Shown one piece after another: positions 1 to 64,000 of a DNA stretch of 64,000 nt. Within the stretch, counting starts at the first letter, position 1. Each line of letters starts with the position of its first letter. The DNA is from Burkholderiales bacterium. GTDB lineage: Bacteria > Pseudomonadota > Gammaproteobacteria > Burkholderiales > Casimicrobiaceae. A model generated the notes under the pieces. The model did not search any database and was not told the origin of the DNA. It saw nothing but the letters and a program-made list of their open reading frames with translations. Made by a program: the position numbers and the translations under genes. Where the stretch lies: contig CAJPFI010000009.1 in the NCBI GenBank assembly GCA_905339295.1, positions 1 to 64,000 on the forward strand, read 5' to 3'.

Positions 1-203
1 GTGCCGAGCGCGACGACCCTGACCTGGATGCCGGTCTTGCCCGTGAACATCGGCAGGATGTGGCCGAAGAGGCCGGACTGCTCGGTCGACGTCGTCGAGG
101 CGACGACGATCGACTTCTGCTGCGCGGATGCGGGCATCGCGAGGACGGCCGCGCACGCGGCGGCGAGCAAGCTTCCGATCAGGCGGCGGCGGTCGAGCGC
201 CAT
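1..203 (-). CDS. tupA: Tungstate-type ABC transporter substrate-binding protein (N-terminal part)
   Basis: Periplasmic anion-binding protein that would deliver tungstate, or possibly molybdate, to the permease and ATPase encoded beside it. Only about 67 N-terminal residues are in the window because the gene runs off position 1. The visible part has a basic start (MALDRRRL), a hydrophobic signal peptide ending near ASAQQ, and then the VVASTTSTEQSGL motif typical of TupA-type proteins, whose TTS residues contact the oxyanion. The ATG at 201-203 overlaps the end of the ATPase gene by about 25 bases, so tupB-tupC-tupA are translationally linked. Family assignment is strong; metal specificity is inferred from the family. 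Confidence 0.8.
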   Translation of the reverse strand, partial: MALDRRRLIGSLLAAACAAVLAMPASAQQKSIVVASTTSTEQSGLFGHILPMFTGKTGIQVRVVALG

Positions 204-922
204 GGCAGTTCTCCTTCGAGGTAGGCGGCGGCCTCGGCCGTCGCGGGGTGGTGAAAGAAAGCGGCGGCCGCGCTGCGTTCACAGAGGCGGCCACCGTGGA
301 GAAAGAGTATCTCGTCGGCGAGTCGACGCGCCTGCCCGAGGTCGTGCGTCACCATCACGATCTTCGTGCCGGCGTCGTGGATCGCCTGCACGACACGCTC
401 GATCTCGAGCGAGGCGCCCGGGTCGAGATTGGTGGTCGGCTCGTCGAGGAACAGCACCTCAGGCGAGAGCATCCATGCGCGGGCCAGTGCGAGGCGCTGC
501 TGCTCGCCGCCCGACAGCACGCGCGCAGGCTGGTGCGCGATCGCGTCGAGGCCGACGCGCGCGAGGGCGTCACGCGCGAGCCCGTCGCGCTCCGCGCGCG
601 GCACGCCGGCGATCGCGAGCGCGAAGCGCAGGTTGCCGATCGCGCTGCGCCGGAACACGACCGGCCGCTGGAACACCATCGCCTGTCGCCGCGGTTCGCC
701 GGGCACCTCGCTCGCGGACCAGCGCACGTTGCCCGACGTGGGCGCGATCAGCCCGTGCATCACGCGCAGCAGCACGCTCTTGCCGGCGCCGTTGTGCCCC
801 AGGACGATCGTGCGCGGCCCTGCGGCGAGCTCGAGCGAGAGGCCGTCGAGGATCGCCCGCCCGCGAGCGACGAACGACACGTCGTCGAGGACGAGCGGCA
901 GCAGAGGCGCCCGGTCAGCCAT
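179..922 (-). CDS. tupC: Tungstate-type ABC transporter ATP-binding protein
   Basis: Cytoplasmic ATPase energising tungstate-type uptake; 247 residues, normal for a single-domain importer ATPase. Walker A is GHNGAGKS (residues 42-49), the signature is LSGGEQQ (about 136-142), Walker B ends FLDEPT (about 158-163), and an H-loop follows in MVTHDLG. Its start overlaps the end of the permease gene by 8 bases, and its end overlaps the binding-protein start, so all three are expected on one mRNA. It resembles TupC/WtpC-type ATPases more than ModC because it lacks a C-terminal molybdate-binding (TOBE) extension. Confidence 0.85.
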   Translation of the reverse strand: MADRAPLLPLVLDDVSFVARGRAILDGLSLELAAGPRTIVLGHNGAGKSVLLRVMHGLIAPTSGNVRWSASEVPGEPRRQAMVFQRPVVFRRSAIGNLRFALAIAGVPRAERDGLARDALARVGLDAIAHQPARVLSGGEQQRLALARAWMLSPEVLFLDEPTTNLDPGASLEIERVVQAIHDAGTKIVMVTHDLGQARRLADEILFLHGGRLCERSAAAAFFHHPATAEAAAYLEGELPWRSTAAA

Positions 923-1619
923 GGCGGCGCTGCGCGGCTTCCTTGATCAGCGAAGCGGCGATGTTCAGCGCGAGGACGATCGTGAGCAGGACGATGCCGA
1001 GCCCGAGCGCGAGCGGCAGGTCGCCCTTGGAGGTCTCCAGCGCTATCGCGGTGGTCATTACGCGCGTGACCCCGTCGACGTTGCCGCCGACGATCATCAC
1101 CGCGCCGACCTCGGAGACCGCGCGGCCGAAGCCGGCGAGCACGATCGTGACCAGCGTGTAGCGGACGTCGACCAGCAGCGCAAGCGCCGAGGTCCACGTG
1201 CCCGCCCCGAGCGAGACGAGTTGCTCGCGCGACTCTCCCCACGCGTCGGCGACGACCTGCCGCGTGAGCGCGGCGAGCAGCGGGAAGACCAGAACCGCCT
1301 GCGCGATCACCATCGCCGGCGGCGTGAAGAGCAACCCGAGGGCGCCGAGCGGGCCGGCGCGCGAAAGGAGCAGGTACACGGCGAGGCCGACGACGACCGC
1401 AGGCAGGCCGAGCAGCGCGTTGAGCATCGTGACGACGGCGTGCTGGCCCGGGAACCTGGCGACCGCGAGCGCCGCGCCGATCGGCAGCGCGAGCGCGCTG
1501 GCGAGCACGACCGACGAGAGGCTCACCTGGAGCGAGAGCATGACGATGCCGCCCAGGACCGGGTCGAGGCGGAGGACCATCGACAGGGCCTCGGAGAAGG
1601 CGAGCGAGAGCGTGTTCAC
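915..1619 (-). CDS. tupB: Tungstate-type ABC transporter permease
   Basis: Inner-membrane channel subunit of the tungstate-type importer, about 234 residues if the GTG at 1617-1619 (VNTLSLAFSEAL) is the start. An ATG at 1578-1580 (MVLRLDPV) is a shorter alternative. The protein has about five or six hydrophobic segments and the cytoplasmic EAA-like loop (FGRAVSEVGAVMIVGGN) that docks on the ATPase. The frame is open much further upstream, but that part is arginine/alanine-rich and overlaps the divergent regulator, so I excluded it. It is first in the operon; the regulator gene faces the other way. Confidence 0.8.
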   Translation of the reverse strand: MNTLSLAFSEALSMVLRLDPVLGGIVMLSLQVSLSSVVLASALALPIGAALAVARFPGQHAVVTMLNALLGLPAVVVGLAVYLLLSRAGPLGALGLLFTPPAMVIAQAVLVFPLLAALTRQVVADAWGESREQLVSLGAGTWTSALALLVDVRYTLVTIVLAGFGRAVSEVGAVMIVGGNVDGVTRVMTTAIALETSKGDLPLALGLGIVLLTIVLALNIAASLIKEAAQRRHG

Positions 1620-1669
1620 GTCGGCGCGGGAAACGGCGGGGGCGGGTCGGCGAGTGTAGGCGACGCGGC

Positions 1670-1712
1670 GGCGCCGCGCGTTATATGCAACAATCTGCCT
1701 ATATGCGGCGCC
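1670..1712. promoter_or_regulatory. Dyad in the tup/regulator divergent region, ModE-box-like
   Basis: Inverted GGCGCCGC (1670-1677) and GCGGCGCC (1705-1712) arms enclose two TATAT cores (1682-1686 and 1700-1704) with one CGTTATAT half-site. Enterobacterial ModE sites also pair TATAT-containing half-sites. It lies between tupB and the ModE-like regulator, overlapping the regulator's candidate start codons. Binding is inferred from arrangement only. Confidence 0.35.
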
Positions 1713-2746
1713 TGCGCGCGACGGTGGGATGGCGGCTACCCGGCCGCGGCGGGGCCTGGCTCGACGCGCGGGTCGTCGAGCTGGTGGCGCTCGCGGCGCG
1801 GCACGGGTCGCTCGCGTCCGCGGCGCGCGCGGCCGGCTTGCCGTACCGCACCGCGTGGGCGCTCGTCGACGGCGCCGAGCGCGCGCTCGGGCAGCGTCTC
1901 CTGCTGCTCGAGCGCGGGGTGGGGGCAAGGCCCGCGAGGCTCGGCCGGCGGCTCCTCGCCGCGCGGGTGGAGGCCGAGCGCCTGCTCGAGGGCGGGCGCA
2001 GTTCGGTGGACGTGGCGCTCGGCCGCGCGAGCGCGGCGCGGGAGCACGCGCCGCTGCGCATCGCGGCAAGCCACGATCTCGTCCTCGCCCAGTTGCGCGA
2101 CGCGTGGGCGCGGCGGCATGGCATCGCGATCGCATTCCACGGCAGCGCCGAGGCGATCGACCGCTATCTCGCCGGGCGCGCCGACGTCGCCGGGTTCCAC
2201 GTAGCCGAACCGGGGTCGGACTCCGATATCGGACTTCCGGACCCCTTGCTCGGCCGCCTGGACGTCGCGCGCGATGCCGTGATCCCGTTCGTCGTGCGCA
2301 CGCAAGGGCTGATCCTGCCGCGCGGCAACCCCGGGCGCGTGCGGTCGATCGCCGACATCGCGTCGCGCCGGCTGCGATTCGTCAACCGGCAGCCCGGATC
2401 GGGCACGCGCCTCGCGCTCGAGCGATGGCTCGCCCGCGAGCACGTCGTGCCCGGCGCCATTGTCGGCTGGACGCACGAGGAGTTCACGCACGCGGCGGTC
2501 GCGGCGACCGTCGCCGCCGGCGAGGCGGACGCGGGGTTCGGCATCCAGGCCGCCGCCACGCAGCTTGGGCTCGCGTTCGTCCCGGTCGTCGATGAGCGCT
2601 ATGCGTTCGCGTGCCGGCGCGCCGAACTCACCGATCCGCGCATCCGCGCATTCCTTGCGCTCGTGGCGTCCGAGACGGTCGCGAAGGTCGTCGCGCCGCT
2701 GCCCGGGTACCGATGGATCGGCCGGCGCGGTGCGGCGAAGATGTGA
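1685..2746 (+). CDS. ModE/LysR-type HTH regulator with PBP-like ligand domain
   Basis: DNA-binding regulator probably controlling the divergent tup operon. An N-terminal winged helix-turn-helix of the ModE/LysR type (about residues 25-90, with SLASAARAAGLPYRTAWALVD) is followed by a periplasmic-binding-protein-like domain (about 115-345) resembling the PBP-like domain found next to molybdate/tungstate genes. The ligand may be the oxyanion or a cofactor. Length is 353 residues from the ATG at 1685; the ATG at 1703 (MRRLRATVGW) is an equally plausible start and would leave the TATAT dyad untranslated. Function is inferred from domains and neighbours. Confidence 0.75.
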   Translation: MQQSAYMRRLRATVGWRLPGRGGAWLDARVVELVALAARHGSLASAARAAGLPYRTAWALVDGAERALGQRLLLLERGVGARPARLGRRLLAARVEAERLLEGGRSSVDVALGRASAAREHAPLRIAASHDLVLAQLRDAWARRHGIAIAFHGSAEAIDRYLAGRADVAGFHVAEPGSDSDIGLPDPLLGRLDVARDAVIPFVVRTQGLILPRGNPGRVRSIADIASRRLRFVNRQPGSGTRLALERWLAREHVVPGAIVGWTHEEFTHAAVAATVAAGEADAGFGIQAAATQLGLAFVPVVDERYAFACRRAELTDPRIRAFLALVASETVAKVVAPLPGYRWIGRRGAAKM

Positions 2747-2771
2747 TGCGCGGCGAGTGGCCGTCGGTCTT

Positions 2772-3010
2772 GTGGGTCCGGCTTCAGCCGGACGCCCTCA
2801 CCGCTTGCGTGTCGGGCTGAAGCCCGACCCACATCGATGGGCGATCGCGCTGCCGGTCCTGTGGGTCCGGCTTCAGCCGGACATCTTTGCCGCTGGCGTG
2901 TCGGGCTGAAGCCCGACCCACATCGATGGGCGCTTGCGCGTCGGGCTGAAGCCCGACCCACAATCGATGGACGGTCGCGCCGCCGGTCCTGTGGGTCCGG
3001 CTTCGACCGG
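2772..3010. repeat. REP-like palindromic repeat array
   Basis: Six palindromic units of about 22 bp occupy the gap between two convergent genes. Type a (core CCGGCTTCAGCCGG) is at 2772-2793, 2861-2882 and, diverged, 2991-3010. Type b (core CGGGCTGAAGCCCG) is at 2811-2832, 2900-2921 and 2940-2961. The a and b units alternate in opposite orientation, as in BIME elements, and the spacers also repeat (ATCGATGG). Such arrays often limit transcription read-through or protect mRNA ends. No gene is visible in 2747-3016. Confidence 0.9.
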
Positions 3011-3016
3011 GCCGGG

Positions 3017-4225
3017 TCACGCGGTCGGCGTCGACTCGGACTGGGGAAGCACGGCCCCCGCCGCGGCCTCGGGCACCTTCTCGGCAGGCTCGGTCACCGT
3101 GGCGGCGACGAGCCAGTCGACGACGAACCGCAGCGCCTCGTACGGCGTGTCGCCGCGGCTGCGGCGGCCGCGGTAGATCGCGAGCTGCATGTGCGCGCTG
3201 GTGCCCTCGGCCATGAGCGCGCGCACGCGGTCGAGCCGCCGGGTGCAGTCGAGCGCCTCCGCGTCTTCCGCGACGTCCGCGAGCAGTTGCGAAAGGGTCT
3301 CGCGGCACGCGACCGGCGTGCCGCCGTCGAGTGCGATGAGCTCCGCGTCGAGCCCGAAGCGCTTCGCGCGCCAGCGGTTCTCGTCGATCAGGCGTCGCGT
3401 GAACGGCGTCCACGCCGGCGCGGCATCGGGCCGGCGCACGAGCATCCGCACGAGGCAGCGGTAGAGCGAAGCGATCGCGACCGAGTCGGCGAGCCGCGTG
3501 CACGCGTCGCAGATGCGCAGCTCGAGCGTCGGGTAGCGCGCCGCCGGGCGGATCGCCCACCACAGGTAGCTCGAGTCGCGCGCGGCGCCGCCGGCGACCA
3601 GCAGCTGGACGAAGCGCTCGTACTCGGCCTCGCTCTCGAAGTGATCGGGGATGCCGGTGCGCGGCCACTCGTCGTACGCGGCCTGGCGGTACGACAGCAG
3701 GCCTGTCGCCGCGCGGTTCCAGAACGGCGACGAGGTGGACAGCGCGAGCAGCGCCGGCAACCACGGCATCAGGCGGTTCATCAGCGCGACGCGGTCGACG
3801 CTCCCGGGCACCGCGACGTGCACGTGCAGGCCGCACAGCACGTTGCGCCGCGCGACGATCTGGAAGTCCTCCATGATCCCGCGGTAGCGGTTCTTCGGCG
3901 TCTCGGACTGCTCGCCCCAGGCGGCGATCGGGTGCGTGCCGGATGCCATCAGGCGCAGGTTCTTGTCGACCGCGATGTCGGCGATGCCGCGCCGCAGCCG
4001 CATCATCTCGTCGTACGCGTCGTCGCAGCGCTCGAACACCGGCGAGACGAGCTCGATCTGCGAGTGCAGGAGCTCGGGGGCGACCGCGTTGCCGAAACGC
4101 CGGCGGCACGCGTGCATGAACGACCGCGGCACGCTCGTCGCCAGCATGCGCGATTTCGGATGCGCGAGGAAGAACTCCTCCTCGATGCCGAACGTGTAGC
4201 GGAAGTCGCGGTGGTCGTCGCCCAT
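3017..4225 (-). CDS. YbdK-family carboxylate-amine ligase (GCS2 fold)
   Basis: Member of the glutamate-cysteine ligase type 2 superfamily, ATP-dependent enzymes joining an amine to a carboxylate. YbdK proteins show weak glutamate-cysteine ligase activity, and the true substrate here is unknown. The protein has 402 residues from the ATG at 4223-4225 (MGDDHRDFRY); the frame is open 26 codons further but that part is not family-like. Visible motifs are FGIEEEFFL near the N terminus, where the acidic residues bind Mg-ATP, GLHVHVAV, and the ELRICDACT segment. The last 30 residues are alanine/proline-rich. The gene stands alone between the REP array and an aldo/keto reductase. Confidence 0.85.
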   Translation of the reverse strand: MGDDHRDFRYTFGIEEEFFLAHPKSRMLATSVPRSFMHACRRRFGNAVAPELLHSQIELVSPVFERCDDAYDEMMRLRRGIADIAVDKNLRLMASGTHPIAAWGEQSETPKNRYRGIMEDFQIVARRNVLCGLHVHVAVPGSVDRVALMNRLMPWLPALLALSTSSPFWNRAATGLLSYRQAAYDEWPRTGIPDHFESEAEYERFVQLLVAGGAARDSSYLWWAIRPAARYPTLELRICDACTRLADSVAIASLYRCLVRMLVRRPDAAPAWTPFTRRLIDENRWRAKRFGLDAELIALDGGTPVACRETLSQLLADVAEDAEALDCTRRLDRVRALMAEGTSAHMQLAIYRGRRSRGDTPYEALRFVVDWLVAATVTEPAEKVPEAAAGAVLPQSESTPTA

Positions 4226-4375
4226 GGTCCCCCTGCGGCAGGCTGCTCGCGTCCCGCGGCCCCGGCACGATCGAGGGCCGGAGGGCGCTGTTCTGCAGGA
4301 CATCCCGCGATCCTGCCGGGCGTCACGCCCGGCAAGCGCGTCCTTGTCGTGCCTCGAAGCGGCACCCCGGCGATT

Positions 4376-5398
4376 TTACCTTGCCGCGAACCGCGCGCGC
4401 CCGTAGAACGGGTATTGCGGATCCGTGTAGCCCGGCGTCGACGGATGGCCGGGCTTCACGAGCGAGTCGACCAGCGCCTCGTCGTCGGCCGACCACGCGG
4501 TGCCGACCGCGCCCGCGTAGTCCTTCCACTGCTCCAGCGTGCGCGGACCCGCGATGACCGTCGTGACGATCGGGTTGGCCCACATCCACGCGAGCGCGAA
4601 CTGCGTCGCCGTGCGCCCGGTCGCCTCGGCGTGCGCCTTGAGCGTCTGCGCGATCGCGAACGACTCCTCGCGGAACTCCGTCTGCAGGAGCCGCGCGTCC
4701 TTGCGCGCCCCGCGCGAGTCCTCGGGTGCGACGCCGCCCGGCGCGTACTTGCCGGTCAGCACGCCGCGCGCGATCGGCGAGTAGGGCGCGACGCCGATCC
4801 CGTAGTGGTCGCACGCGGGGAGGATCTCGACCTCCGGCATGCGGTTCAGCAGGTTGTAGTAGGGCTGGCAGACGACCGGCTGCGGTACGTTCTGCCGCTC
4901 GCACGCGCGCATCACCTCGGCGATGCGCCAGCCCCGGTAGTTCGAGACGCCGAAGTAGCGGACCTTCCCGGCCCGGATCAGGTCGCCGATCGCGCCGACC
5001 GTCTCGTCGATCGGCGTGGTCGCGTCGTCGCGATGCAGGTAGTAGACGTCGATGCGGTCGGTGCCGAGCCGCCCGAGGCTCGCGTCGCAGGCGCGCAGGA
5101 TCCACGAGCGGGTGAGCCCGCCGTTGTTGCGCTCGCCCTCGACCATCCGGTTCCCGACCTTCGTCGCGACGACCCAGCGGTCGCGGTCGGCGCGGATCGC
5201 CTGGCCGGTGATGCGCTCCGACTCGCCCAGCGAGTACACGTCCGCGGTGTCGACGAAGTTGACGCCCGCGTCGCGCGCGTGCGCGACGATCTCGCGCGAG
5301 CGCGCCTCGTCGGTGGTGTCGCCGAACGTCATCGTGCCCAGCGTGAGGGTCGAGACCTGCAGGCCGCTGCGACCCAGCCGTCGGTAGTTCATGCGCAT
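4376..5398 (-). CDS. Aldo/keto reductase
   Basis: NAD(P)H-dependent carbonyl reductase of about 340 residues with the (beta/alpha)8 aldo/keto reductase fold. Evidence includes the family opening MNYRRLGRSGLQVSTLTLGTM, FVDTADVYSLGESER with the catalytic Asp and Tyr, VATKVG with the catalytic Lys, and YYLHRDD with the His. The C-terminal Q-F-A-L-A-W and GPRTLEQ segments fit cofactor binding. It resembles the YajO/Kv-beta-like subgroup. The start is MRMNYRR (5396-5398) or two codons later at 5392. Substrate cannot be told from sequence. Confidence 0.88.
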   Translation of the reverse strand: MRMNYRRLGRSGLQVSTLTLGTMTFGDTTDEARSREIVAHARDAGVNFVDTADVYSLGESERITGQAIRADRDRWVVATKVGNRMVEGERNNGGLTRSWILRACDASLGRLGTDRIDVYYLHRDDATTPIDETVGAIGDLIRAGKVRYFGVSNYRGWRIAEVMRACERQNVPQPVVCQPYYNLLNRMPEVEILPACDHYGIGVAPYSPIARGVLTGKYAPGGVAPEDSRGARKDARLLQTEFREESFAIAQTLKAHAEATGRTATQFALAWMWANPIVTTVIAGPRTLEQWKDYAGAVGTAWSADDEALVDSLVKPGHPSTPGYTDPQYPFYGRARFAAR

Positions 5399-5482
5399 GC
5401 TCCGGATTCGTGGGAGCCGCCGACTATGCCGCACGCGCGGCCCGATCGCAAACCGGCAGCCGGGTCGACGGTGTCCGGCCGC

Positions 5483-5488
5483 TATAAT
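5483..5488 (+). promoter_or_regulatory. Candidate -10 box (TATAAT) upstream of the RNB nuclease gene
   Basis: Exact TATAAT in CGCTATAATCG, about 95 bases before the gene start. No clear TTGACA-like -35 is seen at the usual spacing, so this is a partial match. Confidence 0.4.
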
Positions 5489-5583
5489 CGCGCACCGCGG
5501 ACGCCCCGACGGACGGCTCGCGACGGTCGAGTCGGACGCCGTGCCGATCCCCTCGTCCCGACCCCGACACCCGAACCCCGCCC

Positions 5584-7470
5584 ATGAACGTGCTGTTCGA
5601 GGACGACGGCCAGCTCAAGGCCGGCGCCGTGCTCGCCGACCAGCAGGCGTCGCTGCAGGTCGAGGTCTCGACCGGGCGGCGCCTCAAGGTCAAGGCGGCC
5701 AACGTGCTGTTGCGCTTCGATTCGCCGGGGCCGGGCGAGGCGCTCGTCCGGGCGCGCGCGATCGCGGCGGACCTCGATCCGCAGTTCCTGTGGGATGTAT
5801 CCGGCGACGACGATTTCGGCTTCGAGGCACTCGCGCGCGAGTACTTCGGCGCGCAGGCGAGCGCTCCCGAGCAGGTGGCGGTGGCCCAGGCGCTGCACGC
5901 GTCGCCGATGTATTTCTACAAGCGCGGCAAGGGACGCTACCGCAGGGCGCCTGCCGCCGCGCTCGCCGCCGCGCTCGCGTCGGTCGAACGCCGGAAGCGC
6001 GAGGCCGCGCAGATCGCCGTGTGGGCGGCGGCGCTCGCGCGCCGCGAGTTTCCGCCGGAGCTCGCCGCGAAGCGCGCGATGCTGCTCTACCGTCCCGACA
6101 AGAACGCGCTCGAGTGGAAGGCGCTCGCCGCCGCGTGCGAAGCGGAGCGGATGCACCCGGTCGCGATGCTGGCCGCCTGCGGAGCGATCCCGTCGACGCA
6201 CGACTACCACTTCGACGCGTTCCTCGCGCAGGCGTTTCCTCGCGGCACCGCGTTCCCCGACCTCCCTCCGCTGCCGGCGCCCGCCGGCCTGCCGGTCGCC
6301 GAGGGCGTTCGCGCGTTCTCGATCGACGACGCGACGACGGTCGAGATCGACGACGCGTTCTCGGTGCGCGAGCTTCCGGGCGGACGCACGTCGGTCGGCA
6401 TCCACATTGCCGCGCCGGGACTGGCGATCGTCCGCGGCGGCGCGCACGACGCGGTGGCGCGCGCGCGGTTGTCGACCGTCTACATGCCGGGACGCAAGAT
6501 CACGATGCTGCCCGACGACGTCGTGGCCGCGTTCTCGCTCGCGGCGGGCGAGCCCCGGCCCGTGCTGTCGCTCTACGTCGAGCTCGACGCCGACGGCGCG
6601 CCGGTCGCGCACACGACGGTGGCGGAGCGGGTGCGCATTGCCGCGAACCTCGCCCTCGGCGAGATGGACGAGGCGTTCGCGAACCCGCTGCCGTCGCCCG
6701 GCGATCCGCCGTGGACCGCCGAGATGCGCGTGCTGTGGAGGCTCGCGCAGCGGTTTGCCGCCGATCGCGGCAAGGCGGACATCGCGCGCGTCGACTTCAG
6801 CTTCGACGTCGACTGGAGCGCGACGACGACGCTGTCGGAGTCCGGCCGCGTGAGGATCGTGCCGCGGCCGCGCGGCTCGCCACTCGACAAGCTCGTCTCC
6901 GAGCTGATGATCCACGTGAACGCGACCTGGGGGCAGCTGCTCGCGAAGGCGGGCGCGGCGGGCCTCTATCGCGTCCAGTCCGGCGGCAAGGTGAAGATGA
7001 GCACGCGTCCGGGCGAGCACCAGGGGCTCGGGCTCTCGCACTACCTGTGGTCGAGCTCGCCGCTGCGGCGCTACGCCGACCTCGTCAATCAGCGCCAGGT
7101 CCTCGCCGTCGTCGCGGGCGAGCGTCCCGCGCACGGCGCGAACGACGCCGAGCTCGTCGCCGCGATGACCGACTTCGAGGCGACCTACTCGCACTACGCC
7201 GAGTTCCAGGAGCGTATGGAGCACTACTGGTGCCTGCGCTGGTTGCTGCAGGAGGGCGTGACCGAGGCCGCGGGCACGGTCGACCGCGACGGCGTCGTCC
7301 GGCTTGACGCCGTCCCGCTGCGCGTACGGCTCGCCGACCTGCCGCCGCTCGCGCAGGGAACGGCGGTCCGGGTGCAGGTCCTGCGCGTCGACCTGCTCGA
7401 GGCGACGTTGGAAGCGCGCTACGCCGGGCCCGCCGATCGCGCGCCTGCGGGCACGGAAGCTGCTGCGTAG
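5584..7470 (+). CDS. RNB-domain (RNase II family) exoribonuclease
   Basis: Predicted 3'-5' exoribonuclease acting on single-stranded RNA; 628 residues, shorter than RNase R and close to RNase II. The RNB domain begins near residue 240. FSIDDATTVEIDDAFSV holds the cluster of aspartates that bind the catalytic magnesium ions, and YMPGRKITMLPD and SPLRRYADLVNQRQ are further conserved blocks. The N-terminal ~230 residues are a poorly conserved RNA-binding region and the C-terminal ~70 an S1-like region. The window's order RNB-tonB-aroE-mtgA is a known betaproteobacterial arrangement. Confidence 0.88.
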   Translation: MNVLFEDDGQLKAGAVLADQQASLQVEVSTGRRLKVKAANVLLRFDSPGPGEALVRARAIAADLDPQFLWDVSGDDDFGFEALAREYFGAQASAPEQVAVAQALHASPMYFYKRGKGRYRRAPAAALAAALASVERRKREAAQIAVWAAALARREFPPELAAKRAMLLYRPDKNALEWKALAAACEAERMHPVAMLAACGAIPSTHDYHFDAFLAQAFPRGTAFPDLPPLPAPAGLPVAEGVRAFSIDDATTVEIDDAFSVRELPGGRTSVGIHIAAPGLAIVRGGAHDAVARARLSTVYMPGRKITMLPDDVVAAFSLAAGEPRPVLSLYVELDADGAPVAHTTVAERVRIAANLALGEMDEAFANPLPSPGDPPWTAEMRVLWRLAQRFAADRGKADIARVDFSFDVDWSATTTLSESGRVRIVPRPRGSPLDKLVSELMIHVNATWGQLLAKAGAAGLYRVQSGGKVKMSTRPGEHQGLGLSHYLWSSSPLRRYADLVNQRQVLAVVAGERPAHGANDAELVAAMTDFEATYSHYAEFQERMEHYWCLRWLLQEGVTEAAGTVDRDGVVRLDAVPLRVRLADLPPLAQGTAVRVQVLRVDLLEATLEARYAGPADRAPAGTEAAA

Positions 7471-7518
7471 CCGCCTCTGTGCCTACAATGGGATCCCGTC
7501 GATCCCGCCAACGACACG

Positions 7519-8862
7519 GTGCCCCGCAAGCTCACTCCGGTCCCGCCGCCTTCCGACGCCGACGCCACGTCCGGAGAGGCGGGCGCGGCGCCGAGGCCGC
7601 GCAGACGGGCGCCGAGAGTCGGTGAACCCGCGAGTCCCGCCGCCGCGCCCTCCCGGCCCCGCGCCGTCGCGCCGGACGGTCCGCGCGCCGCGCCCGCCGG
7701 GGCGCCGGGAACCGTTGCCCCGGCGGGTGCGCGGCGCGCCGCCCCGGCGAAAGCGGCACTGCCCGCGTCCGCGCCCCCCGCACCGCGCACGCGCGGCGCA
7801 CCGGGGGCAGTCGGCGTCGCGACCGGCGCCGCGAACGCGCGGTCGGCCGCGTCCGGCGTGCGCTCCGCACGTGCCGTCGTGCGTCCTTTGGCAGCGGTCG
7901 AGACCCTGCCCGCGGCCATCGCCGAGGCGAAGCCTGCGACACCGCGCGCGCGCCTGCACCCGGCCGGCGCGCTACCGCCCGCGCGCATCCCGCCCGAGGC
8001 ACTCGCGCCTGCCGCCTATGGAGCGCTGATCGCGTGGGCGGCCGGGTTGTCGATCGTGTTCCACGCGGTCGTGCTGTCCATCCACTTCGCGCCGCCCGAC
8101 CTGAAGCGCCTGTTCGACCGCGGCCCGCCGCTCGAGGTGGCGCTCGTCAACGCGAAGACGAAGGACAGGCCGCAGAAGGCCGACATCCTCGCGCAGGCCA
8201 ACCTCGACGGCGGCGGCAACACCGATGCGAACCGGCGCGCGAAGACGCCGCTGCCGCCATTGGCGAAGGACACGCCGCGCGAGGACATCGCGCTCGCGAC
8301 CGAGCGCGTGCAGACGCTCGAGCGCCAGACGCACGAGCTGTTCACGCAGTTGAGGGCCGTGCCGGCGCTGCCCGTGCAGCCGATGCCGACCGACCACGCC
8401 GAGCGCACCGACTCGCCCACCGCGAACGAGCTGATGCAGCGGACGATGGAGGCGATGCGGCTCGAGGCGCAGATCGCGAAGGACATGGACGTCTACCAGA
8501 AGCGGCCCAAGCGGCGCTTCGTGGGCGCCCGCGCCGAGGAGTACCGCTTCGCGCGCTACGTCGAGGACTGGCGCCTCAAGGTCGAGCGCATCGGCAACCT
8601 GAACTATCCCGAGGCGGCGCGTCAGCGGAAGCTCTACGGCAGCCTCGTCATCACCGTGTCGATCCGCGCCGACGGCAGCATCGAGAACATCGAGGTCAAC
8701 CGCTCGTCCGGCCACCGCGTGCTCGACGCCGCCGCCATGAAGATCGTCGACATGGCCGCGCCGTACGCGTCGTTCCCGCCCGAAGTGCGGCGCGACACCG
8801 ACATCCTGCACATCACGCGGACGTGGTCGTTCACCCGGGCTGACGAGCTAGTCAGCCAGTAG
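7519..8862 (+). CDS. tonB: TonB-family energy transducer with long N-terminal extension
   Basis: Inner-membrane protein that couples proton-motive force to outer-membrane receptors. The C-terminal TonB domain is clear (about residues 350-447: LNYPEAARQRKLYGSLVITV, then RSSGHRVLDAAAMKIV). A single transmembrane segment lies at about 168-190 (LIAWAAGLSIVFHAVVLSI), followed by a periplasmic linker. The first ~167 residues are an alanine/proline/arginine-rich stretch that would be cytoplasmic, much longer than in classical TonB. Codon third positions there are still strongly GC-biased in this frame, so it looks translated. The start is GTG at 7519, with TACAAT at 7484-7489 as a possible -10. Confidence 0.82.
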   Translation: MPRKLTPVPPPSDADATSGEAGAAPRPRRRAPRVGEPASPAAAPSRPRAVAPDGPRAAPAGAPGTVAPAGARRAAPAKAALPASAPPAPRTRGAPGAVGVATGAANARSAASGVRSARAVVRPLAAVETLPAAIAEAKPATPRARLHPAGALPPARIPPEALAPAAYGALIAWAAGLSIVFHAVVLSIHFAPPDLKRLFDRGPPLEVALVNAKTKDRPQKADILAQANLDGGGNTDANRRAKTPLPPLAKDTPREDIALATERVQTLERQTHELFTQLRAVPALPVQPMPTDHAERTDSPTANELMQRTMEAMRLEAQIAKDMDVYQKRPKRRFVGARAEEYRFARYVEDWRLKVERIGNLNYPEAARQRKLYGSLVITVSIRADGSIENIEVNRSSGHRVLDAAAMKIVDMAAPYASFPPEVRRDTDILHITRTWSFTRADELVSQ

Positions 8863-8873
8863 TCTGAGTTCAG

Positions 8874-9126
8874 GGATCAGAGGTCAGGTAACAGAGGCGT
8901 CGCGTTTCCCGTGGCGGCACGTCGAGCGCCGCTGCGCGGTCCGGGCACCGTGGGACTTCAGATCCGCATGAGCACGGGCTGCGGGATAATGCGCTGCTCG
9001 ACGGCGCGGACACCCGTTCTGCAGCGCTACCCTTCAGCGGCGCTCGATGCGCCGCCACGGGATGCGCCGCGGCCTCTGATCCCTGACCTCCGTTACCTGA
9101 TCCCTGATCCCTGATGCCTGATGCCT
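8874..9126. repeat. Inverted-repeat element ending in heptamer repeats before aroE
   Basis: The gap between tonB and aroE is nearly filled by an imperfect inverted repeat of about 250 bp. The left arm (about 8878-8938) contains TCAGGGATCAGAGG and TCCCGTGGCGGC; the right arm (about 9031-9107) holds their reverse complements. The right end is a run of four 7-base units of the form GATNCCT (9099-9126). The last unit contains the aroE start codon. No open frame here looks like a gene. Confidence 0.75.
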
Positions 9127-9948
9127 GACAAGTACGCGGTGATCGGCAATCCGATCGCACACTCGAAGTCCCCGATCATCCAGGCTGCATTCGCCGAGGC
9201 GACCGGGCAGGACATGAGCTACGAGCGGCTGCTCGCGCCGCTGGACGGGTTCCGCGCGACCGTCGAGCGGTTCGCGGCCGAGGGCGGCAAGGGTCTCAAC
9301 GTGACGATCCCGTTCAAGCTCGAGGCGTTCGACGTCGCCGCCGCGGCGACCGAGCGCGCGACGCTCGCGGGCGCCGTCAACACGCTGAAGCGCGTTGGCG
9401 ACGCCTGGCACGCCGACAATACCGACGGGGTGGGACTGGTGCGCGACCTCGTGTCCAACCTCGGCGTCGACCCGCGCGGCCGGGCGATCGCGATCCTCGG
9501 CGCCGGCGGCGCGGTGCGCGGAATCGTGAAGCCATTGCTCGACGCGGGCGCGGCGTCGATCGCCGTCAGCAACCGCACGATGGCGAAGGCGGACGCCGTC
9601 GCCGCGACGTTCTCGCGCTACGGGAGAGTCGAGGCGGTCGCGCCCGACGCGTTCGGCGGGCGACGCCACGCCATCGTGATCAACGCGACCGCGCTCGGCA
9701 TGGGAGGCGCCGCGGTCGACCGGTTTCCGTTCGATGCCGCGATCTTCGCGCCCGGCGCGTTCGCCTACGACCTCATCTACTCGGACGTGCCGACGGCGTT
9801 CATGCGCTGGGCGCTCGGGCACGGCGCCGCGCGCGCGTCCGACGGCATGGGCATGCTGATCGAGCAGGCGGCCGAGAGTTTCGCGCTCTGGCGCGGCGTG
9901 CGCCCGGGCACCAGACCCGTGTTCGCGCTGCTGCGGCCGGGAACCTGA
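9121..9948 (+). CDS. aroE: Shikimate dehydrogenase
   Basis: NADPH-dependent reduction of 3-dehydroshikimate to shikimate in chorismate synthesis; 275 residues, the usual size. NPIAHSKSP binds shikimate, NVTIPFK carries the catalytic lysine, ADNTDGVGLVRDL carries the catalytic-pair aspartate, and ILGAGGAVRG is the dinucleotide-binding loop. The ATG lies inside the last heptamer of the upstream repeat, so the repeat encodes the first residues MPD. mtgA follows after 8 bases, implying co-transcription. Confidence 0.95.
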   Translation: MPDKYAVIGNPIAHSKSPIIQAAFAEATGQDMSYERLLAPLDGFRATVERFAAEGGKGLNVTIPFKLEAFDVAAAATERATLAGAVNTLKRVGDAWHADNTDGVGLVRDLVSNLGVDPRGRAIAILGAGGAVRGIVKPLLDAGAASIAVSNRTMAKADAVAATFSRYGRVEAVAPDAFGGRRHAIVINATALGMGGAAVDRFPFDAAIFAPGAFAYDLIYSDVPTAFMRWALGHGAARASDGMGMLIEQAAESFALWRGVRPGTRPVFALLRPGT

Positions 9949-9956
9949 GCGGGGCG

Positions 9957-10658
9957 ATGATGCGCGCCTCGCCGGGCCGCTGGGTGCTGCGCGCGCTCGT
10001 CGCCGTCGCCGCCGCGTTCGTATTCGTGCAGGCGTGGTTCGCCGCGCACATCCTCTGGTACCGGTGGCAGCCGCCGCGCGAGACCGCGTTCATGGCGCAG
10101 CGCCTGGCCGAGTTGCGCGAGAAGAACCCGAAGGCCACGCTTCGCTACGAGTGGGTGCCGTACGAGCGCATCTCGGGCCACCTCAAGCGCGCGGTGATCG
10201 CCGCCGAGGACGCGAAGTTCCTCGAGCACGACGGCTTCGACTGGGAGGGGATCGCGAAGGCGCAGGAGAAGAACGTGAAGAAAGGCCGCGTCGTCGCCGG
10301 AGGCTCGACGATCACGCAGCAGCTCGCGAAGAACCTCTTCCTGTCGCCCTCGAAGAGCTACGTGCGCAAGGGGCAGGAGGCGATCATCTCCGCGATGATG
10401 GAGGCGATGCTCCCGAAGCGGCGCATCCTCGAGATCTATCTCAATGTCATCGAATGGGGCAGCGGCGTGTTCGGCGCCGAGGCGGCGGCGCGCCACTACT
10501 ACAAGGCGTCCGCCGCGCAGTTGTCGGCCGACGCGTCGGCGCGGCTGGCCGCGATGATCCCGTCGCCTCGCCGGTTCGAGCGAAATCCCGGTTCCGAGTA
10601 CCTCGACGGCCGCGTCTCCACGATCCTCGCGCGCATGCCGTCGGCCGAGATTCCTTGA
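9957..10658 (+). CDS. mtgA: Monofunctional biosynthetic peptidoglycan transglycosylase
   Basis: Polymerises lipid II into glycan strands at the inner membrane. The 233-residue protein has an N-terminal membrane anchor (about 10-30) and a GT51 domain. AAEDAKFLEHDGFDW contains the catalytic glutamate, GGSTITQQLAKNLFLS is the classic second motif, and RKGQEAIISAMMEAMLPKRRILEIYLN and GVFGAEAAARHYY follow. There is no transpeptidase domain, which separates it from class A PBPs. It lies 8 bases after aroE. The downstream gap carries a REP array. Confidence 0.95.
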   Translation: MMRASPGRWVLRALVAVAAAFVFVQAWFAAHILWYRWQPPRETAFMAQRLAELREKNPKATLRYEWVPYERISGHLKRAVIAAEDAKFLEHDGFDWEGIAKAQEKNVKKGRVVAGGSTITQQLAKNLFLSPSKSYVRKGQEAIISAMMEAMLPKRRILEIYLNVIEWGSGVFGAEAAARHYYKASAAQLSADASARLAAMIPSPRRFERNPGSEYLDGRVSTILARMPSAEIP

Positions 10659-10709
10659 ACTTGCGGACCGGGGCCGTGCCGGGCGCGTTTCCTTCCTTGT
10701 GGCGAAACC

Positions 10710-10941
10710 GTCGGGCTGAAGCCCGACCCACGACGGCGGGCCGCATGCTGTGGGTCGGCCCCTGTGGGCCGGCCTTCAGGCCGACGGCTGTTGCTGCAGC
10801 GAGCGCTGTCGGGCTGAAGCCCGCCCCACGGCGGCGGGCCGCATGCTGTGGGTCGGCCCCTGTGGGTCGGCCTCTGTGGGTCGGCCTTCAGGCCGACGGC
10901 TGTTGCTGCAGCGAGCGCTGTCGGGCTGAAGCCCGACCCAC
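10710..10941. repeat. Second REP-like array, with a tandem duplication
   Basis: Five palindromic units sit between mtgA and mgtE. Type b units (GGGCTGAAGCCC core) are at 10710-10731, 10808-10829 and 10920-10941. Variants of type a (GGCCTTCAGGCC core) are at 10764-10785 and 10876-10897. A block starting at 10764 recurs 112 bp later at 10876, including the spacer GGCTGTTGCTGCAGCGAGCG, which shows a tandem duplication. The b units are the same family as at 2811-2961. The rest of 10659-11045 holds no gene; a TAGAAT at 10992-10997 could be the mgtE -10 box. Confidence 0.9.
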
Positions 10942-11045
10942 GACCTCGAGCGTGACGTCCGTCCTTTCTCGCCTTGCCGACGTCCGCCGCGTAGAATCCC
11001 GGCGCTCCCGACGCCGGTTCCTCGACCCTTGTCCCCCACGCCGCC

Positions 11046-12524
11046 ATGTCCGAGATCGCCGACAAGACCCCGGCCGAAGGCGGCGACGCGCGCGTGCGCG
11101 TCGAGGACGCGCTGGCCGAAGTCACCGCGCTGATCCGCAGGAACCGCCTCGTCGAGGGGCTGGCCCACGAGCAGGCCGTGCACGCGACCGACACGCGGCG
11201 CGCCGAACTGGTCGAGAGTCTCGTCACGCGGCAGAACCGCGCGGCGCTCCAGCACAAGCTCGACCGGCTCCATCCGGCCGACATCGCCTACATCCTCGAG
11301 GCGCTGCCGCTCGACGAGCGGCTGTACGTCTGGGACCTGGTCAAGTCCGCGGAGCGCGACGGCGAGATCCTGGTCGAGGTCAGCGACGCGGTCCGCGAGT
11401 CGCTGATCTCGTCGATGGACACCGACGAGCTGGTCGCCGCGGCCGAGACGCTGGAAGCCGACGAGCTCGCCGCGATCGCCGAGGACCTCCCGCAGGAGGT
11501 CATGGACGACGTCTTCCGCAGCCTGCCGATCGACGAACGGGAGCAGTTGCGCGCGGCAATGTCGTTCGAGGAGGACATGGTCGGCGCGCTGATGGACTTC
11601 GAGGACATCCAGGTGCGCCCCGACGTCACGCTCGAGGTCGTGCTGCGCTACCTGCGCCGCTTCGACGAGCTGCCGTCCCAGACCGACCAGGTGTTCGTCG
11701 TCGACCGCCACGAGAAGCTGCTCGGCGCGGTGCCGTTCGCGAAGCTCATCGTCGCCGACCCGGGGAAGTCGGTCGCGGAGGTGATGGTCCCGTCGAGGGT
11801 GAAGCTGCTGCAGCACGAGAACGCCGACGCCGCGGCACGCGCGTTCGAGCGCTACGACCTCGTCTCGGCACCGGTCGTCGACACGAACGACCGGCTCGTC
11901 GGGCGCGTGACCGTCGACGAGATCCTCGACTTCGTTCGCCAGCGCGGCGAGGAGGAGGTGCTGGCGCAGGCCGGCCTGCGCGAGGAGGAGGACGTCTTCG
12001 CGTCGGTGTGGAAGTCGTTCCAGAACCGCTGGACGTGGCTGGCCGTCAACCTGATGACCGCGTTCTTCGCCTCCCGCGTGATCGGCGTGTTCGAGGGGTC
12101 GATCGCGAGGCTGGTCGCGCTGGCGGCGCTCATGCCGATCGTCGCGGGGATCGGAGGCAACTCGGGCAACCAGACGACCACGATGATCGTGCGCGCGGTC
12201 GCGCTCGGCCAGGTGACGAAGGACCATGCCGCCAAGCTGATCCGCAAGGAGCTGCAGGTCGCGCTGCTGAACGGCCTCGTCTGGGGCGGGGTGATGGGGC
12301 TCGTCGCGATGATGCTCTACAAGAACGTGATGCTCGGCCTCGTGATGGTGCTCGCGATGACGCTGAACCTGCTGCTCGCCGCGCTGATGGGCGTGGTGAT
12401 CCCGATGACGATGCTCCGCTTCGGGCGCGACCCGGCCGTCGGCTCGTCGGTGCTGATCACGGCCGTTACCGATTCGGGCGGATTCTTCATCTTCCTCGGG
12501 CTCGCGACGCTCTTCCTCGTCTGA
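11046..12524 (+). CDS. mgtE: Magnesium transporter MgtE
   Basis: Mg2+ channel/transporter gated by intracellular magnesium; 492 residues. An N-terminal MgtE_N superhelical domain (about 30-140, RLHPADIAYILEALP) is followed by a CBS pair (about 150-275, with ERYDLVSAPVVDTNDRLVG) and five membrane helices (about 330-490). The pore motif region VAGIGGNSGNQTTTMIVRA is intact. It stands alone, with a REP array upstream. I saw no known Mg2+ riboswitch in the ~100 bases between that array and the start codon. Confidence 0.93.
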   Translation: MSEIADKTPAEGGDARVRVEDALAEVTALIRRNRLVEGLAHEQAVHATDTRRAELVESLVTRQNRAALQHKLDRLHPADIAYILEALPLDERLYVWDLVKSAERDGEILVEVSDAVRESLISSMDTDELVAAAETLEADELAAIAEDLPQEVMDDVFRSLPIDEREQLRAAMSFEEDMVGALMDFEDIQVRPDVTLEVVLRYLRRFDELPSQTDQVFVVDRHEKLLGAVPFAKLIVADPGKSVAEVMVPSRVKLLQHENADAAARAFERYDLVSAPVVDTNDRLVGRVTVDEILDFVRQRGEEEVLAQAGLREEEDVFASVWKSFQNRWTWLAVNLMTAFFASRVIGVFEGSIARLVALAALMPIVAGIGGNSGNQTTTMIVRAVALGQVTKDHAAKLIRKELQVALLNGLVWGGVMGLVAMMLYKNVMLGLVMVLAMTLNLLLAALMGVVIPMTMLRFGRDPAVGSSVLITAVTDSGGFFIFLGLATLFLV

Positions 12525-12570
12525 GCGTCGGCTCGCGGCCCCGGCATCGCCCGGCGCCCCGCGATCCGGG

Positions 12571-13350
12571 TCAGCGGCCGACGACGAACGCGACGATCGA
12601 GTCGACGACGCGCGGCTCGATGCCCGCGTATCCGTGGTGTCCGGCGGCCTCGCACGGATCGCCCGCATCGATGCCGCCTTCGAACGTGACGAACGCCTTG
12701 CGCGGTGCGCCGGTGAGCCGCGCCACCAGCGCGGGAACCTGCGCCCAGGGCGTCGCGACGCATCCGTCGTCCTTGTGGTGCACGACGAGCGTCGCAATCG
12801 CGATCCCCTCGACCGGCATCGCGGACACCGGGCGCCCGCGCGGGTCGACGACGATCGTCGACGTGAGCACGAGCCCGTCGGCGCCGGTCGACGCGAGCGC
12901 GAGTGCCGCTGCCGACTGCGTCCCGCGGCTCGTTCCGATCAGCCACACGGGCGCCTTCGCGTCGGCGCGCAGCCACGCGACGACCGCGGTCACGTCCGCC
13001 GCGTGCTCCCTCGTCTGCCGGAATCCGCCGAGCCAGGGCGGCGCCTGCCGGTCCGACGGGGCATCGATGACGGCGACCGACACGCCGCGCTCGGCGAACA
13101 TCGTCCGCGTGCGCACGAGGAAGTTGCCCGCGCCCCAGCCGGGCTTGCCCGACGCGTCGAACGCGAGCCCTCCGTGACCTCCGGCGAACAGGATGGCGGA
13201 CGCCACCGGCGCGTCCGCCGGCACGTAGAGGAAGCGCTGCGTGACGCCGGGCCGCGTCGGCACGTCGACGACGCGAGGGCCTTGCGCGTATGCTGCCGAT
13301 ACCGCGGCGAGGATCCCGACCAGTCCCACGCCTCCGAGGACGGCGGCCAC
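12571..13350 (-). CDS. Alpha/beta-hydrolase fold protein, probably exported
   Basis: Predicted serine hydrolase of unknown substrate. The protein shows ILFAGGHGG (oxyanion-hole region), LIGTSRGTQSA (G-x-S-x-G nucleophile elbow), VVHHKDDGC (acid region) and HHGYAGIEP (likely catalytic His). A hydrophobic stretch ending in AYAQ near the N terminus looks like a signal peptide. The start is uncertain: the GTG at 13348-13350 leaves almost no positive n-region. A start a few codons upstream (a CTG at ALPGRH) would restore one, and the frame is open to 13521. It is divergent from the small lipoprotein gene. Confidence 0.65.
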   Translation of the reverse strand: MAAVLGGVGLVGILAAVSAAYAQGPRVVDVPTRPGVTQRFLYVPADAPVASAILFAGGHGGLAFDASGKPGWGAGNFLVRTRTMFAERGVSVAVIDAPSDRQAPPWLGGFRQTREHAADVTAVVAWLRADAKAPVWLIGTSRGTQSAAALALASTGADGLVLTSTIVVDPRGRPVSAMPVEGIAIATLVVHHKDDGCVATPWAQVPALVARLTGAPRKAFVTFEGGIDAGDPCEAAGHHGYAGIEPRVVDSIVAFVVGR

Positions 13351-13472
13351 GTGTCGGCCGGGCAGCGCAGTCCGCCGCCCGCCGCCGGTCCGCCGGTCCG
13401 GGACACCGCGGAATAACCCGGGAGCCGCGCCTGTTCGTGGCGGTGCCGCACACCACACGAGGGGAGCCTCCA

Positions 13473-13859
13473 ATGAAAAGCCGCCTGATCCGCATGCTAC
13501 TCGCCGCGACCGTCGCTGCAACGCTCGCCGCGTGCGCCACGATGAGCCCGCCCGACCCCGCGAACGTGGCCGACGGCGTGCTCGTCAACGGCGCGGGCAT
13601 GACGCTCTATACGTTCGACCGCGACGTGGGCGGCAGCGGCAAGTCCGCCTGCAACGGGCCGTGCGCCGTCAACTGGCCGCCGCTTCGCGTGACGGGCGAC
13701 GGCATGGCGAGCGCGGCATGGCAGGTGATCACGCGCGACGACGGCAGCAAGCAGTGGGCCTACCACGGCAAGCCGCTCTACACGTGGATCAAGGACGCGA
13801 AGCCGGGCGACCGCACGGGGGACGGCGTCGCCAACGCGTGGAGGATCGCGCGCCCCTGA
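13473..13859 (+). CDS. Secreted-repeat lipoprotein (COG4315-type)
   Basis: Small outer-membrane or periplasmic lipoprotein of 128 residues. Basic n-region MKSRLIR, hydrophobic core, and lipobox LAAC with the lipidated Cys at 21. The mature part has the characteristic G-M-T-L-Y-T-F-D motif, a CNGPCAVNWPPL block with two cysteines, and KQWAYHGKPLYTW, matching the 'lipoprotein with secreted repeat' family, which often sits beside ECF sigma factors. The role is unknown. The ATG at 13473 follows GGGGAG, a good ribosome-binding site. The ECF/anti-sigma pair follows, so it may be part of that regulon. Confidence 0.82.
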   Translation: MKSRLIRMLLAATVAATLAACATMSPPDPANVADGVLVNGAGMTLYTFDRDVGGSGKSACNGPCAVNWPPLRVTGDGMASAAWQVITRDDGSKQWAYHGKPLYTWIKDAKPGDRTGDGVANAWRIARP

Positions 13860-13871
13860 GTCCGGGTTTGT

Positions 13872-13896
13872 GCTCGTGGCGCCTGTCGCCACGAGC
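13872..13896 (+). promoter_or_regulatory. Perfect 10-bp hairpin between lipoprotein and sigma-factor genes
   Basis: GCTCGTGGCG (13872-13881) and CGCCACGAGC (13887-13896) form a perfect stem with a 5-base loop. There is no T-run after it, so it is not a classical terminator. It could attenuate read-through from the lipoprotein gene into the sigma factor gene or stabilise the upstream mRNA. Confidence 0.45.
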
Positions 13897-13942
13897 GGCG
13901 CGGGCCGATTCCACACTCCCCCTGGCCCGCGCCATCTTGTAC

Positions 13943-14476
13943 GTGATCGACGCGCCGCTGCCGCAGCCCGAGATGCTCGCCGCGATCCCGCGGCTGCGGC
14001 GCTACGCGCGCGTGCTCTGCGGCGACGCGGCCCGCGCCGACGACCTCGTGCAGGAAACGCTCGCCCGGGCGTGGGAGAAGCGCGCGCTGTGGCGGCCGGG
14101 AACAGACCTGCGCGCCTGGATGTTCACGATCATGCACAACGTGTTCGTGAACCAGCGCGCGAGCTCGATGCGCGAGGCATCGCACGTTTCGCTCGACGCC
14201 GAGACCGAGTCGGGCCGCGCCGCGTGGCAGGTGCCCGTGCCGCCCGCGCAGTTCACGCGCGTCGAGCTGGTCGAGGTGCTGCAGCGCGTGGGCCGCCTGC
14301 CGGCCGAGCAGCGCGAGACGCTGCTGCTCGCGGCGGTCGAGGAGATGAAGTACGAGGAGATCGCGACGATGCTGTCCGTGCCGGTGGGCACCGTGATGTC
14401 GCGCCTCTCCCGGGCGCGCGAGAAGCTCCGTCGCATGGCCGACGAGCGCCCCGCCGCGCTGAAGCGGGTGAAGTGA
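13943..14476 (+). CDS. ECF-type RNA polymerase sigma factor
   Basis: Extracytoplasmic-function sigma-70 factor, about 177 residues. Region 2 is visible as DLVQETLARAWEKR...LRAWMFTIMHNVFVNQ, and region 4 as LPAEQRETLLLAAVEEMKYEEIATMLSVPVGTVMSRLSRAREKLRR. The start is not certain: GTG at 13943 gives VIDAPLPQPEML, and an in-frame TTG lies two codons upstream. The next gene encodes a membrane anti-sigma factor 24 bases downstream, the usual arrangement in which the pair is co-expressed and autoregulated. The inducing signal is not evident. Confidence 0.88.
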   Translation: MIDAPLPQPEMLAAIPRLRRYARVLCGDAARADDLVQETLARAWEKRALWRPGTDLRAWMFTIMHNVFVNQRASSMREASHVSLDAETESGRAAWQVPVPPAQFTRVELVEVLQRVGRLPAEQRETLLLAAVEEMKYEEIATMLSVPVGTVMSRLSRAREKLRRMADERPAALKRVK

Positions 14477-14500
14477 GCGCGCGAGAGCCCGGATGACGCG

Positions 14501-15358
14501 ATGAGTGCGATGCCGATCACCGACGACGACCTGATGGCCTACGCCGACGGCCAGCTCGAGGGCGAGCGCCGCGAGGCGGTCGAGCAGGCGCTCGCGCGCG
14601 ACTCCGCGCTCGCCGGACGCGTCGGCGCGATCCGCGAGCAGAACGCCGCGCTTCGCGATGCGTTCGACCCGTGGCTCGCCGAGGCGATTCCGCCGCGCCT
14701 GGTCGCCGCGACGTCGGGAACGGCGCGCGGAAGCCGGCTCGCGCGCCACGGGCCGGCGCTCGCCGCGGCGGCGACGCTCCTCCTCGGCGTCGCGCTCGGC
14801 TGGTTCGGGCGCGACGCGATGCTCGAACGCTCCGGCACGCCGACTTCGTTCGCGCGGCAGGCCGCGTTCACGCACACGCTCTACGCCGCCGACCAGCGCC
14901 GTCCGGTCGAGGTATGGGCGAACGAGGAGGCCGGGCTCGTGCGCTGGCTGACGCGCCGCATGGGCACGCAGGCGCACGTCCCGGACCTGAATGCGCTCGG
15001 CTATGCGCTCGTCGGCGGGCGGCTCGTCGCGGGCAACGAGCGGCCCACCGGCCTCGTCATGTACGAGAACGCCGACAAGCAGCGCCTGACGCTCCAGTGG
15101 CGCCTCACGAAGGAGAAGCCGTCGGAGAACGGCGAGGCCGCGTTCCGCTACGTGCACGAGGAAGGCGTCAGCGTGTTCCATTGGGTCGACGACGACTGCG
15201 CGTACGCGCTGTCGGGACCGCTCGAGCGAACCCGGCTTCTCGCCGTCGCGCGTGTGGTCTACGGCCAGCTCGCCACGCCGGGCAAGGCCGCGCCGGCCGA
15301 AGCGCCGCCCGGCGGCGCTCCGGCGAGCCCGCCCGGGCCGTCACGCACCCAGGGCTAG
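14501..15358 (+). CDS. Transmembrane anti-sigma factor
   Basis: Regulator expected to hold the preceding ECF sigma factor inactive at the inner membrane; 285 residues. The N-terminal cytoplasmic part contains ITDDDLMAYADGQLEGERREAVE, the usual anti-sigma opening, but lacks the zinc-binding HxxxCxxC motif. A single transmembrane helix is at about 85-102 (PALAAAATLLLGVALGWF). The rest is periplasmic and ends in a proline/alanine/glycine-rich tail. Regulation probably depends on loss or cleavage of the periplasmic part. Confidence 0.82.
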   Translation: MSAMPITDDDLMAYADGQLEGERREAVEQALARDSALAGRVGAIREQNAALRDAFDPWLAEAIPPRLVAATSGTARGSRLARHGPALAAAATLLLGVALGWFGRDAMLERSGTPTSFARQAAFTHTLYAADQRRPVEVWANEEAGLVRWLTRRMGTQAHVPDLNALGYALVGGRLVAGNERPTGLVMYENADKQRLTLQWRLTKEKPSENGEAAFRYVHEEGVSVFHWVDDDCAYALSGPLERTRLLAVARVVYGQLATPGKAAPAEAPPGGAPASPPGPSRTQG

Positions 15359-16062
15359 CGCGCTGTTCCGCAGGTTCCGACGATGAAGGAACGGATGAAA
15401 TCGGTCGTCGGGCGAGGCGCGCGGCCGAGACCGTTCCCCGGGGTACGGTGAGGCCGCGCAACGCGGCATGGCGTTCGATCTCGCCGTGACCTGTCGAGCG
15501 AGGCGGCGGGACAGCACGCTCGCCGGAGAAACCCTGCACAGGTCCGTGGCGGCGCGACGCCAGCCGGGGACGCCGGCGCGACGCCGCCCGCCGGGTGTGG
15601 CAGGCCCCACACCGACCGGCACCGGCCAGGCGAGTTGCCCGGATCGCGTTGACGGGCTCCGGGTGCACGGACCCGCGGGCGGGGGCAGGCGCACCTGCGC
15701 CACCGTGCCTGCGCGCGCGTTTCCGGGCGCACGCCGCGGGCCGCCCACGCCGCTCGTCCCGCCCCTTCGTCGCCGGGCGCGCTCGATGCGCGCCGGATGC
15801 GCGACAATCCGCCGTCCGCGCTGCAAGGGTCCTCGATGGTCCAGGGGTCGTCTCCGCTCGTCCGCCCCACGTTGATCGCCGCGCTTCCGCTCGCGCTCGG
15901 CAGCGTGCACCGTGGCAAGGTGGACGACCACGCGCGGCGCATGGAGCGAATGGACCTCGGCGGCCAGGTCGTGGCCGGCATCGTCACGCTCGCCCCCCGC
16001 TGCCTCCGCGGTAACTTCGCTCCGAAAGGCGCCCGCGTCCCCCACACGCAGGCCTGACAACC
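15359..16062. other. Long intergenic stretch without a recognised gene
   Basis: About 700 bases between the anti-sigma gene and the DSD1-type gene. Several overlapping frames are open on both strands, as expected at this GC content, and none gives a protein I recognise. The best candidate small frame is listed separately at 15836-16057. GACAAT near 15800 could be a -10 box for the downstream gene. I see no repeat unit of the REP or heptamer families here. Confidence 0.6.
15836..16057 (+). CDS. Possible small protein, unrecognised
   Basis: Open frame of 73 codons from the ATG at 15836 (MVQGSSPLVRPTLIAALPLAL), ending 5 bases before the DSD1-type gene. It has a short hydrophobic stretch (TLIAALPLALGSV) then a charged segment (RGKVDDHARRMERMD). 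The opposite strand is also open across the same interval, so coding on either strand is unproven. I do not recognise a family. It may be non-coding leader sequence. Confidence 0.2.
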   Translation: MVQGSSPLVRPTLIAALPLALGSVHRGKVDDHARRMERMDLGGQVVAGIVTLAPRCLRGNFAPKGARVPHTQA

Positions 16063-17178
16063 ATGCAGCGCGCCCCCGCAAGCCCCGGCGATCCGGTCGC
16101 CGCCGTCGAGACGCCGGCGCTGGTCCTCGACCTCGACGCATTCGAGCGCAACGTCGGCGCAATGGCGCACGAGGTCGCGTCGCGCGGACTGCGCCTGCGC
16201 CCGCACGCGAAGTCGCACAAGACGCCCGCGATCGCGCTGGCGCAGGTCGCGCGCGGCGCCGTCGGCGTGTGCTGCCAGAAGGTCGACGAGGCGACGGCGT
16301 TCGTCGAGGCGGGCATCGGCGACGTGCTGGTCACGAACGAGATCGTCGCGCCCTCGAAGCTGCTGCGCCTCGCGGCGCTCGCGCGCAGGGCGCGCATCGG
16401 CGTGCTCGTCGACGACGCGCGCGCGGTGGCGCCGCTCGCCCAGGCCGCGACACACTTCGGCGTCGTCGTCGACGCCTACGTCGAGGTCGACGTCGGCGCG
16501 GGTCGCTGCGGCGTGACGCCGGGCGAGGCCGCCGCCGCGCTCGCGCGGCGGGTCGCGGAGGAGAGGTCGCTGCGCTTCGCGGGGTTGCACTGCTACCACG
16601 GCGCCGCGCAGCACCTGCGCTCACCCGACGAGCGCCGCCTCGCGATCGCGTCTGCCGCCGCGCACGCCGCCGCGTCGCGCGACGCGGTCACGCGCGCCGG
16701 CATCGCGTGCCCGATCGTGACCGGCGCGGGCACCGGGACCTGGGAGCACGAAATGGCGTCCGGCGTCTGGAACGAGCTGCAGGCCGGCTCCTACGTCTTC
16801 ATGGACGCCGATTACGCGCGCAACACGCCCGGCACCGGCGAGCGCCGCTTCGAGCACAGCCTGTTCGTGGTCGCCGCCGTGATGAGCACGCCGACGCGCG
16901 AACGCGCGATCTGCGACGCGGGCCTGAAGGCGTTCTCGTTCGATTCGGGCCTTCCGGTCGTGCACGGCCGCGCCGACCTCGCCTACCGCAAGGCCTCCGA
17001 CGAGCACGGCGTGCTGGAGGTGCCGGCGGGCGCGCGCGCGCCCGAGCTGGGCGAGCGCGTGATGCTGATCCCCGGCCACTGCGATCCGACCGCCAACCTC
17101 TACGACTGGGTCGTCGCCTGCCGCGGCGCGCGCGTCGAGCACGTGTGGCCGGTGAGCGCGCGCGGGGCGCTGGGATAG
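16063..17178 (+). CDS. DSD1-family PLP-dependent enzyme (D-threonine aldolase-like)
   Basis: Fold-type III PLP enzyme of the DSD1 family, which includes D-threonine aldolase, D-3-hydroxyaspartate aldolase and D-serine dehydratase; 371 residues. The N-terminal alanine-racemase-like barrel carries [15 protein letters not shown] and [10 protein letters not shown], where a lysine (probably K50) forms the PLP aldimine. [11 protein letters not shown] binds phosphate, and [13 protein letters not shown] near the C terminus holds the His and Cys that bind the activating metal. The substrate is likely a D-beta-hydroxy amino acid. It precedes a dioxygenase/lyase/oxidoreductase group, but a 275-base gap makes co-transcription uncertain. 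Confidence 0.85.
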
Positions 17179-17453
17179 GTGGCGGCGGAGTCGCGCAGGC
17201 GGCGCATCGCGTCGGCATCGCGTGCGTCCCGCGCGCGGCGGCGTGCCGCCCGGCTTCGGCATCGCCCGCGGGCACCGACGCAGACGGCGCCTCGCGCACG
17301 ACAGGTCGATGCCCTGTCCCCGGGGTTTCGGCGGGGCGAGCCGGCTATCCACCGGGGTCGCCGCGATCGTACACTGGGCACCCGGCAGGTCGCGACACCG
17401 ACAGGCCCGATGTCCTCGGCGATTCCTGCCGGCCGTCGGACGAGGAGGCATGC

Positions 17454-18362
17454 ATGAGACTGACCGAAGCGCAGCGGGAGACCTTTCGTCGCGACGGCTA
17501 CCTGTTCTTCCCGTCGCTGTTCTCGCCGCGCGAGGTCGCGGCGCTGGCAGACGCGGTGCCCGGTCTCTACGCGCGACGCGAGGTGTACAACGTGCGCGAG
17601 AAGGGCTCGGACGCGGTGCGCACGAACTTCGCCGCGCACATGGTCTCGGAGCCGTACGCCCGGCTCGCGCGCCACCCGCGCATGGTCGAGCCGGTGATCG
17701 ATCTGCTGGGCGAGCGCGTCTACATGCACCAGTTCAAGATCAACGGCAAGATGGCGTTCGAGGGCGACGTCTGGCAGTGGCACCAGGACTACGGCACCTG
17801 GCGCAACGACGACCTGATGCCGTCCGAGCGCGCGATGAACGTCGCGATCTTCCTCGACGACGTGAACGAGTTCAACGGGCCGCTGATGTTCATTCCCGGC
17901 AGCCACGCGAAGGGCGTGATCGACGCGAAGCACGACGTCACGACGACGAGCTATCCGCTGTGGACGCTCGACCACGACCTGATCCGGCAGCTGGTCGAGC
18001 GCGCCGGCGGCCGGAACGGCGGCATCGTCGCGCCGAAGGGGCCGGCGGGCTCGATGCTCGTGTTCCACTCGTGCCTCGTGCACGCGTCGACGTCGAATCT
18101 CTCGCCGTTCGACCGCGTGAGCGTCTACCTGTCGCTGTGCGCGGTGTCCAACCACATCCGGCGCTTCAAGCGGCCCGAGTACATCGCGCACCGCGACTTC
18201 GCGCCGATCGAGGTCCTGCCCGACGACTGCCTGCTGAAGCCGTATCCGGTCGAGCTGCCGTGGAGGGACCGCATGCCGGCGAGCGCGCTGCAGACCTCGC
18301 TCGACGTGCTGCCGGACGATGCGCCGGTCCGCGCCGCGCGTGTGGCCGGAGCCGCGCATTGA
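17454..18362 (+). CDS. Phytanoyl-CoA dioxygenase family protein, ectoine-hydroxylase-like
   Basis: Predicted Fe(II)/2-oxoglutarate-dependent oxygenase of 302 residues. The facial triad is visible: HQD in QWHQDYGTW (H110, D112) and a distal His in [12 protein letters not shown] (most likely H210), with R221 in PFDRVSVYL positioned for 2-oxoglutarate. The WQWHQDYG and PGSHAKG stretches resemble ectoine hydroxylase (EctD/ThpD), but no ectABC genes are nearby, so another substrate is likely. A good ribosome-binding site (GAGGAGG region before 17454) supports the start. Its stop overlaps the start of the lyase gene. Confidence 0.82.
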
Positions 18363-19246
18363 GCGACGGGGAGTTTCACGGCGTCTTCCCCTACCTGGTC
18401 TCGCCGATTCGCGAGTCCGGCGAGGTGGACGACGCGGTCCTCGCACGGCTCTGCGACGACCTGATCGGCGCCGGCGTCCACGGCCTCGCGCCGCTGGGCT
18501 CGACCGGCGAGTTCGCATACCTGTCGCCGGCGCAGCGGCGGCGCGTCATCGAGGTGACGATCGAGGCGGCGCGCGGCCGCGTGCCGGTGGTCGCGGGCGT
18601 CGCGTCCACGACGACCGCCGACGCGGTCGCCCAGGCCCGCGGGGCCGAGCGAATGGGCGCGGACGGCATCCTCGCGATCCTCGAGGCGTACTTCCCGATC
18701 CCCGACGACGGCGTGCATGCGTACTTCGAGGCGGTCGCGGGCGCGGTCGGGATTCCGGTCGTCATCTACACGAATCCGAACTTCCAGCGCTCGGACCTGA
18801 CCCTGCCGGTCATCGAGCGGCTGTCGCGTGTCCCGAACATCCGCTACCTCAAGGACGCGTCGACCGACACCGGGCGCCTGCTGTCGATCATGAACCGCGT
18901 CGGCGGCCGCATCCGGGTGTTCGCCGCGTCGTCGCACGTGCCGGCGTGCGTGATGCTGATCGGCGGCGTCGGCTGGATGGCCGGCCCCGCGTGCGTCGCG
19001 CCGAGGCAGAGCGTCGAGCTCTACGAGCTGTGCCGGCGCGGCGACTGGGCCGCGGCGATGGAGAAGCAGCGCCCGCTGTGGGCGCTCAACCAGGCCTTCG
19101 CGAAACACAATCTCGCGGCGTGCATCAAGGGCGGGCTCGCGTTGCAGGGCTACGCGGCGGGGGCACCGCTGCCGCCGCAGGCTCCGCTGTCGGCCGAGGG
19201 CATCGAGGACGTGCGACGCGCGCTCGCCGCGATCGGCGCGCTTTGA
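18359..19246 (+). CDS. Dihydrodipicolinate synthase (DapA)-family lyase/aldolase
   Basis: Class I aldolase-type (beta/alpha)8 enzyme of 295 residues. Schiff-base lysine K165 sits in RYLKDAST, the proton-relay Tyr137 in VVIYTNP, and the pyruvate-binding GSTGE at 47-51. The alternate start TTG (18359-18361) overlaps the TGA of the dioxygenase gene, so the two are translationally coupled. Context with an oxygenase and a Gfo/Idh dehydrogenase suggests catabolism of a hydroxylated acid rather than lysine biosynthesis. The true dapA is probably elsewhere. Confidence 0.82.
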
Positions 19247-19286
19247 CCGAGAGGGCCGGGCTCGGAGCCCGCCGCCGGGAGGTCGG

Positions 19287-20291
19287 ATGAAGAAGGTCGT
19301 CTGGGGCGTGATCAGCACCGCGAAGATCGGTCTCAACCGGGTGCTTCCGGGCATGAAGAAGAGCGCGTGGTGCGACATCCGCGCCATGGCCTCGCGCGAC
19401 GAGGCGACCGCGCGCGCGGCGGCGGATGCGCTCGGCATCCCGAAGGCGTACGGGTCGTACGAGGCGCTCCTCGCCGATCCCGAGATCGAGGCGGTCTACA
19501 ACCCGCTGCCGAATCACCTGCACGTCCCGATGACGCTCGCCGCGGCGCGGGCGGGCAAGCACGTGCTGTGCGAGAAGCCGATCGCGATCGACGCCGCCGA
19601 GGCGGCGCAGCTGCGCGACGCGTCGAAGCGCGTGCTGATCGCCGAGGCGTTCATGGTGCGCTTCCATCCGCAGTGGCTGCGCGCGCGCGAGCTGGTGCGC
19701 GAGGGCGCGATCGGCACGCTGCGCACCGTTCAGATGTTCTTCGGCTACCACAACGTCGATCCGGCGAACGTGCGCAACAGGGCGGACATCGGCGGCGGCG
19801 GTCTCTACGACATCGGCTGCTACGCGATCGTCGCGGGCCGCTGGTTCTTCGGGGGAGAGCCGCGGCGCGGGATCGCGCTGATCGACCGCGATCCGGCCTT
19901 TCGCACCGACCGCCTCACGAGCGCGCTCGTCGACTTCGGCGACGGGCGCCGGCTCGACTTCACCGTGTCGACGCAGACGGCGCCGCACCAGCGCATCCAG
20001 CTCTGCGGCACCAGGGGCCGCATCGAGATCCCGATTCCGGTCAACGCGCCGCAGGGCGCGGCGACGCGCCTGCTGGTCGACGACTGCTCGTCGCTCGAAG
20101 GCACCGGCATCCGCACCGAGACGCTGCCGGCGAGCGATCAGTACGAGCTGCAGGGCGAGGCGTTCTCGCGCGCGGTGCGCGGCGAGATCGCGCTGCCGTT
20201 CGGCGTCGACGACGCGATCGCGAACATGCGGGTGATCGACGCGCTGTTCCGCTCCGAGAGGAGCGGCGCCTGGGAGACGATCGAGGCGTGA
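19287..20291 (+). CDS. Gfo/Idh/MocA-family oxidoreductase
   Basis: NAD(P)-dependent dehydrogenase of 334 residues with an N-terminal Rossmann domain (WGVISTAKIGLNRVLPG, a variant of the usual GxGxxG) and a C-terminal alpha/beta domain. CEKPIAI is the signature EKP motif with the catalytic lysine region, and GGGGLYDIGCYAI is the conserved C-domain helix with the active-site Asp and Tyr/His region. Substrates in this family are usually sugars, inositols or aldose-like compounds. It follows the DapA-like gene by 40 bases, completing a probable three-gene operon (17454-20291). Confidence 0.85.
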   Translation: MKKVVWGVISTAKIGLNRVLPGMKKSAWCDIRAMASRDEATARAAADALGIPKAYGSYEALLADPEIEAVYNPLPNHLHVPMTLAAARAGKHVLCEKPIAIDAAEAAQLRDASKRVLIAEAFMVRFHPQWLRARELVREGAIGTLRTVQMFFGYHNVDPANVRNRADIGGGGLYDIGCYAIVAGRWFFGGEPRRGIALIDRDPAFRTDRLTSALVDFGDGRRLDFTVSTQTAPHQRIQLCGTRGRIEIPIPVNAPQGAATRLLVDDCSSLEGTGIRTETLPASDQYELQGEAFSRAVRGEIALPFGVDDAIANMRVIDALFRSERSGAWETIEA

Positions 20292-20384
20292 TCGGCGGTC
20301 GGCGCGGCCGGCCGGCCAGCCGTCGCGGACCCCGGGGGATTCGGCGAGGCGCTGCCGCAACGCGGCCGCCGGGGTGCGTCGCGG

Positions 20385-20555
20385 TCAGGCCGAAGGCGGC
20401 TGCTGCGGCTCGGCGTCGTCGGCCGCCGGCGGGGCCTCGTCGGCATTCGGGGCGCCGGTGCGGGCGTTCGCCTTCGCGCGGAGCTTCTCTTCCTTCTTCT
20501 GCTTCTTCGCCAGTTCGCGCTGTCGCTTCTGGTATCCGTAGTTGGGCTTGGCCAA
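20385..20555 (-). CDS. Small conserved basic/coiled protein
   Basis: A 56-residue protein starting at TTG (20553-20555), preceded at a good distance by AGGAG. It begins MAKPNYGYQKRQRELAKK and continues with a lysine-rich helix (QKKEEKLRAKANAR), then an acidic/proline-rich tail ending QQPPSA. The opening matches a widespread family of tiny proteobacterial proteins of unknown function (MAKPNY.fQKRQRELAKKxKKEEK). It is divergent from the PP-loop genes. Function unknown; the strong start and conserved sequence make it a likely real gene. Confidence 0.75.
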   Translation of the reverse strand: MAKPNYGYQKRQRELAKKQKKEEKLRAKANARTGAPNADEAPPAADDAEPQQPPSA

Positions 20556-20772
20556 TGGCTCTCCTGTCGGGGGGGCGCCGCCGGTCCTGGGCGGCAGGGC
20601 GTGCTCAGGGCGCCATTGTGACAGACGACGGCGCGGGCGTCAGAAGGCGGGGCCCGGACGGCGCGGCCCCCGCGAAGGCCGCGGGGACCGTCGCACGGAC
20701 CGGCTCGCCCCGATCCGCCCGGCGCCGCCGGACCCGGCCGCGGCCTCCCGTTCGCCGTGGCACACTCCGGCC

Positions 20773-21996
20773 GTGCGACTCGAAAGCATCGACATCTCGC
20801 CTTCGCCCGATCGCCCCGACGCGGTGCGGCTCACCGGACATGTCCGCTACGACCGCGCGCGGGAAGGGCCCGCGTCCGAGGATTACTGGTACGAGTTCCC
20901 GGCCTCGGTCGCGGAATCGGTCTCGACGACCGGCAACCCCTGGCTCGCGTGCCTGCTGCCGGTCGCCGTCGAGCTGGGCGAGCCGCTGGCCCTGTGCCGG
21001 CCGGTCGACGCACTGATGCTCGACAATGCGCACGAGCGGATGGCGACGTGGCACTGGTGGAGCCCGCGGCACGCTCCGGTACCCATCGAGGCCGACGTCG
21101 CGGCCCCGGACACCGACGCGACCCGGCGCCGGCGCACGGCGAGCCTGTTCTCCGGCGGCGTCGACTCGTTCTACACGGCGCTGTCGCCGCGCGCCGCGCC
21201 GATCGACGACCTGATGCTCATCCACGGGGCGTTCGACCTGATGCACGCGAAGCGCGCGGCCTTCGAGCGCGTGCAGGCGAAGCTGCAGGCCGCGGCCGAC
21301 GCGCTCGGCATGGCGCTGGTCCCCGCGACGACGAACCTGCTGCACACGCGGCTCCGCAAGACCGACCTCGTCTTCATCTCGCAGGGTTCGATGATGGGCT
21401 CGGTCCCGCTCGCGCTCGAGCAGCGCTACGGGCGCGTGCTCATCCCGGCCAGCGTCGATCTCGACTGGAAGGAGGCATGGGGAACGCACCCGCTCACCGA
21501 CGCGCTGCTGTCGACGAGCCGCACGAGCGTGACCGAGGATGCGTTCGCGGTCCGTCGCATCGACAAGACCGTGGCCGTCGCGCAATCGGACGTCGCCCTC
21601 GCGGCGTTGCGGGTGTGCCTGTTCACCGGCGACGAGACCAACTGCATGGACTGCGAGAAGTGCCTGCGCGCGGCGATCGTCCTGGAGACCATGGGCGTCC
21701 TCGGGCGTGCCGCGGCGTTCCGCGCGGGATCGCTCGACGTGCAGCGAATCCGGCGCATGACGATCGGCGATCCGCACGTCCGCCACTATTACGACGAGCT
21801 GCGCGCATTCTGCCGCCAGCACGGACGGGAGGATCTCGCCAGGGCGATCGAGCACGCGCTCGCGCGCGCGCGCCGGCACGATCCGTTCCGCCCGCTCGTG
21901 CGCTGGCTGCGCAGGCTTCCGCTCGTGGGACCGGCCACGCACTGGATCGAGGCGCGCGTGCAGGACGTCGGCGTCACGAAGCACAGGCTGCAATGA
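20773..21996 (+). CDS. QueC-like PP-loop ATPase-fold protein, first of a tandem pair
   Basis: Protein of 407 residues from the GTG at 20773. The PP-loop SGGVDS (127-132) marks an adenine-nucleotide alpha-hydrolase fold that adenylates substrates. Cysteines 282, 291, 294 and 297 form C-x8-C-x2-C-x2-C (in RVCLFTGDETNC onward), the spacing of the zinc site in QueC, the 7-cyano-7-deazaguanine synthase. Unlike QueC (about 230 residues) it has an extra ~125-residue N-terminal domain with WYEFPASVAESV and NPWLACLLPVAVELGEPL. The following gene is a paralogue colinear over the whole length. I do not know its function; an amide- or nitrile-forming role is possible. Confidence 0.75.
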   Translation: MRLESIDISPSPDRPDAVRLTGHVRYDRAREGPASEDYWYEFPASVAESVSTTGNPWLACLLPVAVELGEPLALCRPVDALMLDNAHERMATWHWWSPRHAPVPIEADVAAPDTDATRRRRTASLFSGGVDSFYTALSPRAAPIDDLMLIHGAFDLMHAKRAAFERVQAKLQAAADALGMALVPATTNLLHTRLRKTDLVFISQGSMMGSVPLALEQRYGRVLIPASVDLDWKEAWGTHPLTDALLSTSRTSVTEDAFAVRRIDKTVAVAQSDVALAALRVCLFTGDETNCMDCEKCLRAAIVLETMGVLGRAAAFRAGSLDVQRIRRMTIGDPHVRHYYDELRAFCRQHGREDLARAIEHALARARRHDPFRPLVRWLRRLPLVGPATHWIEARVQDVGVTKHRLQ

Positions 21997-22041
21997 CCCG
22001 CCGGCGCGCCCGCGTCGCCTGACATCCTCCGGCGCCGGACC

Positions 22042-23289
22042 GTGAAGCTGCAACACGTCGAGATCGCCCGGTCGCCGGACCGGCCGGGCCACGTGCGGCT
22101 GAACGGCGTCGTCCGCTACGACCGGCCGCGGGACGGCCGCGCCGAGGAAACCTGCTGGTACGAGGTCCCCGACGCATTCGCCGGCGATCTGTCGACCTCC
22201 GGGAACCCGTGGCTCGCGGGACTGTTGCCGGTCGCCGTGTCGATCGGTGAACCGCTCGTCATCGCCCGACCGGTCGACGCAATGCTGCTCGACAACGTGC
22301 ACGACCTCATGGCGATCTGGCACGTCTGGTATCCGCACCGGGTGCCGGTGGCGATCGAAGCCGACGTGACGCCGAGCTTCGCGCCGCCCGAACCCGGCGC
22401 GCCGGCTCCCGGCCGCCCTGCGCGCCGCACCGCGTTGTTCTTCTCGGGCGGCGTGGATTCCTTCTGCACCGCCCTGCGCGCGCGGTCGTCGCCCATCGAC
22501 GACCTGCTGCTCGTGCTCGGTTCGTTCGACCTCGTGGGGGCGACGCCGGCGTCGCTCGATCGCGTCCGGGCGAAGCTCGAGATCGCGGCCGATGCGATCG
22601 GCAAGACGCTCGTGCCGATCGCGACGAACCAGATGCGCACGCGCATGGCCGAATGCGATCCGAGGAACCTGGGGGGCACTCCGATGCTCGCGGCGGCGGC
22701 GCTCGCGCTCGAGCGCCGATACGCGCGCGTGCTGGTCTCCGCGAGCTGCGACCTCGATTTCATCGTCCCGACGGGCGCCCATCCGCTCATCCCCCCGCTG
22801 ATGTCGACGAGCGGCACGCGCTTCGACGAGGAGGGCATCGCGATGACGCGCATCGAGAAGACCGCCATCGTCGCGCGCTGCGACGCGGCGCTCGCCGCGC
22901 TGCGCGTGTGCTTCATGAGCGGCGACGAGACCAACTGCATGCAGTGCGTGAAGTGCATCCGCACCGCGACCACGCTTGAGGCCCTCGGCGTGCTCGGGCG
23001 GGCGACCGGGTTCGGCGGCGGCACGCTCGACCCCGCGCGTGTCGCGCGCGCCACCGTGGTCGACGCGAGCGACCGGCACTACCTCGTGGATCTGCCCGAC
23101 TTCTGCCGCGAGCACGGGCGCCCGGACCTCGCGCGCGCGGTCGAGCGCGCGCTCGCGCGATCGCGGCTTCACGACCCGTTCCGGCCGCTCGTGCGCTGGC
23201 TGCGGCGCTTCCCGGTCGTCGGCCCGGCGACGCGCTGGCTCGAGGCGCGCGTGCAGGACTCCCCGGTTCCGACGCGCAGGTCACCGTGA
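22042..23289 (+). CDS. QueC-like PP-loop ATPase-fold protein, second of a tandem pair
   Basis: Paralogue of the preceding gene, 415 residues from the GTG at 22042. The two align from the first residues (SPDRP, VRYDR, WYE.P, NPWLA, RPVDA). SGGVDS is at 135-140 and the zinc-type motif C-x8-C-x2-C-x2-C is at 290, 299, 302 and 305. A proline-rich insertion (about 111-127) precedes the PP-loop. The C-terminal helices (RLHDPFRPLVRWLRRFP) are nearly identical to those of the first copy. The 45-base gap suggests one operon. Retention of both active-site motifs implies both copies are functional and may have different substrates or form a heterodimer. Confidence 0.75.
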   Translation: MKLQHVEIARSPDRPGHVRLNGVVRYDRPRDGRAEETCWYEVPDAFAGDLSTSGNPWLAGLLPVAVSIGEPLVIARPVDAMLLDNVHDLMAIWHVWYPHRVPVAIEADVTPSFAPPEPGAPAPGRPARRTALFFSGGVDSFCTALRARSSPIDDLLLVLGSFDLVGATPASLDRVRAKLEIAADAIGKTLVPIATNQMRTRMAECDPRNLGGTPMLAAAALALERRYARVLVSASCDLDFIVPTGAHPLIPPLMSTSGTRFDEEGIAMTRIEKTAIVARCDAALAALRVCFMSGDETNCMQCVKCIRTATTLEALGVLGRATGFGGGTLDPARVARATVVDASDRHYLVDLPDFCREHGRPDLARAVERALARSRLHDPFRPLVRWLRRFPVVGPATRWLEARVQDSPVPTRRSP

Positions 23290-23386
23290 CCGGTCGACGC
23301 GGGCGGCGCGAATCGCTTCGTCGTCCGCTGCCCGCGTCGTCCGCCCGGGAAGGGCGCGCGCGCCGCGCGGACGCGGCGGGCGCAGC

Positions 23387-24022
23387 TCAGAGCGTGACGA
23401 GCCCGCGCGGCGTGCGCAGCATCGCGGCGAGGCGAGGCGCGGTGCCGTAGGTCACGCGGAGCGCGTCGGACAGTCCCGACGCGGCCAGCGCGCGACGGAT
23501 CGTCTCGGGCGACGGGTGCGCCGCGGCGAGCTCCACGAGCGACGCGCCGTCGTCCGGCAGGCCGTCGGCGGGATGGCGCTCGACGTCCCACTGGATGAGC
23601 GTCGGCAACACGCCGCCGCCGGGCCGCGAACCGTCGTCGGGAACCGTGATCCGCCAGCGCAGATCGCCGCGCGACATCGCGTGCACGGCTCCGGGCGCGA
23701 CGAGCGCCTCCGCGACGGCGCGCTCGATGTTCGAGGTGCGCGCGGCCCAGCCCACGAGCTGGGGCCGCTCGCCGAGCGACTGCTGCAGCGAGTCGACGTC
23801 CAGGTCGAACCAGCGCGGACGCGCGGGACGCGGCAGCGTCGGGTCGATCGCGATCAGCTCGAGGTAGAGGCGCTCGCCCAGCCGCACGACCGCGTTGTGT
23901 GTGCCCATCGCGACGTGCTGTCCGCCCGGACGCGGTGCGATGCCGGTCAGCTCGGAGACATGGTCGATCACCTGCGCCAGCGTGGCGCCCGCGATGACGA
24001 GATGATCGAGCGTCGCGATCAT
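23387..24022 (-). CDS. VOC-superfamily protein (glyoxalase-like domain 3)
   Basis: Protein of 211 residues from the ATG at 24020-24022 (MIATLDHLVIAGATL). The opening LDHLVIAG, GQHVAMGTHNAVVRLGERLYLELIAID and the later PTLIQWDVERHPADGL fit the Glyoxalase_3/VOC fold, in which paired beta-alpha-beta units bind a metal through His and Glu residues. H8 and E75-like residues are candidates. The substrate is unknown. It is third in a same-strand group after an esterase and another VOC protein. The open frame continues upstream of this ATG but loses family similarity. Confidence 0.78.
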   Translation of the reverse strand: MIATLDHLVIAGATLAQVIDHVSELTGIAPRPGGQHVAMGTHNAVVRLGERLYLELIAIDPTLPRPARPRWFDLDVDSLQQSLGERPQLVGWAARTSNIERAVAEALVAPGAVHAMSRGDLRWRITVPDDGSRPGGGVLPTLIQWDVERHPADGLPDDGASLVELAAAHPSPETIRRALAASGLSDALRVTYGTAPRLAAMLRTPRGLVTL

Positions 24023-24077
24023 GCGGGGCCTTTCCCGTGCCCGCCCGACGCGCGGCTTGCGCGCGCCCGTTCGCGCA

Positions 24078-24153
24078 GCGAACGCCGGGGGTTCCCGGGG
24101 AGCTCGCTTCGCCTGTCCGCCCCCGAGCGGTCCGGCTCCCCGGCGGCGTTCGC
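24078..24153. repeat. Long imperfect hairpin between two VOC genes
   Basis: GCGAACGCCGGGGG...CCCGGGGAGC (24078-24103) is matched by GGCTCCCCGGCGGCGTTCGC (24134-24153). It could fold into a strong stem between the two genes on the minus strand. No T-run follows. Confidence 0.4.
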
Positions 24154-24158
24154 CGCCT

Positions 24159-24539
24159 TCACGGCGCGGCTTCCGCCGCGTCGAAGTCGAGCTCGATGCG
24201 CGCGCCGTTCGGGTCGAGGAAGAAGACCTGCCAGACGCCCGAGCCGACCTGCCTGCGGCAGGCATACCTGATCCCGGCCGCGTCGAGCTGCGCGGCCTTC
24301 GCCGCGAGTCCGCGCGCGGAGAACGCCATGTGGTCGATCACGCCGGGCTTGAGCTCGTCGCGCCTGCGTCCGCCGACCACGTGCAGGATCGGGGCGCGGT
24401 CCGCGTAGAGCCACGCGCCGGGAAAGTCCAGGTCGGGCCGGTATCCCGGCTCGAGGCCGAGGTACTCGCGGTAGAACGCGACCGTCCGCTCGACGTCGTC
24501 GGTCAGGACGGTGAAATGGTTCATCGCGTGGACGCTCAT
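24159..24539 (-). CDS. VOC-family (glyoxalase/dioxygenase fold) protein
   Basis: Single-domain-pair VOC protein of 126 residues from the ATG at 24537-24539. MNHFTVLTDDVERTVAFYREYLGLEPG is the classic first beta-alpha unit, with a metal-ligand His. GVIDHMAFSARGL supplies the second His, and FFLDPNGARIELDFD the final Glu. Proteins of this kind include lactoylglutathione lyases, ring-cleaving dioxygenases and resistance proteins, and sequence alone does not choose among them. It lies 70 bases downstream of the esterase gene. Confidence 0.85.
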   Translation of the reverse strand: MSVHAMNHFTVLTDDVERTVAFYREYLGLEPGYRPDLDFPGAWLYADRAPILHVVGGRRRDELKPGVIDHMAFSARGLAAKAAQLDAAGIRYACRRQVGSGVWQVFFLDPNGARIELDFDAAEAAP

Positions 24540-24609
24540 CGTGACCTTCCCCTGGCCGCGCTGCATCGAGGCCGTCGCGCCCGCGCTCCCGCGATTGCGA
24601 GCCGCCATC

Positions 24610-25617
24610 CTACCCTTGCCCGCGCCGCCAGACGATCTCGAGGAACGCTCCCGCCAACGCCGTGGCGTCGGGGCCGGCCCTGTCGTGGAACGGGAGGGTC
24701 GCGTCGCCGCCGCTCCACGCATGGCCGAGGTCGTCGACCTCGACGAGGCGCGCGAGCAGCTCGCCGTCGGCCTCCCACTCGCGCACGCGAAACCCGTGGC
24801 CCCGCAGCGGCGACTCGTGGCGGGCGTGATCGGGATCGGGAAGCGTGGACTCGGATCCGCCGGGAACGTCGGCGCCGTTTCGCGCGAGGAACTGGCGAAC
24901 GAGAGCGGCGGCATTGCGCGACGCCACGACGTCGTCGGCGCGGCCGTGGATCGCGAGCAGCGGCGTGCGCCGCGAACCGTCGCCCTCGGCGCGGATCGCG
25001 TCGCGGCCGATCGCGGCCACGTCGGTCTCGGGACCGCGCTTCATCACGGTGAGCGCGGCGAACGGCGAGGCGGCCGCACCGCACGCGATGCCCGCCACGG
25101 AAACCACCGCGCGGATCCGATCGCCGTGACGCACGCCGAGGATCGCAGCGAGCGCGGCGCCCGCCGACATGCCCATCGCGGCGGTGCGACGTGCGTCGGT
25201 GCGGCGCCATCGCGTGGCCTTGCGCATCATCGCCGCGACGATCTCGGCCTCTCCGCGTCCCCTGGCGGTTGCCTCGTCGAACCAGTTCCAGCAGCCGTAC
25301 GGGTTCGCGGACGCCTTCTGGCGCGGCAGCAGCACGTAGCTGCCGAGGCGGTCGGCGAGCGCCGCGACGCGCGTCCCGCGCGCGATGTCCTCGGGCGTCT
25401 GCTTGCAGCCGTGCAGCAGGACGATGAGCGGCATCGCGCGGAAGCGCGACGCGCCCTTCGGCACGTACAGCAGGTACTTGCGCCGCGGCCAGACCGTCGG
25501 GTTGGTCGAGAGCCAGCCGCGCCACGCGAACGCCGCGCCCGCGACGTAGCGTCCCGGCGACGATTCGAGGCGGAACCATCGGGCGAGCGTCTCCTTGATC
25601 CGCGTCCAGACGCCCAT
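24610..25617 (-). CDS. PHB depolymerase/feruloyl-esterase family hydrolase
   Basis: Alpha/beta-hydrolase of 335 residues resembling the poly-3-hydroxybutyrate depolymerase/LpqC esterase family (COG3509). Visible features: LIVLLHGCKQTPEDIA (oxyanion-hole region), AMGMSAGAALA with the nucleophile Ser in G-x-S-x-G, IHGRADDVV with the acid, and DLGHAWSGGD with the catalytic His. The N-terminal ~30 residues (RIKETLARWFRLESSPGRYV) are amphipathic rather than a clear signal peptide, so the enzyme may be intracellular or membrane-associated. The substrate could be a polyester or an aromatic ester. Confidence 0.82.
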   Translation of the reverse strand: MGVWTRIKETLARWFRLESSPGRYVAGAAFAWRGWLSTNPTVWPRRKYLLYVPKGASRFRAMPLIVLLHGCKQTPEDIARGTRVAALADRLGSYVLLPRQKASANPYGCWNWFDEATARGRGEAEIVAAMMRKATRWRRTDARRTAAMGMSAGAALAAILGVRHGDRIRAVVSVAGIACGAAASPFAALTVMKRGPETDVAAIGRDAIRAEGDGSRRTPLLAIHGRADDVVASRNAAALVRQFLARNGADVPGGSESTLPDPDHARHESPLRGHGFRVREWEADGELLARLVEVDDLGHAWSGGDATLPFHDRAGPDATALAGAFLEIVWRRGQG

Positions 25618-25645
25618 GGCGGCGGCTCAGCCCGCGACCACGTCC

Positions 25646-26932
25646 CTACTGCCCCTTCACCTCGAACACCGCGCCCTCGGTCGCGGGGAACGGGAGCCTG
25701 TTGCCGTCCACCACGACGACGTAATCGCCCGGCGGCAGCGCCACCCTGGAGGTGACCGCGTCGAAGCGGGCGGCCTCCTTGCCGTCCTGCGTGGTCACCC
25801 GCGCCGACTTCCACTTCAGGCCGGGAGCGAGGATGACCGCGACCGGCCGGAGCGTGGTGGTCCTGCCGCCGTCGACCCGGACGAAGCGCCACTCGGTCTT
25901 CGCAAAGCGCAGGTCGTAGACGCCGGGCATCAGCGTCACGGACGTCGACACGTTGTCGAAACGCCCGTGCTTCTCGCCGGTTTCGGAATCGACGACGGTG
26001 GCGTGCACGAACACGCCGGCCTCGACCTTGAGGACTCCCGGCGAGATCGTGGTCGTCTCGCCGGGGCGCACCTCGATGCCTTTCCAGCTCGCCGATCCGA
26101 ACCTGACCTCGTAGATGCCCGCCGGAAGAGGCATCTCCAGTCGCGAACTGTTGAACGCGCCGACCTGCTGGCCGGTCTCCGCGTTGAGGACGGCGTGCGA
26201 GGCGAGCCAGGTCGCGGACGTCGTGCGCAGCTTTCCCGGCTGCGGCTTCGCCGGGATCACGACCACCGTCTTCTTGCAGGCGCCGAGGGCGGACTTCAGC
26301 GTCTCCGGCAATTCCGGCCCGGTGGGCGCGTCGAAATAGGTGCCGCCGGTGGCGCGCGCGATGGCCTGCAGCTGACCGCGGGCGGCCGTGTCGACGACGA
26401 AGCCCACGGTGTGGACCGTGATGCCCCGGGCCGCGAGCGCCTTCGCCGCCACCACCGGATCGCCCTGGCAGGTCTCCTTGCCGTCGCTGACGAGCACGAT
26501 GACGCGCTCCCGCGCCGCGGCCGCGAAGTCGTTCGCCGCCTGTCCGAGCGAATGGGCGATCGGCGTGTAGCCCTGCGCCTTCGTGCTGTCCACCGTCGTC
26601 GTGATGGCGCCGCCGTTCGCGCTCGCCGGGCCGAAGGGCACGGCGAGATGCGTGTCCTGGCAATTCTTCTGGCTCGCCGCCGACTGCGCGCCGTACATGC
26701 GCAACGAGATCTCCGCCTGTGCGGGAACGAAGCCCGCGACGCCCTTGATCGCCCGCTGCGCCACGGCGATGCGCGTCTCGCCGTTCGGCAGCCGGGCATT
26801 CATGCTGCCCGAGGCGTCGAGGATCAGCAGGACGGAGCGGTCGGCGATGTTGCAGGTCTGCGCCGAGGCAGCCGGCGAGGCCGCGAGAACCAGGCAGGAG
26901 AGCAGCGCGGCGATCGGTGGAAGTCTGCGCAT
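25646..26932 (-). CDS. Secreted VWA-domain protein with repeated beta domains
   Basis: Exported protein of about 428 residues from the ATG at 26930-26932. Signal peptide MRRLPPIAALLSCLVLAAS...ASAQ is followed by a von Willebrand factor A domain (about 30-200). The MIDAS metal site appears as DASGSMN, and VLVSDGKETCQGD holds the distal Asp. The C-terminal half has three repeats of about 65 residues, each with TGE/TGQ..GxFdn....LPxGxYxVRF, probably beta-sandwiches. The usual role is protein or matrix binding in the periplasm or outside. It lies 28 bases upstream of the esterase gene; a functional link is unproven. Confidence 0.82.
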   Translation of the reverse strand: MRRLPPIAALLSCLVLAASPAASAQTCNIADRSVLLILDASGSMNARLPNGETRIAVAQRAIKGVAGFVPAQAEISLRMYGAQSAASQKNCQDTHLAVPFGPASANGGAITTTVDSTKAQGYTPIAHSLGQAANDFAAAARERVIVLVSDGKETCQGDPVVAAKALAARGITVHTVGFVVDTAARGQLQAIARATGGTYFDAPTGPELPETLKSALGACKKTVVVIPAKPQPGKLRTTSATWLASHAVLNAETGQQVGAFNSSRLEMPLPAGIYEVRFGSASWKGIEVRPGETTTISPGVLKVEAGVFVHATVVDSETGEKHGRFDNVSTSVTLMPGVYDLRFAKTEWRFVRVDGGRTTTLRPVAVILAPGLKWKSARVTTQDGKEAARFDAVTSRVALPPGDYVVVVDGNRLPFPATEGAVFEVKGQ

Positions 26933-27043
26933 TGCACGCCCCCCTTCTCGGCGGCCGATCCGGGGCACTTCCCGGAGGCTCCCGGGACAGGATACGCCGC
27001 GCTGCCGGGGCGGTCGAACCGTCCCGCCATGGCGCCCTGCGGC

Positions 27044-28504
<1,461 letters not shown>

Positions 28505-28707
28505 CGGACGGGAAGGGGCGGGATCACGGGAATCCTTGCCGGCGGCCGTCCGGGACGTCCGCCTCGTATCCGATGGTGGTCGAGCCGGCCGTCCGCGACG
28601 GCCGCCTGGCTTGCGCCCCGCGCGGAAGGGTCGTCCCCGCCACGCGCCGGGGAACGCGCCGGCGGCGGTCGTCGACCCCGCTTCCGCAGGGAGTCGCGAA
28701 GAGCATC

Positions 28708-29322
28708 CTAGAGTATGGGGAATCCGGCGCGCGCGAGCAACGCCGCCGTTTCCGCGAGCGGCAGACCCATGACCCCGGAGTAGCTGCCGTCCAGCCGCGC
28801 GACGAACACGGCCGCGCGCCCCTGGATCGCGTAGCCGCCGGCCTTGTCGAACGGCTCGCGGCTCGCCACGTACGACGCGATCGCGGCGCGCGAGAGCGGC
28901 GCCAGCGTGACCTTCGACGCCGACATCGCGAAATGCGTCTCCTCCTTCCAGCGCAGCGCGACGGCGGTCACGACGTCGTGCGTGCGTCCGGCGAGCCGCG
29001 CGAGCATCGCCTTCGCCGCGCGTTCGTCGGCGGGCTTGCCGAACACCTCGCCGTCGAGGATCACCTCGGTGTCGGCGCCGAGCACCGGGCGGGCCTCGAG
29101 GCCGCGCGCGACCATCGCCTGCCAGCCCGCGATGGCCTTGGAGCGCGCGATGCGCTCGACGTAATGCAGCGCGGGCTCGCCGTCGTGCGCGACCTCGAGC
29201 ACGTCGGGGGCGCGGCCCGGCGACACGCGCAGCCGGAGCACGTCGAACGCGACGCCGACCTGCGCGAGGAGCTCCTGCCGCCGCGCGCTCCTCGATGCGA
29301 GCCAGAGCGATGGACGGGTCAT
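28708..29322 (-). CDS. maf: Maf-family nucleoside triphosphate pyrophosphatase
   Basis: Hydrolyses non-canonical or excess nucleoside triphosphates (dTTP/UTP or modified pyrimidines, depending on subgroup); 204 residues. LASRSARRQELL is the phosphate-binding N-terminal motif, VLGADTEVILDGEVFGKPAD holds catalytic residues, and GGYAIQGRAAVFV and YSGVMGLPL follow. The start ATG at 29320-29322 overlaps the end of rlmH by 4 bases, indicating translational coupling. The rlmH-maf-rng order is a common betaproteobacterial arrangement. Confidence 0.92.
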   Translation of the reverse strand: MTRPSLWLASRSARRQELLAQVGVAFDVLRLRVSPGRAPDVLEVAHDGEPALHYVERIARSKAIAGWQAMVARGLEARPVLGADTEVILDGEVFGKPADERAAKAMLARLAGRTHDVVTAVALRWKEETHFAMSASKVTLAPLSRAAIASYVASREPFDKAGGYAIQGRAAVFVARLDGSYSGVMGLPLAETAALLARAGFPIL

Positions 29323-29786
29323 TCGCGATGGTACGGATGGCCCGCGATCAGGCTCGCGGACCGGTAGATCTGCTCGGCCAGCACGACCCGCACGAGTGCG
29401 TGCGGCAGCGTGAGCGCCGAGAGCGAGAAGCGCGCGGCGGCGCGGCGCTTGAATCCGGCGTCGAGCCCGTCGGCGCTGCCGATCACGAACGCCAGCGCGG
29501 GCACGGACGCGCGCCAGTCCTCGAGCCGTCGCGCGAGCTCGCGGGTGCTCCACGCCGAGCCCTGCTCGTCCATCGCAACGACCGTGGCGCCCGAGCACGC
29601 CGCGTCGAGCCTGCGGCGCTCGGCGTCGAGCACCTGCGCGACCGTGCGGCCGCGGTCGCGCGCCTCGGACTTCAGCTCGACCAGTTCGAGCGGCCAGTCC
29701 CGAGCGAGCCGCGACGCGTAGTCGGCGTATCCGGCGGCGACCCAGGCGGGCATTCGGTGGCCGAGCGCGACGATCGAGAGCTTCAT
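29319..29786 (-). CDS. rlmH: 23S rRNA pseudouridine-1915 N3-methyltransferase
   Basis: SPOUT-class methyltransferase that methylates pseudouridine 1915 in helix 69 of 23S rRNA; 155 residues, normal length. It begins MKLSIVALGHRMPAWV and has the knotted SAM site in FVIGSADGLD and LSALTLPHALVRVVLAEQIYRS, ending in the family's typical HPYHRE. It lies between rsfS and maf on the same strand. Confidence 0.96.
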   Translation of the reverse strand: MKLSIVALGHRMPAWVAAGYADYASRLARDWPLELVELKSEARDRGRTVAQVLDAERRRLDAACSGATVVAMDEQGSAWSTRELARRLEDWRASVPALAFVIGSADGLDAGFKRRAAARFSLSALTLPHALVRVVLAEQIYRSASLIAGHPYHRE

Positions 29787-29814
29787 CGTGCGCGTCGCCG
29801 GCGCCCGGCGGCGC

Positions 29815-30168
29815 TCACGCCGCGGACTTCGCCTTGCGCGAGGACGGCCGGGCGGACCACAGCTCCTCGAGGTTGTAGTACGCGCGCACCGCGGGCTGCA
29901 TCACGTGGACGACGACGTCGCCCGCGTCGACGAGCACCCATTCGGCGGACTCCTCGCCTTCGACGCCCAGGATGCGCGCGCCGGCCTCCTTGAGCTTGTC
30001 GCGCACGTGGTGCGCGAGCGACTTGGCCTGCCGGTGGGAGTCGGCGCTCGCGATGACGAGCGTGTCGGCGATGCTGGTGAGCTTGCGGACGTCGAGGACG
30101 GTGATGTCGCGGGCCTTGATGTCCTCGAGGGCGGAAACGGCGATGGTCGCGAGCGTGGCTTTGCGCAT
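29815..30168 (-). CDS. rsfS: Ribosome silencing factor RsfS
   Basis: Binds uL14 on the 50S subunit and blocks subunit joining when nutrients are scarce; 117 residues. The core DITVLDVRKLTSIADTLVIASADSHRQAKSLAHHVRDKL and the later EWVLVDAGDVVVHVMQPAVRAYYNLEELW are diagnostic of the RsfS/Iojap family. A short basic tail (SSRKAKSAA) follows. The gene is 9 bases downstream of nadD. Confidence 0.95.
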   Translation of the reverse strand: MRKATLATIAVSALEDIKARDITVLDVRKLTSIADTLVIASADSHRQAKSLAHHVRDKLKEAGARILGVEGEESAEWVLVDAGDVVVHVMQPAVRAYYNLEELWSARPSSRKAKSAA

Positions 30169-30177
30169 CCGGGCGGT

Positions 30178-30846
30178 TCAGGCGGCGTAGAGCCGATGGC
30201 GAGCAATATAGTCCCAAACCGCGGGCGGCAGCAACGCGCGGGCCGAGCCTGCGGCGTCGCCGCCGCCCGCGATCGACGCGCGGATCGCGGAGGCGGAAAT
30301 GTCGTGCGCCCGGATCGGGACGACGAGGATGCGGCCGGCGGGCGACGACAGGAGGTCCGCCCGCCGGGTCGTGCGCCGGCTTCGCCAGAGCGGCACGAGC
30401 GCTTCCGGCAGCGCGGCGTCGAACGGGTCGCCGGGTCGCGCGGCGACGGCGATGTGCGCCAGCCCGAGCAGGTCCTGCCAGCGGTGCCAGGTCGGCAACC
30501 CGCGGAACGCGTCGGCGCCGAGAATCAGGATCAGCGGTCGGGGCGGATCCTCGGCCCGAAGCTCGTCGAGCGTGAGCGCCGTGTAGCTCTTTCCCTGCCG
30601 GCGCACCTCGCGATCGTCGATCGCGAGGTGCGGCAGGCCCTCGATCGCCAGGCGCAGCATCGCGAGGCGATGCGCGGCGGACGCGCCGGGCGGCGGCCGG
30701 TGAGGCGGATCGCCGGCGGGCAGGAGCCGGATCGGGGCGACCGAGAGCGCGCGGCGCGCGTCGTCGGCGAGACCGAGGTGCCCGAGGTGCACCGGGTCGA
30801 ACGTGCCGCCGAGCAGCGCGAGCGGCGGGTGCGCCTCGTCCGGCAT
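30178..30846 (-). CDS. nadD: Nicotinate-nucleotide adenylyltransferase
   Basis: Makes deamido-NAD+ from nicotinate mononucleotide and ATP; 222 residues. GGTFDPVHLGHLGLA is the nucleotidyltransferase HxGH-type motif, RLLPAGDPPHRPPP binds substrate, and the C-terminal ISASAIRASI is the ATP-phosphate motif (ISSTxxR type). It sits 3 bases after the DUF924 gene and 9 before rsfS. In related genomes proA is normally directly upstream; here proA is about 3.5 kb away. Confidence 0.95.
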   Translation of the reverse strand: MPDEAHPPLALLGGTFDPVHLGHLGLADDARRALSVAPIRLLPAGDPPHRPPPGASAAHRLAMLRLAIEGLPHLAIDDREVRRQGKSYTALTLDELRAEDPPRPLILILGADAFRGLPTWHRWQDLLGLAHIAVAARPGDPFDAALPEALVPLWRSRRTTRRADLLSSPAGRILVVPIRAHDISASAIRASIAGGGDAAGSARALLPPAVWDYIARHRLYAA

Positions 30847-30849
30847 CGG

Positions 30850-31422
30850 TCAGAAGCGCGAGCCCGGTTGGCGGAGGAACGCGATCTCGTCGTCCGTCGA
30901 CGCGCGCCCGAGGATCGCGTTGCGGTGCGGATAGCGTCCGAAGCGCCGGATGACGGCCGCGTGCTTCTCCGCCCATTCGAGCGCGCCGTGCTGCCCGGTC
31001 TCGCGCGCGAGCGAGCGAAACAGCGCGACCGAGCGCTCCTGCGCGGCCGCATCCTCGGCGTGCTCGAACGGCAGGTACACGAACCAGCGCTCGACCGGAT
31101 CGAGCCTGCGGTCGAATCCCGCGTCGACCGCGCGGCCCGCGACGGCGAGCGCCAGCGGGTCGCCGGCGAACGCTCCCGGCGTGTCGCGGTGCGCGTTGCG
31201 CGTGAACTGGTCGAGCAGCACGATGCGCGCGAGCGCGCCGCGCGGCGTCGCGTTCCACGCCTCGAACGCGCCGCCGATCGCCGCCTCGATCGCGTCGCCG
31301 TACCGCGCGCGGATCTCGGCGTCGAACGCGTCGTCCTTGCGGAACCATGCGTCGCGCGCGGCGTGCGGCGGCGGCCCGAACCAGAAATCGAGAATGCTCC
31401 CGGCGAGGGGGTCTTCGTCCAT
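30850..31422 (-). CDS. DUF924 family protein
   Basis: Protein of 190 residues with the DUF924 pattern: ILDFWFGPPPHAARDAWFRKDDAFD at the N terminus, ARIVLLDQFTRNAHRDTPGAFAGD in the middle (the LDQFxRN motif), and FVYLPFEHAEDAAAQERSVALF, a TPR-like helical repeat. Its function is unknown. It is the first gene of the nadD-rsfS-rlmH-maf-rng run, 3 bases before nadD. The start ATG at 31420-31422 faces a divergent MFS gene across 72 bases. Confidence 0.88.
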   Translation of the reverse strand: MDEDPLAGSILDFWFGPPPHAARDAWFRKDDAFDAEIRARYGDAIEAAIGGAFEAWNATPRGALARIVLLDQFTRNAHRDTPGAFAGDPLALAVAGRAVDAGFDRRLDPVERWFVYLPFEHAEDAAAQERSVALFRSLARETGQHGALEWAEKHAAVIRRFGRYPHRNAILGRASTDDEIAFLRQPGSRF

Positions 31423-31443
31423 CCGGCGTATGATACGGGTGAA

Positions 31444-31480
31444 GGGAAAAGCGGGGCCCGGTCTCGCTTTTCCCCTTTTT
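31444..31480 (+). terminator. Hairpin plus T-run just upstream of an MFS gene (possible attenuator)
   Basis: GGGAAAAGCG (31444-31453) pairs perfectly with CGCTTTTCCC (31465-31474), then TTTTT at 31476-31480. This has the form of an intrinsic terminator on the plus strand, yet it lies only 14 bases before the MFS start codon, and no plus-strand gene ends before it. It may terminate leader transcripts or block the MFS gene conditionally. Confidence 0.5.
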
Positions 31481-31494
31481 CGTTCCTTCCGCCG

Positions 31495-32688
31495 ATGAGC
31501 GCCCCCGCCGTCACCGACTACAGGACCCTGGCGCTGCTCGCCGCGTGCCAGGCGTTGCTGCTGATCAACGCGGCGGGGCTCATCACGATCAACGGGCTGG
31601 TCGGCCACATGCTCGCCGACACGAAGGCGCTCGCGACGCTGGGTGCGACGACCTACGTGATCGGCTCCGCGCTCGCCGCGATGCCCGCGGCGCTGTGGAT
31701 GGCGCGCGTGGGCCGGCGCGCCGGCTTCATGGCCGGCGCGCTGATCAACATCGCCGGCTGCGCGATCGCGGCGCTGGCACTGCAGCAGCGGAGCTTCGTG
31801 CTGTTCTGCGCGGCGACCGCCATCATCGGCGTCTACCAGGCGGTCGGCCTCCAGTACCGGTTCGCCGCGGCGGAGGTGGCGGCGCCCGCCGATCGCGCGA
31901 AGGCGATCTCGTGGGTGCTGGCGGGCGGCATCGCCGGTGGCATCGTCGGTCCGGAATCGATGCGCTTCGCGCGCGACTGGTTCTCGACGCCGTTCACCGG
32001 GTCGTTCGTCGCGCTGGCGGGCTTCGCGCTCGTCGCCCTCGCCGTGCAATCGCGCGTGCACGTGCCGCCGCCCACGCGTGCGGAACGCTCCGGCGCGGGC
32101 CGGCCGCTCGCCGACATCGTTCGCCAGCCGGTGTTCGTCGTCGCGGTGCTCGCGGCGGCGCTCGGCTACGGCGTCATGAACCTGCTGATGGTCGCGACAC
32201 CGCTCGCGATGGACTTCTGCAGCCATCCGTTCGCGCAGGCCGCGCTGGTGATCCAGTGGCACGTCGTCGCGATGTACGCGCCGGGGCTCTTCACCGGGAC
32301 GCTCATCAAGCGCTTCGGCGTGCTCAGGATCATCGTGACGGGAGTCGTGCTGATGGGCGGGTGCGTCGCCGTCGCGCTGTCGGGGACGTCGGTCGCGCAT
32401 TTCCTCGTCGCGCTCGCGCTGCTGGGCGTCGGATGGAACTTCATGTACACGGGCGGCACGACGCTGCTCATCGACGCCCACACGCCCGCCGAGAAGGCGC
32501 GCGCGCAGGGGGCGAACGACTTCGCGGTGTTTGCGACCATGGGCGTGTCGTCCGCGGCGTCGGGCGCGCTGGTGTCGCTCGCGGGCTGGGAACGGATGAA
32601 CGCGGCGGCGCTGCCGGCGCTCGCGGTCGTGGTCGTCGCCGTCGCGTGGCTCGCGCGACTGCGCGGGGCTCGTGCCGCGTCGATGTGA
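31495..32688 (+). CDS. MFS transporter
   Basis: Inner-membrane transporter of 397 residues with about 12 hydrophobic helices. WMARVGRRAGFMAGA is the loop 2-3 signature of the major facilitator superfamily, and an equivalent is in GTLIKRFGVLRII. The substrate is unknown. The start ATG at 31495-31497 is preceded by a hairpin and T-run at 31444-31480. The enolase-superfamily gene follows after 9 bases, so this is probably the permease for that enzyme's substrate, a common pairing. Confidence 0.82.
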   Translation: MSAPAVTDYRTLALLAACQALLLINAAGLITINGLVGHMLADTKALATLGATTYVIGSALAAMPAALWMARVGRRAGFMAGALINIAGCAIAALALQQRSFVLFCAATAIIGVYQAVGLQYRFAAAEVAAPADRAKAISWVLAGGIAGGIVGPESMRFARDWFSTPFTGSFVALAGFALVALAVQSRVHVPPPTRAERSGAGRPLADIVRQPVFVVAVLAAALGYGVMNLLMVATPLAMDFCSHPFAQAALVIQWHVVAMYAPGLFTGTLIKRFGVLRIIVTGVVLMGGCVAVALSGTSVAHFLVALALLGVGWNFMYTGGTTLLIDAHTPAEKARAQGANDFAVFATMGVSSAASGALVSLAGWERMNAAALPALAVVVVAVAWLARLRGARAASM

Positions 32689-32697
32689 CGCCGGGCG

Positions 32698-33777
32698 ATG
32701 AGGCCGACGTCGATCACCGACATCCGCTTCTTCACCGCGCGCTCGACGCTTTCGCGCCCGATCGCCGACGCCACGCACGCGATCCCCGGCATCCGCTTCG
32801 TCGTCGCGGAAATCGCGCTCGCGAACGGCGTGACCGGCCAGTCGCACCTGCTGGCGTTCCACTATTCGCCGCACGCGATCGCCGGCGCGTGTCGCGATCT
32901 CGAGGCGTTCCTGCGCGGGCGCGACGCGATGGACACCGAGGCGGTCATCCGGGACTGGGACGCCGAGAGCGAGTACTTCGGGCGCGAAGGCGTCAACCGC
33001 TGGGCGCTCGGCCTCGCGAACCTCGCGATGTGGGACGCGCGCGGCAGGACGCTCGGGCAGCCGGTGTGGAGGCTCCTCGGCGGGGAGGCGCGGCCGGTGC
33101 CGGTCTACGGCAGCGGGGGCTGGCTCTCGTACTCGGACGACGAGCTGGTCGACGAGGTGAGCGCCTACGCGCGGCGCGGCTTCGCGGCGGTCAAGGTGAA
33201 GGTCGGCGTGACGGAGCCGGGGCGCGACCTCGCCCGGCTCGAGCGCGTCCGCGAGGCGGTCGGACCCCGGGTGCGCGTGATGATGGACGCGAACCAGGGA
33301 ATGAGCGTCGACACGGCGCTCGATCTCGCGCTCGCCGCGCGCCCGCTCGGCATCGCGTGGTTCGAGGAGCCGATCGACCACCGCGACTTCGACGGCTACG
33401 CGTCGTTGCGCTCGCGCGCGGGGATCGCGATCGCGATGGGCGAGCGCGAGTACGACCTCGTGCCGCTGCGCGAGCTCGCGCGCCGCAATGCGATCGACCT
33501 TTGGCAGCCCGATCTCCTGCGGCTGGGCAGCGTCGAGGCGTGGCGCGCGTCGGCCGCGCTCGCGCAGGCGCACGGAATTCCCGTGCTGCCGCACTACTAC
33601 CGCGACTACGACGTGCCGCTGCTGTGCACGATCGCCAACGGCGCGGGCGCGGAGTCGTTCGACTGGATCGACGCGATCGTCGACCGGCCGCTCCGCGTCG
33701 CGGGCGGATTCGCGCATCCCCGCGAGGAGGCGGGGTGGGGGTTCCGGATCCGCGACGACGCGCTGTCGGCGCTCTGA
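32698..33777 (+). CDS. Mandelate racemase/muconate-lactonizing enzyme family protein
   Basis: Enolase-superfamily enzyme of 359 residues that would abstract an alpha-proton from a carboxylate, by racemisation or dehydration of an acid sugar or hydroxy acid. The active-site set is intact: KxK as K166/K168 in AAVKVKVG, metal ligands D197 (MMDANQG), E223 or E224 (WFEEPI) and E249 (AMGERE), and H299 in VLPHYY. This resembles the mandelate-racemase subgroup rather than muconate cycloisomerase. It forms a two-gene operon with the upstream MFS transporter. Confidence 0.88.
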   Translation: MRPTSITDIRFFTARSTLSRPIADATHAIPGIRFVVAEIALANGVTGQSHLLAFHYSPHAIAGACRDLEAFLRGRDAMDTEAVIRDWDAESEYFGREGVNRWALGLANLAMWDARGRTLGQPVWRLLGGEARPVPVYGSGGWLSYSDDELVDEVSAYARRGFAAVKVKVGVTEPGRDLARLERVREAVGPRVRVMMDANQGMSVDTALDLALAARPLGIAWFEEPIDHRDFDGYASLRSRAGIAIAMGEREYDLVPLRELARRNAIDLWQPDLLRLGSVEAWRASAALAQAHGIPVLPHYYRDYDVPLLCTIANGAGAESFDWIDAIVDRPLRVAGGFAHPREEAGWGFRIRDDALSAL

Positions 33778-33895
33778 TCGACGCCGGCACGTTCCACCGG
33801 GCGTGGAGCCGTGTCGCGCCCGCTCCCGCGCTGCAGGACCCGCCCGGCGCGCCCTGGCGCCGACGCCGGCGGCGGCGAGGGACGCGCGGCGCCGG

Positions 33896-34291
33896 TCACG
33901 GCCGGACGTTCACCCATCCTTCGCGCTGGCGCGTGATGATGTGCTCGATGCCGGCCTTGACGTAGACGACGTCGGGCGCCATGTCGTTGCGCGTGAGCTT
34001 CTGTCGGGACATCGAGTTCTCGCACGCGTAGATCCTGGCGCCGAGCTTCTGCTGCGCGTCTCCGATGCGCGAGATGACCGGCGCGTCGAACTTGAGCATG
34101 CTGATTCCCTGCCCGAACGCGACGAGCTCGATCTGCGTGTCGGGGCCGTAGGCCTCCCGGAGGTTGCCGACGACGTTGAGTGCCTGGTTCCAGGTGGCGA
34201 CGTTGGCGTCGCTCACCTGCAGCACGATCTTCTCGGCCAGCGCCGGACCGCCGCTGGCCAGCGTCGCGCCGGCGAGGAGGGTGACAACCAT
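33896..34291 (-). CDS. DsrE-family protein, probably exported
   Basis: DsrE-like fold protein of 131 residues from the ATG at 34289-34291. A hydrophobic N terminus ending ...GGPALAEK suggests a signal peptide; if an upstream in-frame start is used (the frame is open to 34387) it gains the basic residues RAR. The body has KIVLQVSDANVATWNQALNVVGNL, IELVAFGQGISML and a C-terminal VVYVKAGIEHIITRQREGWV. A single cysteine lies in ARIYACENSM, at the position often used for sulfur relay in this superfamily. The role is unknown. It is convergent with the enolase-superfamily gene. Confidence 0.75.
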   Translation of the reverse strand: MVVTLLAGATLASGGPALAEKIVLQVSDANVATWNQALNVVGNLREAYGPDTQIELVAFGQGISMLKFDAPVISRIGDAQQKLGARIYACENSMSRQKLTRNDMAPDVVYVKAGIEHIITRQREGWVNVRP

Positions 34292-34414
34292 CGATCGGGC
34301 GCGCGTCGCATCGGCCGCGCGCGCATCGGGCGTCGCGCAGATGGCGAGCCGGGTGACTTTCCCGGATCGGACCTCACCGCGGGCCACGTCGCGATCGGAC
34401 GATGGCGTCGCCCG

Positions 34415-35716
34415 TCACCAAGGCTGGCCGCGAACCTGCCCGCTCCCGAGGACGATCCATTTGCGCGACGTGAGGCCCTCGAGGCCGACCGGCCCACGCG
34501 CGTGCAGCTTGTTGGTCGAGATGCCGATCTCGGCGCCGAGCCCGTACTCGAACCCGTCGGCGAAGCGCGTCGACGCATTCACCATCACCGAGCTCGAATC
34601 GACCTCGCGCAGGAAGCGCATCGCCGCCACGTGGTCGCCGGTGACGATCGCGTCCGTATGCTGCGACCCGTAGCTCGCGATGTGGTCGATCGCCTGGTCG
34701 AGCGAATCGACGACGCGGACGGCGAGGATGGGGGCGAGGTACTCGGTGCGCCAGTCCTCGTCGCTCGCCGCGCTCATCGTCGGCACGAGCGCGCGCGCGC
34801 GCTCGCAGCCGCGCAGCTCGACGCCCTTGGCCCGGTAGATCGCCGCGAGCGGCGGCAGCACGCGCGGCGCGATGCCGGCGTGCACGAGCAGCGTCTCCAT
34901 CGTGTTGCACGGCGAGTAGCGCTGCGTCTTCGCGTTGTCGGCGATGCGGACCGCCATGTCGACGTCCGCCGCCGCGTCGACGTAGACGTGGCAAACGCCG
35001 TCGAGGTGCTTGATGACCGGCACCTTCGCCTCGCGCGCGATGCGCTCGGTGAGGCTCTTGCCGCCGCGCGGCACGATCACGTCGACGTGCCGCTCGTCCG
35101 CGATCAGGTGGCCGACGGCGGCGCGGTCGGTGGTCGCGACGACCTGCACCGCGGTTTCCGGCAGGCCCGCCACGCGCAGGCCCTCGTGCACGCACGCGGC
35201 GATCGCCGTGTTGCTGCGGATTGCTTCGGAGCCGCCGCGCAGGATCGTGGCGTTCCCGGCCTTGAGGCACAGTCCGGCCGCGTCCGCGGTCACGTTGGGC
35301 CGCGACTCGTAGATGATGCCGACCACGCCGAGAGGAACGCGCATCATGCCGACCTGGATTCCGGTCGGCCGGTAGCGAAGCTCCGCGATCTCGCCGACCG
35401 GGTCGGGCAGCGCGACGATCGCCTCGAGACCGGCGGCCATCGCGGTGATCGCGTTCGGCGTGAGCGCCAGCCTGTCGACGAACGCCGCGTCGTGACCGGC
35501 CGCGCGCGCCGCCGCGACGTCCTCGGCGTTGGCGGCGAGAAGCCCGGATTCGTCACGGCGGATCGCCGCCGCCATGGCCGTGAGCGCGCGATCCTTCGTC
35601 GCCGTGTCGGCGCGCGCGAGCACGCGGGACGCCGCGCGCGCGGCCTCGCCGACACCGCGCATGTACGCCGCGATGTCGTCGAACGTGCCCAGTCCGGGGA
35701 CGGCGAGGTTGGTCAT
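34415..35716 (-). CDS. proA: Gamma-glutamyl phosphate reductase
   Basis: Second step of proline synthesis, NADPH-dependent reduction of gamma-glutamyl phosphate to the semialdehyde; 433 residues. [36 protein letters not shown] is the conserved cofactor-binding region, and [19 protein letters not shown] includes the catalytic Cys. [25 protein letters not shown] ends the protein. A TACAAT -10 candidate lies just upstream on the minus strand (35724-35729). Related genomes place proA next to nadD; here DUF924, MFS, enolase-family and DsrE genes lie between. Confidence 0.95.
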
Positions 35717-35776
35717 GCGGCCATTGTAGCGTGCGCCGGCCGGGGGGAAGGGCACCTGTTCCGGCGCCCGGGCAGG

Positions 35777-36442
35777 TCAGCGCCGTACGTCGATGCGCCG
35801 CACGCCGTTCTCGCCGCCGATCAGGATCGTGTCGGCGCCGCGGCGCGCGAACAGGCCGACGGTGACGACCCCGGCCAGCTGGTTGACCTCGCTCTCGAGC
35901 TTCACCGGGTCGAGGATCTTCAGGTTGCGGACGTCGAGGATCACGTTGCCGTTGTCGGTCGTGAAGCCCTGCCGCAGCTCGGGCTGGCCGCCCATGCGCA
36001 CCAGCTCGCGCGCGACGTAGCTGCGCGCCATCGGGATCACCTCGACCGGCAGCGGGAACTTCCCGAGGACATCGACGAGCTTCGAACCGTCGACGATGCA
36101 GACGAACTTGCGCGACGCGGCCGCGACGATCTTCTCGCGCGTGAGCGCGCCGCCGCCGCCCTTGATCATCGCGCCGTGCTCGGTGACCTCGTCCGCGCCG
36201 TCGACGTAGACCGGCAGCGGACCGGTGTTGTTCAGCTCGTCGACCGGGATGCCGTGCGACCTGAGCCGGTCGGCGGTCTTGACCGACGAGGCGACGGCAC
36301 CCTTGATGCGGCCCTTGATCCTCGCCAGCTCGTCGATGAAGAAGTTGGCGGTCGACCCCGATCCGACGCCGATCCACGCATCGTCGACGACATGCGCGAT
36401 CGCGTCGCGCGCGACAGCCTGCTTCAGTTCGTCCTGGGTCAT
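35777..36442 (-). CDS. rpiA: Ribose-5-phosphate isomerase A
   Basis: Interconverts ribose-5-phosphate and ribulose-5-phosphate in the pentose phosphate pathway; 221 residues. [15 protein letters not shown] binds phosphate, VDGADEV holds the catalytic-region aspartates, and [14 protein letters not shown] includes the catalytic Lys/Glu. It lies 60 bases upstream of proA on the same strand, so the two may be co-transcribed. A TAGAAT box lies just upstream near 36468 on the minus strand. Confidence 0.95.
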
Positions 36443-36593
36443 GGCGGGAATCCGGCGGAACCCCCAATTCTACGCCCGCCGGTCGGGGCGTCCGCGTCGC
36501 CGCGGGCGCGGTTCATGCTGCCATCCGGGTGCGGTCAGGGGCGCCGCGCGGCAGGTCATGCGAGGCGCGATTCGCGGGCGGCGAAAGCGAAGT

Positions 36594-36609
36594 GTCCGAC
36601 TCGTCGGAC
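36594..36609 (-). terminator. Short stem between rpiA and lpd
   Basis: GTCCGA (36594-36599) and TCGGAC (36604-36609) form a 6-bp stem about 45 bases after the lpd stop. There is no T-run, so it could be only part of a rho-dependent end. Confidence 0.25.
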
Positions 36610-36654
36610 CGCTCAGGGCGACGCGGACGCGCCACCGACGTTGCGGGCCGCCGC

Positions 36655-38481
36655 CTACTTCCTGCGAGCCGGCGGAACGTCGGTGCAGACGCCCTCGGCG
36701 ACCTCGGCCGCGAGACCGATCGACTCGCCGAGCGTCGGATGCGGGTGCACGGTGCGCCCGATGTCGACGGCGTCGGCGCCCATCTCGATCGCCAGCGCCA
36801 CTTCGCTGATCAGGTCCCCGGCATGCGTGCCGACGATGCCGCCGCCGACGATCCGGTGCGTCGCGGCGTCGAACAGCAGTTTCGTGTGGCCCTCGTCGCG
36901 GCCGTTGGCGATCGCGCGGCCCGACGCGGACCACGGCAGCACGCCCTTCGTGACCGCGATCCCCTTCGCCTTCGCCTCGTCCTCGGTCAGGCCCACCCAC
37001 GCGATCTCCGGGTCGGTGTAGGAGACCGACGGGATGACGCGCGCGTCGAAGTGGCTCTTGCGACCCGCCGCCGCCTCGGCGGCGACGTGGCCCTCGTGCA
37101 CCGCCTTGTGCGCGAGCATCGGCCCCCCCGCGACGTCGCCGATCGCGAAGATGTGCGGCACGTTCGTGCGCATCTGCGAGTCGACCGGGACGAAGCCGCG
37201 GTCGGTGACCGCCACGCCGGCCTTCTCCGCGGCGATCTTCCTGCCGTTGGGCGAGCGGCCGACGCTCATCAGCACCTTGTCGTAGGGCTGTGGGCCCTGC
37301 GGGGCGCCGTCGCCCTCGAAGGTCGCGTAGATCGCGTCCTTGCGCGCCTCGACCGCGACCGTCTTCGTCTTCAGCATGATGCGCTCGAAGCGCGGCTTGT
37401 TGACCTTCTCCCAGACGCGCACGAGGTCGCGGTCGGCGCCGGGCATCAGGCCGTCCGTCATCTCGACCACGTCGAGGCGCGCGCCGAGCGTCGAGTAGAC
37501 GGTGCCCATCTCGAGGCCGATGATGCCGCCGCCGATCACGAGCATGCGCCCGGGCACGCCGGCAAGCTCGAGCGCCGAGGTCGAGTCGAGGATGCGCGGG
37601 TCGTCCGGGATGAACGGCAGGCGCACGACCTGCGAGCCGACGGCGATGATCGCCTTCGCGAAGCGCACGACCTTCTTCGCCCCGGTCTTGTCCTGGCCCG
37701 CGCCTTCGGTGAGTTCGACCTCCACGTGGTTCGCATCGAGGAACTGGCCGACGCCGCGCACGATCTCGACCTTGCGCGTCTTCGCCATGCCTGCGAGGCC
37801 GCCGGTGAGCTTGCCGACCACCTTGTTCTTCCACGCGCGGAGCGCATCGAGGTCGACCCGGGGCGCGCCGTACGCGACGCCGTGCGCCGCCATCGCCTTC
37901 GCCTCGTCCATCACGGCCGCGACGTGCAGGAGCGCCTTCGACGGGATGCAGCCGACGTTCAGGCACACGCCGCCGAGCGCCGCGTAACGCTCGACGATGA
38001 CCGTCTTCATGCCGAGGTCGGCGGCGCGGAACGCGGCGCTGTAGCCGCCGGGGCCTGCACCCAGCACCAGCACCTCGCACTCGGCGTCGGCCTTGCCGGC
38101 GTAGGAACCGGCGGTCGCTCGTGGCTGTCCTGTCGTGCTCGCTGCGGAGGGCGGGGGCGAGGTTGCCGCGCCCAGTCCGGCTGGCGCCGGACCCACAGGG
38201 GCCGCAGGCCGCGCGGCCGGCTCCGGTGCGGCCGTCGCGGCGGCCGACGCCTCGAGCACGAGCACGAGCGCCCCCTCGCTCACCTTGTCGCCGACCTTGA
38301 CCGCGACCGACTTGACGATGCCCGCGACCGGCGCGGGCACGTCCATCGTCGCCTTGTCGCTTTCGAGCGTGACCAGCGCGTCCTCGGGCTGAACCGCGTC
38401 GCCCGCCTTCACGAGCACCTCGATCACCGGCACGCCCTCGAAGTCGCCGATGTCAGGGACCTTCACGTCGACCGTGGCCAT
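36655..38481 (-). CDS. lpdA: Dihydrolipoyl dehydrogenase (PDH E3) with N-terminal lipoyl domain
   Basis: E3 of the pyruvate dehydrogenase complex: FAD-dependent reoxidation of dihydrolipoamide by NAD+; 608 residues. An N-terminal lipoyl domain (1-78, lipoyl-lysine K43 in ESDKATM) is joined by a linker (about 79-130) to the flavoprotein. The flavoprotein contains [10 protein letters not shown], redox disulfide C173/C178 in [14 protein letters not shown] site [14 protein letters not shown] site FAIGDVAGG and the active-site His in [11 protein letters not shown]. Lipoyl-E3 fusions are known in betaproteobacteria. The linker contains VGPAPAG, encoded by a REP-like palindrome at 38175-38196. It is third in aceE-aceF-lpdA. 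Confidence 0.95.
38175..38196. repeat. REP-like unit inside the lpdA linker
   Basis: This 22-bp palindrome differs by two central bases from the type-a REP unit at 2772-2793. It is read in frame on the minus strand as VGPAPAG (residues 96-102) in the flexible linker of the lipoyl-E3 protein. Confidence 0.7.
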
Positions 38482-38491
38482 GGCCCGACCC

Positions 38492-40144
38492 CTAGAGCAT
38501 CACCCGACGCATGTCGGCGAGCAGTTGCGCCAGATACGCGGTGAAGCGCGCGGCCGACGCGCCGTCGATCACGCGATGGTCGTACGACAGCGACAGCGGC
38601 AGCATGAGCCGGGGGACGAACGCCTTGCCGTCCCAGTGCGGCCTGACGGCGCTCTTCGAGACGCCGAGGATCGCGACCTCGGGCGCGTTGATGATCGGCG
38701 TGAATGCGGTGCCGCCGATCCCGCCGAGCGAGCTGATCGAGAAGCAACCGCCCTGCATGTCGGCCGGGCCGAGCTTGCCTTCGCGCGCCTTCGCCGACAG
38801 CTCGCCCATCTCCTTCGCGATCTGCAGAACGCCCTTCTGGTCGGCGTTCTTCAGCACCGGCACGACCAGTCCGTTGGGCGTGTCTGCCGCGAAGCCGATG
38901 TGGAAGTACTGCTTCAGCACCAGGTTGTCGCCGTCGAGCGAGGCGTTGAAGTCGGGGAACTTCTTCAACGCGGCGATCGAGGCCTTGATCAGGAACGCGA
39001 GCATCGTGAGCTTGATGCCGGCCTTCTCGTTCTCCCTGTTGAGCGCGACGCGCAGCGCCTCGAGGTCGGTGATGTCCGCCTCGTCGAACTGCGTGACATG
39101 CGGGATCATCACCCAGTTGCGCGCGAGGTTCGCGCCGGAGAGCTTCCTGATGCGCGAGAGCGGCTTCTCCTCGACCGGGCCGAACTTCGCGAAGTCGACC
39201 TTCGGCCACGGGATCAGGTTGAGCCCTCCGCCGGCGGCGACCGCGCCGCCCGCCGCGGCCTGCCCGGTCAGCACCTTCCTGACGTAGCCGCGCACGTCCT
39301 CGATCAGGATGCGGTTCTTCGGGCCGGTGCCGGTCACCTTCCCGAGGTCGACGCCGAGCTCGCGCGCGATCAGGCGCACCGATGGCGACGCGTGCGCGAC
39401 GCGGAAGGCCTGCTCGTCGAGCGGCGCGTCGGGCGCGGAGGGCTTCGCCGCGGCAGCGGGCGGCGGAGCGGTTGCCTTTGCGGCGGGCGCGGCGGCTGCC
39501 GCGGGTGCCGCCGGTTGCGCGGGTGCCGCCGGTTGCGAGGGAGCGGCCTGCGCCGGCGCGCCTCCGCCCGCACCTTCGATCACGACGACGAGCGATCCCT
39601 CGCTCACCTTGTCCCCGACCTTGACCGCGACCGACGTGACGGTGCCGGCGACGGCGGACGGCACGTCCATCGTCGCCTTGTCGCTCTCGAGCGAGACGAG
39701 CGGGTCGTCGACCTTGACCGCGTCGCCGGCCTTCACGAAGACCTCGATCACCGGCACGTCGGTGAAATCGCCGATGTCCGGGACCCTGACCTCGACGGCT
39801 CCGGTTGCGGCGGATGTCGTGGAAGCGGGATGTCCGGCTGAAGCCGGACCCACGGGCTTCGAGGTTGGCGGCGCGGTCTTCGACGGCGCCGCGGCCGCAG
39901 CCGCGCCCGCGGGGTCGATCACGACGACGAGCGTTCCCTCGCTCACCTTGTCGCCGACCTTGACCGCGACCGACGCCACGGCGCCCGCGACCGGCGAGGG
40001 CACGTCCATCGTCGCCTTGTCGCTCTCGAGCGTGACGAGCGAGTCGTCGACCTTGACCGCGTCGCCGGCCTTGACCAGCACCTCGATCACCGGGACGTCG
40101 GTGAAGTCGCCGATATCCGGAACCCTGACCTCGATCGCGCTCAT
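38492..40144 (-). CDS. aceF: Dihydrolipoyllysine acetyltransferase (PDH E2), two lipoyl domains
   Basis: E2 core of pyruvate dehydrogenase, transferring acetyl groups to CoA; 550 residues. Two near-identical lipoyl domains (lipoyl lysines K43 and K156 in ESDKATM) are joined by alanine/proline linkers to a peripheral-subunit-binding domain (about 245-290, [19 protein letters not shown]) and a catalytic domain ending in [16 protein letters not shown] with the active-site His. The linker between lipoyl domains contains VGPASAG (98-104), encoded by an exact copy of the intergenic REP palindrome. It lies 15 bases downstream of aceE and 10 upstream of lpdA. Confidence 0.95.
39832..39853. repeat. 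Exact REP unit inside the aceF linker
   Basis: All 22 bases are identical, in inverse orientation, to the type-a REP palindrome at 2772-2793 and 2861-2882. Here the unit is in the reading frame of aceF and encodes VGPASAG in the linker between lipoyl domains 1 and 2. Confidence 0.9.
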
Positions 40145-40159
40145 CGTCTCGGGCTCCGG

Positions 40160-42829
40160 TCAGACCGTCCAGGGGGCGGGCTTCGCCGGATCGATGCCGT
40201 ATTTCACGACCGCGTCCGCGGCCTTCGCGGCGGGGATCGTGCCCTCGTCGGCGAGCGCCTTCAGCGCGGCGAGCACGACCCAGTGGCGGTCGACCTCGAA
40301 GAAGTGCCGCAGCTTCTCGCGCGTGTCCGAGCGTCCGAACCCGTCGGTGCCGAGCACCGTGTAGCGGCGCGGCACGAACGCGCGGATCTGCTCCGCGTAG
40401 GCTCGCATGTAGTCGGTCGCCGCGACCACCGGACCTTCGGTGGCGCCGAGGCATCGTTCGACGTGCGACGGCTTCGGCGGGTCCGTCGGATGCAGCAGGT
40501 TCCACCGCACGGCGGCGTTGCCGTCGCGCGCGAGCTCGGTGAAGCTCGGGCAGCCCCACAGGTCCGCGTCGACGCCCCAGTCGGCCTTCAGCAGGTCGGC
40601 GGCGGCGATCACCTCGCGGAAGATCGTGCCCGACCCGAGCAACTGCACGCGCGGCGCGCCCTTCCTCGCCTTCGCGCCCTCGCGGAACCTGTACATGCCC
40701 TTGATGATGTCCGGCGCCGCGCCCTCCGGCATCGCCGGGTGCGCGTAGTTCTCGTTCATCACCGTCAGGTAGTAGTAGCAGTCCTGCTGCTCCGCGAACA
40801 TCCTGCGCAGTCCGTCCTGCACGACCACGGCGACCTCGTAGCCGAACGTCGGGTCGTACGAGATGCAGTTCGGGATCGTCGACGACAGGACGTGCGAGTG
40901 ACCGTCCTCGTGCTGGAGCCCCTCGCCGTTCAGCGTCGTGCGTCCCGCCGTGCCGCCGAGCAGGAACCCGCGCGCGCGCATGTCGCCCGCGGCCCACGCG
41001 AAGTCGCCGACGCGCTGGAAGCCGAACATCGAGTAGAAGATGTAGAACGGGATCATCGGCACGCCGTGCGTCGAGTAGCTGGTCGCGGCGGCCATCCAGT
41101 CGCACATCGCGCCCGCCTCGTTGATCCCCTCCTGCAGGATCTGGCCGTCCTTGCTCTCCTTGTAGAACATCAGCTGGTCGGCGTCCTGCGGCGTGTAGAG
41201 CTGTCCGAGCTGGTTCCAGATTCCGAGCTGGCGGAACATCCCCTCCATTCCGAACGTGCGCGACTCGTCGGGGACGATCGGCACGACGCGCCTGCCGAGG
41301 ACCTTGTCGCGCACCAACGTCTGGAGGACTTGCACGAAGGCCATCGTGGTCGAGATCTCGCGGTCCTCGGTGCTTCGGAGGAAGCGCTCGAATACGGCGA
41401 GGTCGGGCACGGGCAGCGGCTCGGCCTTGCCTCGGCGCATCGGCAGGTAGCCGCCCAGCTCCTCGCGCCTCGCGCGCATGTACTCGAGCTCCCTGGACCC
41501 TTCGTTGAACTTCACCAGCGGCACCTCGTCCAGCTTCTCGTCGGGCACCGGAATCTGGTAGCGGTCGCGGAAGCGCCTGACCGAGCCGCCGGTCATCTTC
41601 TTCTGCTGGTGCGTGATGTTCTGCGCCTCGCCGGACTCGCCCATGCCGTAGCCCTTGATGGTCTTGGCGAGGATCACCGTCGGCTGGCCCTTGTGGTTCA
41701 CCGCGGCGTGGAACGCCGCGTAGACCTTGTGCGGGTCGTGGCCGCCGCGGTTCAGGTTCCAGATCTCCTCGTCCGTCCAGTCGGCGACCAGCTCCTTCAG
41801 TTCCGGCGTGTTGAAGAAGTACGCGCGCACGTACGCGCCGTCCTTCGACTTGAACGTCTGGTACTCGCCGTCGACGACCTCCATCATCCGGCGCATCAGG
41901 ATGCCCTTCTTGTCGCGCGCGAACAGCGCGTCCCAGTGCGTGCCCCAGACGACCTTGATGACGTTCCAGCCGGCGCCGCGGAAATCGCTCTCGAGCTCCT
42001 GGATGATCTTGCCGTTGCCGCGCACCGGGCCGTCGAGCCGCTGCAGGTTGCAGTTGACGACGAAGATCAGGTTGTCCAGCGTCTCGCGCGACGCCATGCC
42101 GATCGCGCCCATCGACTCGGGCTCGTCCATCTCGCCGTCGCCGCAGAAGCACCAGACCTTGCGGCCCTCGGTCTTCGCGAACCCGCGGTCCTCCAGGTAC
42201 TTCATGAATCGCGCCTGGTAGATCGCCATCAACGGTCCCAGGCCCATCGACACGGTCGGGAACTGCCAGAAGTCGGGCATGAGCCAGGGGTGCGGGTAGC
42301 TCGAGATGCCCTTGCCGCCGACTTCCTGCCGGAAATGGTCCATCTGCTCGTCGGTGATCCGCCCGAGGAGGTAGGCGCGGGCGTACACGCCGGTCGCCGA
42401 GTGGCCCTGCACGAACACGAGGTCGCCGCCGTGGCTGTCGGACGGCGCGTGCCAGAAGTGGTTGTAGCCGACGTCGTAGAGCGTGGCTGCGGACGCGAAG
42501 CTCGCGATGTGCCCGCCGACGTTGGTGTGCTTGTTCGCGCGTACGACCATCGCCATCGCGTTCCAGCGCACGTACGAGCGGATCCGGTGCTCGATCGCCT
42601 GGTCGCCCGGGATGCGAACCTGCAGGTGCGTCGGGATCGTGTTGATGTACGCGGTGTTGGCCGAGAACGGCAGGTAGGCGCCGCTGCGGCGCGCGCGGTG
42701 GATCAGGCTCTCGATCAGGAAGTGCGCGCGGTCGGGTCCCTCGTTCTCGAGGACGCCCGCGAGCGCGTCGAGCCACTCGCGCGTCTCCTGGGGATCGGGA
42801 TCGCTGGGGATCGGGATCGTCGCGTCCAT
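40160..42829 (-). CDS. aceE: Pyruvate dehydrogenase E1 component, homodimeric type
   Basis: Thiamine-diphosphate-dependent decarboxylation of pyruvate and reductive acetylation of E2; 889 residues, the usual length for homodimeric E1. Start is ATG at 42827-42829 (MDATIPIPSDPDPQETREW). GGHIASFASAATLYDVGYNHFWH and HSATGVYARAYL are conserved. The ThDP motif runs from GDGEMDEPES to FVVNCNLQRLDG. The C-terminal transketolase-like domain has YTVLGTDGFGRSD. It is first in the aceE-aceF-lpdA operon. A TACAAT (42891-42896) and an upstream 15-bp palindrome may control it. Confidence 0.96.
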   Translation of the reverse strand: MDATIPIPSDPDPQETREWLDALAGVLENEGPDRAHFLIESLIHRARRSGAYLPFSANTAYINTIPTHLQVRIPGDQAIEHRIRSYVRWNAMAMVVRANKHTNVGGHIASFASAATLYDVGYNHFWHAPSDSHGGDLVFVQGHSATGVYARAYLLGRITDEQMDHFRQEVGGKGISSYPHPWLMPDFWQFPTVSMGLGPLMAIYQARFMKYLEDRGFAKTEGRKVWCFCGDGEMDEPESMGAIGMASRETLDNLIFVVNCNLQRLDGPVRGNGKIIQELESDFRGAGWNVIKVVWGTHWDALFARDKKGILMRRMMEVVDGEYQTFKSKDGAYVRAYFFNTPELKELVADWTDEEIWNLNRGGHDPHKVYAAFHAAVNHKGQPTVILAKTIKGYGMGESGEAQNITHQQKKMTGGSVRRFRDRYQIPVPDEKLDEVPLVKFNEGSRELEYMRARREELGGYLPMRRGKAEPLPVPDLAVFERFLRSTEDREISTTMAFVQVLQTLVRDKVLGRRVVPIVPDESRTFGMEGMFRQLGIWNQLGQLYTPQDADQLMFYKESKDGQILQEGINEAGAMCDWMAAATSYSTHGVPMIPFYIFYSMFGFQRVGDFAWAAGDMRARGFLLGGTAGRTTLNGEGLQHEDGHSHVLSSTIPNCISYDPTFGYEVAVVVQDGLRRMFAEQQDCYYYLTVMNENYAHPAMPEGAAPDIIKGMYRFREGAKARKGAPRVQLLGSGTIFREVIAAADLLKADWGVDADLWGCPSFTELARDGNAAVRWNLLHPTDPPKPSHVERCLGATEGPVVAATDYMRAYAEQIRAFVPRRYTVLGTDGFGRSDTREKLRHFFEVDRHWVVLAALKALADEGTIPAAKAADAVVKYGIDPAKPAPWTV

Positions 42830-42890
42830 GGGTGTCGAGGCTCCGGCGAATCGGGGTGGAACGGCGGGAACGTGCTTCGAGGACGTCCTG

Positions 42891-42896
42891 ATTGTA
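42891..42896 (-). promoter_or_regulatory. Candidate -10 box upstream of aceE
   Basis: TACAAT on the minus strand, 62 bases before the aceE start. No good -35 is seen at the standard spacing. Apart from this and the palindrome at 42995-43009, the gap 42830-43200 shows nothing I can identify. Confidence 0.35.
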
Positions 42897-42994
42897 GGGA
42901 CGCGGCCGCGACCTGTATTGCTGCGCCGCGGAGCGTTCGCTCCGGGAAGCCGACCGCTCCCCGGCGCCGCGTTCGAGTCCACGTTACCACATCA

Positions 42995-43009
42995 TGGAAA
43001 TGATTTCCA
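42995..43009. promoter_or_regulatory. Perfect 15-bp palindrome upstream of the PDH operon
   Basis: TGGAAATGATTTCCA is a perfect inverted repeat in a locally AT-rich patch of an otherwise very GC-rich region, about 165 bases upstream of aceE. On the minus strand a TTGGAA lies over it and could be a -35 element, so a repressor bound here might act on the operon promoter. The regulator is unknown. Confidence 0.45.
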
Positions 43010-43200
43010 AAACAAGCGTTTGAATCTTCCGCTCGCGAATCGGGACGCGCGCCGGGCGATCGTGGGTCGAGCACCTCGGCACGGACGCTGCCGTCCGTGG
43101 CGGGCGGTCGGCGGGCGTCGGCACCGGGGGCGCCGGTGGAGGCACGACGCCGTCGCCGGCGTCCCGAGCCGATCAGCGTGGTGGCCGGGAGCCCGAAATG

Positions 43201-44451
43201 TCAGTGCTCACTCTCGTGCGGTGGTCGGCCGGCAAGCGAATGCCGATGCCGGATGAAGAACCCGATCGCGGTGGCGGCCGACAGGACCGCCATCGCGACG
43301 AATCCCGATCGCGTGCTGCCCGTCAGCGCGGCGAGCGCGCCGAACGACAGGGGACCGGCCACCACGCCGCCGAACGTGATCACGCCTGCGGCGCCGGTGA
43401 CCGCGCCGACGTCGCCGTCCGGCGCGAGCCGGGCGAGCTCGGCCAGCTGGACGCCGTTCCAGCCGATTGCCGTCGCCCCGTACGCCGCGACGAGGGCGTA
43501 GATCGCGATGGCGGGCCAGGCCGGCGTGGCGATCGCGGTGAGCGCCGCGCACAGCCCCGCGGCTGCCCCGAGCCCGCCGAGCACCGCAACGGGGGCGCGC
43601 GTCCGGTCGGCGACCGCTCCCCAGATCACGCGCCCCGCGACGCCGCCGAGGGTCGCGATCGACAGCGCGAACCCCGCCGCGATCAGCGTCCAGCCGAGCG
43701 CGCCCGTAAGGTGGACGACGAGATAGCTCATCAGCGACACCTGCGCGGCCGCATACACGAACGACACCCAGACCAGCGGCGCCAGACTCCGGTCGGCGAG
43801 AACGCGCAGCACGCCGGCCTGCGCGTGCCCGAGCGCGACCTTCGCGTCCGCGCGCCGGTCGGTGTCGAGCAACCCGCGGATGGGCTGGGCCGCCGCCACG
43901 ACCGCGACACCGGCGATCGCCACGATGACGAGCGACATGCGCCAGCCCGCGAACAGCGCGAGCGCCGGCAGCGCCGCGCCCGCGAGCGCCGCGCCGGCGG
44001 GCACGCCGGTCTGCTTGATCGAGAACACGAGGCTCATGCTCGACGCGGGCGTCGTGCGCGCGAGCACGTGCGACGACGCCGGCGTGATCGGGCCGTAGCC
44101 GAGTCCCAGCGTGAGCGCGGCGGGCACGATGAGAGCGAGGGGCCCGAGCCCCGCGGCCGCCACGCCCGCGACGCCGATCGCGCACAGGGCGACGCAAGCC
44201 TGCGAGACGCGGATCGCGCCGAGGCGCGCAATCCATGCGCCGGACACGAAGCTCGCCGCCATCGCGCCGACGTAGACGAGGCCGACGAAGCCGCCGACCC
44301 AGCGCGCGGGCACGCCGACGTCGACGGCGATCGCCGGCGCCAGCACCGCCGCCGCCGCGGCGGTGAGCGACGCGTAGACCTGGATCGCGAGCGTCGCCGC
44401 GAGCGCGACGGCGGGGAGGCGTCCGCCGGAGTCGCGAGCAACGCGCCTCAA
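43201..44451 (-). CDS. MFS transporter
   Basis: Inner-membrane transporter of about 416 residues starting from TTG at 44449-44451 (LRRVARDSGGRLPAVAL); the frame is open about 190 bases further but that part is arginine-rich and not MFS-like. About 12 hydrophobic helices, with SGAWIARLGAIRVSQA as the loop 2-3 motif and RVIWGAVADRTRAPVAVLGG as its second-half equivalent. SFSIKQTGVPAGAALAG resembles the cyanate/CynX-like and nitrate-type subgroups, but the substrate is not determinable. It is downstream of fau with a 211-base gap. Confidence 0.8.
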   Translation of the reverse strand: MRRVARDSGGRLPAVALAATLAIQVYASLTAAAAAVLAPAIAVDVGVPARWVGGFVGLVYVGAMAASFVSGAWIARLGAIRVSQACVALCAIGVAGVAAAGLGPLALIVPAALTLGLGYGPITPASSHVLARTTPASSMSLVFSIKQTGVPAGAALAGAALPALALFAGWRMSLVIVAIAGVAVVAAAQPIRGLLDTDRRADAKVALGHAQAGVLRVLADRSLAPLVWVSFVYAAAQVSLMSYLVVHLTGALGWTLIAAGFALSIATLGGVAGRVIWGAVADRTRAPVAVLGGLGAAAGLCAALTAIATPAWPAIAIYALVAAYGATAIGWNGVQLAELARLAPDGDVGAVTGAAGVITFGGVVAGPLSFGALAALTGSTRSGFVAMAVLSAATAIGFFIRHRHSLAGRPPHESEH

Positions 44452-44662
44452 ACGGGAGTCTCCGCCAGGCGCGCGGCTGACCGGACCTCGCGCGCCGGCT
44501 CCCGCGCGGTCGAGGCGAGCCCGGGACGGCGGGCACGATCCCCGCGGGATGTGCTGCGCGCGCGACGTCGCGGGGGACGCGGCGAGCGCGGTGCCGCGAG
44601 CGGACATCCCCACGGGGCGCGCGGCGCGCGCCTCCCCCCGCAAGGTCGCGCCGCGACGGCAG

Positions 44663-45295
44663 TCATGCGCGGCGGCGGTCGAGCACGACGCCGGCCTCGG
44701 TCACGACCGTGTCCATCGTGATGTCGTGCGGCGCGCGCGGCACGGCATCGACGACCTGCGCCGAGAACGCGCCGGCGACGCGCACCGCGCGCGCCGGGAG
44801 CATCGGGAGCAGCCGATCGTAATACCCGCCGCCATAGCCGAGCCGCCCACCCGCGGGGTCGAACGCGACGCCCGGCACGAGCACCCAGTCGATGGCGTCG
44901 GTGGCGATCTCCCCGCAGTGGGACGCGGGCTCGGGAATGCCGCGATGCCCGGTGCGGATGTCGCGCAACGGATCGACGATGCGCTTCAGTTCGAGCATTC
45001 GCGCGGGCTCGTCGACGCGCGGCAACGCGACGGTCTTGCCCGCGGCGAGCGCGCGCACGATCAGCGGAGCCGCGTCCCACTCGCTGCGAAACGGTGCGGT
45101 GAGCAGCACGCTGCGCGCGGCATGGAAGGTCGGGAGTCCCGCGATGCACTCGACGATCGCGGCCGAGGCCTGCGCTCGCCATGCGGGGTCGAGCGCGTCG
45201 CGCTCGGCGACCACCGACGCGCGCATCACCTGCTTGGCCTCGCGCAGCGGGGCGCCGACCTTCGACGCGGGGCGTTCGTGGGGCATGTCGTTCAT
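44663..45295 (-). CDS. fau: 5-formyltetrahydrofolate cyclo-ligase
   Basis: ATP-dependent conversion of 5-formyl-THF to 5,10-methenyl-THF; 210 residues. The C-terminal GRLGYGGGYYDRLLP phosphate/folate-binding motif and WVLVPGVAFDPAGGRLG are diagnostic, and REAKQVMRASVVAERDAL is the usual N terminus. The gene is divergent from pepP across 149 bases. In enterobacteria, zapA and 6S RNA sit beside this gene and face pepP-ubiH; neither is seen in this window. Confidence 0.93.
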   Translation of the reverse strand: MNDMPHERPASKVGAPLREAKQVMRASVVAERDALDPAWRAQASAAIVECIAGLPTFHAARSVLLTAPFRSEWDAAPLIVRALAAGKTVALPRVDEPARMLELKRIVDPLRDIRTGHRGIPEPASHCGEIATDAIDWVLVPGVAFDPAGGRLGYGGGYYDRLLPMLPARAVRVAGAFSAQVVDAVPRAPHDITMDTVVTEAGVVLDRRRA

Positions 45296-45404
45296 TCTAG
45301 GGCCTGTCAGCGCGACCCGGGCGCGCTCCCGGGTCGCTCCCGCGCGCCCGCACAGGGTCGAGCGACTTTGCGCCCCCGGCGAGCGGTACGCTGCCGGTCC
45401 GCCC

Positions 45405-45410
45405 TATAAT
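45405..45410 (+). promoter_or_regulatory. Candidate -10 box (TATAAT) upstream of pepP
   Basis: Exact TATAAT 35 bases before the pepP start in the fau/pepP divergent gap. No TTGACA-like -35 at 16-18 bases upstream. Confidence 0.45.
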
Positions 45411-45444
45411 CCGACGCCTCGGCGCCTCGCCTCCCCGCCCAACG

Positions 45445-46767
45445 ATGAAGAACGCCCACCAGGTCCACCGCGGCCGGCGCGACGCGCTGATCGCGCAGAT
45501 GCGCAGGCACTCGGGGGGCGGCCTCGCGATCGTGCCGACCTCGCCGGAAGTCGCGCGCAACCGCGATTCGCTCTACCCGTACCGGCACGACAGCTATTTC
45601 TACTACCTGACGGGTTTCCCGGAACCCGAGGCCGTGGTCGCGCTCGTCGCGGACGGCGATGGCGACAGGCACGTGCTGTTCTGCCGCGAGAAGGACGTCG
45701 ACCGCGAGATCTGGGACGGATTCCGCTACGGACCCGACGCGGCGAAGGAGATCTTCGCGTTCGACGAGGCGCACCCGATCGCCGAACTCGACCGGCTGCT
45801 GCCCGATCTCACGGCCGACCGTCCCGCGCTGTTCACGCCGGTCGGGATGCACGCCGACTGGGACCGCCGCATCGCGGCCACGCTGAACGAGGTGCGCGGG
45901 CGGGCGCGCACCGGCGTCGTGGCGCCCGACGAGATCGTCGACGTCCGCGGCACGCTCGACCGCATGCGTCTGGTCAAGGACGTCCAGGAACTCGCGCTGA
46001 TGCGGCGCGCGGGCGAGATCTCGTCGCAGGCGCACCTCCGCGCGATGGCGCGCGCGCGGCCGGGCTGGCACGAGTACGAGGTGGAGGCCGAGCTTGCGCA
46101 CGAGTTCCTTCGCCAGGGCGCGCAGGCGGTCGCGTACCCGTCGATCGTGGCGAGCGGTCCGAACGCCTGCGTGCTCCACTACCGCGACAACGATCGGAGG
46201 ATGGCGGACGGCGACCTCCTGCTGATCGACGCGGGCTGCGAGTACCGCGGCTACGCGTCGGACATCACGCGCACGTTTCCGGTCAGCGGGAAGTTCTCGG
46301 GGCCGCAGAAGGCGGTCTACGAGCTCGTGCTCGCCGCGCAGCTTGCGTGCCTCGACGCGGTGCGTCCCGGCGCCTCGTTCCACGACTACCACAAGGTCGC
46401 CGAGCGTGTGCTCGCGCTGGGGCTGATCGACCTCGGGCTCATCGCCGGACCCCTCGACGCCGCGCTCGAGAGCGGAAGCTACAGGAAGTTCTACATGCAT
46501 CGCGCGGGCCACTGGCTCGGGATGGACGTGCACGACGCCGGCAACTACCAGGAGAAGGGCGAGTCGGTGAAGCTCGAGCCGGGGATGGTGCTGACCGTCG
46601 AGCCGGGGCTCTACATCCGTTCCGGCGAAGGCGTGCCCGACGAGTTCGCCGACATCGGCGTGCGCATCGAGGACGACGTAGCCGTCACGGCGGACGGCAT
46701 CGAGAACCTGACCGCGCGCGCGCCGAAGACCGTCGCGGACGTCGAGGCGGCGTGCGGCAACGGATGA
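45445..46767 (+). CDS. pepP: Xaa-Pro aminopeptidase
   Basis: Removes N-terminal residues preceding proline; 440 residues, matching aminopeptidase P. The N-terminal creatinase-like domain contains RHDSYFYYLTGFPEPEAV. The pita-bread domain carries metal ligands in LLIDAGCEYRGYASDITRTFPVSG (two Asp), HRAGHWLGMDVHD (His), TVEPGLYI (Glu) and GVRIEDDV (Glu). It is upstream of a UbiH-family hydroxylase gene, the same order as E. coli pepP-ubiH, with a 262-base gap that includes a heptamer-repeat element. Confidence 0.94.
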   Translation: MKNAHQVHRGRRDALIAQMRRHSGGGLAIVPTSPEVARNRDSLYPYRHDSYFYYLTGFPEPEAVVALVADGDGDRHVLFCREKDVDREIWDGFRYGPDAAKEIFAFDEAHPIAELDRLLPDLTADRPALFTPVGMHADWDRRIAATLNEVRGRARTGVVAPDEIVDVRGTLDRMRLVKDVQELALMRRAGEISSQAHLRAMARARPGWHEYEVEAELAHEFLRQGAQAVAYPSIVASGPNACVLHYRDNDRRMADGDLLLIDAGCEYRGYASDITRTFPVSGKFSGPQKAVYELVLAAQLACLDAVRPGASFHDYHKVAERVLALGLIDLGLIAGPLDAALESGSYRKFYMHRAGHWLGMDVHDAGNYQEKGESVKLEPGMVLTVEPGLYIRSGEGVPDEFADIGVRIEDDVAVTADGIENLTARAPKTVADVEAACGNG

Positions 46768-47035
46768 CCGGAGACACGGAGCGGCGGACAGGGGACGGAA
46801 GTGTCGGCGGCGGGCGCCGGCCGATGGGCGCGATCGATCGCGCTCGCGCCGCGCATGGCATGCGTGAGTCGCCGACGCCGGCTTCATGCCGGGGCGACGT
46901 CCTGCGATCCAGGCGGTTGTCGCTTCCCGCGGCGGAGGCGGTTCCGCGCGGTCGCTCGCGCCCTCGGGGGCCGACACGGCGCAAGCGCATGCGGTCGCTG
47001 TCCCCTGATCCCGGATTCCTGCCCGCCTGATGCCT
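46768..47035. repeat. Intergenic element with heptamer units before the UbiH-like gene
   Basis: The pepP-ubiH gap ends in units GATCCCG, GATTCCT and GATGCCT at 47007-47035 with one 8-base irregular unit. The last unit contains the ATG of the hydroxylase gene. Upstream sequence (GGCGGCGGGCGCCGGCCG, CCGGCTTCATGCCGG) can fold. No gene is visible here. Confidence 0.6.
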
Positions 47036-48178
47036 GACATCTGCGTCATCGGCACCGGGCCGGTCGGCGCGACGCTGGCGCTCGCGCTCGCGGACAGCGG
47101 ACTGGAGGTCGTCGCGCTCGACGCGCGAGCGCAGGGAGCGATCCTGCGCGGCGACCGGTCGCTCGCGCTGTCGCACGGCGCGCGGCTGATCTTCGACCGA
47201 CTCGGCGTGTGGACGCCGCTCGCCGCGATGCCCGGCGCGGTCACGCCGATCACGCGCATCGACGTGTCGCAGGCCGGCGGCTTCGGGACCGTCGCGCTGG
47301 ATGCGAACGACGTCTCGCTGCCGGCGCTGGGCTACGTTGTGTCCTACATCGCGCTGCAGGGTGCGCTCGACGCCGCGCTGGAGCGCAGGCGGGTCGACGT
47401 GCGCTACGGCGTGCCGGTCGACCGCGTCGACGCAACGCCGTCGCATGCGCGGGTGGTGCCCACCTCCGGCGCGGACGCCCTGGCCGCGCGTCTCGCCGTC
47501 GCGGCGGACGGCGCCGGCGCGGGCCTCGCGGGCATCGAGCGCGTGCGTCGCGACTACGGCCAGGTCGCGGTGATCGGCAAGGTGGAGACGTCGACGCCGC
47601 ACGGGGGCCTCGCCTACGAGCGCTTCACGCCCGACGGCCCGATCGCGCTGCTTCCCGAAGGCGGGCACTACGCCTTCGTGTGGACGCTCGCGCCGCGGCG
47701 CGCGCAGGAGTTGCTGGCGATGCCGGAAGACGCTTTCGTCGACCGCTTCGCCGCGGGTTTCGGCCGGCGACGGTCCGACTTCGTCCGCGCGTGGGGGCGG
47801 AGGTCATTTCCGCTGGCGCTCGAGTTCGCCCGCCCCGCGGTCGCGCGGCGCATCGTCGCGATCGGCAACGCATCGCAGACGCTGCACCCGGTCGCCGGGC
47901 AGGGATTCAACGTCGGCCTGCGCGACGCGTGGGAGCTCAAGCGCGCGATCTCGGCATCGCCGCGCGAGGCGATCGGCACGCGGCCGATGCTCGACGCCTA
48001 CGCCGCGAGGCGCCGCCCTGACCGTTGGGCCGGCATCGCGTTCACGCACGGCCTCGTGCACCTGTTCGGGACAGACCTGCCTTTCGTCCGCTGGCCGCGA
48101 GGCCTCGGACTCGCGCTTCTCGACGCGATCCCGCCGCTCAAGCGGACGTTCACGCGCGCGATGCTGTTCGGTGCGTGA
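47030..48178 (+). CDS. UbiH/UbiF/VisC-family FAD-dependent hydroxylase
   Basis: Aromatic-ring hydroxylase of ubiquinone biosynthesis; 382 residues. CVIGTGPVGATLALALADSGLEVVALDAR is the N-terminal FAD-binding fold, and the later IGNASQTLHPVAGQGFNVGLRDAWEL is the family's second FAD motif. Synteny with pepP supports a UbiH-like role, but UbiF/UbiI-type activities cannot be excluded. The protein starts MPD because its ATG lies inside a heptamer repeat unit. Confidence 0.88.
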   Translation: MPDICVIGTGPVGATLALALADSGLEVVALDARAQGAILRGDRSLALSHGARLIFDRLGVWTPLAAMPGAVTPITRIDVSQAGGFGTVALDANDVSLPALGYVVSYIALQGALDAALERRRVDVRYGVPVDRVDATPSHARVVPTSGADALAARLAVAADGAGAGLAGIERVRRDYGQVAVIGKVETSTPHGGLAYERFTPDGPIALLPEGGHYAFVWTLAPRRAQELLAMPEDAFVDRFAAGFGRRRSDFVRAWGRRSFPLALEFARPAVARRIVAIGNASQTLHPVAGQGFNVGLRDAWELKRAISASPREAIGTRPMLDAYAARRRPDRWAGIAFTHGLVHLFGTDLPFVRWPRGLGLALLDAIPPLKRTFTRAMLFGA

Positions 48179-48237
48179 CGGGACCGCGAACGCGCGTTCG
48201 CCGGAACCAAGGGTGTCGTGCCCGCGCGCAAAGCCGG

Positions 48238-48243
48238 TATAAT
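48238..48243 (+). promoter_or_regulatory. Candidate -10 box (TATAAT) upstream of dusB
   Basis: Exact TATAAT 39 bases before the dusB start, in GCCGGTATAATTCTCG. No convincing -35 at the standard spacing. Confidence 0.45.
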
Positions 48244-48281
48244 TCTCGTCCCTCCGCAACGCGCAACTCCCGCGAGCCTCC

Positions 48282-49361
48282 GTGCGCATCGGTCCCCACG
48301 CGCTGCCGAACGCCCTCGCCGTCGCCCCGATGGCGGGCGTCACCGACCGGCCCTTCCGCCAGCTCTGCAAGCGGCTGGGCGCGGGCTATGCCGTGTCGGA
48401 GATGGTCGCGTCGAATCCGGCGCTGCGCGGCACCGCGAAGTCGCTGCGGCGGATCGAGCACGCGGGCGAGATCGCGCCGGTCGCGGTCCAGATCGCCGGC
48501 GCGGATCCGGCGTCGATGGCCGACGCCGCGCGCTACAACGTCGAGCGCGGCGCGCAGATCATCGACATCAACATGGGCTGCCCGGCGAAGAAGGTCTGCA
48601 ATGTCGCGGCGGGGTCGGCGCTCCTGTCCGACGAGCCGCGCGTCGCCTCGATACTCGCCGCGGTCGTCGCCGCGGTCGACGTGCCCGTGACGCTCAAGAT
48701 CCGCACCGGACCATCGCCCGCCGGGCGCAACGCGGTGCGCATCGCCCGGATCGCGGAGGAGGCCGGCATCGCGGCGCTGGCGATCCACGGCCGCACGCGC
48801 GCATGCGCGTTCACCGGCGCGGTCGAGTACGCCACGATCGCCGAGGTGAAGCGGTCGGTGGGGATCCCGGTGATCGCGAACGGAGACATCGACTCGCCCG
48901 AGCGCGCGAAGGCGGTGCTCGACGCGACCGGCGCCGACGGGATCATGATCGGGCGCGCGGCGCAGGGGCGCCCGTGGATCTTCCGCGAGATTGCGCACTA
49001 CCTCGCGACCGGCCGGCGGCTGCTGCCGCCGCCGGTGGAGGAGATCCGCGCGCTCGTCGTCCTGCACCTGCACGACCACTACTCGTTTCACGGGGCCGAG
49101 GCCGGCGTGCGCACCGCGCGCAAGCATCTCGGCTGGTACGCGGCGGGGCTCGACGGCGGCGCGGCATTCCGGCGCGCCATGAACGCCTGCGAGACGCCCG
49201 CCACGCAGCTTTGCGTCGTGAACGACTTCTTCGATCGCCTCGCGGGACAGGGCGACCGGCTGATCGAGGCGAGCACGCCCGTCGAAGGCGGTGCCGATGC
49301 CGGCGCGCAGGTCCCGCGCGCCCATGCGAGGCAACGGGTCGGGGAGGCCCTCGCCGCGTGA
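48282..49361 (+). CDS. dusB: tRNA-dihydrouridine synthase B
   Basis: FMN enzyme that reduces a uridine in the tRNA D-loop; 359 residues from GTG at 48282. [26 protein letters not shown] binds [14 protein letters not shown] carries the catalytic cysteine, and IHGRTR and [13 protein letters not shown] are conserved. Its stop overlaps the start of fis (GTGA), reproducing the dusB-fis operon seen across beta- and gammaproteobacteria. Confidence 0.95.
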
Positions 49362-49612
49362 ACAGACGAATCCGCCTGAACGGCAGCAACGAGATCGGCC
49401 GCAGCGTCGAGAAGTCGCTCGACGAGTATTTCCGCAAGCTCGACGGCGAGCCGGCGCACAACGTCTACGAGATGGTGATCGGCCACGTCGAGCGCGCGCT
49501 GCTCTCGTCGATCATGGAGCGTGCGGGACACAACCAGACGCACGCGGCGGACATGCTCGGGATGAACCGGAACACGCTGCGGGCCAAGCTCGTGAAGTAC
49601 AAGCTGGCATGA
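49358..49612 (+). CDS. fis: Fis-family nucleoid-associated regulator
   Basis: Small DNA-bending protein of 84 residues from GTG at 49358, overlapping the dusB stop. The C-terminal helix-turn-helix [27 protein letters not shown] is typical of Fis and NtrC tails; the N-terminal half ([35 protein letters not shown]) forms the dimer core. Its TGA overlaps the purH ATG, linking purine synthesis to the same transcript. Confidence 0.93.
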
Positions 49613-51186
49613 TGGCCGCGCCGGTCGCCCGGGCGCTGCTGTCCGTGTCGGACAAGGCTGGCGTGGTCGAGTTCGCCCGCTCGCTCGCCGCGCGCGGCGT
49701 CGAGCTGCTGTCGACCGGAGGCACCGCGAGGGCGATCGCCGACGCGGGCGTGCCGGTGACCGACGTCGGCGCGTTCACCGGCTTTCCGGAGATGCTCGAC
49801 GGGCGCGTCAAGACGCTTCACCCGAAGGTGCACGGCGGCATCCTCGCGCGACGCGACCTGCCCGCGCACGTCGACGCGCTCGCCGCGCACGGGATCCCGA
49901 CGATCGACCTCGTGGTCGTCAACCTCTACCCGTTCCGCGAGACCGTCGCGAAGCCGGGATGCACGCTCGACGACGCGATCGAGAACATCGACATCGGCGG
50001 TCCGGCGATGGTCCGCGCGGCCGCGAAGAACTGGCCCCACGTCGGCATCGTCGTCGACCCGGCCGACTATGCGCCGATCGTGGCCGAGCTCGCGCGAGCC
50101 GGCAACGCGCTGTCGGACGCGACGAGGTTCGCGCTCGCGCGAAAGGCGTTCGCGCACACCGCCGCCTACGACGGCGCGATCGCGAACTGGCTCACCGCGC
50201 GCTCGCCCGACGGCAGCGCCGAGACGTTCCCGCAGTCGTTCCGCTATGCCGGCGAGCGCGCGCAGTCGCTGCGCTACGGCGAGAACCCGCACCAGTCGGC
50301 CGCCTTCTATCGCGACGAGGTGCCCGCGGCGGGGTCGATCGCGACGTTCCGCCAGCGCCAGGGCAAGGAGCTGTCGTACAACAACATCGCCGACTCGGAC
50401 GCGGCCTGGGAGTGCGTGAAGTCGTTCGAGGCCACCGCGTGCGTGATCGTCAAGCACGCCAATCCGTGCGGCGTGGCGCTCGGCGGCTCCACGCTCGACG
50501 CCTACCGGCGCGCGCTTTCGACCGACCCGGTCAGCGCGTTCGGCGGGATCATCGCGTTCAACCGCCCGGTCGACGCCGCGACGCTCGAGGCGGTCGCCGC
50601 GCAGTTCGTCGAGGTGCTTGCCGCGCCCGGCTACACCGACGATGCGCTCGCGGTGATCGCGCAGAAGAAGAACGTGCGCGTGCTCGAGATTCTGCTGCCG
50701 CCCGCCGGCAGTGCCACGCCGCAGCTCGACTTCAAGCGCGTCGGCGGGGGGCTGCTCGTGCAGACCGGCGACGCGCGCAACGTCGCGCCCGGCGAGCTCA
50801 CCGTCGTCACCAGGAGGACGCCGACGCCGGCGCAGCTCGCCGATCTGATGTTCGCCTGGCGCGTGGCCAAGTTCGTCAAGTCGAACGCGATCGTCTATTG
50901 CGCCGGCGGCGCGACGCTCGGCATCGGCGCGGGCCAGATGAGCCGCGTCGACTCGACGCGCATCGCGGCCGCCAAGGCCGCGGGCGCGAAGCTCGATCTC
51001 GCGGGATCGGTGGTCGCCTCCGACGCGTTCTTCCCGTTTCGCGACGGGCTCGACGTCGTCGCGGACCAGGGCGCCGCCGCCGTGATCCAGCCGGGCGGCA
51101 GCGTGCGCGACGACGAGGTGATCGCGGCGGCCGACGAGCGCGAGCTCGCGATGGTGTTCACGGGCGTGCGGCATTTCCGACATTGA
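49609..51186 (+). CDS. purH: Bifunctional AICAR transformylase/IMP cyclohydrolase
   Basis: Last two steps of IMP synthesis; 525 residues. The N-terminal cyclohydrolase (MGS-like) domain has [16 protein letters not shown] and [16 protein letters not shown]. The C-terminal transformylase domain has [16 protein letters not shown] and [15 protein letters not shown], with the catalytic Lys-His. The ATG at 49609 overlaps the fis stop. pagP and purD follow on the same strand. Confidence 0.96.
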
Positions 51187-51202
51187 CAGGGGCCGTCCGG
51201 AC

Positions 51203-51787
51203 ATGAGTCTCCGCAGCGTGATCGCCGCCGCCGCATGGGCGCTGTGCCTGCCGGCGGCCGCGGAAGCGGCGCAGTGCCGGGGCGACCCGACGTCCGAGGC
51301 GCTCGCCTGGTACGAGCGGTTCTGCAGCCGGCTCACCGACACGTGGAAGCGCGGCGACCACGAGATCCTGCTGTCCGGCTACACGTGGCACCTGCCGTGG
51401 ACCTACACGAGGGACAAGCGCAAGGAGCTCGAGGACCTGTCGTGGGGGGCCGGCTACGGGCGCATCGCCGAGGATCCCAACGGCGACACGCACAGCGTAT
51501 TCGGCTTCGCATTCCGCGATTCGCACGGCAACGCGCAGCTCCAGGTCGGCTACACCTGGTCGAGATTCTGGGGCCCGCGCGACGGGCTCCAGGGCGGGCT
51601 GGGCTACACGGTGATGATCGTCCAGCGGCCGGACATCTTCGACGGCGTCCCGTTCCCGGCCGCGCTGCCGCTCTTCTCGCTGCGCTATGGCCAGGCGTCG
51701 CTCGTGTCCACGTTCATACCGACCGTCAACGGCGGCGTGAACAACGGAAGCGTGATCTTCCTGCTCGGTCGCTACACGTTCAAGTGA
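51203..51787 (+). CDS. pagP: Lipid A palmitoyltransferase PagP
   Basis: Outer-membrane enzyme that moves palmitate from phospholipid to lipid A; 194 residues. A signal peptide (about 1-22) precedes a short amphipathic helix and an eight-strand barrel. [20 protein letters not shown] holds the catalytic His region and [19 protein letters not shown] the Asp-Ser pair, matching PagP. The barrel ends GRYTFK. It sits between purH and purD with gaps of 16 and 13 bases, an unusual place for an envelope gene. Confidence 0.88.
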
Positions 51788-51800
51788 GGCGCGGGCGCCG

Positions 51801-53093
51801 ATGAACGTCCTGGTGATCGGCGGCGGCGGCCGCGAGCACGCGATGGCGTGGAAGCTTGCGGCCTCGGCGCGCGTGGCTCGCGTCTTCGTCGCGCCGGGCA
51901 ACGCGGGCACCGCGCGCGAGCAGGGCGTCTCCAACGTGCCGATCACCGCGATCCCCGATCTCGTCGCCTTCGCGCGCAAGGAAGGCGTCGCGCTCACGAT
52001 CGTGGGACCGGAGGCGCCGCTCGCGGCCGGCGTGGTCGACGCGTTCCGCGAGGCGGGACTTCCGATCGTCGGGCCGACGCGCGCCGCGGCGCAGCTCGAG
52101 GCGTCGAAGGACTACGCGAAGGCGTTCATGCAGCGTCACGGCATCCCGACCGCCGGGTACCGCACGTTCGCAGACGCCGCCGAGGCCAGGGCGTACGTCG
52201 CGACGCGCGGCGCGCCGATCGTCGTGAAGGCGGACGGCCTTGCGGCCGGGAAGGGCGTCGTGGTCGCGTCGACCGTCGCCGAGGCGCAGGCGGCGGTCGA
52301 CGCGATGCTCGTTGGCCAGTCGATGGGCGAGGCGGGCGCGCGCGTCGTGGTCGAGGACTTTCTCGCGGGCGAGGAGGCGAGCTTCATCGTGCTCGTCGAT
52401 GGCCGCACCGTGCTGCCGCTCGCCTCGTCGCAGGACCACAAGCGGCTCCGCGACAACGACGAGGGCCCCAACACCGGCGGCATGGGCGCGTACTCGCCCG
52501 CGCCGATCGTCACGCCCGCGATGCACGCGCGCATCATGCGCGAGGTGATCCTGCCCACGGTCGAGGGAATGGCCGCCGACGGCGTTCCCTACACCGGGTT
52601 CCTGTACGCCGGCGTGATGATCGATGCGGCAGGCGCGCCGCGCGTGCTCGAGTTCAACTGCCGGCTGGGCGATCCCGAGACGCAGCCGATCATGGCCCGG
52701 CTCAAGACCGACCTCGCCGACCTCGCGGGGCACGCGACGCGCGGCACGCTCGACCGCGTCGAGGCCGAGTGGGACCGGCGCACGGCGCTGTGCGTCGTGC
52801 TCGCCGCGGCCGGCTATCCCGACGCTCCCCGGCGCGGCGACGCGATCGCCGGGCTCGACCGGATCGACGCGCAGCGCCACCCCGGTGTCGTCGTGTTCCA
52901 TGCCGGCACGACGCTGCAGGGCGGCGAGGTCGTCACGAGCGGCGGCCGGGTGCTGGGCGTCACGGCGCTGGGCGACTCGGTGCGCCAGGCGCAGCGCGCG
53001 GCGTACGCGGCGATCGCGGAAATCCGGTTCGACGGCATGCAGCACCGGACCGACATCGGCCACCGCGCGATCGCGCGCCGCCCGCCGGGATGA
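51801..53093 (+). CDS. purD: Phosphoribosylamine-glycine ligase
   Basis: Makes glycinamide ribonucleotide from phosphoribosylamine, glycine and ATP; 430 residues. [20 protein letters not shown] is the N domain, [17 protein letters not shown] the ATP-grasp loop, and [24 protein letters not shown] and [15 protein letters not shown] are diagnostic. It follows pagP by 13 bases and ends 4 bases before a GC-rich palindromic repeat. Confidence 0.96.
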
Positions 53094-53096
53094 CAA

Positions 53097-53134
53097 CCCC
53101 CCGAAGCTCGCTTCGCGAGCCTCCCCCCGGGGGG
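53097..53134. repeat. GC-rich palindromic repeat, copy 1
   Basis: Six C's, then GAAGCTCGCTTCGCGAGCC (a palindromic stem GCTCGC/GCGAGC), then CCCCCCGGGGGG. A closely matching copy in opposite orientation lies at 55837-55872. It is directly after purD and could end its transcript. Confidence 0.75.
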
Positions 53135-53205
53135 CACGGCGACCTCGGGACGGCCCGTCGGTCGCCGGTGCTGCGAACCGACGCGCCACGCCGCGCGGCC
53201 TGAGC

Positions 53206-54135
53206 ATGGACGTTCCCGCGGTGCGCAGCTATCTCGCAGGGTTGCAGGAGAGCATCGTCCTGCGCCTCGCGGCGATCGACGGCGGCCCGTTCCTGCGCGA
53301 CGCGTGGGAGCGACCCGAGGGCGGCGGCGGCGTTTCGCGGCTGATCGAGGACGGTCAGGTTCTCGAGCGGGGCGGCGTCAATTTCTCCGACGTCCGCGGC
53401 ACGGCGCTGCCGCCGTCCGCGACGGCGAGCCGCCCGGAACTCGCCGGTCGCGCGTGGCAGGCGATGGGCGTGTCGCTCGTCGTGCATCCGCGCAATCCGC
53501 ACGCGCCCACGGCGCACATGAACGTGCGGATGTTCGTCGCGACGCGCGACGGTGCCGCGCCCGTCTGGTGGTTCGGCGGCGGCATGGACCTGACGCCGTA
53601 CTACGGCTACGACGAGGACGCGATCCATTTCCATCGTGCGTGCCGCGACGCGGTCGCGCCTTTCGGCGCGGAGCTCCACGCGCGCTGGAAGAAGGCGTGC
53701 GACGACTACTTCCTCCTGAGGCACCGGCGCGAGCCGCGCGGCGTCGGCGGCATCTTCTTCGACGACCTTGCCGACGGCGGCTTCGACCGGTGCTTCGCGA
53801 TCCTTCGCTCGGTGGGTGACGCGTTCGTCCCCGCCTACGCGCCGATCCTCGAGCGCCGCAAGGACCTCGCGTACGGCGAGCTCGAGCGCGATTTCCAGGC
53901 GTATCGGCGCGGGCGCTACGTCGAGTTCAACCTCGTGTGGGACCGCGGCACGCTGTTCGGCCTGCAGAGCAACGGCCGCACCGAGGCGATCCTGATGTCG
54001 ATGCCGCCGGTCGCGAAATGGCGCTACGACTGGCGTCCCGCGCCGGGCACGCCGGAGGCGCGGCTCTACGAGCGCTACCTCGTCCCGCGCGACTGGGCGG
54101 ACGAGTCGACGGCCGGATTGCCGGCACGCGGCTGA
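53206..54135 (+). CDS. hemF: Oxygen-dependent coproporphyrinogen III oxidase
   Basis: Aerobic heme synthesis step converting coproporphyrinogen III to protoporphyrinogen IX; 309 residues from the ATG at 53206. [20 protein letters not shown] is a core motif, HMNVRMF carries an active-site residue set, and [16 protein letters not shown] and [23 protein letters not shown] are diagnostic. The N-terminal [18 protein letters not shown] is the metal/substrate-side motif. It lies after the repeat that follows purD. Confidence 0.96.
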
Positions 54136-54222
54136 CGATCGGCGCGAACCGGCGGCCAACCCCGGCGAGACAACCCTTCCGCGGCGGCCCCGGCGTCGCC
54201 GTGCCACGAGAGCTCCCTTCCC

Positions 54223-54795
54223 ATGAGTCACGCTCCGGAAGCATCCGGCGCCGACGCACACCTCGTCGAGACGAAGCTCGACTCGGAGGCCGTGTTCGAC
54301 GGCGCGCTGCTGCACGTGCGCCGCGACACCGTTCGGCTGCCGACCGGTCGAACCGCGACGCGCGAGTACGTCGTGCACCCCGGCGCGGTGCTGATCGCGC
54401 CGCGCTTGCCCGACGGCCGCTGGATCGTCGAGCGGCAGTTCCGCTATCCGGTCGGGCGGGTGTTCCTCGAGTTCCCCGCCGGCAAGCGCGATCCGGGCGA
54501 GTCCGCGCTCGACACCGGCAGGCGCGAGCTCGCCGAGGAGGCGGGTTACGTGGCGCGGGCGTGGACGCGGCTGGGCGTCATCCATCCGGTGATCGGCTAC
54601 TCGGACGAGGCGATCGAGCTGTGGCGCGCCGACGGGCTCGAGCACGTCGGCCGGCGCCTCGACGAGGACGAGCACCTCGACATCCTCGCGATGAGCGGCG
54701 CGGAGCTGCTCGCGGCGCTCGATCGCGGCGAGATCACCGACGCGAAGACCGTCGCTGCGCTGTTCTTCCTCGAGCGCGGCGGCGGCGTCGCATGA
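54223..54795 (+). CDS. NUDIX hydrolase, ADP-ribose pyrophosphatase-like
   Basis: Predicted hydrolase of ADP-ribose or a similar nucleotide-sugar diphosphate; 190 residues. The Nudix box is complete from GKRDPGES to RRELAEEAGYV, with all catalytic glutamates, preceded by the FRYPVGRVFLEFPAG block typical of ADP-ribose pyrophosphatases (NudF type). The ATG at 54223 is supported by alignment with the family's usual N terminus. Its end overlaps the start of the acylphosphatase gene. Confidence 0.9.
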   Translation: MSHAPEASGADAHLVETKLDSEAVFDGALLHVRRDTVRLPTGRTATREYVVHPGAVLIAPRLPDGRWIVERQFRYPVGRVFLEFPAGKRDPGESALDTGRRELAEEAGYVARAWTRLGVIHPVIGYSDEAIELWRADGLEHVGRRLDEDEHLDILAMSGAELLAALDRGEITDAKTVAALFFLERGGGVA

Positions 54796-55070
54796 TCGCG
54801 CGCAGGCTGCGCGTCCACGGCCGCGTGCAGGGCGTCGGCTTCCGCGCCGCGATGGCGGACGCCGCGCTCGCCTCGGGCGTCGACGGCTGGGTGCGCAACC
54901 GGCGCGACGGCACGGTCGAGGCGTGGCTGCAGGGACCGGACGACGCCGTCGCGCGCGTCGTGGCGTGGGCGCGGCGCGGTCCGCCGCTCGCGCGCGTCGA
55001 CCGGATCGACGTCGACGAGTCCGACGCCGATGCAGCCGTCCGAGGTTTCGGGCAGGCCCCGACGGCCTGA
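54792..55070 (+). CDS. acyP: Acylphosphatase
   Basis: Small hydrolase of acyl phosphates, 92 residues. RRLRVHGRVQGVGFRAAM carries the phosphate-binding loop and catalytic Arg, and GWVRNRRDGTVEAWLQGP carries the catalytic Asn. The ATG at 54792 overlaps the preceding NUDIX gene by 4 bases, so the two are translationally coupled. It converges with the membrane-protein gene. Confidence 0.93.
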   Translation: MIARRLRVHGRVQGVGFRAAMADAALASGVDGWVRNRRDGTVEAWLQGPDDAVARVVAWARRGPPLARVDRIDVDESDADAAVRGFGQAPTA

Positions 55071-55075
55071 ACGCG

Positions 55076-55765
55076 TCACCTTCCGCAGAGGTCGCGCCAT
55101 GCGACGTAGGTCGCGCAGGCGATGAGCGGCAGCGCGATCACGAGCCCGATGCCCATCGTGAGGAGCCCGAGCGCGAGCAGCGCGAACGCGATCGCACCGT
55201 AGACGACGAACGCGCCCGGGTTGCGCAGGAACGCCACGGCCGAGATCGAGAACGACCGGCCGAAACCCGCGTCGCCGAACAGCGCCGCGAGCGGCACGAG
55301 CGACATCGGCAGCGACACGAGGATCCCGATGGCGTAGATCGCGAGCACCGTCGCGGCGTCGAGGTCCGCCGGCGCCGCGGCCGGCCTGAGCAGGTTCACG
55401 CCGGCGAACCTGTCGGCCGCCATCCACTCGGCGGCGAACGTGATCGTCGAGGAAAGCACGATCGCGCCGATCGCCGCCGCGGGGGCGCGAAACGCGTAGA
55501 GCGCGTGCGCGACGCGCGGCCGCGCGCCGGCTTCGGCGGCGGCGGCGCCGTAGAGCATGCCGCACGCGATGAGCGGAACGATGATCCTCGAGGCGAGCGC
55601 GCCGGCGTCGGGGATCGTCTCGAGCGCGACCTGCGCGAGCACCGTCAGGACGGCCAGCAGCGACAGCGTCGCGGGACCGCGCTTCCACAGGCGCATCGCG
55701 TCGCCGTACCAGACGAGCGCGCGCGCCGTGGGCACCGATGCGATCGTCGTTCCCTCGTCAGGCAT
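55076..55765 (-). CDS. Integral membrane protein of unknown function
   Basis: Protein of 229 residues from the ATG at 55763-55765 (MPDEGTTIASVPTARALVWY). It has about six hydrophobic segments, with ARALVWYGDAMRLWKRGP before the first and a central loop containing AADRFAGVNLLRPA. The overall pattern (cytoplasmic N terminus, VSLPMSLVPLAALFGDAGFGRSF, WRDLCGR at the end) resembles the betaproteobacterial BPSS1780-type membrane proteins. I cannot assign a function. Confidence 0.75.
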   Translation of the reverse strand: MPDEGTTIASVPTARALVWYGDAMRLWKRGPATLSLLAVLTVLAQVALETIPDAGALASRIIVPLIACGMLYGAAAAEAGARPRVAHALYAFRAPAAAIGAIVLSSTITFAAEWMAADRFAGVNLLRPAAAPADLDAATVLAIYAIGILVSLPMSLVPLAALFGDAGFGRSFSISAVAFLRNPGAFVVYGAIAFALLALGLLTMGIGLVIALPLIACATYVAWRDLCGR

Positions 55766-55836
55766 CACGCACCGCGCGAACGACGGCGCCTGGCGCCCCG
55801 CGGCGACCGAAGGATCGCCGGAAGACCGCCCTGTCT

Positions 55837-55872
55837 CCCTGGGGGGAGGCTCGCGCAGCGAGCATCGGGGGG
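55837..55872. repeat. GC-rich palindromic repeat, copy 2
   Basis: Reverse-complement copy of the element at 53097-53134, with the same GCTCGC/GCGAGC stem and flanking C/G runs. It is between the membrane-protein gene and livF. Confidence 0.75.
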
Positions 55873-55878
55873 AACAGG

Positions 55879-56610
55879 CTACGCGCCGACACCGAGATAT
55901 GCCGCGCGGACCTTCGGGTCGTGCAGGAGCATCTTCGCGTCGCCCGCGAGCGTGATCTCGCCCGACTCCATCACGTAGCCGCGGCTCGAGACCTCGAGCG
56001 CGAGCTTCGCGTTCTGCTCGATCAGCAGGATCGTGACCCCCTCGCGGCTCACCGCCAGCACGGTCTCGAACACCTTCTGCACCATCAGCGGTGCGAGGCC
56101 CATCGACGGCTCGTCGAGCAGGAGCATGCGCGGGCGCGACATCAGGGCGCGCCCCATCGCGAGCATCTGCTGCTCGCCGCCCGACAGCGTGCCGGCCGTC
56201 TGGCGCCGGCGCTCCTTCAGGCGCGGGAACAGGCCGTAGACGCGCTCGATGTCGGCCCGGATGGCGTCGCGATCCTGCCGCACGTACGCACCCATGGCGA
56301 GGTTCTCCTCGATCGTGAGGCCGCCGAACACGCCACGCCCCTCGGGCACCATCGCGAGTCCCCGGCGCACGAGCTGGAACGCGGGCAGGCCGGTGACGTC
56401 CTCGCCGCCGTAGCGGACGGTGCCGGACTGCACGGGTTGCAGGCCGGTGATGCCCTTGAGCGTCGTCGTCTTGCCCGCGCCGTTCGCGCCGATCAGGCAC
56501 ACGAGTTCGCCGTCGCCCACGATGAGGTCGATCCCCTTGACGGCCTGGATGCCGCCGTAGGCGACCTTGAGCGCCTCGAGCGAGAGCAGCGGCGAGGCGG
56601 GCGCCGGCAT
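55879..56610 (-). CDS. livF: Branched-chain amino acid-type ABC transporter ATPase 2
   Basis: Second ATPase of a hydrophobic-amino-acid-type importer; 243 residues. Walker A is GANGAGKT, signature LSGGEQQMLAMGRALM, Walker B LLLDEPSMGLAP, H-loop LLIEQNAKLAL. The GLAP instead of LD after Walker B is typical of LivF. It lies 3 bases after livG, last in the livH-livM-livG-livF order. Confidence 0.93.
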   Translation of the reverse strand: MPAPASPLLSLEALKVAYGGIQAVKGIDLIVGDGELVCLIGANGAGKTTTLKGITGLQPVQSGTVRYGGEDVTGLPAFQLVRRGLAMVPEGRGVFGGLTIEENLAMGAYVRQDRDAIRADIERVYGLFPRLKERRRQTAGTLSGGEQQMLAMGRALMSRPRMLLLDEPSMGLAPLMVQKVFETVLAVSREGVTILLIEQNAKLALEVSSRGYVMESGEITLAGDAKMLLHDPKVRAAYLGVGA

Positions 56611-56613
56611 CCG

Positions 56614-57408
56614 CTAGGCCCCCTTGAGGTCCAGCGCGATCTCGCCGCCGAGGTACGCGGAGATGACCGCCGGGTCCTTCTGCACCTGGGCGGCGGGTCC
56701 CTCGGCGATCCTGCGGCCGTAGTCGAGCACGAGCACGCGGTCGCACACGCCCATCACGAGCTTCATGTCGTGCTCGATCAGCAGGATCGTCGTGCCGTCC
56801 CGGCGGATGTCGTGCAGCAGCGCCTCGAGCGACGCGGTCTCGGTGGCGTTCATCCCCGCCGCGGGCTCGTCGAGCGCGAGGAGCTTCGGGTCGGTCGCGA
56901 GCGCGCGGGCGATCTCGAGCCGGCGCTGGAAGCCGTACGGCAGGTTCTTCGCCAGGTCGTTCGCCCGGGACGCGACGCCCACGTACTCGAGGAGGTCGAG
57001 CGCGCGCCGCTCGATGCCGGCCTCCTCGTCGCGCGTTTTGCGGTCGCGCGCGATCGCGCCCCACACGCCCGCGCGCGTGCGGACGTGGCGGCCGACCATC
57101 ACGTTCTCGAGCGCGGAGAGGTTCGCGAACAGGCGGATGTTCTGGAACGTGCGGGCGATGCCCCGCTCCGCGACCTGGTGCGGTTTCAGTCCGACGAGCG
57201 CGCCGCCGTCGAACGTGAACGTCCCGCCGTCCGGCTCGTAGATGCCGGTCAGCACGTTGAACAGCGTCGTCTTGCCCGCTCCGTTCGGGCCGATGAGCCC
57301 GTAGATCTCGCCCTGGCGGATCGTGAAGCTCACGTCGGAGAGCGCCTGGACGCCGCCGAAGCGCTTGCCGATGCCTTGGGCGGAGAGCAGCGTCGCTTGC
57401 CCGGCCAT
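56614..57408 (-). CDS. livG: Branched-chain amino acid-type ABC transporter ATPase 1
   Basis: First ATPase of the importer; 264 residues. Walker A GPNGAGKTTLFNVLTGIYEPDGG and the ARTFQNIRLFANLSALENVMVG block are characteristic of LivG. LLALDEPAAGMNATET carries Walker B, and LLIEHDMKLVMGVCDRVLVLDYG the H-loop. The signature loop is degenerate (LPYGFQRRLEIARAL), as usual for LivG. It overlaps neither neighbour. Confidence 0.94.
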   Translation of the reverse strand: MAGQATLLSAQGIGKRFGGVQALSDVSFTIRQGEIYGLIGPNGAGKTTLFNVLTGIYEPDGGTFTFDGGALVGLKPHQVAERGIARTFQNIRLFANLSALENVMVGRHVRTRAGVWGAIARDRKTRDEEAGIERRALDLLEYVGVASRANDLAKNLPYGFQRRLEIARALATDPKLLALDEPAAGMNATETASLEALLHDIRRDGTTILLIEHDMKLVMGVCDRVLVLDYGRRIAEGPAAQVQKDPAVISAYLGGEIALDLKGA

Positions 57409-57415
57409 CGTCGGC

Positions 57416-58498
57416 TCACCCTGCGCTGCGACGGGTCTCGAGCTCGCGCTTGCGCAGCGCGGACGGCAGGATGCCCGCCGGGCGGAACAGCATCATCAGC
57501 ACGAGGGCGAGGCCGAACAGCAGCATCCGGATCACCTCGGGATCGAGCAGCGTGCGGCCGAACATCATCCTCTGCGCGGGCTCCACCGTGTAGCGCAGGA
57601 TCTCGGGGGCGAACGACAGCAGCACCGCGCCGATCACGACGCCCCAGATGTTGCCCATGCCGCCCAGCACCACCATCGACAGCACCATGATGCTTTCGAC
57701 GAGGACGAAGCTCTCGGGGCTGATGAAGCCCTGGATCGCGCTGAACATGCCGCCCGAGATGCCGCCGAATGACGCGCCCATCGCGAACGCGAGGAGCTTC
57801 ATGTTGCGCGTGTTGATGCCCATCGCCCGCGCCGCCACCTCGTCCTCGCGGATCGCCTCCCACGCGCGGCCGATGCGCGAGTCCTGCAGCCGCAGGTTGA
57901 TCGCGATGACCGCGATCAGCACGACGAGCAGCAGGTAGTAGTACTTCATCGGCCCGGTGAACGTGAGCCCGGCGATCGAGTCGGTCGTCGAGAAGCTGAG
58001 GTCGCCGATGCGGAACGGGTCGATGCGCGCGATGCCTTGCGGGCCGTTGGTGATGTTGACCGGCTGCGCCAGGTTGTTGAGGAAGATGCGGATGATCTCG
58101 CCGAAGCCCAGCGTCACGATCGCGAGGTAGTCGCCGCGGAGCTTGAGCGTGGGGGCGCCGAGGATCACCCCGAAGAAGCACGCGACCGCGGCGCCGATCG
58201 GCAGGATGACCCAGAACGGCAGGTGCAGGCCGAAATGCGGGCTCGCGAGCAGCGCGTAGGTGTACGCGCCGACCGCGTAGAAGGCGATGTAGCCGAGGTC
58301 GAGCAGCCCGGCGAAGCCCACGACGATGTTGAGCCCCAGCGCGAGCAGGCAGAAGAGGATCGCGAGGTTGGTGATGCGCACCCAGAACGTCCCGATGCCG
58401 GTCAGCACGAACGGCAGCACGACGAGCACGATCGCGACGAGCGCGAGCCCGACGAGCGCGGCGGCCGGGCGGTGTCGCAGGTCGAGGATCGGGTGCAC
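57416..58498 (-). CDS. livM: Branched-chain amino acid-type ABC transporter permease M
   Basis: Inner-membrane permease of 360 residues from GTG at 58496-58498. About ten hydrophobic segments; GLLDLGYIAFYAVGAYTYALL and the cytoplasmic coupling-loop EDEVAARAMGINTRNMKLLAFAMGASFGGISGGMF are LivM hallmarks. The C-terminal LVLMMLFRPAGILPS is also typical. It pairs with LivH and precedes livG by 7 bases. Confidence 0.94.
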   Translation of the reverse strand: MHPILDLRHRPAAALVGLALVAIVLVVLPFVLTGIGTFWVRITNLAILFCLLALGLNIVVGFAGLLDLGYIAFYAVGAYTYALLASPHFGLHLPFWVILPIGAAVACFFGVILGAPTLKLRGDYLAIVTLGFGEIIRIFLNNLAQPVNITNGPQGIARIDPFRIGDLSFSTTDSIAGLTFTGPMKYYYLLLVVLIAVIAINLRLQDSRIGRAWEAIREDEVAARAMGINTRNMKLLAFAMGASFGGISGGMFSAIQGFISPESFVLVESIMVLSMVVLGGMGNIWGVVIGAVLLSFAPEILRYTVEPAQRMMFGRTLLDPEVIRMLLFGLALVLMMLFRPAGILPSALRKRELETRRSAG

Positions 58499-58625
58499 GA
58501 CGGCCTACGGGGAGGGCGTGCGGAGCACGATTCGGGCGAATCGCCCCGCGCGCGCCAGGCCGACCCGGGCACGCGCTGCCCCCCCGGGCGCAGTGTCGCG
58601 AAGCGGGCTTCGGCGCGCGCTCATG

Positions 58626-59630
58626 CTAGGCCCGGTCGGAGACGCGCTCGCCCAGGAGTCCGGACGGCCGGAACACGAGCACCAGGATCAGGACGATGAA
58701 CGCGAACACGTCCTGGTAGTTGGAGCCGAACAGCGTGACGTTCGGGTCGGTCGCACAGCGCACCTTCAACGCGTCGAACCAGCCGGAAAGCTGGCACAGG
58801 TTCGTGAGGTCGCCCACGTAGCCCGCGCCCAGAGCCTCGATCACTCCCAGCAGCAGGCCGCCGAGCATCGCGCCCGCCAGGTTGCCGATGCCGCCCAGCA
58901 CCGCGGCCGAGAACGCCTTCAGCCCCAGCAGGAAGCCCATCTGGTAGTGGGCGATGCCGTAGTAGCTGCCGACCATGACGCCGGCGACGGCGCCCAGCCC
59001 CGCGCCGATCACGAACGTGAGCGCGATGACGCGGTTGTTGTCGATGCCCATCAGGCCCGCGATCGACGGGTTCTGGGCGACCGCGCGCATCGCGATGCCG
59101 AGCTTCGTGCGGTACACGAGCGTGACGAGCCCCGCCATCATCGCGACCGACGTGACGACGATCGCGATCTGGACGTTGGTGATCGTCGCGCCGTTCGGGT
59201 TGCCGGTGAGGTGGTAGGGCACCGTGTGGATGATCTGGGGGTACGGCAGCGGATTGCGGCTCCAGACGATGAGCGCCAGGTGCTGCAGGATGATCGACAG
59301 GCCGATCGCCGTGATCAGCGGGGCGAGCCGCGGCGCGCGGCGCAGCGGCCGGTAGGCGGTACGCTCGAGCGTGTAGCCGACCGCCATGCACACCGGGATC
59401 GCGACCATCGTCGCGACGAGCACGATCGCGACGGCCGGCAGCGGCACCTGCGCGCCGGTCAGCGCGACGATGACCGAGTACGCGGTGAGCGCGCCGATCA
59501 TCACGACCTCGCCGTGCGCGAAGTTGATGAGCTGGACGATCCCGTAGACCATCGTGTAGCCGAGCGCGACGATGGCGTAGATGCTGCCGAGCGTCAGGCC
59601 GTTCACGATCTGCTGCAGGAAGGTGTCCAC
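58626..59630 (-). CDS. livH: Branched-chain amino acid-type ABC transporter permease H
   Basis: Permease of 334 residues from GTG at 59628-59630 (VDTFLQQIVNGLTLGSIYAIVALGYTMVYG). ERTAYRPLRRAPRLAPLITAIGLSIILQ and AVAQNPSIAGLMGIDNNRVIALTFVIGAGLGAVAGVM are LivH hallmarks. Near the C terminus there is an extra hydrophilic loop (QLSGWFDALKVRCATDPNVTLFG). The start codon directly abuts a run of heptamer repeats. livM follows after 127 bases. Confidence 0.93.
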   Translation of the reverse strand: MDTFLQQIVNGLTLGSIYAIVALGYTMVYGIVQLINFAHGEVVMIGALTAYSVIVALTGAQVPLPAVAIVLVATMVAIPVCMAVGYTLERTAYRPLRRAPRLAPLITAIGLSIILQHLALIVWSRNPLPYPQIIHTVPYHLTGNPNGATITNVQIAIVVTSVAMMAGLVTLVYRTKLGIAMRAVAQNPSIAGLMGIDNNRVIALTFVIGAGLGAVAGVMVGSYYGIAHYQMGFLLGLKAFSAAVLGGIGNLAGAMLGGLLLGVIEALGAGYVGDLTNLCQLSGWFDALKVRCATDPNVTLFGSNYQDVFAFIVLILVLVFRPSGLLGERVSDRA

Positions 59631-59635
59631 GAATC

Positions 59636-59663
59636 GGGAGACGGGAGTCGGGAGTCAGGGATC
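59636..59663 (-). repeat. Heptamer repeat run before livH
   Basis: On the minus strand four 7-base units (GATCCCT, GACTCCC twice, GTCTCCC) run directly into GATTC and the livH GTG. It is the same family as the repeats before aroE, the UbiH-like gene and the RND pump. The rest of 59664-59847 shows no gene. Confidence 0.8.
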
Positions 59664-59848
59664 GGAAAAGCGGCGGGTCCCGGGCGTGATGGCGAGGCGC
59701 ACGTGCGAGCTTCCTGCATGCGGCGACACCGGCGACCCCGCTCGACCCTGCGAAACGGGATCCTGGCGCGGGCCGCTGCCCGGCGCCACGCGCCGCGATT
59801 GTGGGGCCGCCGCGCGCATGCGGCAACAGCCGCCGCGGCGACCGCCCG

Positions 59849-59879
59849 AAAAAAAGAACGGCGCCCGGGGGCGCCGTTC
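59849..59879 (-). terminator. Intrinsic terminator after livK
   Basis: On the minus strand GAACGGCGCC (59879-59870) pairs with GGCGCCGTTC (59865-59856) around a 4-base CCCG loop, then seven T's (59855-59849). This is a classical rho-independent terminator 23 bases after the livK stop. It separates livK from livH-livM-livG-livF, so the binding protein may be made in excess over the membrane subunits. Confidence 0.9.
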
Positions 59880-59901
59880 CCGCACCGCGGAATGCGGCCG
59901 A

Positions 59902-61188
59902 TTACTTCTTCGGCGCCTCGGGGGCCGGGGCCGGCGGGGTCGCCGGGGCTGCGGCGGGCGCGCCCGCCATCGGGGCCGGCGCGGACGCCTTCAGGAACTC
60001 CTCGAACCCGAGGCTCTTGCCGCCCTGCACCACCGCGATCGGCTCGATCTTGCCCCCCTTGAGGGTGAAGATCGTGACCTCCGCGTTCTTGCGGTCGCCC
60101 TTCTCGTCGAACGAGATCGTGCCGGTCGCGCCCTTCATGCTCATGGCCTGCAGTTCGGGCAGGTACTTGGCCGGGTCGGCCGAGTCGGCCTTCTGGATGG
60201 CGGCGATGATCAGGTTCGCGGCGTCGTAGGTGAACGGCGCGTACTGCTTGACGTCGCCGAACTTCGCCTTGAACGCGTCGTTGAACTCCTTGCTGGCCGC
60301 CGATGCCGGCAGTCCCGCCTGCGAGCAGATCAGGCCTTCGGCCGCTGCGCCGGCGAGCTTCGACATCTCGTCGGTGCACGCGCCGTCGCCGAAGCTGAAC
60401 ACCGCCTTGATGCCGAGGTCGCGTGCCTGCTTGAGCATCGGGCCGCCGGTGGCGTCCATGCCGCCGTAGAAGATCGCATCCGGGTTGCGGCCCTTGATCT
60501 TGGTGAGGATCGCCTTGAAGTCCGTCGCCTTGTCGTTGGTCTTCTCGCGCGTGACGACCTGGACGCCGCCCGCCTTGAGCGTCTTCTCGACCTCGTTGGC
60601 GAGCCCTTCGCCGTAAGCGGTCGCGTCGTCGACGATCGCGATCCGCTTGATCTTCTGCGCCTCGAGGTACTGCGCGACGGCCGGGCCCTGCTGGTCGTCG
60701 CGTGCGACGAGGCGGAAGACGTTCTTGAAGCCCTGCTCGGTCAGCTTCGGGTTGGTCGCCGAGCCCGAGATCATCGGGATGCCGGCCTGGTTGTAGACCG
60801 CCGACGCCGGGATCGTGACGCCCGAGTTCAGGTGGCCGACGACGCCCGCGACCTTCGCGTCGACGAACTTCTGCGCGATCGTCGGACCCATCTTCGGGTC
60901 GGCCTGGTCGTCCTCGCCCATCAGCTCGAACGCCACGGTCTTGCCGCCGATCTTCATCTTCCTGGCGGTGGCCTCCTCGACGGCGAGGCGCGCGCCGTTC
61001 TCGTTGTCCTTGCCGAGGTGCGCGATGCCGCCGGTCAGCGGGCCGGCGTGCCCGATCCGGATGGTGACGACTTCCTCGACCGGCGCCGCGGGCGCCTGGG
61101 CCGTTTTCGGCGCTTCCTTGCCGCAACCATAGACGGTGACGAGCGCGGCCGCGACCAGCGACAGGCCGAGCTTCTTCGGGATGTTCAT
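59902..61188 (-). CDS. livK: Branched-chain amino acid-type ABC transporter binding protein
   Basis: Periplasmic binding protein of 428 residues. The N terminus MNIPKKLGLSLVAAALVTVYGC has a lipobox-like C22, so it may be a lipoprotein, and is followed by an alanine/proline linker. The body TIRIGHAGPLTGGIAHLGKDNENGARLAVEEAT is typical of the Leu/Ile/Val-binding family. An unusual C-terminal tail of about 35 residues rich in alanine and proline ends EAPKK. The ATG at 61186-61188 follows AGGAG. It is separated from livH by a terminator and has its own promoter. Confidence 0.93.
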   Translation of the reverse strand: MNIPKKLGLSLVAAALVTVYGCGKEAPKTAQAPAAPVEEVVTIRIGHAGPLTGGIAHLGKDNENGARLAVEEATARKMKIGGKTVAFELMGEDDQADPKMGPTIAQKFVDAKVAGVVGHLNSGVTIPASAVYNQAGIPMISGSATNPKLTEQGFKNVFRLVARDDQQGPAVAQYLEAQKIKRIAIVDDATAYGEGLANEVEKTLKAGGVQVVTREKTNDKATDFKAILTKIKGRNPDAIFYGGMDATGGPMLKQARDLGIKAVFSFGDGACTDEMSKLAGAAAEGLICSQAGLPASAASKEFNDAFKAKFGDVKQYAPFTYDAANLIIAAIQKADSADPAKYLPELQAMSMKGATGTISFDEKGDRKNAEVTIFTLKGGKIEPIAVVQGGKSLGFEEFLKASAPAPMAGAPAAAPATPPAPAPEAPKK

Positions 61189-61238
61189 TCGGGGGCTCCT
61201 CCGGAGATTCCGGAAATGGATGAAGAGGGAAACGTAAA

Positions 61239-61268
61239 ATTATCGCGTCCGCGCTGCACGGGTGTCAA
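61239..61268 (-). promoter_or_regulatory. Sigma-70-type promoter of livK
   Basis: On the minus strand TTGACA (61268-61263) and GATAAT (61244-61239) are separated by 18 bases, about 50 bases upstream of the livK ATG. This is the best promoter match in the window. The rest of 61189-61510 holds no gene I can recognise. Confidence 0.7.
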
Positions 61269-61510
61269 TCGGGGCGCCGGCACCCCTTGACCGGTCGGCG
61301 ACCGTGTCCGGTCCGGCCCGGACGCTGCCCGTCGGGCGCGCCGTCGCTTCGTCGCGGCGGGTTGGCGCCCGGCCGCCCGCGGTGAGATGCTGCCGGTTTC
61401 GCGCCCGGGCGAATCCGGGCGGCGGGGGCGCCGCATCCAATCGCGGCAGCCCGGGCAAAGGGGCCGGCGGCGCGCGCGCAGGCCAGGGTGGTTCGAGGGA
61501 GGAGGGGTTC

Positions 61511-62698
61511 ATGGGAGTCCGCATCACGCGGCGCCGGGTCGTCGGTACGCTGGTCGCGCTGGCGCTGGCGCTGGCGGCCGTGGCCGGCTTCGTCGTGGTC
61601 CGCGACGGCGCAAGGGCGCCCAACGCCTCCGCCAAGGCGCCTGGCGAATCGGCCGCGGTCGCGCTCGAGTTCGGCCCCGCCGACCTGGCCTACGTCTCGC
61701 GGACGCCGATGTCGCGGTGGCTCGCGGTGTCGGGGACGCTCGCGCCGGTGAACCAGGCCACGGTGAAGGCCAAGGCATCCGGCGAGGTCCGGCAGCTCCT
61801 CGTCCGCGAGGGCGAGGCGGTGCGAGCGGGGCAGCTGATGGCGCGCATCGACACCTCGGACCTCGAGGCCCGCCTGATCGAGCGCCAGGGCGCCCTCGAG
61901 AGCGCGCGCGCGCAGATGGCGCTCGCCGAGAAGACGCGCGCCTCCAGCCTCAAGCTCCTGAACGAGAAGTTCATCTCGCAGACCGCGTTCGACAGCTCGC
62001 AGTCGGGCTACGACGTTGCCAGGGGCAGCGTGAAGAGCGCCGAGGCGCAGGTGCGGCTCGCCGAGAACGCGCTGCGCGACGCGGCCGTCGTCTCGCCCAT
62101 CGCCGGCGTGGTCGCGAAGCGCCACGTTCAGCCGGGAGAAAAGGTCGCGTTCGACGCGCCGCTCGTGACCGTGGTCGACCTGTCGGACCTCGAGCTGCTG
62201 GCGCTCGTCCCGGCGATCGATATCCCGGGACTGTCGATCGGGATGCCGGTCGAGCTCGCGGTGGACGGATTCGGCGAGCGCAGCTTCGCCGGCCGCATCG
62301 GCCGCATCAATCCGTCGACCGAGCCCGGCACGCGTGCGATCCTGATCTACGTGGGGTTGCGCAACTCCGACGCCGCGCTGCGCAGCGGGATGTTCGCCAC
62401 CGGAAGGATCGCGCTCGCGGCAAGCGAGCCGATCGCGACGCTGCCGATCTCGGCGGTGCGCAACGAGGCCGGCCAGAGCCACGTCTGGGTCGTCGACGGC
62501 GGCAGGCTCGCGCGCCGGATCGTCGTGCTCGGGCGGCGCGACGACGACGCCGGCCGCGTCGAGATCCGCACGCCGCTTCCCGAGACGATGCCGGTGCTCG
62601 CCTCCCGCTTCGAGAACCTGAAGGAAGGCGCGCCCGCGCTGGTGAAGGGCCCCACGCCGACGTCCGAGGCGCAGAGCAGGAGGGGCGTGACGGGTTAG
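61511..62698 (+). CDS. RND efflux periplasmic adaptor (membrane fusion protein)
   Basis: Adaptor linking an inner-membrane RND pump to an outer-membrane channel; 395 residues from the ATG at 61511. An N-terminal membrane anchor/signal (RRRVVGTLVALALALAAVAGFVVV) is followed by a lipoyl-like half-motif (VKAKASGEVRQLLVREGEAVRAGQLMARIDTSD), an alpha-hairpin (about 115-180), the second lipoyl half ([19 protein letters not shown]) and a beta-barrel. A TolC-type gene is not in the window. The pump gene follows after a 161-base gap containing a heptamer-repeat element. Confidence 0.9.
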   Translation: MGVRITRRRVVGTLVALALALAAVAGFVVVRDGARAPNASAKAPGESAAVALEFGPADLAYVSRTPMSRWLAVSGTLAPVNQATVKAKASGEVRQLLVREGEAVRAGQLMARIDTSDLEARLIERQGALESARAQMALAEKTRASSLKLLNEKFISQTAFDSSQSGYDVARGSVKSAEAQVRLAENALRDAAVVSPIAGVVAKRHVQPGEKVAFDAPLVTVVDLSDLELLALVPAIDIPGLSIGMPVELAVDGFGERSFAGRIGRINPSTEPGTRAILIYVGLRNSDAALRSGMFATGRIALAASEPIATLPISAVRNEAGQSHVWVVDGGRLARRIVVLGRRDDDAGRVEIRTPLPETMPVLASRFENLKEGAPALVKGPTPTSEAQSRRGVTG

Positions 62699-62856
62699 CG
62701 GGGATCAGGGGTCGGCGCGAGACGGCGCGCCTGCCGACCCGCGATTGCCCGCCGGCTTGCCTGCGACACCGCTCGAAACGACCTTCCCGCGGCGCCCGAT
62801 GCGCCGCCTCCAGCGACGCGACGCCTCCGATCCCTGATTCCTGATTCCTGACTCCT
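62699..62856. repeat. Intergenic element with heptamer units before the RND pump
   Basis: The gap between adaptor and pump begins with GGGGATCAGGGGTC and ends with four heptamers (GATCCCT, GATTCCT twice, GACTCCT) at 62829-62856, 3 bases before the pump ATG. The internal CGGCGCCCGATGCGCCGCC resembles CGGCGCTCGATGCGCCGCC in the element before aroE, so they are related. Confidence 0.7.
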
Positions 62857-62859
62857 GCC

Positions 62860-64000
62860 ATGTGGATCACCCGCGTATCGATCAACAACCCGGTGTTCGC
62901 GACGATGGTGATGGTCGCGATCACGGTGCTCGGGTTGTTCTCGTACGCGCGGCTGCGCGTCGAGCAGATGCCCGACGTCACCGTCCCGTTCATCCTCGTG
63001 CTGACCGACTGGGCGGGCGCGTCGCCCGAGGCGGTCGAGTCGGACATCACCAAGCCGATCGAGTACGCGGTCAACACGGTGTCGGGCGTCAAGCTGATCC
63101 GCTCGAACTCGCTCGAGGGCAAGAGCCAGGTCTTCATCGAATTCCGGCTCTCCACCGAGATGGGCAAGGCGGTGCAGGACGTTCGCGACCGGATCGCGGG
63201 TGTGCGGCCGTCCTTCCCGCGCGACGCGAAGGACCCGCTGGTCATCCGCGCGGAGGACGAGAACCAGCAGCCGGTGGTGTCGCTCGGCGTGCTCTCGCCG
63301 ACCACCGGATTGCGCGAGCTGACCTCGCTCACCGACCAGACGATCGTCAAGGCGATCGAGAACCTGCCGGGCGTCGCGCGGCTCGCGGTCAACGGCCGCG
63401 TGACGCGGCAGATCCTGATCCGGATCAAGCCGGACGCGCTCAACGCGCTCGGCATCGGCGTCGACCAGGTGATGGCCGCGGTGCGCGCCGCGAACCAGGA
63501 CATGCCGGCCGGACGGATCACGCAGGGCGGGTCGGACGCGATGGTCCGCGTCGAGGGCAGGATCCGCGACCCGCAGCAGTTCGCGCGGATCATCGTCGCG
63601 CAGCAGGGCGGCGGGCCGGTCTACCTGTCGCAGGTCGCCGACGTCGTCGACGGCGAGAAGGAGGAGACCTCGCTCGCGCGCATCAACGGCCGGCCCGCGA
63701 TCACGATCGACGTCCAGAAGGCGCAGGACGCCAACATCGTCGAGACCGGCCGCGACGTCGTGCAGGCGGTCGCGGCGCTGAAGGACCGCATCCCGGGCGA
63801 CGTCGAGGTGCGGGTCGTCAACTCGGCCGCCGAGGCGGTCGAGCGCAGCGTCGACCGCGTCAAGGCGACGATCCTCGAGGGCGCGCTGCTCACGGTGCTC
63901 ATCGTCTTCCTGTTCCTGCACAGCTGGCGCAGCACCGTGATCACCGGGCTGACGTTGCCGCTGTCGGTCGTGGCGACGTTCATCGCGCTCAATGCGTTCG
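62860..64000 (+). CDS. RND-family multidrug efflux pump inner-membrane subunit (N-terminal part)
   Basis: Proton-driven RND transporter; about 380 N-terminal residues are inside the window and the gene runs off the end. MWITRVSINNPVFATMVMVAITVLGLFSYARLRVEQMPDVTVPF is the first helix and porter start typical of hydrophobe/amphiphile efflux pumps. KPIEYAVNTVSGVKLIRSNSLEGKSQVFIEF is the PN1 subdomain, and VERSVDRVKATILEGALLTVLIVFLFLHSWRSTVI begins the second membrane helix region. It pairs with the adaptor upstream. Substrate unknown. Confidence 0.93.
   Translation, partial: MWITRVSINNPVFATMVMVAITVLGLFSYARLRVEQMPDVTVPFILVLTDWAGASPEAVESDITKPIEYAVNTVSGVKLIRSNSLEGKSQVFIEFRLSTEMGKAVQDVRDRIAGVRPSFPRDAKDPLVIRAEDENQQPVVSLGVLSPTTGLRELTSLTDQTIVKAIENLPGVARLAVNGRVTRQILIRIKPDALNALGIGVDQVMAAVRAANQDMPAGRITQGGSDAMVRVEGRIRDPQQFARIIVAQQGGGPVYLSQVADVVDGEKEETSLARINGRPAITIDVQKAQDANIVETGRDVVQAVAALKDRIPGDVEVRVVNSAAEAVERSVDRVKATILEGALLTVLIVFLFLHSWRSTVITGLTLPLSVVATFIALNAF

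Follow-up and report, generated by a model that had tools for sequence, protein, structure and literature searches.

Two adjacent genes that both encode QueC-like PP-loop proteins, with no queuosine or antiphage partner beside them, raise the question of which family they belong to and which reaction they serve. The pair lies in the window, i.e. the whole stretch of 64,000 nucleotides that was analysed, taken from a genome of 4.03 Mb. A preliminary description of the locus had reported two colinear genes coding for 407 and 415 residues, each with an SGGVDS loop, a C-x8-C-x2-C-x2-C motif and an added N-terminal domain, and had regarded the family as uncharacterised. The features of the pair are the following.

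20773 to 21996, plus strand: PP-loop copy A (P0001), 407 aa, GTG start
20773 to 21132, plus strand: residues 1-120 of copy A, its N-terminal domain, modelled as three long strands with three helices after them
21151 to 21168, plus strand: PP-loop SGGVDS of copy A (residues 127-132), motif match
21556 to 21567, plus strand: R262-x2-K265 of copy A, each residue kept in 36/37 relatives
21616 to 21663, plus strand: presumed zinc site of copy A (C282, C291, C294, C297), from the alignment and the exact motif
22042 to 23289, plus strand: PP-loop copy B (P0002), 415 aa, GTG start
22444 to 22461, plus strand: PP-loop SGGVDS of copy B (residues 135-140), motif match
22909 to 22956, plus strand: presumed zinc site of copy B (C290, C299, C302, C305), motif match

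Our analysis bore out this arrangement. The two genes are carried by one strand with a gap of 45 bp between them, their products share 57% identity, and the exact C-x8-C-x2-C-x2-C motif spans residues 282-297 of copy A and 290-305 of copy B. About 120 residues in copy A and 128 in copy B precede the PP-loop motif, as described; such an addition is not unique, however, as QatC itself carries an N-terminal extension according to the accessible part of PMC13279940. The same tandem pair was found in another genome of the genus (G015), which rules out that the copies are chance open reading frames. A small basic ORF on the minus strand upstream of copy A (20385-20555) was not found in the corresponding stretches of G015 and G001 and is thus probably unrelated to the pair, as had been suspected.

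We then compared both copies with curated models. Neither matched any Pfam, NCBIfam or PADLOC model above its cut-off, so no characterised family covers the pair. In Pfam, copy A was touched at E <= 1 by DUF6395 (PF19932) alone, with 15 and 14.1 bits against a cut-off of 25. The QatC model NF041925 gave 11.5 bits with copy A against a cut-off of 280 and nothing with copy B, while PF06508 (QueC) matched neither copy at E <= 1. No PDB sequence matched copy A at E <= 1, and the family profile retrieved weak matches from the PDB sequences, the best at 0.033. In hhalign, the family profile could be aligned with one built from seven QueC proteins (204 columns, probability 95, E 3e-8), the Cys motifs coinciding. 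With six QatC proteins, the match was confined to 31 columns around the Cys.

The preliminary description had made its reading depend on conservation of the Cys motif, and in our alignment of 37 members, on which all motif counts are based, the four Cys columns are kept in 37/37. Seven residues do not vary at all (G129, D131, C282, N290, C291, C294 and C297); S-x-G-x-D, R262 and K265 are each kept in 36/37. The exact SGGxDS of both copies recurs in 15/37 relatives and the exact C-x8-C-x2-C-x2-C in 8/37, the first Cys gap being variable. The copies thus resemble QueC (PF06508) in SGGxDS, in the four-Cys motif and in a profile-alignable core. They differ from it in the roughly 120 additional N-terminal residues and in lacking YxQxHxxE, VPxRN and YPDC, given as the QueC substrate motifs in the available text of PMC13329287 and each present in 0/37 members. 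The QatC zinc variant C(x)19CGxCxxRR likewise occurred in 0/37 members, as did CxxC(x)6CxC, the pattern of the WbpG-type N-sugar amidotransferases (PF06508 cluster 5-2), which the available text of PMC13329287 places among the PP-loop enzymes of O-antigen clusters.

A protein named DUF6395 by PGAP on a Priestia plasmid has both SGGVDS and C-x8-C-x2-C-x2-C, but it scores 15.6 bits with the family profile versus about 200 for members. The same plasmid also bears a tandem pair of the window-type family. A survey for DUF6395 returned 0 in 299 genomes and likewise 0 in 14 control genomes, which makes it uninformative, and our search of the open literature found nothing on DUF6395. In the wide sense, as defined by a PP-loop core and a four-Cys site, the pair belongs to the QueC-like superfamily, zinc itself being predicted; within this superfamily it is an unnamed family that fails the membership tests of every named one.

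Structure prediction and fold searches, which the preliminary description had proposed, were carried out for copy A. The AlphaFold model, built from a 15-row alignment, reached a pLDDT of 88.6 and a pTM of 0.86, and Foldseek returned a single PDB match at E <= 0.001, namely QatC (7.6e-5, 407 columns, TM 0.45, rmsd 8.1). QatC of qatABCD (NF041925; PDB 9ZEE/9ZEF, 9y02) is therefore the closest solved structure to the model from end to end. Like QatC, the model shows a QueC core with N- and C-terminal extensions, aligned over its whole length with a TM of only 0.45, and both window copies have an HP dipeptide in the substrate loop. Unlike QatC, the window pair lacks the C-x19-C zinc spacing, scores far under the cut-off and has no qat partners among the seven neighbours scanned. 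Score, zinc spacing and partners rule out QatC as the family of the pair, and the genome that carries the pair has no QatC match either. Weaker Foldseek matches to the model comprised the nitrile synthetase ArtA, LarE and Cap9 at E 0.016-0.086; NcsA and TtuA were also among the weaker matches. The N-terminal domain alone was modelled with a pLDDT of 90.8 and matched nothing in the PDB at E <= 0.001, its best match being a designed protein at 6.7e-3.

Relatives of the pair are sparse, being found in 4/61 of the nearest genomes, 10/398 of a phylum sample and 10/369 of a class sample, with the own genome counted each time. A scan of genome contigs gave as its sole match the Burkholderiales metagenome contig JADLBN010000111.1, which equals the contig of G001. 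Plasmid-borne members, all labelled hypothetical protein, occur in Azospirillum, Gemmobacter, Nostoc, Gloeothece, Priestia and the archaeon Halorientalis.

Outside the window genus, we observed a statistically strong link between the family and polysaccharide pyruvyl transferases (PF04230). Among the 18 PF04230 genes of 22 family-bearing genomes, seven lie within 3.5 kb of a member (expected 0.08) and five within 1 kb (expected 0.03), these expectations being based on rounded genome sizes and on loci that are not independent within one genome. One protein of 753 aa (in G617) is a fusion, in which residues 4-368 belong to the family and 401-608 to PF04230. A second putative fusion, in L056, was rejected, as its Pfam score of 20.1 bits is below the cut-off of 25.3 and a separately built PF04230 profile found nothing. 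On plasmids, a PF04230 gene adjoins the member in Gemmobacter, Azospirillum, both Gloeothece and both Priestia records examined, and in Priestia megaterium it stands beside the tandem pair together with glycosyltransferase and galU genes. The P. megaterium plasmid also holds UDP-glucose dehydrogenase-family and spore-coat genes. A second Gemmobacter member has a PF04230 gene two genes away; the Halorientalis member has an adjacent ATP-grasp gene, with asparagine-synthase and flippase genes in the same stretch.

We further compared 148 of the 157 genes called around members at 28 loci (nine long genes were left out) with 20 control stretches, of whose 153 called genes 148 were used. Glycosyltransferase family 2 (PF00535) was found 12 times among the neighbours, PF04230 seven times and Polysacc_synt_3 (PF13440) six times, versus at most once each among the controls, where only families with two or more members were listed. 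For PF04230 alone, 7/148 versus at most 1/148 corresponds to a P of 0.015-0.067, this per-gene control being a weak one; the separate PF04230 profile returned six neighbour genes strongly and a further one (L188:4648-5532) weakly. A polysaccharide-type label was given to 12/27 loci outside the genus and to 2/20 control stretches (GT4 or Wzc), with none at 15/27, and the first figure leans towards association because these very loci had served to seed the labels. Other neighbours seen at several loci include a GGDEF gene, a PHB depolymerase, ATP-grasp and a metallophosphatase. This neighbourhood may simply reflect that both kinds of gene belong to polysaccharide regions. Among the matches listed in a search of the open literature, we did not find QueC-like or PP-loop proteins joined with a polysaccharide pyruvyl transferase.

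Relatives were also present on 16 IMG/VR contigs, for which ten neighbouring proteins from six contigs were scanned. Tail-fibre, tail or virion proteins lie near the members of L050, L051, L052 and L055; L047 has a weak tail-spike match near its member and L061 gave nothing. In L049, whose genes match those of L050, an O-antigen-ligase-family gene adjoins the member. Searches of named phage genomes with copy A or two phage-contig members gave no match. As no more than a lead, this setting would suit genes that convert the cell surface.

Relatives elsewhere often lie beside sugar-coat genes, and one is fused to such a gene, from which we take it that the family probably serves to activate the acid group of a surface sugar or of its precursor. 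In polysaccharide clusters, carboxylates come as acidic sugars and pyruvate ketals. In QueC, Cap9 and the ATP-dependent nitrile enzymes, ATP activates a carboxylate or its amide, as described in the available text of PMC13329287 and PMC13060819, and WbpS, a relative of asparagine synthetase (AsnB-related), makes uronamides in polysaccharide clusters, according to the accessible part of PMC7468200. This shared chemistry, the acidic nature of the cluster carboxylates and the uronamide precedent lead us to favour adenylation of a carboxylate on an acidic glycan component; the product class of WbpS would match, although its PP-loop family differs. Sequence, predicted structure and gene context are best explained, in our tentative view, by a carboxylate-adenylating synthetase that forms an amide or nitrile on an acidic sugar or keto acid.

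Both copies would thus be zinc-containing PP-loop enzymes of QueC type, in which the SGGVDS loop most likely binds ATP. Adenylation of a substrate carboxylate would release pyrophosphate, after which ammonia or an amine would take the place of AMP and an amide would result; as with QueC, a nitrile could follow in a second round. For the family as a whole, the most likely substrate would be an acid that forms part of a surface polysaccharide or of its precursor, for example a uronic acid or one derived from pyruvate. Within the window genus, the same chemistry would probably act on a soluble or lipid-linked acid, perhaps the keto-acid product of a DapA-family enzyme. Copy A would be the better conserved catalyst and copy B a partner subunit, possibly in an A-B complex, or a diverging copy.

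A duplicated enzyme with split roles had been suggested at the outset. The duplication itself stands, and the neighbourhood survey of homologues showed that adjacent pairs recur in several lineages beyond the window genus. Adjacent members were found in the window, G015, G001 (where the second copy is short), G035 (three members), G123, G292, G439, G376, G617 and two Priestia plasmids. In a tree of 54 proteins, separate groups are formed by the window-genus pair (100/100), by the Priestia pairs (100/100), by the G617 pair (100/99) and by the G123 copies (100/99). G292, G439 and G376 have six copies, of which five are divided between two distinct groups, both well supported, inside a single clade (97/95); the sixth is placed elsewhere with weak support. 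These groupings imply that duplication with retention took place at least five times. As the tree places them, the G292, G439 and G376 copies are of two kinds, which different families have retained together. G554 holds the nearest relative of the window pair (99/97), next to a gene of glycosyltransferase family 9 (heptosyltransferase family) and GT2 and GT4 genes.

A split of roles is possible, and so is decay, because copy B drifts faster and lacks its middle part in one genome. Between the window and G015, copy B is 53.9% identical versus 64.6% for copy A. Furthermore, the loop that reads WGSHPxxD in the family is TGAHPLIP in copy B of the window and DLDYSQVA in that of G015; judged by its sequence, the latter has lost the substrate-loop pattern of the family. 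In G001, the copy B frame has 187 aa and matches residues 2-138 and 356-401 only, the middle being missing. That copy B is a duplicate in decay with no separate function is nevertheless a possibility that we place on the unlikely side: SGGVDS and all four Cys are kept in the window and G015 copies, adjacent pairs recur in other lineages, and the short frame may be an assembly fault, as G001 is a fragmented metagenome assembly.

The glycan setting seen elsewhere was not observed in the window genus. None of the seven neighbouring window proteins scanned with Pfam is a glycan gene product, and PF04230 counts 0 genes in the pair-bearing genomes of the genus (G000, G015 and G001). Two neighbours upstream of the pair are of interest here.

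18359 to 19246, plus strand: DapA-family gene (DHDPS, PF00701), candidate partner, with an 84% identical copy in G015 and G001
19287 to 20291, plus strand: Gfo/Idh/MocA oxidoreductase, between the DapA-family gene and copy A in the window

The DapA-family gene lies directly upstream of copy A in G015 (4-bp overlap, GTGA) and in G001, the Gfo/Idh/MocA gene intervening in neither, and one gene away in the window. Together with the PhyH, D-ser_dehydrat/Ala_racemase_N and Gfo genes, which run in the direction of the pair in the window, this arrangement would fit a small-molecule pathway in the genus, where the pair and the DapA-family enzyme would handle a keto or amino acid with no glycan link. 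However, only three genomes show it and the pair sits in all three within a chromosomal stretch that is syntenic throughout, so that the linkage may be inherited rather than functional. DapA-family copies of 71-78% identity moreover occur without the pair in other genomes (G010, G007 and G009). We consider such a pathway unlikely.

The preliminary description had also pointed towards antiphage systems, but we found no indication of such a role. In this reading, the pair would modify proteins as QatC and Cap9 do, possibly against phages, by putting a carboxylated small molecule on a protein N-terminus. QatC as the closest solved structure speaks for it, as do the HmaA- and HmaB-type defence genes that follow the pair in G015, but the latter are absent from the downstream flanks in the window and G001. 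The QatC model score and the QatC zinc spacing, given above, argue against it, and PADLOC gave no match of weight for the pair or for the G617 fusion protein. No que- or qat-type gene, including qatA and qatD, was present among the seven Pfam-scanned window neighbours, as had been reported, nor was the CD-NTase expected beside Cap9 of type IV CBASS. Furthermore, the own genome has no match to the PTPS/QueD family, which would supply deazaguanine. Its one PF06508 match, in a 636-aa frame, scored 21.3 bits (26.5 with neighbours in frame), versus 224-265 bits for the ten full-length QueC matches that this search also returned. Without a QueD-family gene and a full-scoring QueC, the genome probably does not make the deazaguanine acid of QueC and Cap9, which speaks against a deazaguanine substrate for the pair. 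Protein modification is thus improbable.

Sulphur transfer or thiolation in the manner of LarE, NcsA and TtuA, with the four Cys holding an iron-sulphur cluster, is highly improbable: these enzymes are among the weaker Foldseek matches, but the Cys spacing is QueC-like and aligned with the QueC zinc site, and no further Cys is invariant in the family. Finally, replacement of a missing QueC in queuosine synthesis, which the presence of TGT and the lack of a full-scoring QueC could suggest, was rejected as having virtually no chance of being right, since the QueC substrate motifs occur in 0/37 members and the QueD family is missing too, so that no substrate would be made.

Carboxylate activation on an acidic sugar or keto acid accordingly remains our preferred reading. 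The observation made from the letters of the window was confirmed and its interpretation supported in part; the link to surface-polysaccharide genes had been missed because it lies outside the window. A wider picture, speculative and rather unlikely as formulated, would see an unrecognised family of QueC-type synthetases that form amides or nitriles on the acidic glycans of the cell surface, frequently as pairs of two subunits, and that are coupled to (and once fused with) a polysaccharide pyruvyl transferase. Phages would also carry such genes, next to those for tail fibres, as a means of converting surfaces. The window pair would then be one that no longer works in a glycan context and may have a new acid as its substrate.

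QueC-type enzymes act on tRNA and DNA bases and, as recognised recently, in protein tagging during phage defence. If surface sugars are substrates as well, they would be a third field for this scaffold. The proteins recorded as hypothetical on plasmids would then be explained, and bacterial polysaccharides may contain amide or nitrile groups that could escape routine analysis.

Upstream of the pair, the window carries a set of genes in which the PhyH and DHDPS genes overlap by 4 bp. Within this set, the DHDPS gene (DapA family) alone has a match in G015 and G001, two genomes of the same genus that also carry the pair. No small basic frame like that of the window adjoins the pair in the G015 or G001 stretches, and in G015 a helicase gene (match of 1674 bits) is separated from the start of a methylase gene by AlbA_2 and ParA-like genes.

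Window 16063-20291, all in one direction: D-ser_dehydrat/Ala_racemase_N, PhyH, DHDPS and Gfo/Idh/MocA genes
Window 20385-20555, minus strand: small basic protein frame, protein sequence beginning AKPNYGYQKRQRELAKK
L019 (G015) 1-7282, immediately 3' of the pair: HmaA-type helicase and start of HmaB-type methylase

A Priestia plasmid (L212) encodes both a tandem pair of the family and a protein named DUF6395.

L212 17225-18541: protein named DUF6395, with SGGVDS and C-x8-C-x2-C-x2-C

Because this protein carries both motifs, DUF6395 is itself QueC-like; our search of the open-access literature found no paper on it. We also observed an 848-aa fusion (L062, 4248-6791) in which a family member occupies residues 2-339 and is followed by an aspartyl/asparaginyl hydroxylase domain at residues 430-581.

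Full-scoring QueC was found in only one of the 16 genus genomes searched (G006). Therefore, de novo preQ0 synthesis seems to be missing from most of the sampled genus.
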